Below are positions 1 to 33,757 of a stretch of DNA of 33,757 bases, piece by piece. The translations under genes were made by a program, and so were the position numbers. Positions within the stretch are counted from its first letter, which is position 1; the number at the start of each line of letters is the position of its first letter. The notes below the pieces were generated by a model. The model ran no database searches. It saw nothing but the letters and a program-made list of their open reading frames with translations, and had not been told where the DNA came from. Source of the stretch: Anaerolineales bacterium (GTDB taxonomy: Bacteria > Chloroflexota > Anaerolineae > 4572-78 > NAK82); NCBI GenBank assembly GCA_020343875.1, contig CP070811.1, positions 4,562,348-4,596,104 of the forward strand, read 5' to 3'.

Positions 1-252
1 AAGCGTCTTGACCAATTCATCACTCAGGTGCAACGTGGCGATCTGACGATGCAGGCTGCGCTGTCGCCGGACACGGCACGTGCGTTGCGCCGACTTGAGC
101 GATCAGTAGACCGGCTCAACTGGGGGGTGATCTCTGCCAGTCTGCTGATCTCTGGCACCCTGTTGCGGCTGAACGAAGGCCCAGGCTGGCCTAGCACCAG
201 CCTTTTTGTATTGGCGGGACTGGTATTTCTGTGGGGCATCTCGCGCCGATAG
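1..252 (+). CDS. AarF/UbiB (ABC1)-family kinase-like protein, C-terminal fragment
   Basis: The frame is open from the first base of the window to TAG at 250-252, so this is the 3' end of a gene that starts outside; the internal GTG at 28 is not a likely start. The visible 83 residues read as an amphipathic helix (KRLDQFITQVQRGDLT), a charged stretch (ARALRRLERSVDRLN), then two hydrophobic helices separated by a short loop. This is the characteristic tail of AarF/UbiB-family atypical kinases, which carry a helical segment and two membrane helices after the kinase domain and are linked to quinone or lipid homeostasis. The kinase motifs lie outside the window, so the family call rests on the tail alone. 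The stop abuts the stop of the convergent DUF4129 gene with no intervening base. Confidence 0.7.
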   Translation, partial: KRLDQFITQVQRGDLTMQAALSPDTARALRRLERSVDRLNWGVISASLLISGTLLRLNEGPGWPSTSLFVLAGLVFLWGISRR

Positions 253-1824
253 TTATCGGTCTTCTTGTGTACGCTTAATCGATCGTAGGGCAGCTTTCAC
301 CTGTTTCCAGTTGATCCTCACCCGTTGGACTTGATCTGGCTCAACAACGTGCTGGCTGTAGCGTGCCTCTACAAAGGCTTGGGTTAGCAGTTCCATCTCC
401 TCTTGCACGCCGGGCAAGTTGTGTGCCAGGGTCGCCTTATACTCGTAAGGAGTCTGAGCCGCCCGTCGCGGGAGGCCTTGTTGCCTGGCACGTTGCAGGA
501 TACTTAGATAATAGTAGAGTACTTGTGCACGGGGTGATAGGCCTCTCAGACGGAGGTAGCGGAAAGGCTCCTCTGGCATCCCCGTGCGGCGTGTCAGCCA
601 CTGTGGCCACTGGCGGGGTATGTGCTGTGTGACAAGCTGCCCCCATCCGTCCAGCCAACGCCAAAGAGTGGCCCATAAACGACGCAGCATACGGATTGGT
701 CCCAGGGCCAGCAGGCTTTCCAACAGCTCTGGACGGTCGCGTAGATAGCTGCGCACCACGTAAACTAGCATCCCCACTGCAACAGCCCAGAACACAAGTG
801 ACCTGAGCACCTGGAACCAGTCGGCAGGGGCGCTGGTGGCCGGATCTGGCTGGGAGAATTGGGGTGGCGGCAGGCTGGGAGGAGAGGCGGAGGGCTCAGG
901 CCCCAGCAACGACAATAACCAGGTCATGGGGATGGTAAACAGCCAAAGCAGCAACAGGGCGGCGAATGATATGACAGCTGCTATTGCACCCAATATCCAG
1001 CCGATCATGGCTAGCAGGCCCAGCGTGTAGCCGGTGGGCAGCACAAAGGCCAGAAGTGCTACCAGGCCGATGAAGGCCAGGCTGTAGCGCACCCAGCGAC
1101 CAGCCAGCTCGTCGGCTACTTCAATTTCCTGAGACTGCCATCGCTTGCGCAGCGTTGCGAATCGCACCTGTCCCAACATCACTAGCCCCAGCAGGAAATA
1201 GACCAGTACGTTGAGCACCAGACCCGGCACGGGCGGACGGCGCAGATTCAGCAGTTGAGCGATTCCGATCCGGGTCAGGCCGGCGGCGATCAACAACGCC
1301 ACCCCACCCCTGAAGAAGCGGCCGGTGAGTGTCTCCATAGGTGAGACGTAATAGCGATGGTATTCGGGCGGGTCGTTAAGGCGTTCGAAATCGCGTGCTG
1401 TCTGGGTAGAAGCTTGCCAGGAAAGGAAGGCCAGAACGAAGGCGGCCAGGGTTTCGAGATCAAAGACATGGTACAAGTGGTTGGGCCAGGTTTGAATATC
1501 TGCCACTACACTAGTCCAACTCTGGCCCAGATAGCTGCCGAGCTTGAGCAAGGGGAAGAACATCGCAATCTCTATGGCTCGGAAGCGTAATAAGTCGTCC
1601 CCGCGCAATGCCCTGGCCCGGATCAACCAAAATGAGTAGTGGGCTTCCAGCGCCGCCAGCACGCATCCCACAACCAGGAATGTGCCGTTCCAGGCAGGGA
1701 AGATCAGGCGCACTAATCCTACCAGGGACAGAGCGATGCAACCGAACATCACCGCGATCACCAGGGGCCGAAACAATCGCTCCAGCCAAAGATTAGGACT
1801 CAGCCCTGCCCTTGGCTGGCTCAT
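253..1824 (-). CDS. DUF4129-domain membrane protein
   Basis: About 523 residues. The N-terminal half has several hydrophobic helices, with another near residue 350 after a Pro-rich loop. The last ~110 residues form a soluble DUF4129 domain, recognisable from the pattern 'Y-Y-x-I-L-x-R-A-R-x-x-G-L-P-R-R-x-x-Q-T-P-Y-E-Y' and the following 'Q-A-F-V-E-A-R-Y'. DUF4129 domains commonly end transglutaminase-like membrane proteins coded next to MoxR and DUF58 genes; no transglutaminase domain is seen here. I chose the ATG at 1824 because it overlaps the DUF58 stop as ATGA (1821-1824), which implies translational coupling; a GTG two codons upstream is possible. It is the last gene of the moxR-DUF58-DUF4129 operon. 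The role is inferred to be envelope-related; the molecular activity is unknown. Confidence 0.8.
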   Translation of the reverse strand: MSQPRAGLSPNLWLERLFRPLVIAVMFGCIALSLVGLVRLIFPAWNGTFLVVGCVLAALEAHYSFWLIRARALRGDDLLRFRAIEIAMFFPLLKLGSYLGQSWTSVVADIQTWPNHLYHVFDLETLAAFVLAFLSWQASTQTARDFERLNDPPEYHRYYVSPMETLTGRFFRGGVALLIAAGLTRIGIAQLLNLRRPPVPGLVLNVLVYFLLGLVMLGQVRFATLRKRWQSQEIEVADELAGRWVRYSLAFIGLVALLAFVLPTGYTLGLLAMIGWILGAIAAVISFAALLLLWLFTIPMTWLLSLLGPEPSASPPSLPPPQFSQPDPATSAPADWFQVLRSLVFWAVAVGMLVYVVRSYLRDRPELLESLLALGPIRMLRRLWATLWRWLDGWGQLVTQHIPRQWPQWLTRRTGMPEEPFRYLRLRGLSPRAQVLYYYLSILQRARQQGLPRRAAQTPYEYKATLAHNLPGVQEEMELLTQAFVEARYSQHVVEPDQVQRVRINWKQVKAALRSIKRTQEDR

Positions 1825-3005
1825 GGCCACGTCTCCAGATCACGTTCGCGCCATACCCGATAAGCCGCAATATGGAGTAGGTCGGCCCGCTTCCGAAGTT
1901 CGGCTGGTGAGTGCTCTGGCTGCACCAGAATTAGGGCCAAAGCAAATCCGGCCCGCTGTAAATAGGCCAGGGTGTCGAAGAGTGCTTCGCTCTCTTGGCC
2001 GGTGATGACTGTCAACGTAGCTCCCCAGCCGAGGCTCATACTGGCACGCCGCAGTAATTCCACAAATGGTGCCCCTGACGCAACCTGGACCCTGCCCAGC
2101 ACTTCTAACAAGCTCATCAAGTGGGCACGTTCGGAGCGTGGCGGCAGGAAGAAATAAGCCTGATCGTTTGAGATGGGGTCCCGCGCCTCCGTGGCCAATC
2201 CCACTGGCAGCCCCTCACTTGTGGCAATGTGATTGGCGATGGAGGCTGCGACAACGATGCCCAACTCTGTGGCGGTGTAGCGTTGGCCGCGTCCGTAGCT
2301 TTCCTGATCTAAGTCAAGGCAGATGAGCGTTTCGCGGGCGATGGCGGGTTGGTATTGCTTCACCAACAACTGGCCGGTACTGGCAGATGCGGTCCAGTGA
2401 ATGCGCCGAGGAGTGTCACCTGGATGGTAGTCACGTACTCCCATCACCCGAGCCGGGTCTTCAAAGAGGTATGACCGGGCAGGCAGGGCCGCCAGCGGAG
2501 AGTGGGTCGGCAAGCCCAGCCCTTGAAGGGGAACCACCCGAGGGTAGACGATGAGGTGGTTTGCTGCGGCTTGTTTCACGCCTCGGCGCTCAATTCCCAG
2601 TAGGTCACCGGTTTGCATGGTCAGCGGGCCGATGGGGTAGTAGCCTCGTTGGCGGCAATGGAGCGTGTAGCGTAGAATCTGGCGCCCGTACGGACCCAAG
2701 CTGATGACCTGCCGGTGAAAGGGAGGGCTGATGAGTTGCACCGGCAATGTTTCGTGCACTTCCAGCCATGGGATGGGCAGCCAGCCGAGATTCTCGACTG
2801 TCACATCCACCGCAATCCGATCTCCAGAGAAAGCACGTTCCACAAAGCGCCTTTGGACGCGTAACTGTTCCACGATGCGCCTTGTCCAGAGGCGCGACAG
2901 CAGATAGACGCCGAAGAATAGATACACGATCGTGAAGAAGAAGTCTACACGCAGGACAGCGGCAATCAAGAGCAGGGTTAGCAGAAAGGGCACAAATCTG
3001 TGCAT
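1821..3005 (-). CDS. DUF58-domain protein (MoxR-associated, VWA-like fold)
   Basis: 394 residues. Two closely spaced hydrophobic helices occupy about residues 5-38, followed by a beta-rich region and the DUF58 signature at about 189-217 (GVRDYHPGD, then RRIHW-A-S-TG-LLVKQ). After this comes a von-Willebrand-A-like segment with 'ICLDLD' at about 229-234. DUF58 proteins are regularly coded beside MoxR AAA+ ATPases and are thought to be their partners or substrates in assembly or stress functions at the membrane. The gene lies 67 nt downstream of moxR and overlaps the DUF4129 gene by 4 nt, so it sits in the middle of a three-gene operon. No strong ribosome binding site is visible before the ATG at 3005. 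Confidence 0.88.
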   Translation of the reverse strand: MHRFVPFLLTLLLIAAVLRVDFFFTIVYLFFGVYLLSRLWTRRIVEQLRVQRRFVERAFSGDRIAVDVTVENLGWLPIPWLEVHETLPVQLISPPFHRQVISLGPYGRQILRYTLHCRQRGYYPIGPLTMQTGDLLGIERRGVKQAAANHLIVYPRVVPLQGLGLPTHSPLAALPARSYLFEDPARVMGVRDYHPGDTPRRIHWTASASTGQLLVKQYQPAIARETLICLDLDQESYGRGQRYTATELGIVVAASIANHIATSEGLPVGLATEARDPISNDQAYFFLPPRSERAHLMSLLEVLGRVQVASGAPFVELLRRASMSLGWGATLTVITGQESEALFDTLAYLQRAGFALALILVQPEHSPAELRKRADLLHIAAYRVWRERDLETWP

Positions 3006-3072
3006 AGGGTTACTTGTGAACCGTAAGAACCTAAAACCTTGAAGCGTAAGAGACGCGGTTCCAGTTTACACT

Positions 3073-4017
3073 TCAGCTCTCAATGTCCAGGACGGTCTGG
3101 TCCAGGATCTCATTCAGGATAGCTTGGGCAGTGCGGCCACGCAACTGGCTTCCTGGCTTGACGATCAGCCGATGGACCAGGGTGAGGGGGGTCAGTGTCT
3201 TAATGTCGTCGGGGACGACGTAATCGCGGCCGCGCAGGGCCGCCAGGGCCTGGGCAGTCTTGTAAAGGGCTAGCGATCCGCGCGGGCTGGCTCCTAACGC
3301 CAGGTCGGGATGGGAACGGCTGGCACGCACGATGGCCAGGATGTACCTCTCCAATGACTCGTCCACGTGTATGTCGCTGACGGCATCGGAAAGTTCCATT
3401 AGAGCAGCGCCGTCCACTACCTGGCTCACTGTCTCGATGGGATGCTGTTTCTTGAGGTTTCGCAGGATTTGAGTCTCATGGTCAGCCTCCGGGTAGCCCA
3501 GTGACAGGCGCATGATGAAGCGATCCAGCTGGGCTTCGGGCAAAGGGAAGGTGCCCTCGTATTCAATGGGATTCTGGGTAGCCAGCACTAAGAATGGCGC
3601 CGCCAGGGAGCGAGTGACGCCATCCACGGTGACCTGTCGCTCCTGCATCGCCTCCAGAAGCGCCGCTTGAGTGCGAGGGGTTGCCCGATTGATCTCGTCG
3701 GCGAGCAGAATGTTCACAAAGACTGGGCCGGGGCGGAAGTCAAACTCCTGGGTATTCTGGTTGAAGACACTAACGCCAGTGATGTCGTTGGGTAACAGGT
3801 CAGGGGTACATTGCAGTCGTTTGAAGCTGATACCCAAACTGGCCGCCATAGCCCGAGCCAACATCGTCTTGCCAGTACCAGGCACGTCCTCGATGATGAT
3901 GTGTCCCTGACAGAGCATAGCTGCCATCAGCAATTCGATCTGGGGCCGCTTGCCGACGATGACGGTCTCGACGTTGCGGATGACACGCTCGGTAAACTCA
4001 ATTAACGAAATTGCCAT
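3073..4017 (-). CDS. MoxR-family AAA+ ATPase
   Basis: 314 residues from ATG 4017. This start follows a purine-rich AAAGGGG/AGGG stretch and lies just downstream of a good promoter; a longer frame to 4080 would run back across that promoter. Walker A is DVPGTGKT (44-51). Walker B is 'LLADEINRA' near 107-115, and the sensor region 'ATQNPIEYEGTFPLPEAQLD' is typical of MoxR. The C-terminal lid contains 'GASPRGSLAL', another family hallmark. MoxR ATPases act as chaperone-like remodellers, often together with DUF58/VWA proteins, and here both DUF58 and DUF4129 genes follow. The family assignment is secure; the substrate is unknown. Confidence 0.95.
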   Translation of the reverse strand: MAISLIEFTERVIRNVETVIVGKRPQIELLMAAMLCQGHIIIEDVPGTGKTMLARAMAASLGISFKRLQCTPDLLPNDITGVSVFNQNTQEFDFRPGPVFVNILLADEINRATPRTQAALLEAMQERQVTVDGVTRSLAAPFLVLATQNPIEYEGTFPLPEAQLDRFIMRLSLGYPEADHETQILRNLKKQHPIETVSQVVDGAALMELSDAVSDIHVDESLERYILAIVRASRSHPDLALGASPRGSLALYKTAQALAALRGRDYVVPDDIKTLTPLTLVHRLIVKPGSQLRGRTAQAILNEILDQTVLDIES

Positions 4018-4041
4018 AGGCCCTGCCCCTTTCGCGCCTCC

Positions 4042-4070
4042 AGTATACGACAGTGCCAGCGACGGCGCAA
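4042..4070 (-). promoter_or_regulatory. Promoter of the moxR operon
   Basis: On the minus strand, TTGCGC (4070-4065) is separated by 17 nt from TATACT (4047-4042). Transcription would begin near 4035, giving a leader of about 18 nt before the ATG at 4017, which supports that start over the upstream one. Confidence 0.6.
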
Positions 4071-4127
4071 ACCGCACCAAAAGCCTCCTGTTATCGGTCG
4101 CGGGGCCTTTCGCGTTCTGTACGATTG

Positions 4128-4136
4128 TGGTAAGAT
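4128..4136 (+). promoter_or_regulatory. Extended -10 promoter, predicted leaderless transcript
   Basis: TGGTAAGAT (4128-4136) is an extended -10 element with only a weak -35 candidate (TTTCGC, 4108-4113). The -10 ends 6 nt before the amidase ATG at 4143 and no Shine-Dalgarno sequence precedes that ATG. Transcription would therefore start at or next to the start codon. Confidence 0.45.
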
Positions 4137-4142
4137 AGCGCC

Positions 4143-4901
4143 ATGCAAACGCGCAGGAGTGACGAAGAGGTTTCCTTACCCATCCGCCGCGATGCGCTGG
4201 CGGTGTGGGGAAGGATGATGTTGGTTGTCGCAGGCATCTCGCTGCTAGCGGCGGTTCTGATCAGTGCGCGCCTGTTGACTGCTGGTGAGGAGCAGCCAGT
4301 AGCCGGAACCGAGCAGCCAGCGGTTGAAGAGGACACCGCTACTGCCACGGCCACCGTTCTGCCGCCTGGCGTGGCTCGTATCGGCATTGTAGCCGGGCAT
4401 GCGGGCTACGATCCCGGCGCTGTTTGCCCTGATGGATGGTCCGAGGCCGATCTGACTAAGGTCATCGCCCAAGAAGTGCAGGAACTCCTTATCCGCAAAG
4501 GATACCACGTAGACCTACTGGAAGAGTTCGATACCCAGCTCACCGATTATCGCGCCCAGGCACTGGTCTCCATCCACGCAGACTCGTGTGAAGTGCCGGG
4601 TGCCAGCGGATTCAAGGTTGCCCGTGTAACAGACAGCGCCATCCCGGAGGCCGAAGACTTGCTGGTGGCCTGCCTTTATCAGGAATATCAAGCCGCCACC
4701 GAACTGCCTCGTCATCCCAGCAGCATCACCGATAATATGACCAGTTATCACGCCTTCCGCGAAATTGACCGCTCTACGCCCGGGGCCATCATCGAGGTAG
4801 GCTTCTTGCTGGGCGACCGGGATCTGCTGGTCAGTCGACCTAAGCTAGTCGCGCGAGGTATCGCGGCAGGGGTGGTGTGCTTCCTGGAAGAAGCGGAATG
4901 A
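4143..4901 (+). CDS. Membrane-anchored N-acetylmuramoyl-L-alanine amidase (Amidase_3)
   Basis: 252 residues. A single membrane helix (about 22-45) is followed by a Thr/Glu/Ala-rich linker (about 46-74), then an Amidase_3 (AmiC/CwlV-like) zinc hydrolase domain. The zinc-site residues expected for this family are present: H86 in GHAGYDPGA, E101 in 'WSEADL', H145 in SIHADS, and the C-terminal catalytic Glu E218 in 'IIEVGFL'. Such enzymes cleave the bond between N-acetylmuramic acid and L-Ala in peptidoglycan, here probably on the outer face of the membrane. The domain is short for the family, but no key residue is missing. It is divergent from the moxR operon, with a 125-nt shared upstream region. 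Confidence 0.9.
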   Translation: MQTRRSDEEVSLPIRRDALAVWGRMMLVVAGISLLAAVLISARLLTAGEEQPVAGTEQPAVEEDTATATATVLPPGVARIGIVAGHAGYDPGAVCPDGWSEADLTKVIAQEVQELLIRKGYHVDLLEEFDTQLTDYRAQALVSIHADSCEVPGASGFKVARVTDSAIPEAEDLLVACLYQEYQAATELPRHPSSITDNMTSYHAFREIDRSTPGAIIEVGFLLGDRDLLVSRPKLVARGIAAGVVCFLEEAE

Positions 4902-4922
4902 CTATTTTTTTGATGGTCTGAT

Positions 4923-4951
4923 TTGACACACGAGGCTGACCAATGTATAAT
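4923..4951 (+). promoter_or_regulatory. Consensus sigma-70 promoter of the thioredoxin operon
   Basis: TTGACA (4923-4928), a 17-nt spacer and TATAAT (4946-4951) match the sigma-70 consensus at every position. The predicted start is near 4958, immediately before the inverted repeat at 4964-4980. A promoter this strong next to an operator is typical of repressor-controlled genes. Confidence 0.9.
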
Positions 4952-4963
4952 ATCGCCATTCAG

Positions 4964-4980
4964 ATACCCCCCAGGGGTAT
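4964..4980 (+). promoter_or_regulatory. Inverted-repeat operator (CsoR/CstR type)
   Basis: ATACCCC-CCA-GGGGTAT is a perfect 7-bp inverted repeat with a 3-nt centre. TAC-C-run/G-run-GTA palindromes of this kind are the known operator type of the CsoR/CstR/RcnR (DUF156) repressors, and a gene for such a repressor lies downstream at 6147-6422. Its position just after the predicted transcription start would let a bound repressor block initiation or promoter clearance. Confidence 0.75.
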
Positions 4981-5010
4981 ACATGTTTATAACCAAGTAG
5001 GAGAGGCATA

Positions 5011-5352
5011 ATGACGGAAGAGATTATTGACAGCCCAGTTCATGTGAGCGACGAGAGTTTTGAGGAGACCGTACTCAAGTCATCTGTGCCGGTCATCGTC
5101 GATTTTTGGGCGCCCTGGTGTGGGCCATGTCACATGGTGGCACCTATCCTGGATGAGATTGCCAAGGAATACGCAGGCCAGTTGATCGTAGCCAAAGTCA
5201 ATACCGATGAGAATCCGGCATGGGCCAACCGCTACGCCGTGCGTGGCATCCCAACCATGTTGTTCGTCAAAGGTGGAGAGGAAATCGACCGGCAGGTGGG
5301 CGCTGTACCCAAGCAGTTTATCGCCAACAAGTTAGCTCCTATTCTCTCATGA
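5011..5352 (+). CDS. trxA: Thioredoxin
   Basis: 113 residues, the normal thioredoxin length. The active site is W36-C-G-P-C40, P45 is the conserved helix proline, and the cis-proline is P81 in 'RGIPTMLF'. There is no signal peptide, so it acts in the cytoplasm as a general protein disulfide reductase fed by thioredoxin reductase. The ribosome binding site AGGAGAGG (4999-5006) lies 4 nt before ATG 5011. It is the first gene of the operon, and its stop overlaps the start of the next gene as ATGA (5349-5352). The operator in its leader suggests induction when the downstream repressor is released. Whether this is the cell's main thioredoxin cannot be told from the window. Confidence 0.95.
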   Translation: MTEEIIDSPVHVSDESFEETVLKSSVPVIVDFWAPWCGPCHMVAPILDEIAKEYAGQLIVAKVNTDENPAWANRYAVRGIPTMLFVKGGEEIDRQVGAVPKQFIANKLAPILS

Positions 5353-5780
5353 TCGAGGTATCTAGCTGGATAAAGGCCAACTGGCTCTTGCTTATGTTCT
5401 TGGCCTTGGTAGCCAGCGCCTTTATCCTGTTGCGCAGCAAGCCCAGCAATGTCGCCTCTTTCGATGAGTTAAATGGGGTGTTGGCTGCTGGCCAGCCGAC
5501 AGTGGTTGAGTTCTATTCTAACTTGTGAAGTACGTGCCTGGTGGCGAAGCCTATCGTGGATAGGCTGGAACGGAAGCTGGATGGCAGGGCCGATGTGGTA
5601 CGGCTTGACGTAATGAGTCAAGTAGGACGACAAGCTGCAGGTCATTTTGGTGTGCGTGCTGTGCCTACGCTGCTTGTAGTAAATGGAGAGGGACAGGTCG
5701 CCCTCACTCAAGTCGGTATTTTCCGACCAGGCGATGTTCAAGCCCAGGTAGACAAACTTATCTTGACTGAGGGGAGGTAG
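5349..5780 (+). CDS. Candidate selenocysteine thioredoxin-like protein, membrane-anchored (in-frame TGA)
   Basis: Read through the TGA at 5526-5528, the gene codes for 143 residues. A membrane helix (about 12-28) is followed by a thioredoxin fold. The segment 'VVEFYSNL' is followed by TGA at codon 60, then S-T-C63 and P68. The TGA takes the place of the first active-site cysteine (C32 in E. coli thioredoxin), giving UxxC. P68 matches the conserved helix proline and P106 in 'AVPTLLVV' the cis-proline. The 83 codons after the TGA are intact and family-like. A hairpin at 5548-5566 sits where a bacterial SECIS belongs. The N-terminus is coupled to trxA by an ATGA overlap. TGA serves as an ordinary stop in neighbouring genes, so general recoding is unlikely. 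The alternative is a nonsense mutation or base-call error (TGC/TGT to TGA). No selA/B/C/D lies in the window. Confidence 0.75.
5548..5566 (+). promoter_or_regulatory. Candidate bacterial SECIS hairpin
   Basis: AGCCTATC (5548-5555) and GATAGGCT (5559-5566) form a perfect 8-bp stem around the loop GTG (5556-5558). The loop begins 27 nt after the TGA at 5526-5528; bacterial SECIS apical loops usually lie about 16-37 nt after the UGA and carry a G at the first or second loop position, as here. No bulged U is obvious in the stem. Function is inferred from position and shape only. Confidence 0.6.
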
Positions 5781-5794
5781 CAAGACATTAGATT

Positions 5795-6004
5795 ATGCCT
5801 ATTTATGAATATGTCTGCCAAGAGTGTGGTGAAAGATACGAAAAGTTTGTTCGATCTAGCCTAGCCAAGGTTGAACTTAAGTGCCCTAAATGCGGGAGTA
5901 CTCAGGCTACGAAGGCTTTTTCTGTGTTTGGTGTGCAGGGTGGCGGTAGTCAATCCTTTCAGACCGCGGCCAGTAGCGCCGCAGCCAGCGGCCCCATAGG
6001 TTGA
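5795..6004 (+). CDS. FmdB-family zinc-ribbon protein
   Basis: 69 residues opening with MPIYEYVC, the signature of the FmdB/CxxC_CxxC_SSSS regulatory-type zinc ribbon. The four metal ligands are C8, C11, C30 and C33 (C-x2-C and C-P-K-C). The tail is rich in Gly, Ser and Ala, as usual for the family. The exact function of these small proteins is not established. It lies 14 nt downstream of the Sec-thioredoxin frame; a GGGGAGG stretch at 5771-5777 is rather far (17 nt) from the ATG. Its place between two thioredoxins and a CstR-like repressor suggests a role linked to thiol or sulfur chemistry, but this is inference. Confidence 0.88.
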   Translation: MPIYEYVCQECGERYEKFVRSSLAKVELKCPKCGSTQATKAFSVFGVQGGGSQSFQTAASSAAASGPIG

Positions 6005-6016
6005 AGCATTTGATAG

Positions 6017-6033
6017 GGAGACCGTGAGTCTCC
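6017..6033 (+). other. Small intercistronic hairpin
   Basis: GGAGAC (6017-6022) and GTCTCC (6028-6033) form a perfect 6-bp stem with a 5-nt loop, 12 nt after the fmdB-like stop. There is no T-run after it, so it is more likely an attenuation or processing structure than a terminator. Confidence 0.35.
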
Positions 6034-6043
6034 AACAGCAATC

Positions 6044-6061
6044 ATACCCATGTGCGGGTAT
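6044..6061 (+). promoter_or_regulatory. Second CsoR/CstR-type operator
   Basis: ATACCC (6044-6049) and GGGTAT (6056-6061) form a perfect 6-bp inverted repeat with a 6-nt centre, 85 nt upstream of the repressor gene. It shares the ATACCC/GGGTAT half-sites of the operator at 4964-4980, though the centre is longer. It suggests that the repressor also controls its own gene. No clear promoter is seen next to it. Confidence 0.55.
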
Positions 6062-6146
6062 CATATCGTTAGGCCCTCCGTAGAGTTGAGTCTATCACGT
6101 AGAAGGTTTCTTGCTGTAACTTGTAGGAGGGTAGGTAACTTGACCA

Positions 6147-6422
6147 ATGACAACCTTATCTGCGATTACTCGTGACCAGTTAATCAGGCGGCTGCGACGC
6201 ATCGAAGGGCAAGCACGTGGCGTACGTCGGATGATCGAAGAGGACCGTGAGTGCCAGGACATTCTTACGCAACTAGCGGCCATCCGAGGTGCAGCTCATC
6301 AAGTCTCGGTTATGGTTGTCAAGGAATATGCCCTAAACTGTTTGAGTAGCCCTGAGGAGTACAGCTCTTCAGATGAGGCTATTACCAAGATGGTGCATGC
6401 CTTGACGCAACTGCCTCACTGA
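6147..6422 (+). CDS. CsoR/CstR-family (DUF156) metal- or persulfide-sensing repressor
   Basis: 91 residues, full length for the family. The first helix carries the family signature 'RRLRRIEGQARGVRRMIEEDREC'. Positions line up with M. tuberculosis CsoR without gaps: C36 and C65 are kept, but the copper ligand H61 is replaced by Y61. Copper CsoR proteins need C-H-C; the persulfide sensor CstR keeps the two cysteines and lacks the histidine. This protein therefore looks CstR-like, forming a disulfide or polysulfide bridge that releases DNA. It ends the thioredoxin operon, and two matching operators (4964-4980, 6044-6061) lie upstream. An in-frame stop at 6141-6143 fixes the start at or after ATG 6147; the AGGAGG at 6125-6130 is unusually distant (16 nt). 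Confidence 0.9.
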   Translation: MTTLSAITRDQLIRRLRRIEGQARGVRRMIEEDRECQDILTQLAAIRGAAHQVSVMVVKEYALNCLSSPEEYSSSDEAITKMVHALTQLPH

Positions 6423-6550
6423 TTTCAACTGCTCCCCACACGAATCCGCCCACAGGTTCCTGGGGGGATGAGTCTAGCTCATTGCCCTTGAGATTGAGTT
6501 GCGTCTGGCCTAGCTTTGGAGTGGTTATGAACTGAAGATGGGTGGCATGC

Positions 6551-6579
6551 AAAAAGCCTTCCTGCTATTGGGAAGGCTT
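6551..6579 (-). terminator. Rho-independent terminator of the lipM-DUF503-kinase operon
   Basis: On the minus strand, AAGCCTTCC (6579-6571) pairs perfectly with GGAAGGCTT (6562-6554) around an 8-nt loop. The stem runs into a T-run (6555-6551). It lies 24 nt after the kinase stop codon. Confidence 0.9.
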
Positions 6580-6602
6580 CAATATTGCATTGCCAGCTTC
6601 CC

Positions 6603-8816
6603 TCACGGGCTGCCCCATTTGCCCAATGACCCTCGGCGTACGATCGTATCGGCCATTTCAGGCTTGTATCCCGGTGGGCGCACAGGCAACAGGACATGGA
6701 AACTGCTGCCTGGGCATGACTCCTCGTCGTGACCACGGCTTTCCACCCAGACGCGACCGCTGTGCGCATCGATGATACCCTTCGCCAACGAAAGCCCCAG
6801 CCCAGGGCCTGCTCCCTTGAACTTGGTTTTTCCGGTGCTGTGTTTCATCAAATCGCCGGTCCGATAGAATTTGTCAAATATTCTGTGCTGATCGTCCTGG
6901 TCAATCCCGATGCCGTTGTCTTCGACGATTACCTCTACGAATAGGCCGCTGCTTTCGGCGTGGCCTTGTCCAGTAATTTCGATAAGGCCGCCATCGGGGG
7001 TGTATTTTATGGCGTTGTTAATCAACTGGCTAAAGACCTGCTGCAATCGTTCTTGGTCCCCCTCCAGGGTAGGCAGCGCTTCCAGCCCTTCTACGATGAG
7101 AGTGTGCCCCCGTTCTTGCAGGGCCTGGGTCCATTCTTCCGCCGCGCCCTGGATGACATGATGCAGATCGACGGACATCCGCTTTAAAGTCAGCTTGCCC
7201 ACGTCCAGCCGCGATACGTCCAGCATGACCTCAACAATCTCGGTCAGCCGGGCTGTCCCCTTCACCAGGCCATCCACGAAGGCCGACAAAGGCGAATTAG
7301 CGCCTAATTCCTCGGCCAGAATCTCAGAGTAGCCACTCACCTGAGAAAGGGGGGTGCGCAACTCGTGAGAGGTAATGCCGATGAAATCGGTCTTGGTGCG
7401 GTTCATCGACTCTAGCTCGGTGTTGAGCTGACTTATATCAAGGTTCAACCGACGCATATCCTGCACCATTTGCGCGTTCTTTAGCGCTGGCACGGTCTGA
7501 TCTGCCAGGGTGCTCAGCAAGTTCAGGTCGTTGCGACGGAATGGTTCTCCTGATCGCCTGGGGCCTAATGCCAACAGGCCGATCACCTCGTCTTGCGACC
7601 GGATAGGCACAAAAAGCTCCATTTGCATATCATTTGACCACTGCCGTTCGGTCTCTGGAATGCGGCGATAAGCAGGCAACATGTCGATATCGTATTGGGC
7701 GAACGGTGTGCCCTGGCGAAAGCGGTTCATCAAGGTACCGAATGTCTCCACTTCGAGCAGCTGAGTTGATACATTGCCATGCCCTCGCACCGGCAGCATA
7801 GTAGAGTGACCGGTTCCAGTGGACTGTATCAACACGAGCGCTCCGTGCTGCAGATTGAACACCTGGCTGATCACGTCGAAGGCGGCCGCGGCCAGGCGGT
7901 CAATGTCGAGGATATTACTTACGCTCTGGCTGTAGTGACGCACTACCTCCTGTTCGTCGTAAGCAGCCCCAAAGATGAGGCGACTGAGGACGTCTCCCGA
8001 GAGGTTCAACAGGCCGGGCAGGAGAATCGCCATCACTAAGGCAATCAGGCTGGTCAACAACAGAGAACCGCGTTGGGTGATGGTTGGCCAGCCAACTCGT
8101 TGCACTGCCGTCAATATCCCAAAAAAGATCAAGCTCAACATCCCCGTCAGGGCCAGAAAGCGGAGCGCGACGCGAACTAGCGTCCTCAGGTCGGGTGCGT
8201 GTACTTGCAAGATGGCGTACGTCGCCAGCCCGGCCGCCGCCCATCGCAGCACGCGTGAAGCGGCCTGCACCACAAAACCAGTCCCCAGCGACATGCCCTC
8301 GGCGCTGGCCAATAAGACCAAGATCACCAGCCAGTAGTGAAGCCGGTTACGATGTAAGGGGCTGGTTTGGCGTCGATAGGTCGATAAGACGATTGCGGTC
8401 GCCCCTCCTAGAGCCAAACTCCATAGCAGGACGCGTATTATTAGGGCTACTACTGGCCCCTCGAGCGGCCAGCCGAATTGCAGAGCGACCGACAATGCAA
8501 ACAGGCCGACACTCCCCATCAGCCAGGCAGGGGCCCAGCGTGTCTGTCGCACAAAAGCCATAGTAAGCGCTCCAAACGCCAGAGCGGGTACAACCTTGGT
8601 CCACGAGACGATGGCCTCGACCGGGGGCATAGGCATGGCGTGGATCGTTAATCGCGTAAGCCATAGCAAGATAAGAATCAGCGAGAGGCCCAGGTAAGCT
8701 AGCAGATACTCTTCGACCTCTTCAATCTGCCGGCGAAGCAGAACTTGGAGCATCAGGACCACGTATATTAACACTTCGATCGAAAGAAGAACCGGGCTTG
8801 TGGTTTGCATCGCCAT
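6603..8816 (-). CDS. Membrane sensor histidine kinase with GAF domain
   Basis: 737 residues. The N-terminal ~275 residues hold about eight or nine hydrophobic helices with little extracytoplasmic sequence, resembling the multi-helix N-terminal sensor of many Gram-positive and Chloroflexi kinases. A GAF-like domain follows (about 300-445), then a HisKA domain with H484 in 'ITSHELRTPLSQ'. The HATPase_c domain has the N box around N600-N601, the G1 box DNGIGI (633-638) and G2 'GPGLGL' (about 670-675). All catalytic motifs are present, so it should be an active kinase. No response regulator is beside it. It is the last gene of the operon begun by the LipM-like gene, 2 nt after the DUF503 stop. 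The signal sensed is unknown. Confidence 0.93.
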   Translation of the reverse strand: MAMQTTSPVLLSIEVLIYVVLMLQVLLRRQIEEVEEYLLAYLGLSLILILLWLTRLTIHAMPMPPVEAIVSWTKVVPALAFGALTMAFVRQTRWAPAWLMGSVGLFALSVALQFGWPLEGPVVALIIRVLLWSLALGGATAIVLSTYRRQTSPLHRNRLHYWLVILVLLASAEGMSLGTGFVVQAASRVLRWAAAGLATYAILQVHAPDLRTLVRVALRFLALTGMLSLIFFGILTAVQRVGWPTITQRGSLLLTSLIALVMAILLPGLLNLSGDVLSRLIFGAAYDEQEVVRHYSQSVSNILDIDRLAAAAFDVISQVFNLQHGALVLIQSTGTGHSTMLPVRGHGNVSTQLLEVETFGTLMNRFRQGTPFAQYDIDMLPAYRRIPETERQWSNDMQMELFVPIRSQDEVIGLLALGPRRSGEPFRRNDLNLLSTLADQTVPALKNAQMVQDMRRLNLDISQLNTELESMNRTKTDFIGITSHELRTPLSQVSGYSEILAEELGANSPLSAFVDGLVKGTARLTEIVEVMLDVSRLDVGKLTLKRMSVDLHHVIQGAAEEWTQALQERGHTLIVEGLEALPTLEGDQERLQQVFSQLINNAIKYTPDGGLIEITGQGHAESSGLFVEVIVEDNGIGIDQDDQHRIFDKFYRTGDLMKHSTGKTKFKGAGPGLGLSLAKGIIDAHSGRVWVESRGHDEESCPGSSFHVLLPVRPPGYKPEMADTIVRRGSLGKWGSP

Positions 8817-8818
8817 CG

Positions 8819-9103
8819 CTACAGAATCTCAATTTGATAGTCGACCAAGTCGCAATCTAGCCGGCTTTCATCCACCCAGTGTGCCACCCGGGTGAGCAGA
8901 CCATGAGCATAATCTGGATCGCTCGACACGCAGGCGACGCCTATAATCGCTGATTGCCACATGTCCTGCGCACCGACCTCGGCCACGGAAACGTTGAATT
9001 CTCTACGTAGTCGGGCTAACAGGCTTTTGACTATCTGACGTTTTCCCTTGAGGGATCCATTTCCTGGGATGTGCAGTTCCAGGCTGCAGGCTCCAATAAC
9101 CAC
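8819..9103 (-). CDS. DUF503 (YlxP-like) protein
   Basis: 94 residues, typical length. The family signature is clear: 'LHIPGNGSLKGKRQIVKSL' followed by 'RLRREFNVSVAEVGAQD'. YlxP-like proteins are small alpha/beta proteins often coded beside infB/rbfA; a ribosome-related role is suspected but unproven. Here the gene lies instead between the LipM-like gene (9-nt gap) and a histidine kinase gene (2-nt gap). The start is GTG at 9103, preceded by a GAGGG ribosome binding site about 7 nt away. Confidence 0.92.
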   Translation of the reverse strand: MVIGACSLELHIPGNGSLKGKRQIVKSLLARLRREFNVSVAEVGAQDMWQSAIIGVACVSSDPDYAHGLLTRVAHWVDESRLDCDLVDYQIEIL

Positions 9104-9112
9104 GGGCTACCC

Positions 9113-10048
9113 TCAGACGCGACGATTCCAGCGGTCGCTGGTGTATTGCTCACGGCGCAATTGCTCGGCTAGTGACCGTTCATCGTCGGTGAGATGACCG
9201 GGCTCCAGCCGCAGGTTTAAGGCGCTGGCAAAGCCCTGGGCCAGCGCATTGGCAGCTTCGCTAAACGGGACCTCGCGCCCCAGCACCTGTTCTAGCGTGC
9301 AGGCACGAGCCATGAGCCAATCCGACCAGGGTTTCGGGGTTTCATAATCCGTCTCAGACTCGATAGCTGCTCCAAGGTGTCTGTCCTGCCGGGTGGAATA
9401 TTCTGGCAGGTCTTGGAAGCCAGTGTGATGAGGGCCTGCCCCAGCTGGAGCCGGTTCGGCCAGCTGGAGGCAACTGAAGATGCGGTTAAGGTCACCGGTG
9501 AGGGGCAACGTCCCATGCTGCAATATCATACCCCGGCGTCTCACCTGGGCGCTACCGATCAACTTCTTGCCTCTCACCGTGATTTCGTACTTCGATGGTG
9601 TGTCGAAGCAAACTGCACCCTGGTCGGGGTTGAGAACTTTCTCCTCTTGCGCCTGGAAGACATCAGCCCCCAAAGCACGTAGGCCGGCCAGGAGGCCGGC
9701 GCTCAGCCGACGGTAGGAGTCCACGACTCCACCGCTTACTCGAGGCTCATCAGCAGGGACCACGATGCTATATGTCAATTCGTCCGTATGCAGGATGGCC
9801 CGGCCGCCGGTAGGTCGCCGTACCCAAGTGTAGCCCAGACTGGCGCAGGCCAATTCGTTCACGTCAGTCCAGGGCTGATTGTACCCTAAGGATAGGCAGG
9901 CGGGCTCCCATTGATAGAATCGCAGCGTTGGATGGCCTGCACCGTCAGCCAGGACGTGAAGAATGGCTTCGTCGATTGCCATATTGGCTGCACCATCGGC
10001 TGGCGGCGTGATGAGCAGCCGCCAGGAAGCAGGAGGGTAGTCGGTCAT
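9113..10048 (-). CDS. LipM-like octanoyltransferase / lipoate-protein ligase A family
   Basis: About 311 residues. Motifs follow the LplA/LipM family: 'NMAIDEAIL' near the N-terminus, 'RRPTGGRAILHTDELTYS', and 'CFDTPSKYEI-V-GKKLIGSAQ' followed by 'ILQHGTL'. C147 in the latter matches the acyl-accepting cysteine of B. subtilis LipM, and K162 the conserved lysine, favouring octanoyl transfer from ACP to a lipoyl domain over ATP-dependent ligation. The ATG at 10048 is chosen because the only longer start (GTG 10096) would lie upstream of the predicted transcription start. It heads the operon with DUF503 and the sensor kinase. A LplA-type ligase is the alternative. Confidence 0.87.
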   Translation of the reverse strand: MTDYPPASWRLLITPPADGAANMAIDEAILHVLADGAGHPTLRFYQWEPACLSLGYNQPWTDVNELACASLGYTWVRRPTGGRAILHTDELTYSIVVPADEPRVSGGVVDSYRRLSAGLLAGLRALGADVFQAQEEKVLNPDQGAVCFDTPSKYEITVRGKKLIGSAQVRRRGMILQHGTLPLTGDLNRIFSCLQLAEPAPAGAGPHHTGFQDLPEYSTRQDRHLGAAIESETDYETPKPWSDWLMARACTLEQVLGREVPFSEAANALAQGFASALNLRLEPGHLTDDERSLAEQLRREQYTSDRWNRRV

Positions 10049-10084
10049 CGCTTGTCTGTCTCGATTTTGCTCAAGTTCATGAGA

Positions 10085-10112
10085 ATTATACCACACCCAA
10101 GTTACCAGTCAA
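10085..10112 (-). promoter_or_regulatory. Promoter of the lipM-DUF503-kinase operon
   Basis: On the minus strand, TTGACT (10112-10107), a 16-nt spacer and TATAAT (10090-10085), with TGG directly before the -10 (extended -10). The transcript would start near 10078, about 30 nt before ATG 10048. Confidence 0.8.
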
Positions 10113-10153
10113 TGGAGATAAGGTCATAGGGGTCTGTCCGACGTTTTAGGAGG

Positions 10154-10196
10154 ACTGGGGGGAGCGGGGGGTAATTCTCCCCGAGTCCCCCCTAGT
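10154..10196. repeat. G/C-run imperfect inverted repeat
   Basis: A G-rich arm beginning ACTGGGGGGAGCGGGG (10154 onward) faces a C-rich arm ending CCCCCCTAGT (to 10196), with about 9 nt at the tip and two extra bases on one side. It lies between divergent promoters, so it is not an obvious terminator for either flanking gene. The G-runs could also form a quadruplex. It may be a remnant of a small mobile element, but no target duplication was identified. Confidence 0.45.
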
Positions 10197-10273
10197 TTGC
10201 ACGGATTTCTTAAAATCCTGGACGCACCCAAGGTCATAGTTCATCATTATTGTGCAAACAGGCACGAAGAGGA

Positions 10274-10302
10274 TTGCCTTCAATCGAAGCCTGTGATATA
10301 CT
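10274..10302 (+). promoter_or_regulatory. folD promoter
   Basis: TTGCCT (10274-10279), a 17-nt spacer and TATACT (10297-10302). The transcript would begin near 10309, giving a leader of about 95 nt. No known riboswitch was recognised in the leader. The rest of the 10049-10404 gap holds only this promoter, the lipM promoter and the inverted repeat at 10154-10196. Confidence 0.65.
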
Positions 10303-10404
10303 GTTCGGAGGTCGGAGACCGATGCCGGGGTAGGCTGTGTTTCTCGCGTGGCGTACTGGCCTATCATGGACTGCTTAAGAAACCCAATGTTCAAGGAGGA
10401 GCAA

Positions 10405-11289
10405 ATGACAGCACAGATCATTGACGGCAAGGCGATTGCGGCCACCATCCGGGGTGAGATCAAGGCCGAAGTGGAAGCGATGCAGGACCAATATGGGAAG
10501 GTACCAGGCCTGGCTACCGTCCTTGTTGGCGTCCGGACCGACTCCCAAACTTACGTTCGCATGAAGAAGAGAGCCTGTGCCGAGGTAGGCATCACTTCGT
10601 TCGGCCATGACTTGCCGGCCGAGGTTAGCCAGGAAGAATTGCTCAGTGTGGTGCGTGATCTGAACGCCAACCCCGACGTAAATGGTATCCTGGTTCAGCT
10701 CCCGCTGCCTGATCATATTGACGAGGAGGAGATTCTGGGTGCCATCGATCTGGAGAAGGATGTGGATGGCTTCCATCCTATCAACATCGGGCGCCTCTCG
10801 ATGAAACGACGTGACCCGCTGTTTGTCCCTTGCACGCCCAAGGGGTGCATCGAGCTGCTCGACCGGACAGGCGTCGAGATCGAAGGCAAGCGGGCCGTCG
10901 TCTTGGGACGGAGCAACATTGTCGGGTTGCCGGTCTCTATGTTGCTTCTGCATCGTAACGCCACCCTCACCATTTGTCACTCCCGCACCAAAGATCTGGC
11001 TGGCGTAGTACGCGAGGCAGACATTTTGGTCGCTGCAGTGGGCCGGGCCGAGATGGTACGTGGAGACTGGGTGAAGCCTGGGGCCGTCGTCATCGATGTG
11101 GGCGTTAATGCCGTGGATGATCCCAGCCGCGAAAAGGGCTATCGCCTAACGGGTGACGTTGCCTTTGATGAAGTCAAAGAAGTAGCTGCTGCAATCACGC
11201 CGGTGCCGGGTGGCGTCGGGCCGATGACCATCGCTATGTTGCTGCGCAACACTATGGACAGCGCCAAGCACACCGTAGGCATGAAGTGA
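10405..11289 (+). CDS. folD: Bifunctional methylenetetrahydrofolate dehydrogenase/cyclohydrolase
   Basis: 294 residues, normal length. It interconverts 5,10-methylene-THF and 10-formyl-THF using NADP(H), supplying one-carbon units in the cytoplasm. The catalytic Y50 and K54 occur in 'TYVRMKKRAC' at the same numbers as in E. coli FolD. Other signatures are 'VQLPLPDH', 'KDVDGFHP', the Rossmann segment 'GRSNIVGLPVS' and the C-terminal 'TPVPGGVGPMTIAMLL'. ATG 10405 is preceded by AAGGAGG (10393-10399), so the open frame extending to 10348 is not used. It is a single-gene transcript with its own promoter and terminator. Confidence 0.97.
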   Translation: MTAQIIDGKAIAATIRGEIKAEVEAMQDQYGKVPGLATVLVGVRTDSQTYVRMKKRACAEVGITSFGHDLPAEVSQEELLSVVRDLNANPDVNGILVQLPLPDHIDEEEILGAIDLEKDVDGFHPINIGRLSMKRRDPLFVPCTPKGCIELLDRTGVEIEGKRAVVLGRSNIVGLPVSMLLLHRNATLTICHSRTKDLAGVVREADILVAAVGRAEMVRGDWVKPGAVVIDVGVNAVDDPSREKGYRLTGDVAFDEVKEVAAAITPVPGGVGPMTIAMLLRNTMDSAKHTVGMK

Positions 11290-11303
11290 CCACTTGTTTT
11301 GTC

Positions 11304-11335
11304 AAAGACCGCCCGCTACGGGGCGGTCTTTTTTT
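11304..11335 (+). terminator. folD terminator
   Basis: GACCGCCC (11307-11314) and GGGCGGTC (11321-11328) form an 8-bp perfect stem extended by AAA/TTT, with a 6-nt loop and seven T residues (11329-11335). It is a textbook intrinsic terminator 14 nt after the folD stop. Confidence 0.95.
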
Positions 11336-11459
11336 GGCTTGGAACATGGCGCAGCTTCCCCTAATGCGCCGGTCGGTTTGGAGGGCGTAGACGTGGGCTG
11401 GCTAGGTTCCTCTAACACAATGTAAACATGCCTCTTACGTAACTCTAACAAGCCTGGGG

Positions 11460-11465
11460 TACAAT
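11460..11465 (+). promoter_or_regulatory. Possible clpB -10 element
   Basis: TACAAT lies 94 nt upstream of the clpB ATG. A -35 box at correct spacing is poor, so this may be a stress-sigma or activator-dependent promoter. No CIRCE repeat (TTAGCACTC/GAGTGCTAA) was found between folD and clpB. Confidence 0.35.
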
Positions 11466-11559
11466 ATTATGGAATGAGGAAGTTGGGAATCTGCAGTCCG
11501 GTATCGGGAATTCAGGTTCCCTGGACGTTCTATTTCGGGTTTCAACTTGGAGATTAGCT

Positions 11560-14205
11560 ATGGATTTGAATAAATATACTCAGAAAGCACAAGAGGCAGT
11601 ACTGGCAGCTCAAGGCCTGACTCAGGAACATCATCATAGTCAAATTGAGCCGGCTCACCTGTTGTTGGCCCTGCTTCAGCAGGCGGATGGGATTGTGCCA
11701 CAGGTTACCCAGCGGGCCGGTGCCAGGCCAGGTTTACTTGTCAGCGATTTAGAGGCGGAGTTGGGGCGGCGGCCTAAGGCCTACGGCGCAACTGCCCAGG
11801 CCGGCCTTTCGCGCGCGCTGGCCGATGTGTTGACCGATGCAGAGAAGCAGGCTGGCCAGATGCGAGATGAATATGTGAGCACCGAGCACTTGCTAATGGC
11901 CTTGGCCCGGTCGAGGAGCTTCGCCGGGGAAATCCTACACCAATACGGCTTGAACGAGACGACCATTTTGCAGGCCCTGACCCAGATCCGGGGCAGCCAG
12001 CGAGTTACCAGCCAGAATCCGGAGACCACGTATCAAGCCCTGGAAAAGTATGGGCGTGACCTGACTGACCTAGCCCGGCGTGGTCGGCTGGATCCGGTCA
12101 TCGGGCGTGACCAGGAGATCCGGCGTGTGATCCAGATTCTCAGCCGCCGTACCAAGAACAACCCGGTGCTGGTAGGCGATCCCGGCGTGGGCAAGACGGC
12201 CATTGTGGAAGGCCTGGCCCAGCGTATTGTAAAGGGAGATGTGCCCGAGGGCCTGAAGGACAAGCGCGTGGTCGCTCTGGATATGGGGGCGCTGATTGCG
12301 GGATCTAAGTACAGGGGCGAATTCGAGGAACGACTCAAGGCAGTGTTGAAGGAGATCACCGACAGCGCAGGCATGGTTGTCCTCTTCATTGACGAGTTGC
12401 ACACCGTCGTTGGGGCTGGCGCGGCCGAAGGGGCTATGGACGCCAGCAATATGCTCAAGCCCCTGCTGGCCCGGGGCGAACTGCACGCCATTGGCGCCAC
12501 GACACTAGATGAGTATCGAAAGCATATCGAAAAAGACGCTGCTCTGGAGCGACGTTTTCAGCCGGTGCTGGTGGACGAGCCCACGGTGGAAGACACTATC
12601 AGCATCTTGCGCGGCCTGAAGGAGCGTTACGAGGTGCATCACGGTGTCCGCATCCAGGATAGCGCTGTCATTGCTGCCGCCACCCTCAGCCATCGTTACA
12701 TTAGTGACCGCTTTTTGCCTGACAAGGCCATCGACCTGATTGACGAGGCGGCCAGCCGGCTGAAGATGGAGATTGACAGCAAGCCGCAGGAGTTGGACGC
12801 CGTAGATCGCCAGATCATGCAGCTTGAAATCGAGCGCGAGGCGTTGAAGAAAGAGAAGGATAAGGCCAGCAAAGAGCGGTTGCAGGTGCTCGAAAAGGAG
12901 CTGGCCGATCTGCATGAAGAGTCTGCCCAGTTGAGCGCCCGCTGGGGCACGGAGAAGGAGGCCATACAGGTCCTGCGCCGCACCAAAGAGGAGATCGAGG
13001 CGACGCGGATTTCCATCGAGGGAGCCGAGCGGCGTGCCGACTTGGAGGAGGCGGCCCGGCTACGCTATGGACAGTTGCGCGAGTTGGAGACCCAACTTCG
13101 CCAGGGCGAGATGCGCCTGGCCGAACTGCAAGCGGGCCAGCCGCTGCTGAAGGAAGAAGTAGACGCTGAGGATATTGCGGAGATTGTTTCCAGTTGGACC
13201 GGCATTCCTGTCAGTAAGCTGCTGGAGGGGGAGCGGGAGAAGTTGGTGAAAATGGAAGATCGGCTGCACCGCCGCGTGGTGGGGCAGGACGATGCGATTC
13301 GGGCGGTTGCCAACGCCGTACGCCGTGCCCGAGCCGGGCTGCAAGACCCAAACCGGCCTATTGGCGGTTTCATCTTCCTGGGGCCGACTGGCGTGGGCAA
13401 GACGGAACTGGCTCGCGCTCTGGCCGAGTTTCTCTTCGATGACGAAGACAACATGGTCCGCGTTGACATGAGCGAATACCAGGAGCGGCACACCGTGGCT
13501 CGTCTCATTGGCGCCCCACCTGGCTATGTGGGTTATGAAGAGGGCGGCCAGCTGACCGAGGCAGTCCGTCGCAAGCCGTACAGCGTAGTTCTCTTCGACG
13601 AGATCGAAAAGGCTCATCCAGAAGTCTTCAACGTGTTGCTGCAGTTACTGGACGACGGCCGCTTGACCGATGGCCACGGGCGCACGGTAGATTTCAAAAA
13701 CACGGTGGTCATCATGACCAGTAACATTGGGGGCCACCACATTATGGAAGTGGGCATCGAAGCTGCTGAGGGCAGGGTGATGGAGGCCATGCGGGCGCAT
13801 TTCCGCCCTGAGTTCCTGAACCGAGTCGATGAGATCGTTGTCTTTCATAGTCTGAGTCGGGATGACCTGGCCCGCATTGTGGACATCCAGCTGGTACGGC
13901 TGGAAGGGCTGCTGGCCGAGCGCAAGCTGACATTGGTCCTGACCGACGCTGCACGTAGCTTCCTGGCCGAGCGGGGCTACGATCCGGCCTTTGGCGCCCG
14001 TCCTCTGAAGCGAGCCATCCAACGCTACCTGCAAGATCCGCTGGCCCTGGCTCTGCTACAGGGCGAGTTCGGCGAGGGCGATACGCTGCAGGTGGACACC
14101 GCGGGCGACGAGTTGCTCTTCCGCCGGGTGGCTGCCGCGCCCGAGCCGGCTGAGGTGTATCCTGAGGATGATATCGAAGTGGTCGAGGGCGAGATTGTTG
14201 AGTAG
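11560..14205 (+). CDS. clpB: ATP-dependent disaggregase ClpB
   Basis: 881 residues, full length. Domains in order: Clp N-domain repeats (about 1-145), first AAA+ module with Walker A GDPGVGKT (about 206-213), a coiled-coil middle domain (about 410-530, rich in Glu/Lys/Leu/Arg heptads), and second AAA+ module with GPTGVGKT (about 608-615). The pore loop '[11 protein letters not shown]' and the second-module '[13 protein letters not shown]' are intact. The long middle domain identifies ClpB rather than ClpA/ClpC. With DnaK it extracts and refolds aggregated proteins. The acidic C-terminal tail (residues about 866-881, many Glu/Asp) resembles that of other ClpBs. It appears monocistronic. Confidence 0.97.
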
Positions 14206-14256
14206 TAGAAGAGAACCCTCTCGTGTTCAAGCCTTCGGGAGGATACATCGCACTCA

Positions 14257-14289
14257 AAGTCCCCGGCACCTGGCTGGCGCTGGGGACTT
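14257..14289 (+). terminator. Possible clpB terminator
   Basis: AAGTCCCC (14257-14264) and GGGGACTT (14282-14289) are a perfect 8-bp inverted repeat with a 17-nt loop, 52 nt after clpB. A T-rich tail is lacking (CGTTATG follows), so termination strength is uncertain. Apart from this and the -10 element at 14490-14495, nothing else was seen in the 321-nt gap 14206-14526. Confidence 0.45.
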
Positions 14290-14486
14290 CGTTATGTGGT
14301 ATAGCCAGGGGGAATAGAAACCACGCTCTCGTCAACAATACGATCCCAGCCATAGGGCGGCTTGAGCCAGTTGGTGAAGTTGCTTGTCCAATAGCTCTGC
14401 CCAACCTTTCCTCGCCAGCTTTTCATCCTGGGCCGACTGATCACCTCGTTCCGCCTCAAGTTGGTCTAGTGCAAACTTACGAATCG

Positions 14487-14495
14487 TGGTATACT
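14487..14495 (+). promoter_or_regulatory. Extended -10 promoter of the GTPase operon
   Basis: TGGTATACT (14487-14495) is an extended -10 element; no good -35 box is seen at 17 nt. It lies 31 nt upstream of the GTG start at 14527. Confidence 0.55.
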
Positions 14496-14526
14496 TTCGA
14501 TTAGAATACGCTAGGGAGGGACAGCC

Positions 14527-15264
14527 GTGAGTCTGTGGACAAGATTCATCGCGTGGTTAAATGCAGAGGAGCCACCTCGGAAAACCGCGGAGCTCCCAGG
14601 CGCAACTTTCCCCTCTGAAGTTGAGCGCACTTTGGAGGAAGTGGAAACCAAACTCGATCGTACCGTTCAGGATCTGGCGGACGGCCTCATTAATCGCGCT
14701 CAGTTTGAGAACCTGTATCGCCACTATCAAAATCAACGTCGCATGTTGCAAGGCCTGCTCGCGGAGGAAGGCTCTCAGGTGCCAGCCAGCCTCGCGGCGG
14801 GTGAGAGCATGATCATTCGCCAAGCTTACGAGGCCAAAGTGCTGGCCTACGCTGTTTATGATAACGAGTCAAGCGTGCCCCTGTACACAGTGGGCAATTT
14901 CCCGGTAGAAAGTGACTTGGTGGTTGGCTTTTTGTCTGGCTTTCGGTCGGCGGCGGCTGAGATAATGGGGGCTGGTGCGGCCAAGGCCGAGTCGGAGGAC
15001 GGCAAGGTGCTGTGTTACGTGCCCGGTGAGTATTGCACTCTGATCGTCCTCTATTCATCCGATCCAGCCGAGGTGTACGTTCGGGGACTGCGCAAGATTC
15101 ATTCCCATTTCGAGACTCTCAACGCTGAGCTGTTGAAGCACACCCCTATACTGCCTGATACGCTCCTTTTCAACTATGAGATGGTCCTCAAGCCTCGCCG
15201 TTCAAAGGACAAGGATATTTCCTCCGCAGCAGCTGGGAATGTACCTTCGGGCACTGGAGGATAA
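14527..15264 (+). CDS. Uncharacterised protein paired with Rab-like GTPase (possible roadblock/longin-like domain)
   Basis: 245 residues, starting at GTG 14527 with GGGAGGG 6 nt upstream. I do not recognise a named family. Residues about 28-85 are strongly helical, with a coiled-coil look (EVERTLEEVETKL) and a motif 'DGLINRAQFENLYRHY' that resembles short SHOCT-type helices. Residues about 95-210 alternate hydrophobic strands and helices ('LAYAVYDN', 'DLVVGFLSGFRSAAAEI', 'KVLCYVPGEYCTLIVLYS'), compatible with a roadblock or longin-like alpha/beta fold. That guess rests partly on context: the stop is 1 nt from the start of a Ras-superfamily GTPase, and bacterial small GTPases are often paired with roadblock-type regulators. 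The C-terminal 20 residues are charged and low-complexity. Confidence 0.6.
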   Translation: MSLWTRFIAWLNAEEPPRKTAELPGATFPSEVERTLEEVETKLDRTVQDLADGLINRAQFENLYRHYQNQRRMLQGLLAEEGSQVPASLAAGESMIIRQAYEAKVLAYAVYDNESSVPLYTVGNFPVESDLVVGFLSGFRSAAAEIMGAGAAKAESEDGKVLCYVPGEYCTLIVLYSSDPAEVYVRGLRKIHSHFETLNAELLKHTPILPDTLLFNYEMVLKPRRSKDKDISSAAAGNVPSGTGG

Positions 15265-15265
15265 A

Positions 15266-15781
15266 ATGACCCCAGCCGATAGCACCATACGCTACAAGGT
15301 TGCCATCGCTGGCAGCGGGGGAGTGGGTAAGACCACCCTCCTTCGCCGTTACGCCACTGGGAAGTTCCAAGAGTCTCGCATAATGACCATCGGTGTTGAT
15401 TTTCAGACCATTCAGGTTGACATCAAAGGGCAGCTCATCAAACTAACGGTATGGGATCTGGCTGGGCAGGATCGCTTTGCCCCGTTCCGGGATGGCTTTT
15501 ACAAAGGGGCACGTGCTGTGGCAATGGTGTTCGACGTGACTGACCGGCAATCGTTTGACGACCTGCCGCACTGGCTCCAGGAGGGACAGGGTGTCGTGCC
15601 TGACGCCTATCTGGTTGTCAATGGAAACAAAACCGATTTGCCTCGCGTCGTGGCTATGGAAGAGGGTAAGGCCTATGCGGCGTCCGTCAACGCGGCCTAC
15701 GTGGAGACCAGTGCCAAGACGGGGGAGGGGGTGGGGCAGTTCTTTCGCTACCTGGCCATGGCGGCTCACGCTCACCGCTAG
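15266..15781 (+). CDS. Rab/Ras-like small GTPase
   Basis: 171 residues, size of a bare G domain. All nucleotide motifs are present: G1 GSGGVGKTT (16-24), switch I T41 in 'MTIGVDF', G3 D64-L-A-G-Q68, G4 N121-K-T-D124 and G5 S149-A-K151. Q68 corresponds to the catalytic Gln of Ras, and 'TIGVDF' plus 'WDLAGQDRF' resemble eukaryotic Rab proteins more than the MglA type. There is no C-terminal cysteine for prenylation; the chain ends AHAHR. ATG 15266 has GGAGG 5 nt upstream and starts 1 nt after the partner gene's stop, so the longer open frame to 15176 is not used. It is probably a molecular switch acting with the partner protein; its process is unknown. Confidence 0.93.
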   Translation: MTPADSTIRYKVAIAGSGGVGKTTLLRRYATGKFQESRIMTIGVDFQTIQVDIKGQLIKLTVWDLAGQDRFAPFRDGFYKGARAVAMVFDVTDRQSFDDLPHWLQEGQGVVPDAYLVVNGNKTDLPRVVAMEEGKAYAASVNAAYVETSAKTGEGVGQFFRYLAMAAHAHR

Positions 15782-15904
15782 CCCCCCAATTGAAGTGGTA
15801 TTGATAGGCCAAATTGAGCACCCTGGGTGACCCAAAATCGAGCATTCCAACTGCTTCGATGGGCCATTCGCGGTAAACGACCAAGGTTGATGTAACCTTT
15901 CAAT

Positions 15905-15934
15905 GCTCCCGCCATTTACTCATGTGGCGGGAGC
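15905..15934. terminator. Hairpin between convergent genes, possible bidirectional terminator
   Basis: GCTCCCGCCA (15905-15914) and TGGCGGGAGC (15925-15934) form a perfect 10-bp stem with a 10-nt loop. It lies between the GTPase gene (plus) and rarA (minus), which end at 15781 and 16021. T-runs are weak on both sides. Nothing else was recognised in 15782-16020. Confidence 0.6.
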
Positions 15935-16020
15935 TAACGTTATGCGAGGTTCGACACAAATGTCATCGCTGGCAGCGTTAGCGGAGCCATTGGACTGGCT
16001 GGGGCCGGGAAACCTTTGGC

Positions 16021-18351
16021 TTATTTGTGGGCCGACAGATAGAGCACCTGCGACGTCCAGGCCACGGTCTGGTCACGCAGTTGGTGCTCAAAGAGGGCTT
16101 GTACCTGGCCCAGTTCGTCAGTGGAGAGATAGTGGCGCAGGTGTTGAGCATAGGTCGGTCGCTGGTGGTCAGAGCTGATGCTGAACCAGCGCACCAGGTG
16201 TTGGGGGCTGATCAGTTGCTGAGCCGTGACTGTCTCAACCTGGATGTGCACGTCCGATAGGCCAGGCATTTCGCTCCTGGCCTGCTGGGTGCCCTGCCCC
16301 GTGTCTGGATGCGAAACGCTAGCCATCATGGAAAAGGCAGCCTCCAGGTCGGCCCTGTCCCAGTTGACCATCGGGTCATCAGGATTGGCGTAGATGGCCT
16401 CTTCGGCGGTGATCAGTTGCTGACGCAGGGTTTCGTCGAGGGGGGAAAGGTCCACCAGCCGATACAGGCGCTGGGCATGGTGTGGCACGACTTCGGCCAG
16501 GGACAGTCGACCTGCCTGGCTGAGTAAGGAAGCGATGATGTGGGCTGCAGTCGCTTTATCGGGGTGGCGAGTGAGGACGTTGCGCCCTATCACTGCGTCG
16601 AAGTGGATACCTGCTTGACCTGGCCTGGACTCAGGTTGCGGGCCCAGCTGAGCGGCGATGAGATCAGGCAGCGCCTCCAAGGTGCCGCTCAGAATTATGG
16701 GCTGTGAGAGCGCCTCCAGCTGGATGGCCTGCTCGCGCAAGACCTTGGCAGTCTGCTCGTCAGCGGCCAGCGCCCATACTCCGCCCACGGGTGTGCGGCG
16801 CACTGCTTCCCACATCAGCAGCCCAGTTGCGGCATTCAGATCAAGGACCAGGCTATGCCGTTCAAGTCTGGCCTCTTTGATCACCCGGTCGCGCAAGGCG
16901 GATAGTTGCTCACCGACGTTACTTAAGGTACGCTGTAGCCAGCGGTTGTAGGTAGGGGGGGCAGCCTCTTTTTGCTCGTGGCCCCGCTCGTCCTGGATCG
17001 CAACCGGCGAGTGCTCCTGTTCCAACATGGCTGCCAATTGTGCCTCTCGGTGCCGGGTCACCTGTTCTTTGACCTCAGCCTCGTGGCCCTGGTCGGTCGG
17101 CCGATAAAAGACGCGTCCTTGCAGGCTCTCCGGCAAGTATTGTTGCGTCACCCAGTGGTCTCGGTAGGCGTGGGGGTACAAATATCCCTGCCCATGTCCC
17201 AGGTCTTCCGCATCGCGGCTGGCGTCCTTTAGATGATCCGGGACCTCCTCCTCTCGCTCTCGCTCAACCGCAGCAATGGCATCGAACAGGGCGAAGGCAC
17301 TGTTGCTCTTGGGTGCCGTCGCCAGGTAGATGCAAGCCTCCGCCAGGTGGAAGCGTCCCTCAGGCAAGCCCACGTAATCGAAAGCCTGCGCGCAGGCTGT
17401 CACCACACGCACAGCGTTGGGGTCGGCCATGCCCACATCCTCTCCGGCGAAGATGAGCATGCGGCGGAACATGAAGCGCGGGTCTTCACCAGCGTAGAGC
17501 ATGCGGGCCAGCCAATATAGGGCCGCGTCCGGGTCGGACCCGCGCAGGCTTTTGATGAAGGCGCTGATGGTGTCGAAGTGGACATCGCCATCCTTGTCGT
17601 AGAGAACGGCCCGGCGCTGGATAGACTCCTCGGCCACTGCCAGGTCCACCCGGATAATGCCCTGCTCGGTTGGCAGTGTTGTCTCCACTGCCAGTTCCAG
17701 CGCATTTAGTACACCACGGGCGTCCCCATTGGCTACGTTAACCAGGTGGTCCAGTGCATCCTGGTCTATCTGAACCTGGAGGCGGCCGTAGCCTCGCTCG
17801 GGGTCGGTCAGAGCCTGGTCAGCAATGTGCCGCAGGTCTTCTTCGCTCAGCCTCCGCAACTCAAAGATACGCGAGCGGCTGACCAGGGCTTTGATGACTT
17901 CGAAGTAGGGGTTCTCGGTGGTGGCACCCACCAGGATGATCGTGCCATTCTCTACGTGGGGAAGCAGAGCATCTTGCTGAGCCTTGTTGAAGCGATGTAC
18001 TTCATCCACAAAGAGTATGGTGCGCTGTGCATACATGCCTCGTCGCTCCTGGGCGACCGCAATCGCTTCGCGGATGTTCTTTACCCCAGCCAGCACGGCG
18101 TTGATGGCGATGAAATGTGCTTGAGTGGTATTGGCGATGATACGGGCCAGCGTTGTCTTGCCGGTACCGGGCGGGCCGTAAAAGATGAGCGACGACAGTT
18201 GGTCGGCCTGGATAGCGCGCCGCAGCAGCCGGCCCGGCCCAACGATGTGTTCCTGACCCACAAACTCGTCGAGGGTGCGTGGCCGCATACGGGCAGCCAA
18301 AGGTGCTTCGCGAGCTATTTGTTCCTGGCGGACATGATCGAATAGGTCCAT
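16021..18351 (-). CDS. rarA: RarA/MgsA-type AAA+ ATPase fused to methyltransferase-like region
   Basis: 776 residues from ATG 18351 (a TTG one codon upstream is possible). The first ~430 residues are RarA: Walker A GPPGTGKT (59-66), Walker B 'ILFVDEVHRF', sensor 'GATTENPYFEV' and the C-terminal 'AEACIYLATAPKSN' and 'YLYPHAY' of the family. RarA acts at stalled replication forks and with clamp-loader-like activity. Bacterial RarA normally ends here, but this protein continues for about 340 residues. That part contains a Rossmann-like 'LVLDLNAATGLLMWEA' and 'FDAVIGRNVLT', compatible with a class I SAM-dependent methyltransferase fold. The GxGxG-like loop is degenerate (DLNAATG), so activity is uncertain. 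It is convergent with the GTPase gene. Confidence 0.88.
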   Translation of the reverse strand: MDLFDHVRQEQIAREAPLAARMRPRTLDEFVGQEHIVGPGRLLRRAIQADQLSSLIFYGPPGTGKTTLARIIANTTQAHFIAINAVLAGVKNIREAIAVAQERRGMYAQRTILFVDEVHRFNKAQQDALLPHVENGTIILVGATTENPYFEVIKALVSRSRIFELRRLSEEDLRHIADQALTDPERGYGRLQVQIDQDALDHLVNVANGDARGVLNALELAVETTLPTEQGIIRVDLAVAEESIQRRAVLYDKDGDVHFDTISAFIKSLRGSDPDAALYWLARMLYAGEDPRFMFRRMLIFAGEDVGMADPNAVRVVTACAQAFDYVGLPEGRFHLAEACIYLATAPKSNSAFALFDAIAAVEREREEEVPDHLKDASRDAEDLGHGQGYLYPHAYRDHWVTQQYLPESLQGRVFYRPTDQGHEAEVKEQVTRHREAQLAAMLEQEHSPVAIQDERGHEQKEAAPPTYNRWLQRTLSNVGEQLSALRDRVIKEARLERHSLVLDLNAATGLLMWEAVRRTPVGGVWALAADEQTAKVLREQAIQLEALSQPIILSGTLEALPDLIAAQLGPQPESRPGQAGIHFDAVIGRNVLTRHPDKATAAHIIASLLSQAGRLSLAEVVPHHAQRLYRLVDLSPLDETLRQQLITAEEAIYANPDDPMVNWDRADLEAAFSMMASVSHPDTGQGTQQARSEMPGLSDVHIQVETVTAQQLISPQHLVRWFSISSDHQRPTYAQHLRHYLSTDELGQVQALFEHQLRDQTVAWTSQVLYLSAHK

Positions 18352-18392
18352 CAAATAATCCCTGTGGGGAGCGCTTACTCACTGAATATGGC

Positions 18393-18445
18393 ACACCCAT
18401 GGGGCGTGATACACCCTTGGGGCGTGAACACCCACTGGGCCTTAA
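18393..18445. repeat. Three tandem ~18-nt units in the rarA leader
   Basis: Units start at 18393 (ACACCCATGGGGCGTGAT), 18411 (ACACCCTTGGGGCGTGA) and 18428 (ACACCCACTGGGCCTTAA). Each has a CCC/GGG core and is partly self-complementary. They lie between a possible minus-strand -10 (TACAAT, 18451-18446) and the rarA start codon, so they would be in the 5' untranslated leader or act as operator sites. Two CATCTTGGG copies (18455-18463, 18472-18480) follow beside them. Confidence 0.6.
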
Positions 18446-18451
18446 ATTGTA
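18446..18451 (-). promoter_or_regulatory. Possible rarA -10 element
   Basis: TACAAT on the minus strand (18451-18446), about 95 nt upstream of the rarA ATG. The -35 position has no good match, so this is weak. Confidence 0.3.
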
Positions 18452-18499
18452 CCACATCTTGGGTTTATGAGCATCTTGGGCATTTCGAGAATATTCAGG

Positions 18500-18522
18500 T
18501 CAGCCGTTCTCCTGGCGGCTGA
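18500..18522. other. Intergenic hairpin upstream of the phosphoribosyltransferase gene
   Basis: TCAGCCG (18500-18506) and CGGCTGA (18516-18522) form a perfect 7-bp stem with a 9-nt loop. A second, longer-range pair GGGTGCGT (18562-18569) / ACGCACCC (18636-18643) lies between it and the promoter at 18659. Their role is unknown. The rest of the gap 18352-18744 holds the tandem units and the promoters listed. Confidence 0.35.
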
Positions 18523-18658
18523 GCTTGAACAAATGGCGTGCTGTTTTGGGATCTCATCAGCGGGTGCGTTCTGAAATTAGGGAAATCCGGGCAAATATGA
18601 GGCGATTCGCCGCTGTGCTTTCCCGATTGCTTGGGACGCACCCCAGCATGCATCTTCG

Positions 18659-18687
18659 TTGACACAAAGGCCGGGATGGGGTACAAT
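18659..18687 (+). promoter_or_regulatory. Promoter of phosphoribosyltransferase gene
   Basis: TTGACA (18659-18664), a 17-nt spacer and TACAAT (18682-18687): one mismatch from the sigma-70 consensus. Transcription would start near 18694, 50 nt before ATG 18745. Confidence 0.85.
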
Positions 18688-18744
18688 CATCAACACTGTC
18701 CGCACTGGATAGTGACAGCATAGACTTATGAAGAGGCGGACTTG

Positions 18745-19269
18745 ATGTTCCCTTCGACCGACGATGACCTGCGGCGCGAATTCCTGTCTTGGGCCGATGT
18801 GGATGCGCTCATCAGTCACCTGTTGCCACAATTCTCGGGCGAATTTGATGGGCTGTTGATGATCACGCGCGGGGGGCTGATTCCGGGTGGCTATCTGGTC
18901 GAGGCGATGGGGATTGAACATGTATTGACGGCCTCGGTTCAGTTTTCTCCTACCATTAGAAGCAGTCTGGCTTGGCCTACGTTTGTGCAATTTCCCAGCG
19001 ATGCTTTGTTGATGCGCAGGCGCATCCTGATTGTAGATGACGTTTGGGCTCATGGACGGACCATAGTTTTCGTCAAAGGCCGCGTCATCGCTGCTGGCGC
19101 CCGGGCCGAGACGGCTGTGCTCCATTATCGGTCGCGCAGTAACCTCTTCCCCAACACCGGCCCTGATTACTACGGTGCCATCACCGATCGTTACATCGTA
19201 TACCCCTGGGAGTCACCCCCGATCGTGGACACCGCCGCTGAAACCCGACCTACGCCACCCATCAATTGA
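18745..19269 (+). CDS. Phosphoribosyltransferase (HGPRT/XPRT-like)
   Basis: 174 residues. The PRPP-binding loop is at about 94-106 (ILIVDDVWAHGRT). 'MITRGGLIPGGYL' forms the other conserved loop, and the C-terminal 'DYYGAITDRYIVYPWE' matches purine-type phosphoribosyltransferases related to Gpt and archaeal Hpt. These add ribose-5-phosphate from PRPP to a purine base in salvage. The base used cannot be read from the sequence. ATG 18745 has an AGAGGCGG stretch upstream; a TTG one codon earlier is possible. The sensor kinase gene begins about 100 nt downstream and may be co-transcribed, since no separate promoter is evident. Confidence 0.85.
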   Translation: MFPSTDDDLRREFLSWADVDALISHLLPQFSGEFDGLLMITRGGLIPGGYLVEAMGIEHVLTASVQFSPTIRSSLAWPTFVQFPSDALLMRRRILIVDDVWAHGRTIVFVKGRVIAAGARAETAVLHYRSRSNLFPNTGPDYYGAITDRYIVYPWESPPIVDTAAETRPTPPIN

Positions 19270-19372
19270 CACCTGGGCCTGGATTCTGGAATTCTGGGGA
19301 TTCAAGAGTTAAGCAGCCAAGATGCAGAACCAGCAAGGAAATCGGAGATAGCAAAGGGGGCCTTTGACCTTC

Positions 19373-22141
19373 ATGCAAGGCTTATCCAGCCTGTTTCCTC
19401 TCATCCGTCGCCAAAACTTGGGGCTGCATCTGCTGGCACTGTATTTGCTCTTTGTTGTTCCCATCTTGGGCGCAGCCATCTTCTTTGATGTGAGTGCTGG
19501 TCAGCGGCTGCGCGACGATGTAGCTGCTGCCGATTTGAGCCTGGCCCAAGCCATTGCGTTGGAGACCGACGCCCTGCTGATCAAGGCCCAGCAGGCCGTG
19601 GTTGAGTTTGCGCGCATGCCGGCTGTGATTAACTCGGATGTGGCGGAAATGGAAAGGGCTTTTGGCACCGCGTCTGCTGCCCGTCAGGACATTAACCTGT
19701 TCTACCGCCTCGACGCCAGCGGCGTGATGGTTTTTCACTATCCCACCGGCCCGGGCAGCACAGTGGGGGTGGATTTTTCGTTCCGTGATTACTTCACAGC
19801 AGCCCGGCTCAGCGATGGCCCGGTCTTTTCCAAGGGCCGCATCTCGCCCACTACCCAGCGCCCGGTCGCTACCGTGGTGGTGCCAATCCGTCAAGCCGGC
19901 CGCTTTGACGGTGTCGTAGCCACCAACTTGGAGCTTCAGCGCTTGGCCCAAACCTTGATCGTCATTGGGCAGGAACAAGGTGGGCAGCGTGGCTTGCAGG
20001 TATTGCTGGTCGACTCAGCAGGCCAGGTGATAGCGGACTCGCAGCCAGACTCCGAGCTTCTGTACGTTGCGCTGGACGAAGTGCCGGGCGTCAGGCAGGC
20101 ATTGGCTGGCCAGGAAGGTTCGTTGCTGGCCCACGATGAAAGCGGGCGTGAGTGGCTTTACAGCTATGTCCCTATTCCCACGCCAGCCTGGGGGGTCATC
20201 GTCCGGCGGCCCACCGAAGTCGCCTTTTCCACCTCGCGCAGCTTTCACCGCGGGCTTTTTATTGCGGTGGCACTTTTCCTGATCGGGGCTGCCCTATTCT
20301 GGTTTAGACTGGCCGACCGCGTGATCCAACCGCTGGAAAGTATGACGCGCTTTGGTGAAGTGGTGGGCCAATCGGTGATTCCGGACCACCCAGTCAGAGC
20401 CAAGCTGTCCCCCATTGCACAACGTCGCGACCAAATGGGCCAGTTGGCGCAGACCTTACTCCGCATGGAGGAAGACATCTCGCGTCGTTTTGCCGAGTTA
20501 TCCACTTTGCTCGAAACCAGCACCGCTGTCGTTTCCAGCCTGAACACACAGCGAGTGATCGACAGCATCTTGGAGGAGATTCAGCGCCTGCTGACTGTGG
20601 ACTCATGTGCTATCTTGACCGAGAACGAAGCCACCCAGCAACTGGAAATACGTGCCAGCCAGGGTTTGAGCCGGGATTATGTGGATAACTTGCGCCTGGA
20701 TACCCATGACCGCCGATTACCTGCCTTACGCGCTATTGACACCGGATCGCCTATTCAGGTGTCCGATGTGGAGTCCGATCCGGCTATGGCTTCCATCTTG
20801 CCCCTGATTCGCTCTGAAGGTTACCGGTCGTTGCTGGCTGTGCCCCTGGTGACACAGCACGGCCCGCCGGCAGTGTTGGTGGTCTATCGCTCTGATGTGC
20901 ATCGCTTTGCCGAAGCCGAGATTGGGCTGGCAGCCAGCTTCGCCAACCACGCTGCGATGGCTCTGGAAAACGCTACCCTGTTCAACCTCACCGACGAAGA
21001 GTTGCAGAAGCAAGTGAAATCGCTGCGCGCGCTCAATCAGGTTGCCCAGACTGTCAGCCAGTCGCTGGTACTGGATGATGTGCTGGCCAACGCCGTCGAG
21101 GCCGTGCTCCATGTGATGGAAACTGATACCGCGTGGATTTACCTGCTGCGTGAAGGAGAGACTACTATGCATCTGCGCGTTCATCGTGGCTTTTCCCCTG
21201 GTTTGGCGGAACAGGTCAGCCGGGTGGAAGTAGGCTCTGGATTGAACGGACAGGTGGCCATGACTGGTACTCCCCTGCTGGTGCAGGACATACCCCTGAA
21301 TCCTAGCCTTGGCCAACAAGTGCTGGCTCAGGAGGGACTGAGCTCATTTGCTGCCGTGCCCCTGCGTGCCAAAGAGAGCATTGTAGGCGTATTGGGAGTA
21401 GCCGCCCGGGATGATCGTCAATTCAGTGACGGGGAGGTTGACTTGCTCTCGGCTATTGGCGGCCAGGTAGGTATTGCCGTGGAAAACGCCCGGCTATACC
21501 GTCGCAGCCGCCAGGCGGCTATCCTTGAAGAGCGTAACCGGGTGGCCCGCGAGATCCACGATTCGCTGGCCCAGGCCTTCACTGGCATCATTGTACAGCT
21601 TGAGGCGGCCGAGCGATTGTCTGGGCGTCGCCCGCAACAGGCCCAGACCAGTCTGCGCAAAGCGCGTGACCTGGCGCGCATCAGCCTGCAAGAGGCGCGC
21701 CGGTCTGTTTGGGGGTTGCGCCCTCGCGGCTTGGAGGATCAGTCCTTGACCGAAGCGTTACATAACCAAGTCCGGGCCATTCAAGGCGAAAATGGCCTCA
21801 CTGTGCGCTTTACTACCTCCGGGGCTGAGCGAAATCTCTCCCCTGATGTGGAGATGAACTTGTTTCGCATTACTCAGGAAGCACTCAGCAACGTCCGACA
21901 ACACGCTCAAGCACGCCATGCCGGGATCCAGCTTGATTATGGGGCACAATACGTGCGGCTGGTGATCTGGGACGATGGCGTTGGCTTGCCAACTGATGAC
22001 AGCGCCGTCCGATGGGAGGAGGATGGACGCGGGTTTGGGCTGATCGGAATGCAGGAACGGGCCACGCTGCTGGGCGGCCAGATGAGTGTCGCCAGTGCCC
22101 CAGGCGAAGGGGCTCGCATCGAGGTGATTGTGCCAGGCTAG
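19373..22141 (+). CDS. Cache-HAMP-GAF-GAF sensor histidine kinase (HisKA_3, NarX/NreB type)
   Basis: About 922 residues from ATG 19373 (AGGGGG 12 nt upstream); TTG 19364, closer to that ribosome binding site, is a real alternative. Order: membrane helix (about 16-36), periplasmic dCache-like sensor (about 40-290), second helix (about 294-314), HAMP linker, two GAF domains (about 385-545 and 560-720), HisKA_3 with H729 in 'REIHDSLAQAF', and HATPase_c ending 'GFGLIGMQERA-LLGG'. All catalytic features of the NarL-partner kinase class are present. The response regulator gene starts 16 nt downstream, so they form a two-component pair. The Cache domain implies an extracellular small-molecule ligand, not identified here. 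Confidence 0.93.
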   Translation: MQGLSSLFPLIRRQNLGLHLLALYLLFVVPILGAAIFFDVSAGQRLRDDVAAADLSLAQAIALETDALLIKAQQAVVEFARMPAVINSDVAEMERAFGTASAARQDINLFYRLDASGVMVFHYPTGPGSTVGVDFSFRDYFTAARLSDGPVFSKGRISPTTQRPVATVVVPIRQAGRFDGVVATNLELQRLAQTLIVIGQEQGGQRGLQVLLVDSAGQVIADSQPDSELLYVALDEVPGVRQALAGQEGSLLAHDESGREWLYSYVPIPTPAWGVIVRRPTEVAFSTSRSFHRGLFIAVALFLIGAALFWFRLADRVIQPLESMTRFGEVVGQSVIPDHPVRAKLSPIAQRRDQMGQLAQTLLRMEEDISRRFAELSTLLETSTAVVSSLNTQRVIDSILEEIQRLLTVDSCAILTENEATQQLEIRASQGLSRDYVDNLRLDTHDRRLPALRAIDTGSPIQVSDVESDPAMASILPLIRSEGYRSLLAVPLVTQHGPPAVLVVYRSDVHRFAEAEIGLAASFANHAAMALENATLFNLTDEELQKQVKSLRALNQVAQTVSQSLVLDDVLANAVEAVLHVMETDTAWIYLLREGETTMHLRVHRGFSPGLAEQVSRVEVGSGLNGQVAMTGTPLLVQDIPLNPSLGQQVLAQEGLSSFAAVPLRAKESIVGVLGVAARDDRQFSDGEVDLLSAIGGQVGIAVENARLYRRSRQAAILEERNRVAREIHDSLAQAFTGIIVQLEAAERLSGRRPQQAQTSLRKARDLARISLQEARRSVWGLRPRGLEDQSLTEALHNQVRAIQGENGLTVRFTTSGAERNLSPDVEMNLFRITQEALSNVRQHAQARHAGIQLDYGAQYVRLVIWDDGVGLPTDDSAVRWEEDGRGFGLIGMQERATLLGGQMSVASAPGEGARIEVIVPG

Positions 22142-22157
22142 GCGCAGGGGAAGCGAT

Positions 22158-22844
22158 ATGAGTGTGGAGAAAGTGATTCGTGTGCTGGTAGCCGACGATC
22201 ATCCCGTCGTGCGCGAGGGCTTGAGTGCCATCGTGGACGCTGAGGATGACATCCTGGTCGTCGGAGAGGCGTGGAATGGGGAAGAGGCCGTTCGTTTAGC
22301 CCACCAACTCCACCCCGACGTGGTGTTGATGGACTTGAAGATGCCCAAAATGGATGGCGTCGAGGCCATCCAACGTATCCGGGCCGAGGTGCCTGAAACC
22401 TACGTGCTGATCCTTACCACCTATGCCGACGATGACTACATTGAGGCTGGAATTCGGGCCGGTGCCCGGGGCTATTTGTTAAAGGACGCGCCGCCCGACG
22501 AACTGGTGCGCGCCATCCGCGTCGTGTCACGGGGTGAGTCGCTGTTGGAGCCAATCGTCGCCGCCAAAGTGCTTGATAAATTGAGTGCCTTGATGACCAA
22601 TAGCGATTCTGATGTTATGAACCACTCTGAGCGCACCCCTTCACTCACTCCCCGCGAAAGAGAAACCCTCATCTTGCTGGCAAGCGGAGCGCGAAACAAA
22701 GACATCGCCGACGCTCTCTTCATCAGCGAGCGGACAGTCAAAGTTCACATCACCAGCCTGATGCAGAAACTTGACGCCAGTACCCGCACCGAAGCAGTCG
22801 CCAGGGCCATAAAACAAGGGCTGATCGAATTGGATGTGTTTTGA
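22158..22844 (+). CDS. NarL/FixJ-family response regulator
   Basis: 228 residues. The receiver domain has the acidic pocket D13/D14, phospho-acceptor D59 in 'VVLMDLKMPKMDG', and the conserved Thr and Lys ('LILTTYADD', 'GYLLKDAP'). A LuxR-type helix-turn-helix follows ('LTPRERETLILLASGARNKDIA' through 'TVKVHITSLMQKLDA'). It is the cognate regulator of the kinase just upstream. ATG 22158 is preceded by AGGGGAAG. Target genes are unknown; the liv operon downstream is one candidate by proximity only. Confidence 0.95.
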   Translation: MSVEKVIRVLVADDHPVVREGLSAIVDAEDDILVVGEAWNGEEAVRLAHQLHPDVVLMDLKMPKMDGVEAIQRIRAEVPETYVLILTTYADDDYIEAGIRAGARGYLLKDAPPDELVRAIRVVSRGESLLEPIVAAKVLDKLSALMTNSDSDVMNHSERTPSLTPRERETLILLASGARNKDIADALFISERTVKVHITSLMQKLDASTRTEAVARAIKQGLIELDVF

Positions 22845-23051
22845 AGGCCCATCCAGATCAGGCAGACCAAACGTACTATACCAGCGTGCAAAAGGTACTA
22901 GAAAGGCGGGGGTAAGAATCGACCTTTTGGTGTAGACCGATCTTCCCTGACAGACGATGACAGAAGGGCGCATGGCTGGTATGATATGATAACTAATGAA
23001 ACAGACTTTGGCGCCCCTGGAGATTGAGGATTTGGACCAGCGATGGGCCTT
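22844..23051. repeat. Widely spaced 10-bp inverted repeat flanking 188 nt
   Basis: AAGGCCCATC (22844-22853) is the exact reverse complement of GATGGGCCTT (23042-23051). The first copy touches the response-regulator stop; the second is followed by TTTTC. It could be a large stem-loop terminator or the ends of a small degenerate element. The liv promoter lies inside. No other gene was seen in 22845-23229. Confidence 0.4.
22957..22985 (+). promoter_or_regulatory. Promoter of the liv-type operon
   Basis: ATGACA (22957-22962), a 17-nt spacer and TATGAT (22980-22985), preceded by TGG as in extended -10 promoters. This would give a leader of about 240 nt before the substrate-binding protein gene. 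Confidence 0.6.
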
Positions 23052-23229
23052 TTCTTGTATCTCCATTTGTTGATTCCCGATTCTCTGATCACCGATTTTT
23101 CATGGAAAGGAGGTGGTGTTCAGGACCATTTTAGTCAGGTTACGTGTCGTCGCCGGTGGTGCTAGTGTGGCAAGACTGACGACCTGTTGTGTATGAGCAA
23201 TTGCCTTTTCAAGGAGGAGATAGGAGAAA

Positions 23230-24561
23230 ATGAAACGCTCAGTACTTTTCACCTTGTTACTTACGCTGGTGTTGATCGCCGCCCAATGTGGGCCGGCCCC
23301 CACCGAACCCGCAGCGCCGACCGCGCCAGCCCAGGAAGAGCCGGCTGCCACCGAGGCCCCTCAAGAAGAACCCGCGCCGGCGGAGGTGAAGACGGTGGTG
23401 ATAGGTTTCACCACGTCGCAGACGGGTAACTACAACGTCTCATCTTTGCGTCAGGTGAATGGTCTGAAGTTATGGATGGACCAGGTGAATGGTGCGGGTG
23501 GGGTTCGGTTGAGTGACGGCACCGCGGTGATGTTTGAGGCGGTGACGTATGATGATGAGAGCAACACGGACCGGGTGCAGGAGCTGTACACGCGGCTGGC
23601 GACGGAGGACAACGCCGACTTTTTGATCAGTCCGTACTCGAGTGGTCTGACGGCGGCATCGGCGGTGATAGCCGAGCAGTATGGTAAGGTGATGATCACC
23701 ACGGGGGCTGCGTCGGATGCGACGTACAAGGAAGGTTTCACGCGGGTCTTCCAGGCGTATACGCCGGCCAGTCGTTATCTGACGGGTGCGGTGGACCTGC
23801 TGGGCACGATTGATCCAAATGCCAAGAAGATAGCCTTTGTGTATGAGAACGACAAGTTCTCGACTGACGTGGTGACGGCGGCCAAGGACTACGCTGAGTC
23901 GAAGGGGTATGAAGTCGTGCTGTTCGAGGGGTATGATTCGGATACGGCGGACTTTGGCCCGTTCATCAACAAGATTGAGGCAGCTGCGCCGGATGCGTTG
24001 ATGGGGGGCGGGCACTTCCAGGATGGGACCACCTTTGGGCGGCAGCTATATGAGAAGGAAGCTTCTCTCGCTTTTGTGACGCTGTTGGTGGCGCCGCCGG
24101 AGCCTGACTTTGCGGACTTGGGCGACGCGGCAGTAGGGGTGGTCGGACCCAGCCAGTGGGAGCCATTGGCGGCCTTCACGCCGGAATCGGCGGCTGCGGC
24201 TGGTCTGGAATGGTTTGGCGCGTTGGGCAGCGAGTTTGTGCGGGACTATGAGGCTGCCTATGCTGGAGAGGAGCCGTCCTATCATTCGGCGGGTGGCTAT
24301 GTGGCGGGGCAGATTTTGGAGAAGGCGATCAGGGCGGCGGATTCGATTGATCCAGAGGCCGTTAAGGCGGCCATGGACAATATGGATATGCTGACTTTTT
24401 ATGGTCGCATCAAGTTTGATACCAGCCCTGAGGCTCACGGCTTGCAGATTGGGCACGACATGGTCTACATTCAGTGGCAGAAGGATGCTGCGGGCAACCT
24501 GATGAAGCAGGTGGTCTGGCCTCTTGAGGGCGCTACCGCCGATACACTCTATCCCAAATAG
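23230..24561 (+). CDS. livK: Branched-chain amino acid/amide-type ABC transporter substrate-binding lipoprotein
   Basis: 443 residues. The N-terminus is a lipoprotein-type signal, 'LLTLVLIAAQC', with the lipid-anchoring Cys at about 20; the -1 residue is Gln, which is unusual for a lipobox. A Pro/Ala/Glu-rich linker (about 22-52) leads to a type 1 periplasmic-binding fold of the LivJ/LivK class ('IGFTTSQTGNY', 'LISPYSSGLTAA', 'YENDKFSTDVV'). It delivers ligand to the permeases coded downstream. The ligand could be branched-chain amino acids, amides, urea or similar. AAGGAGGAGATAGGAG lies just before ATG 23230. The gene's codons end in G more often than its neighbours', which may reflect high expression or a different history. 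Confidence 0.93.
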   Translation: MKRSVLFTLLLTLVLIAAQCGPAPTEPAAPTAPAQEEPAATEAPQEEPAPAEVKTVVIGFTTSQTGNYNVSSLRQVNGLKLWMDQVNGAGGVRLSDGTAVMFEAVTYDDESNTDRVQELYTRLATEDNADFLISPYSSGLTAASAVIAEQYGKVMITTGAASDATYKEGFTRVFQAYTPASRYLTGAVDLLGTIDPNAKKIAFVYENDKFSTDVVTAAKDYAESKGYEVVLFEGYDSDTADFGPFINKIEAAAPDALMGGGHFQDGTTFGRQLYEKEASLAFVTLLVAPPEPDFADLGDAAVGVVGPSQWEPLAAFTPESAAAAGLEWFGALGSEFVRDYEAAYAGEEPSYHSAGGYVAGQILEKAIRAADSIDPEAVKAAMDNMDMLTFYGRIKFDTSPEAHGLQIGHDMVYIQWQKDAAGNLMKQVVWPLEGATADTLYPK

Positions 24562-24578
24562 GCATACGTGGTTTGTTT

Positions 24579-24644
24579 GCCCCGCAGGTACCATCAGGCC
24601 ACCGACCGGGCAAGTGCGACGGCCTGTGATGTTGCCTGCGGGGC
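24579..24644 (+). other. Structured livK-livH intercistronic stem
   Basis: GCCCCGCAGG (24579-24588) and CCTGCGGGGC (24635-24644) are a perfect 10-bp inverted repeat. Nested inside are AGGCC and GGCCT (24596-24600 and 24620-24624), allowing a second stem. TTTGC follows, so termination would be partial at most. Such structures after binding-protein genes commonly protect the 3' end of that mRNA and lower expression of the permease genes. Confidence 0.6.
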
Positions 24645-24672
24645 TTTGCTCAGTACACCATAGGAGATGTAT

Positions 24673-25533
24673 ATGCTTGATATCCTGGTTGCCTCTTTGG
24701 CTGACGGGCTGTTGCTTGGATTCGTCTACGGCATCGCGGCGATGGGGCTGTCTCTGATCTGGGGTGTGATGGACGTCATCAACCTGTCACACGGCCCCAT
24801 CATCGCTCTGGGCATGTTCGGCGTCTACCTGGCTTTTAACGGGTTGGGCTGGAATCCCTACCTGACCCTGTTGCTGGTAGCCGTGATGGGCTTATTACTT
24901 GGGATCGTGATCTACGGAGTGGCTGTCCATCGCGTCCTCAATGCCCCCCACTTGTCCACGCTACTGGCTACATTTTCCATCAATATGATTATCATAGGGG
25001 TTGGCACGGCGCTCTTTACGACCTCGCCGCGCAATGTGGATTTTTCCCTGGGCAGCTTTTCGCTGGGACACATCACCCTGCCCTGGGCACGGGTGGCGGC
25101 AGCCCTGGCCGCCGTGCTGGTGACCGCGCTGCTGTACCTGTTTCTATACCGCACCCGGCCAGGCAAGGCCATTCGGGCGGTGGCCAATAACCGGGCCGCC
25201 GCTGAGCTGATGGGAATACCCGCCTCGCGGGTGTTGGCGCTCAGTTTTGGCCTGGGCACCATGCTGGCTGCCATCGCTGGTGGCTTGATCTCCACCTTTT
25301 TTCCCTTTACCATCCTGGCGGGTGGTCGCTATGAGCTGAAGAGCTTTGTGATCTGCGTGTTAGGTGGCCTGGGTAATCCGCTAGGTGCGCTCATTGGCGG
25401 CCTGCTGCTGGGCGCGCTGGAGGGAATCATCCCCGCCTTCATAGAGACCAGTTGGGTGCCGGTGCTTGAGTTCGTGCTCTTTGTTGTCATTTTATTGGTG
25501 CGACCATCTGGCCTGTTAGGGAGCAAATCATGA
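24673..25533 (+). CDS. livH: Branched-chain amino acid-type ABC transporter permease LivH
   Basis: 286 residues, with about eight hydrophobic helices. Family signatures are 'GLSLIWGVMDVINLSHG' near the N-terminus and 'ELKSFVICVLGGLGNPLGALIGGLLLG' near the C-terminus. ATG 24673 is chosen over ATG 24667 because AGGAG (24662-24666) would directly abut the earlier codon and is 6 nt from this one. The stop overlaps livM as ATGA. With LivM it forms the membrane channel of the importer. Confidence 0.95.
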   Translation: MLDILVASLADGLLLGFVYGIAAMGLSLIWGVMDVINLSHGPIIALGMFGVYLAFNGLGWNPYLTLLLVAVMGLLLGIVIYGVAVHRVLNAPHLSTLLATFSINMIIIGVGTALFTTSPRNVDFSLGSFSLGHITLPWARVAAALAAVLVTALLYLFLYRTRPGKAIRAVANNRAAAELMGIPASRVLALSFGLGTMLAAIAGGLISTFFPFTILAGGRYELKSFVICVLGGLGNPLGALIGGLLLGALEGIIPAFIETSWVPVLEFVLFVVILLVRPSGLLGSKS

Positions 25534-26501
25534 AACCTTGGCGAAACCCTGGGCTATGGCTGGTTTTAGCGCTCACGGTTGCCATCAGCGTCTGGCCAGC
25601 CCTGGCCTCTAATAAAGCCTACACTAGGGAAGTGTCCTTCACTATCCTGAAGGCCGTGGCGCTGGCTTCCAGCCTGAATATTCTACTGGGCTATACCGGC
25701 TATGTGAGCTTCGGCCACATTGTGTTCTACGGCATGGGTGGTTACGTCGGATTCTATCTGCTGGACGTTCACAACGCACCGCTTTACGTGGCCGTTTTGG
25801 CGGGGGGGCTGGCCTCTGGATTGATCGCCTTTTTACTGGGGAGAGCCATCCTGCGTCTGCGCGGGGCCTATTTTGCCCTGGCGACCATCGGTATTAATGA
25901 AGCTGCGCGCGCTTTCATCAAGAACTTCGATCTTTTTGGCGGACCCATCGGCATGTCGCTCAATTTCAACGTGTACAAGTCCTACGGCGGCCCTAACCAG
26001 GCGCTGTGGATCGCCTTTATCTCTATGGCTGCCCTCACCCTGGTCATCACCGTAGTCAGTTTTTTGGTGAAGACTTCTCGATTTGGGCTGGGCCTGATGG
26101 CGATCCGCGAAAATGAGGACGCCGCCGAAGTCATGGGAGTGGTGGCACCCAGTTCTAAGACCTGGGCCTACGTGTTGTCAGCCATCTTTCCAGGCATGGT
26201 GGGTGTGCTCTTCTTCTTCAAGAACGGCAACATTGAACCACCCGATGCCTTCAACTTGCACCAGTCCATTGAAACTATTGTGATGGTGATGCTGGGCGGC
26301 TACGGCACGGTGTTGGGACCTGTACTTGGCTCGGCTATCTACCAGCGATTGCGCGGACTTCTGCTGGTCAGCCCGCTCTTTAAGAACATCCAGCTAGCGG
26401 TTGCTGGCGTGCTATTGCTGATCATCATTCTGTTCATGCCGGCGGGTGTGGTCGGTTGGCTGCGCAGCCGCTTTGGAGCTCTGCGGAGGGTGCTGGAATG
26501 A
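25530..26501 (+). CDS. livM: Branched-chain amino acid-type ABC transporter permease LivM
   Basis: 323 residues with about nine hydrophobic helices. Signatures include 'LGYTGYVSFGHIVFYGMGGY', 'LRLRGAYFALATIGINEA' and 'ETIVMVMLGGYGTVLGPVLG'. It starts within the livH stop (ATGA, 25530-25533) and ends within the livG start (ATGA, 26498-26501), so translation of the three is coupled. It pairs with LivH in the membrane. Confidence 0.95.
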   Translation: MKPWRNPGLWLVLALTVAISVWPALASNKAYTREVSFTILKAVALASSLNILLGYTGYVSFGHIVFYGMGGYVGFYLLDVHNAPLYVAVLAGGLASGLIAFLLGRAILRLRGAYFALATIGINEAARAFIKNFDLFGGPIGMSLNFNVYKSYGGPNQALWIAFISMAALTLVITVVSFLVKTSRFGLGLMAIRENEDAAEVMGVVAPSSKTWAYVLSAIFPGMVGVLFFFKNGNIEPPDAFNLHQSIETIVMVMLGGYGTVLGPVLGSAIYQRLRGLLLVSPLFKNIQLAVAGVLLLIIILFMPAGVVGWLRSRFGALRRVLE

Positions 26502-27265
26502 CCGGACAGGCTCAAACTCCTATCCTGCAAATCCAGGCTGTCTCTAAACACTTCGGCGGCTTGCAGGCGCTGTCGAACGTTACTTTTGATCTGCCCGAGG
26601 GGCAGATTCTGGGGCTGATCGGCCCCAATGGAGCTGGCAAAACCACCCTTTTCAATTGCATCAATGGCATCTACCCGCCGGAACAAGGGCACGTGATCTT
26701 TCGGGGTAGAGATATTACCGGCTGGAAGCCATATCGGGTGGCCCGTACGGGCCTGGCTCGCACGCATCAGATTGTGCAGCCCCTGAATGAGCTGACCGTA
26801 CTGCAAAATGTGATAGCTGGTGCCTCCTTTGGTCACGAGCACCATCCGCTAAGCCAGGCGCGCGAGATAGCCGACCAGGTATTGACTTTCGTGGGCCTGG
26901 CTGAACGGCGCGACGCCCTGGCGGCCAAATTAAACGTGGCTCAGAAGAAGCGGTTGGAGCTGGCTCGCGCGCTGGCGGCCCGACCCTACTTGCTGCTGCT
27001 GGACGAGGTGCTGGCTGGCCTGAATCCGACTGAAATCGCCGAAATGGTCGATGTCGTGCGCGCCATACGCGATCAGGGTGTGACCATCCTCATCATTGAG
27101 CACGTCATGCACGCCCTGATGAACGTGTCGGACCGGGTGATCGTATTGGACTATGGTGAGCAAATTGCAGAGGGGTCGCCCGACGAGGTTGCGAACGATC
27201 CTAAGGTGATCGAAGCCTACCTGGGTGATCCCAAGTTGGCGCAGCAAATGATGTTGGCTGAATGA
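26498..27265 (+). CDS. livG: ABC transporter ATP-binding protein LivG
   Basis: 255 residues. Walker A is GPNGAGKT (42-49), and Walker B 'LLLLDEVLAGLNPTE' includes the D-loop. The ABC signature normally reading LSGGQ or LPYGQQ here reads LNVAQKKRLELARAL, so the C-loop glycines are absent, although the RxELARAL helix after it is kept. The C-terminal 'PDEVANDPKVIEAYLGD' is typical of LivG. A related subgroup of LivG-like proteins carries comparable C-loops, so this is probably functional rather than decayed. Confidence 0.93.
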   Translation: MTGQAQTPILQIQAVSKHFGGLQALSNVTFDLPEGQILGLIGPNGAGKTTLFNCINGIYPPEQGHVIFRGRDITGWKPYRVARTGLARTHQIVQPLNELTVLQNVIAGASFGHEHHPLSQAREIADQVLTFVGLAERRDALAAKLNVAQKKRLELARALAARPYLLLLDEVLAGLNPTEIAEMVDVVRAIRDQGVTILIIEHVMHALMNVSDRVIVLDYGEQIAEGSPDEVANDPKVIEAYLGDPKLAQQMMLAE

Positions 27266-27332
27266 CGCACACTCATGCGGATGTGGCATATGACGGATAA
27301 GTTGCGTACTGCGTACCAGGGAGAAATGATCC

Positions 27333-28043
27333 ATGGCGTTTCTAGAAATAGATAATATCTCTTCCGGCTACGGAGAAGTCCAGATTCTGTGGGACGTCTC
27401 GCTGAAGCTGGAGCGGGGTAAGCTGACTTCATTAGTGGGGTCTAACGGGGTGGGCAAGACCACACTGCTGCGCACCGTCATGGGGCTGGTCAAGCCCTGG
27501 CGTGGCGCGATCACCTTCGATGGCCGAGAGGTGGCGCGCACCGCGCCGTACGCCAAAGCCTCGCAAGGGCTGATCTTGGTGCCCGAAGGCCGCCAGCTGT
27601 TCACGGATATGAGCGTTTACGAGAATCTGGAGATGGGCGCTTTCACCTCTCGTGCCAAAGTGAATTTTCAGGACAACCTGGAACGGATCTACACCATGTT
27701 CCCCATCCTGAAAGAACGCAGCGGACAGCGGGCTGGCACTCTTTCTGGAGGTGAGCAGCAGATGCTGGCGGTAGCCCGTGGCCTGATGTCGCAACCTGAG
27801 GTTCTGATGTTCGATGAGCTTTCGCTGGGCTTGGCGCCTTTTCTGGTGTTGGAGCTGTTTGAAGTCCTGCGCCGCCTGAAAGCAGAGGGGCTGACCATGT
27901 TACTGGTGGAGCAAAATGTGCAGTTGGCACTGGCTATCAGTGACTATGCCTATGTTTTGGCCGATGGGCGGGTCGAACTGGAGGGGCCCTCACGAGAGGT
28001 GGCCCAAAACGAGCATGTGCGCAAGGCCTATTTGGGCATCTGA
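27333..28043 (+). CDS. livF: ABC transporter ATP-binding protein LivF
   Basis: 236 residues. Walker A is GSNGVGKT (36-43), the signature is a canonical LSGGEQQMLAVARGL, and Walker B is 'LMFDELSLGLAP'. The end 'EHVRKAYLGI' is typical of LivF. ATG 27333 has AGGGAG 9 nt upstream; the gap from livG is 67 nt. LivF and LivG form the ATPase pair, with LivF supplying the normal C-loop. Confidence 0.95.
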   Translation: MAFLEIDNISSGYGEVQILWDVSLKLERGKLTSLVGSNGVGKTTLLRTVMGLVKPWRGAITFDGREVARTAPYAKASQGLILVPEGRQLFTDMSVYENLEMGAFTSRAKVNFQDNLERIYTMFPILKERSGQRAGTLSGGEQQMLAVARGLMSQPEVLMFDELSLGLAPFLVLELFEVLRRLKAEGLTMLLVEQNVQLALAISDYAYVLADGRVELEGPSREVAQNEHVRKAYLGI

Positions 28044-28115
28044 GAGGGAGGCGGAGTTATCATTGTGAGGTGCCTCTGAAGGAGCGATACAAGTTCACTC
28101 GGGGCAGCCCCCTTG

Positions 28116-28192
28116 GCCTGACCGCAGTTCAGGCGAGTGTGCGGCCGACCCAGACGTAAGACGGAACGGCCCTGCTACGCGACGGCAGGGCC
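28116..28192 (+). terminator. Hairpins after livF, probable operon end
   Basis: Two stems follow livF: GCCTGA/TCAGGC (28116-28121, 28129-28134) and GGCCCTG/CAGGGCC (28168-28174, 28186-28192, 11-nt loop). The second is followed by GGGTTCTGTTC, which is only moderately T-rich. One or both probably end the liv transcript. Confidence 0.5.
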
Positions 28193-28242
28193 GGGTTCTG
28201 TTCATGGAACCAGCTGCATCCAATCAACTAACTCTCCAGCTA

Positions 28243-28531
28243 TTATCGCATGGGGATCTTGAATCCATGAATCTTGGCGAACTGGATGGCCTCCGGATGA
28301 CCAGCGCCCGCTTGGCGGGCAATGCCCACGTGCCGAGGTCTGTGGTCAGCGCGCGCTGCAGGCGGACTGCTGTGGCCTCAGCCCCATCGGCGCCGATGAC
28401 CTGCCCGGCGTGGATGCTGTAGTCGATGCCCCCCCGCCCCCGTGATGAATGCTGACCCAGCTCGCGCCGCCCACGGCGTTGATGAGCGCGTTTAGCAGCT
28501 GCCAGTCGGCGATGGCACCTATCTTCCGCAA
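28243..28531 (-). pseudogene. hutU: Urocanate hydratase (hutU) C-terminal remnant, frameshifted
   Basis: On the minus strand the C-terminal ~95 codons of urocanase can be followed across three frames. Frame one gives '[28 protein letters not shown]'. After a shift in the G/C run at 28430-28442 frame two gives '[15 protein letters not shown]' and '[11 protein letters not shown]'. After a second shift near 28335 frame three gives 'VGIARQAGAGHPEAIQFAKIHGFKIPM', ending with TAA at 28245-28243. Urocanase has 'ADWPLLNAL', 'HHGGGVGxGYSxHAG' and a 'KIPM'-like end in this order. The first shift fits loss of one base from GTG in GGGVG. The N-terminal four fifths of the gene are absent, so this is a dead gene, not a sequencing slip. 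Confidence 0.85.
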
Positions 28532-28616
28532 CGACAGCCGTCACTCTGTCCGCCAGCGGTCCACCTCTCTCACCCCGAGTTATGGACGACGCTTTCCCAG
28601 AGGCCTCATTCTCATA

Positions 28617-29924
28617 TCACTTCTGTGCCTGAGAACGTCGCCCGGGCAGTCTGTAAAACGGGGACGAAAGCAGTTCCCTGATGATGGTGCGATAGGGCCG
28701 ACTACCAGAGACGGCGTCGAAGAGCGCCTGGCGCAGTGGGGGATATTTCTCTGCCAGTGCCAGGGCCAGGTCCATTTGTCGGAAGCGACTGGCATAGATC
28801 ACGGCATAGCGCGCCAGGTGGCCATAGGGGATATCACACAGGATTTCGTGACATTGGTGAACGTAGCTCTGTTGGAATGCGCTGGCAGAGATGCCGGCCG
28901 TCATGATGGTCCGCGCCGCCCACAGGCCGGTCAGGCAGGCTGAGTTGATCCCCTTGCCCTTGAAGGCGCGCACCAGGCCGGCGGCATCGCCGATGATAAC
29001 GTAGCGATCACCGTAGTAGCCTTTGGCGACCGAAATGGGGAACCTCCCCTTGAAGTTAGGGAACCTCCCCCTAAAGTAGCGGGAAAACTGTGGGTTGCGG
29101 AGCTGTTCGTAGTCGGCGAAGGGCAGCAACTTGTGCGCAGGCCCATGTAAGAAATAATCCATCCAGGCAGACGTGACACGTGCGCCGGCAATGTTAATGG
29201 TCAGGTGGTCGGCCTTGGGGGAGATGGCGGCGAACTCGATATGAGGAGTGGCTGGTAAGAAGACGTGGATGCGACCAGAGGGTATCTGATCTGCTGATGG
29301 GGATGCAATCTCCGGGTAATCGCCGGGCGGGTGAATTTTGGTGACGATGCTGTCCAGGAATCGGGGCGGTCGGTAAGGTGTGGCCCGTTCCAGGGCGGAA
29401 GCAGTACCCGAGTCCAACCCAAAGGCGCCAACCAGCACATCCGCCCGCCGGTTATCGCTCTCGCTGTAGACGGTGACCCCATCGTTATCAATCTCCACAT
29501 CGGTGACCCGGCTGTGGACAACCTCTATGCCGGCTGCCTGGGCTTGCTCCAAGAGGTAAGCGTCGAACATAACTCGCCTCAGAGCATAGGACAGCTCGCG
29601 GGTCGTGTCGGGCAGAGTCAGGCTACGCCGCTCGCCGTGCAGCACGTATCCGGAGATGTAGCGCTCTACCAGGTGCTGCGGGAAGGGGATGCCCAGCTCG
29701 TCCTCAAGAATCTGGCGGATGGGTGGCGAGAATATGCCTACGCACTGGTTGTAGTGTCGCTCGCCAGCGAAGGTCTTGCCTTCGTATACCGTAATCCAGA
29801 TCTCTTGCCCTAGGCTGTGTGCCAGTCGGCGCAGGGCAATCGCGCACGCCGCGCCACCTGGCCCCCCCCCAATGATGACCACGTGCCCGCCGTCTTGCAG
29901 AGGTCCCAAATTCGAATCGCTCAT
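28617..29924 (-). CDS. Geranylgeranyl-reductase-family FAD-dependent oxidoreductase
   Basis: About 435 residues from ATG 29924; longer starts exist (ATG 29954, GTG 30008) but have no better ribosome binding site. The FAD-binding motif is GGGPGG (19-24) in 'VVIIGGGPGGAACAIAL', and the second FAD motif is 'YVIIGDAAGLVRAFKGKGINSAC'. The layout 'QCVGIFSP' and 'SPKADHLTINIAG' parallels the CGGGLS and FPK-xxx-NVG segments of geranylgeranyl reductases and relatives, which reduce isoprenoid double bonds. The substrate is unknown; a quinone, carotenoid or lipid side chain is plausible. It stands alone between two gene remnants. Confidence 0.85.
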   Translation of the reverse strand: MSDSNLGPLQDGGHVVIIGGGPGGAACAIALRRLAHSLGQEIWITVYEGKTFAGERHYNQCVGIFSPPIRQILEDELGIPFPQHLVERYISGYVLHGERRSLTLPDTTRELSYALRRVMFDAYLLEQAQAAGIEVVHSRVTDVEIDNDGVTVYSESDNRRADVLVGAFGLDSGTASALERATPYRPPRFLDSIVTKIHPPGDYPEIASPSADQIPSGRIHVFLPATPHIEFAAISPKADHLTINIAGARVTSAWMDYFLHGPAHKLLPFADYEQLRNPQFSRYFRGRFPNFKGRFPISVAKGYYGDRYVIIGDAAGLVRAFKGKGINSACLTGLWAARTIMTAGISASAFQQSYVHQCHEILCDIPYGHLARYAVIYASRFRQMDLALALAEKYPPLRQALFDAVSGSRPYRTIIRELLSSPFYRLPGRRSQAQK

Positions 29925-30223
29925 CGGCTCAGCCCGAATTCTGGTGCCAGTCATCGCTGCGCCGCGAGTGGGCTGTTGCGCAGCGTAGGCCAGGACAGCA
30001 ATGCACACAAGCCATCTTTATTAGATGTATCGTCGTCGAATATGTAACACGGCAAAGAGTCATGAACGCGCCAGACGGGCCAGAGATCTTTTTCGCCAGC
30101 AAGGTACCCTGGCCTGATGTTGTCAGTGCGGATCAGCGGAATACGATATGCGTGAAGCAGCAGACTATGCGGACAGACTTAATGTAGCACACATGGGAGA
30201 ATTCTGTCAAGAATTTCACTAAA

Positions 30224-30544
30224 TGGTCTTTCCTCAACTTTCTGTCCATGGTCATAGCCATCCAGGTTTTCGGTTGGCCGGCTATCAACTACGCCCAAGG
30301 CTATTTGACGGCTTCCAGCGTGGCTCCAACTATGCTTGGTCAGCCAGTGGCAACCGCTCTGCGGGCCGCGCCGCGGCCCGGCGAGATGCTTTCTCACCGG
30401 CAGATCTTGTGTGGGGTGATTGTGTGGGCAAGTGTGTATTGTGTAGATGGCCCATCGCAGCCGAGGGGCAAGCCCTGGGAATCGGCCACCGATGTGATCG
30501 GGGAGTGCGATCAGGATCGCAGACAGAACCACACCATAAGCTGA
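30224..30544 (+). pseudogene. EamA/DMT transporter C-terminal remnant
   Basis: In one frame the product reads 'WSFLNFLSMVIAIQVFGWPAINYAQGYLTA', then 'SSVAPTMLGQPVATAL', then 'GEMLSHRQILCGVIVWASVYCVD', stopping at 30542-30544. This is the order of the last EamA repeat: a helix ending GWxxINYAL, then 'APTxLGQPVxTALLA', then 'GExLSxxQxxGGxxVLAGVYLV'. The preceding ~200 residues of a 10-helix EamA transporter are missing, several hydrophobic positions are replaced by Arg or Pro (LRAAPRPGE), and no start or ribosome binding site is seen. It is a decayed 3' fragment. The rest of the gap 29925-30748 shows only the hairpin at 30631-30670. Confidence 0.75.
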
Positions 30545-30630
30545 CTTGCCCGGTCCAGCAGTGTGAGGTAGAATTCACCACTGCCTCCGATACATTACTG
30601 GTGGTATATGGGGGCGCTTGTTTTTTCTTG

Positions 30631-30670
30631 CCTGGCGTTTTGAGCCGCACCGCACGGAATTGACGCCAGG
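30631..30670. other. Hairpin upstream of the beta-CASP gene
   Basis: CCTGGCGT (30631-30638) and ACGCCAGG (30663-30670) are a perfect 8-bp inverted repeat with a 24-nt loop. It lies about 80 nt before the beta-CASP start and just before a TTGACG (30674-30679) that could be a -35 box, though no good -10 follows. Its role is uncertain; it could be the old end of the transporter transcript. Confidence 0.35.
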
Positions 30671-30748
30671 TTATTGACGGACGAGTACCAAGTGGTTGTT
30701 CTTCTTTTACAGGCCCTTGAAACAACGTCATCGAACGGGGGATGAGTT

Positions 30749-32152
30749 ATGCAGATTCAATTTTGGGGAGCCGCCCGCAGCGTCACCGGTTCCATGCACC
30801 TGCTCAGCGTGAATGGCCACAAGTTGTTGCTTGATTGTGGGCTCTGCCAGGGCAGGCGTAAGGAGGCCTTCGAGCGCAACCGAAACCTGCCCTTCGATGC
30901 ACGTGAGATTGATGCCGTGATTCTGTCTCATGCGCACATGGACCACAGCGGCAATCTGCCCTCGCTGCTCAAAGCTGGCTTCACAGGCCCTATCTATGCC
31001 ACTTCGGCTACCCGTGATCTGGACGCTTATATGTTACTCGACTCAGCCCACATCCAGGAGAGTGATGTGGCCTACGTCAACAAGCGGCGGGCTAGACAGG
31101 GTAAACGCCTCTTCGAGCCGCTCTATACGCGCCAGGATGCCATGGAGACGCTGACTCACTTTACTTCCGTGGAGTATGGACGACCCTTTGAGCCGGTGCT
31201 CGGTGTGCAAGCTCACTTTCGCGATGCAGGCCACATCCTGGGCTCGGCCAGTGTGGTCATCGATGTCAATGAGCAGGGGCGCCAGCGCCGTCTGGTATTC
31301 AGTGGCGACATCGGCCGCAAGGGACTACCCATCCTGCGCCACCCGCAGGTAGTGGAGAATGCAGACTACGTCATTATGGAGAGCACCTATGGCAACCGTT
31401 TCCACGAGTCGACCGGCGAAGCGAAAGAGGTCCTGCGTCAGGCTGCCCTGCAGGTCTATGACCGGCGGGGGAAGCTGATCATCCCCGCCTTTGCCGTGGG
31501 GCGTACCCAAGAGCTGGCCTACCGCCTGGACCAGTTGTGGGAAGAAGGCCAGCTACCACCTATTGATGTGTTTGTGGATAGCCCATTGGCTGTAAACGTC
31601 ACCGAGGTCTTCCGCCTGCATCCTGAGTGTTACGACGACGAGACGCTCAAGGCCCTCTTGAACGAATCGGACCGTGACCCTTTGGGCTTCAAGAATATGC
31701 GCTACATCCGCGATGTGGAAGGCTCGAAACGCTTGAATGAACTGAAGACGCCGGCAATTATTATCAGTGCTTCAGGCATGTGCGAGGCAGGCCGCATTTT
31801 GCACCACCTGAAAAACAACGTCGAGGACCCTCGTACAACAGTGCTGTTCGTGGGCTACCAGGCCGAACATACGCTCGGGCGCAAGTTGCTGGAAGGGCAA
31901 GATCCGGTATCCATCTTCGGCGAGGAGTATCGGGTCAGGGCCCAGGTCAGGCGAGCGGAGGGTTACAGCGCCCACGCTGACCGGAATGAACTTCTCAGTT
32001 GGGCCGCCCGTACCCAGTCGCAAGGGGATCTGAAGCGCATCTTTCTGGTGCACGGTGAAGAGGAAGGCCTGCTGGCCTTGGCCGAAGGACTCCGAGATCA
32101 AGGCGCACCCCAGGTGGACGTGCCCGAGCGGGGACAGGCCTTCGAGCTGTGA
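30749..32152 (+). CDS. MBL-fold/beta-CASP RNA-processing metallo-hydrolase
   Basis: 467 residues. The metal-binding motif H61-A-H-M-D65-H66 is in 'ILSHAHMDHSGNLP'. Further ligands are in 'DAGHILGSAS' and 'FSGDIGR'. The beta-CASP region follows ('IIPAFAVGRTQEL', 'IIISASGMCEAGRILHHL'), and the end has 'YSAHADRNELLSW' and 'FLVHGEEE'. This matches bacterial and archaeal exo/endoribonucleases related to TTHA0252 and CPSF-100/73. There is no N-terminal KH domain. It probably degrades or trims RNA in the cytoplasm. The next gene is 57 nt downstream. Confidence 0.93.
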   Translation: MQIQFWGAARSVTGSMHLLSVNGHKLLLDCGLCQGRRKEAFERNRNLPFDAREIDAVILSHAHMDHSGNLPSLLKAGFTGPIYATSATRDLDAYMLLDSAHIQESDVAYVNKRRARQGKRLFEPLYTRQDAMETLTHFTSVEYGRPFEPVLGVQAHFRDAGHILGSASVVIDVNEQGRQRRLVFSGDIGRKGLPILRHPQVVENADYVIMESTYGNRFHESTGEAKEVLRQAALQVYDRRGKLIIPAFAVGRTQELAYRLDQLWEEGQLPPIDVFVDSPLAVNVTEVFRLHPECYDDETLKALLNESDRDPLGFKNMRYIRDVEGSKRLNELKTPAIIISASGMCEAGRILHHLKNNVEDPRTTVLFVGYQAEHTLGRKLLEGQDPVSIFGEEYRVRAQVRRAEGYSAHADRNELLSWAARTQSQGDLKRIFLVHGEEEGLLALAEGLRDQGAPQVDVPERGQAFEL

Positions 32153-32209
32153 GGCTTTCTGATACTATATGTCTCTCATCCCAGAACACTTTACTGGAAG
32201 GAATCAGCC

Positions 32210-33490
32210 ATGAGCAACCCTATCTTAGACCTTTCAGTGTTGCGTGATCAGTTCCCCGCCTTGCGGCAAACTGACGGCCAAGGCCGTCCCTTCATCTACT
32301 TCGACGGACCAGGCGGCACCCAGGTGCCCCAATCGGTGATTGACGCGATGAGTGACTATCTGACCCGGTCCAATAGCAACACGCACGGCGCCTTCGTTAC
32401 CAGCCGGCGGTCCGACCAGGCAATCGCCGACGCACACCAGGCTATGGCCGATTTCCTGAATGCGCCCTCGCCCGATGAAATCGTCTTCGGCCCTAATATG
32501 ACCAGCCTGACTTTTAATATCAGCCGGGCTATCGGCCGCGAGTTGCACCCCGGCGACGAAATTGTCGTTACCCGGCTGGACCACGACGCCAACATCGCTC
32601 CCTGGCTGGCGTTGGAGGAGCAGGGGGTTGTCGTCCGCCATGCCGACTTCAACTCCCTCGATTGCACCCTGGATATGGACGACTTGGCGCGGCTGATCAC
32701 CGAGCGAACACGCTTGGTGGCCGTGGGCTATGCCTCTAACGCAGTGGGCACTATCAACAACGTAGGGCGCATTGCTGAGATGGCTCACGCGGTTGGGGCC
32801 TGGATCTACGTGGACGCCGTCCACTATGCCCCCCATGGCCCGATCGATGTACAGGCTATTGACTGCGACTTTCTGGTTTGCTCAGCCTACAAATTCTTCG
32901 GCCCGCACATGGGCGCGCTATACGGGCGCTACGAGCTGCTGGACCATTTGCGCGCCTACAAGGTCCGACCTGCTGAGGATCATCCGCCGGACAAATTCGA
33001 AACGGGCACCAAGAACCATGAAGGCCTGGCGGGCACGACGGCGGCTATCAACTACCTGGCTGACCTGGGGGCCGAATTCGGCGCGCCCTTTGCCGATTTG
33101 TATCCTGAATTTGAGGGGCGGCGATTGCACCTGAAGACGGCCATGGCCGCCGTCCGCGCCTACGAGCGCCCCCTGGCGGAGCGAATGATAGCCGGCCTGA
33201 TGGAGATGCCTGGCGTCACCGTCTACGGCATCACCGACCCGACCCGCTTCGAGGGACGCGCGCCGACCGTTGCTTTCACGCTGGAGGGATACACACCCCG
33301 CCAGGTGGCCCAGCGGCTGGGGAGCGAGGGCATCTTCGTCTGGGACGGCAACTACTACGCGTTGGCCGTCACCGAGCGGCTGGGCGTTGAGGAGAGCGGT
33401 GGAATGGTGCGGGTAGGGGTTGCCCATTACAACACGCTGGGAGAAGTTGATCGACTGTTGGCTGTTGTGGAGGACTTGGCTTGGCGGTAA
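32210..33490 (+). CDS. Cysteine-desulfurase-like aminotransferase class V protein
   Basis: 426 residues with a fold-type I PLP enzyme layout. The PLP lysine is K228 in 'CSAYKFFGPHMG', and the cofactor Asp/His pair is D202/H205 in 'YVDAVHYAPHG'. The sequence is closest to the cysteine-desulfurase-like subgroup of SufS relatives. The C-terminal loop that carries the catalytic Cys in SufS/IscS reads 'IFVWDGNYYALAV', with no cysteine, so it may not be a classical persulfide-forming desulfurase. It may use another substrate. A GGAAGGAAT ribosome binding site precedes ATG 32210. It may share a transcript with the beta-CASP gene. Confidence 0.87.
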   Translation: MSNPILDLSVLRDQFPALRQTDGQGRPFIYFDGPGGTQVPQSVIDAMSDYLTRSNSNTHGAFVTSRRSDQAIADAHQAMADFLNAPSPDEIVFGPNMTSLTFNISRAIGRELHPGDEIVVTRLDHDANIAPWLALEEQGVVVRHADFNSLDCTLDMDDLARLITERTRLVAVGYASNAVGTINNVGRIAEMAHAVGAWIYVDAVHYAPHGPIDVQAIDCDFLVCSAYKFFGPHMGALYGRYELLDHLRAYKVRPAEDHPPDKFETGTKNHEGLAGTTAAINYLADLGAEFGAPFADLYPEFEGRRLHLKTAMAAVRAYERPLAERMIAGLMEMPGVTVYGITDPTRFEGRAPTVAFTLEGYTPRQVAQRLGSEGIFVWDGNYYALAVTERLGVEESGGMVRVGVAHYNTLGEVDRLLAVVEDLAWR

Positions 33491-33546
33491 GGGAAGCCGG
33501 AGGATTTTGTGGAGAGCTTCTTAGGGATGGCATCAGATTGAGCCAA

Positions 33547-33566
33547 AAACCTGGCTGGCAAGGTTT
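33547..33566 (+). other. Weak hairpin after the PLP-enzyme gene
   Basis: AAACCT (33547-33552) and AGGTTT (33561-33566) form a 6-bp stem with an 8-nt loop, followed by GAGTCC. It is a possible but weak terminator. Confidence 0.3.
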
Positions 33567-33623
33567 GAGTCCTCTCTGGGTGAGGGTAGAGCCGGCGTTG
33601 TGGGGAAGCAATTCCTCCTGGTT

Positions 33624-33652
33624 TTGACACCCCCGCCTCACTAAAGTAAAAT
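33624..33652 (+). promoter_or_regulatory. Consensus promoter reading out of the window
   Basis: TTGACA (33624-33629), a 17-nt spacer and TAAAAT (33647-33652): one mismatch from consensus. It should start a transcript near 33659 for a gene lying beyond 33757. No start codon with a good ribosome binding site and open frame is evident in the last 100 nt. Confidence 0.75.
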
Positions 33653-33757
33653 CTGAACACAGGAAGCTGCACATTGTCCAGACCACTGCCTGCCGCCGCG
33701 CCGTGAAACTGTGGCCCGGGCCAGCGCAATCAAAGAGAACTTTGTGAGAAGGTAAAG

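Follow-up and report, generated by a model that had tools for sequence, protein, structure and literature searches.

A predicted selenocysteine-containing, membrane-anchored thioredoxin-fold protein and its relatives in Chloroflexota

The in-frame UGA at positions 5526–5528 of the DNA analysed here, a stretch of 33,757 nucleotides from an Anaerolineales genome (hereafter the window), is very probably read as selenocysteine (Sec) by way of a predicted SECIS-type hairpin, which would give a 143-residue thioredoxin-fold protein with a predicted N-terminal membrane helix. Because the codon stands at the active site, recurs in 49 relatives and is followed by the hairpin, it is likely read as Sec. 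A selenoprotein had already been proposed in an earlier note made from this sequence, and its proposal is strongly supported by the presence of UGA in 50 sequences and by a hairpin that covaries in the Sec forms and is lost in seven of the nine forms with Cys.

Gene and genomic context

The frame (Table 1) starts with ATG at 5349, ends with TAG at 5778–5780 and contains a sole in-frame TGA, codon 60, after which 83 more codons precede the TAG, the same number that the earlier note had counted. Its start shares 4 nt (ATGA, 5349–5352) with the end of trxA, whose stop is TGA, and at 22 of the 50 Sec-form loci a TrxA match precedes the gene on the same strand. The FmdB-family gene is likely in one operon with the selenoprotein gene, and the CsoR/RcnR-type gene is a possible operon member or regulator; a CsoR-family match was encountered downstream on the same strand at 13 of the 50 Sec-form loci. 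By eye, the first and last metal-site positions of this repressor are Cys, and Tyr stands where copper sensors have His; the protein may sense a signal other than copper. TGA is the ordinary stop codon of the amidase, trxA, FmdB and CsoR genes of the window. A scan of the window with Rfam returned no family at its gathering score.

Table 1. Features of the selenoprotein locus (positions in the window)
Feature	Position	Strand	Description
trxA, soluble thioredoxin with CGPC	5011..5352	+	TIGR01068 122.9 bits (cut-off 96.8); PF00085
Selenoprotein gene (predicted)	5349..5780	+	143-residue predicted membrane-anchored thioredoxin-like protein, Sec at residue 60
Predicted transmembrane helix (signal anchor), residues 12–28	5382..5432	+	AlphaFold2 helix; hydrophobic segment in 49 sequences examined
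In-frame UGA, putative Sec codon (residue 60)	5526..5528	+	First active-site Cys position
Cys63 codon, second UxxC residue, putative resolving Cys	5535..5537	+	Invariant in 21-sequence alignment; aligns with second Cys of TrxA
Predicted bacterial SECIS-type hairpin	5548..5566	+	8-bp stem AGCCUAUC/GAUAGGCU, loop GUG 5556–5558
cis-Pro codon, P106	5664..5666	+	Invariant column; aligned with TrxA
FmdB-family zinc ribbon gene	5795..6004	+	TIGR02605 56.9 bits, PF09723; 14 nt downstream of the selenoprotein gene
CsoR/RcnR-type metal-sensitive repressor family gene	6147..6422	+	PF02583 87.7 bits

Conservation of the UGA codon

A BLASTP comparison with the TrxA encoded upstream aligned residues 60 and 63 with the two Cys of CGPC, in that order, and P106 with the Pro of the motif IPT. 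P68 is found at +8 from residue 60, as in E. coli Trx. The earlier note had placed the TGA at the first active-site cysteine, with C63, P68 and P106 following in the same frame, and each of these points is confirmed.

Among the distinct loci scoring at least 114 bits, TGA is found at codon 60 in 50 distinct sequences (the window and 49 relatives) and a Cys codon, TGC or TGT, in nine relatives; these were the only codons at this position in the loci of that score that were read, TAA and TAG being found in none. The DNA thus displays UGA in 50 sequences, far more than chance would give, where nine homologues have Cys, the pattern used to recognize bacterial selenoproteins, and the Cys homologues that the earlier note had suggested searching for do exist. 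In the 50 Sec forms the surroundings of the UGA conform to the motif [FLVIW][FY][STN]NxUxxC. The frame after the TGA runs without frameshift in the aligned members, with dN/dS values of 0.03–0.18 in nine sequence pairs, which are only rough since synonymous sites are partly saturated; the earlier note's statement that the downstream part does not decay is in line with these values. On a tree of 59 rows, built from few columns and with many open forks, the state at codon 60 requires at least four changes between Sec and Cys.

Lower-scoring loci lie outside this set of 50 and nine, for example one with TGA at a contig edge (L041) and one cut before the codon (L040), and 27 lower-scoring or later-found loci were examined separately. 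Wider relatives (L043, L110, L117 and L120–L123, and L114, L124 and L125) have TGA at the same codon within the motifs QSP[YF]UIxC or YSDYUxAC and keep five or all six of the hairpin pairs described below, so the selenoprotein group exceeds the core set. Some matches with two TGA codons suggested a UxxU site, a reading that was rejected: of those read, L110 and L117 have one active-site U and a TGA as gene end, and the matched stretch of L120–L122 shows one U.

The predicted SECIS-type hairpin

The hairpin beyond the UGA, a feature absent from the earlier note, as is its covariation, is predicted to be a SECIS-type element that directs Sec insertion. It folds with −9.8 kcal/mol, and its loop lies 27 nt beyond the UGA. 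The rules for bacterial SECIS elements, as given in a 2026 inventory, comprise a loop of 3–9 nt, a stem of 4–16 bp, a spacing of 16–37 nt, an MFE of at most −7.5 and a G in loop positions 1–2, often followed by G or U (PMC13188914); the window hairpin agrees with all of them. Taken alone, the region folds unexceptionally (z −1.35, 20 of 200 shuffles as good) and, given this weak single-sequence value, the case for the hairpin rests on covariation.

When the six inner pairs are scored across the 50 Sec forms, 96.7% of 300 cells are paired, compared with 88.8% (sd 0.7) in shuffles; changes on both sides of a pair occur in 41 cells versus 15.3, and the covariation score is 0.334 versus 0.168. None of 500 shuffles matched the Sec forms on pairing, both-sided changed cells and covariation score. 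Sliding one arm of the hairpin lowered pairing to only 28.7–55.7%. The number of pairs with a both-sided change is two, a value reached by 355 of the 500 shuffles and so not above chance, and RNAalifold draws just four of the six pairs. Pair 28–36 is GC in 25 sequences, AU in 23, GU in one and another combination in one (n = 50). Its 5' base opens the codon that follows Pro68 (for Ile, Val or Ala), and its 3' base is the last, synonymous position of an Asp codon, A going with GAT and G with GAC, a link that has no reason at the protein level. Pair 27–37, which links the last position of the Pro codon to the first position of a codon for Gly, Arg or Ser, is CG in 30 sequences, UA in 17, UG in two and GC in one (n = 50). 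All these counts treat related sequences as separate; independent pair changes number 2 and 1 on well-supported branches, too few for a sign test there, and 8 and 9 on all branches.

None of the 50 Sec forms departs from G31 and U32 in the loop; 40 of them keep six of six pairs and 10 five of six, and 48 reach −7.5 kcal/mol or better (columns 22–42). The nine Cys forms are paired in 46.3% of cells, compared with 44.2% in shuffles; seven of them keep at most three pairs, and the two that keep five (L086 and L104) come from genomes (G275 and G185) that still have SelA and tRNA-Sec. Of the 27 more distant loci, 20 have TGA and keep five or six of the six pairs, four have Cys and keep one to three, and three are without the motif. 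When a continuous stem was searched for freely in these 20 TGA loci, −7.5 kcal/mol was reached in only eight, and nothing better than −1.6 was obtained in seven. The Rfam model SECIS_1 (RF00031) had no match in the window's own genome and was silent in controls too, so that it is uninformative.

Selenocysteine machinery

The genome to which the window belongs (5.35 Mb, 85.6% complete, with runs of N) possesses selA, selD and a tRNA-Sec gene (selC): the tRNA-Sec scores 67.5 bits and has the anticodon TCA, SelA scores 545.7 bits and SelD 371.9 bits, the latter with an in-frame TGA at its active site (CAGUASK). SelD (L017) is thus itself a predicted selenoprotein, with a predicted hairpin of loop GUU after the UGA. 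For SelB, the first approximately 43 residues are found before a run of N, and a profile search at E 1e-30 returned nothing from this genome; one candidate (L009) was set aside, as it reads IF-2-like by eye. The search for Sec genes proposed in the earlier note therefore succeeded for tRNA-Sec, SelA and SelD and recovered just the N-terminal end of SelB. In the search of relatives, which covered 26 genomes (own genome included), 17 have a SelB above the curated cut-off, and in four of these the match extends over nearly the whole model. Five genomes of the same family (G001, G002, G004–G006) have SelB frames of 639–675 amino acids that match the first 346–373 model positions.

In a sample of 298 genomes from the class, 250 gave a SelA match (above the cut-off in 246) and 225 a tRNA-Sec, with filters that may miss weak matches. 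Among the 47 genomes with a Sec form, 45 have SelA, 37 have tRNA-Sec and 46 have one or both; the count of 47 includes one genome (G067) on the basis of "one TGA" in the match, the codon itself being unread. The genome with a Sec form, yet with neither SelA nor tRNA-Sec found (G219), is 77% complete. SelA or tRNA-Sec occurs in three of the eight genomes with a Cys form, a difference from 46 of 47 with a Fisher p of 9e-5 when kinship is ignored. Four of the five machinery-free Cys-form genomes (G191, G232, G241 and G268) are from one family and therefore do not represent five separate events. The Cys forms of this family, f50 (L089, L088, L081 and L083, in the same order), are consistent with a switch from Sec to Cys together with loss of the Sec trait.

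Distribution and annotation

A search of 61 genomes (own genome and 60 relatives) produced 19 further matches in 18 genomes with E ≤1.7e-26, each with exactly one TGA. In the class sample of 298 genomes, a TGA-bearing member of at least 114 bits occurs in 47 and a stop-free member in eight. Four genomes of the same family (G003–G006) gave no match at E 1e-15, despite having SelA and tRNA-Sec. Of 400 genomes of the phylum that were searched, 36 had a match at E 1e-22; these 36, of which 20 lie outside the class, include distant forms and forms without TGA. Four genomes from outside the class (G311, G315, G373 and G410) have matches of 119–163 bits with one TGA each. The gene is thus patchily spread in Chloroflexota, even inside its own family.

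The family is missed by gene annotation, many of its relatives being listed as half proteins. A profile search of a protein database found 248 proteins and, among the 120 listed, 51 are full-length and 69 short (76–83 amino acids). With two more from another search, the short proteins number 71, and 64 of these start at codon 65, two residues before K67 and right after the UGA. At least four of the listed short proteins are named "hypothetical protein" (three Anaerolineae records and one Chloroflexi). Among the matches listed, the full-length relatives have Cys at residue 60 in 49 of 51 cases, many database Cys forms having the motif FYSNxCSICL in common, and Trp in two of 51. The Trp at the Sec position of these two proteins (P0009 and P0030) probably comes from gene calling with a table in which UGA encodes Trp.

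Fold, topology and proposed mechanism

The window protein belongs to the thioredoxin fold by its match to PF00085 (39.4 bits, gathering cut-off 23.5). An AlphaFold2 model made from 21 sequences with residue 60 as Cys (mean pLDDT 95.3, pTM 0.85) displays a thioredoxin fold preceded by an N-terminal helix at residues 12–28; nearly all of the 50 Foldseek matches listed are thioredoxins or thioredoxin fusions, and the best PDB neighbours are thioredoxins. By the positive-inside rule, the cytoplasmic flank of a membrane helix is the positively charged one. In 49 of the 50 sequences, those for which a start codon, picked by script, was obtained, there are 101 Lys and Arg before the helix and 65 in the 15 residues after it, and 32 of the 49 carry a net positive charge ahead of the helix, 43 a net negative one behind it. 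Together with the rule, this bias predicts that the thioredoxin domain lies outside the cytoplasm. One N-terminal helix is predicted; the charges favour an inside N-terminus in the family, and the window protein itself has neutral flanks on either side of the helix.

Taken together, the sequence features suggest that the product is likely an outward-facing, membrane-tethered disulfide reductase. In the mechanism that we propose, SelB with GTP and Sec-tRNA would bind the hairpin with its GUG loop and deliver Sec at the UGA. In the folded protein, Sec60 would attack and Cys63 would resolve; such an attacking and resolving pair is established thioredoxin chemistry. With less certainty, the short N-terminus would remain inside and the thioredoxin domain outside, where the selenoprotein might reduce disulfides or peroxides of envelope proteins. 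An outside domain could contact cytosolic TrxA only through a relay in the membrane, and electrons might then pass, again less certainly, from TrxA to a CcdA-type membrane carrier and on to the selenoprotein.

A CcdA-like frame was seen by eye in the cytochrome c maturation locus of the same genome (L139). A search of this genome for CcdA with Pfam DsbD_TM gave no match over the cut-off; a weak match with an internal TGA was discarded, as it looks like reading beyond the end of the open frame. By eye, the CcdA-like frame, on the minus strand, has the TM2..GWTPCVGP part first and the SFLSPCVLPLVPIYLGYLTG block at its C-terminal end, a block that is normally TM1. The frame looks circularly permuted, or else misassembled.

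Alternative explanations

The UGA could be a true stop, leaving a membrane stub of 59 residues and a separate half protein of 76–83 residues made from a start near codon 65. The short database proteins would fit such a split, the start of 64 of 71 at codon 65 being the gene finders' choice, but both halves would lack the UxxC active site, no locus read at 114 bits or more has TAA or TAG in place of TGA, TGC or TGT, the frame with Cys is one full-length protein, and the covarying pairs would be left without a role. We consider this explanation very improbable. Decoding of the UGA as Trp or Cys, through another code or a suppressor tRNA, is slightly less probable still. It would account for the Trp of the two database proteins mentioned above, but four neighbouring genes of the window end in UGA, a tRNA-Sec with anticodon TCA is present, relatives have Cys and not Trp, and the SECIS-type pairs track the UGA forms and are lost in seven of nine Cys forms. 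Gene decay, or a TGA that is an error of sequencing or assembly, would be conceivable in an assembly that is 85.6% complete with runs of N; against this, the same TGA recurs in 50 distinct sequences, and downstream of it the aligned members are free of frameshifts, with dN/dS at 0.03–0.18 in nine pairs. Conservation refutes both decay and the sequencing slip that the earlier note had named as a possible refutation, and the chance of either is negligible.

A further alternative, compatible with the reading as Sec, concerns the side of the membrane: the thioredoxin domain could be cytoplasmic, at the inner membrane face, and partner TrxA directly. The trxA gene immediately precedes the selenoprotein gene and overlaps it by 4 nt, TrxA is found upstream at 22 of 50 Sec-form loci, and the flanking charges of the window protein are neutral. 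The charges of the family nevertheless point the other way, with a net positive flank ahead of the helix in 32 of 49 sequences, a net negative one behind it in 43, and 101 versus 65 Lys and Arg, so that we regard a cytoplasmic domain as unlikely, although far less so than the three explanations above. The same pattern runs counter to the earlier note, which had the Sec domain facing the thioredoxin encoded upstream, in that it predicts the domain outside the cytoplasm.

Significance

The reading as an outward, membrane-tethered selenium thioredoxin can be extended, tentatively and with some doubt on our part, to a family that is hidden from annotation and widespread in Chloroflexota: it might act as a terminal reductase of envelope disulfides (or peroxides), coupled through a relay to cytosolic TrxA, and might help the Sec trait to persist in most Anaerolineae genomes. 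The patchy occurrence of the gene in its own family and the weaker hairpin of distant members slightly lower the likelihood of this envelope-reductase reading. Few selenoproteins have been described in this phylum, and the sequences support one further group. The GU loop never varies and most Cys forms have lost the covarying hairpin, which makes these sequences a natural data set for SelB recognition in the phylum, and the close Cys forms allow a direct test of the benefit of Sec in a membrane-tethered reductase.

Comparison with known selenoproteins and thioredoxins

Proteins such as ResA, TlpA and StoA, and CcmG/DsbE, have one N-terminal anchor and an outward thioredoxin domain. Under the proposed mechanism, the window protein would resemble them in its anchor, its outward domain and its working mode, and would differ in that Sec replaces Cys. 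The NCBIfam models of ResA/TlpA/StoA and CcmG/DsbE had no match to the window protein at E 1e-5, and the DsbE and StoA models each match one of 21 members. No NCBIfam model reaches its cut-off on the window protein; the general thioredoxin model matches 21 of 21 members at E 1e-5. For TrxA proper (TIGR01068), the window protein scores 47.8 bits, below the curated cut-off of 96.8.

The use of Sec has been described in Anaerolineales for formate dehydrogenase (PMC4959059), and for Chloroflexi a 2006 survey gives three selenoproteins, which fall into three families (PMC1794560). The inventory of 2026 counts 119 selenoprotein families and subfamilies, and the words "Chloroflexi" and "Chloroflexota" are absent from its main text (PMC13188914). 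Its Table 1 includes Trx (PF00085, UxxC; WP_010956703.1) as an experimentally verified selenoprotein (PMC13188914). As described there, this seleno-Trx is like the window protein in Pfam family, predicted fold, UxxC motif and the position of Sec at the first active-site Cys, and unlike it in that, for the window protein, a membrane helix is predicted at the N-terminus and the motif is SNxUxxC rather than WCGPC. The same source lists a thiol:disulfide interchange selenoprotein (PF13098, UxxC; WP_011366075.1), whose representative, again going by its description, is likewise a predicted selenoprotein with a UxxC thioredoxin fold (PMC13188914). PF13098 scores 18.2 bits on the window protein, under the cut-off of 27, although many database relatives are listed with it. 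The inventory also names three Sec proteins that contain thioredoxin-like or DsbD-like parts, namely SaoT (NF040730), the HUIPC-motif protein (NF047660) and TsoB (NF045694), the first two having UxxC in common with the window protein (PMC13188914). NF040730 and NF047660 had no match to the window protein at E 0.01, and TsoB gave one weak match among 21 members at E 1e-5.

By the inventory's rule of domain plus motif, the window protein would be filed beside Trx (PMC13188914). The earlier note had called the selenoprotein probably new: this does not hold for its kind, as UxxC thioredoxin selenoproteins are known (PMC13188914). The group itself is new within the literature searched, a body with few subscription journals and no preprints, in which no prior description of the SNxUxxC group was found. 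As judged from its sequence, with the predicted anchor, the SNxUxxC motif, a score below the TrxA cut-off and relatives of its own, it is a distinct group inside the known kind of UxxC thioredoxin-fold selenoproteins.
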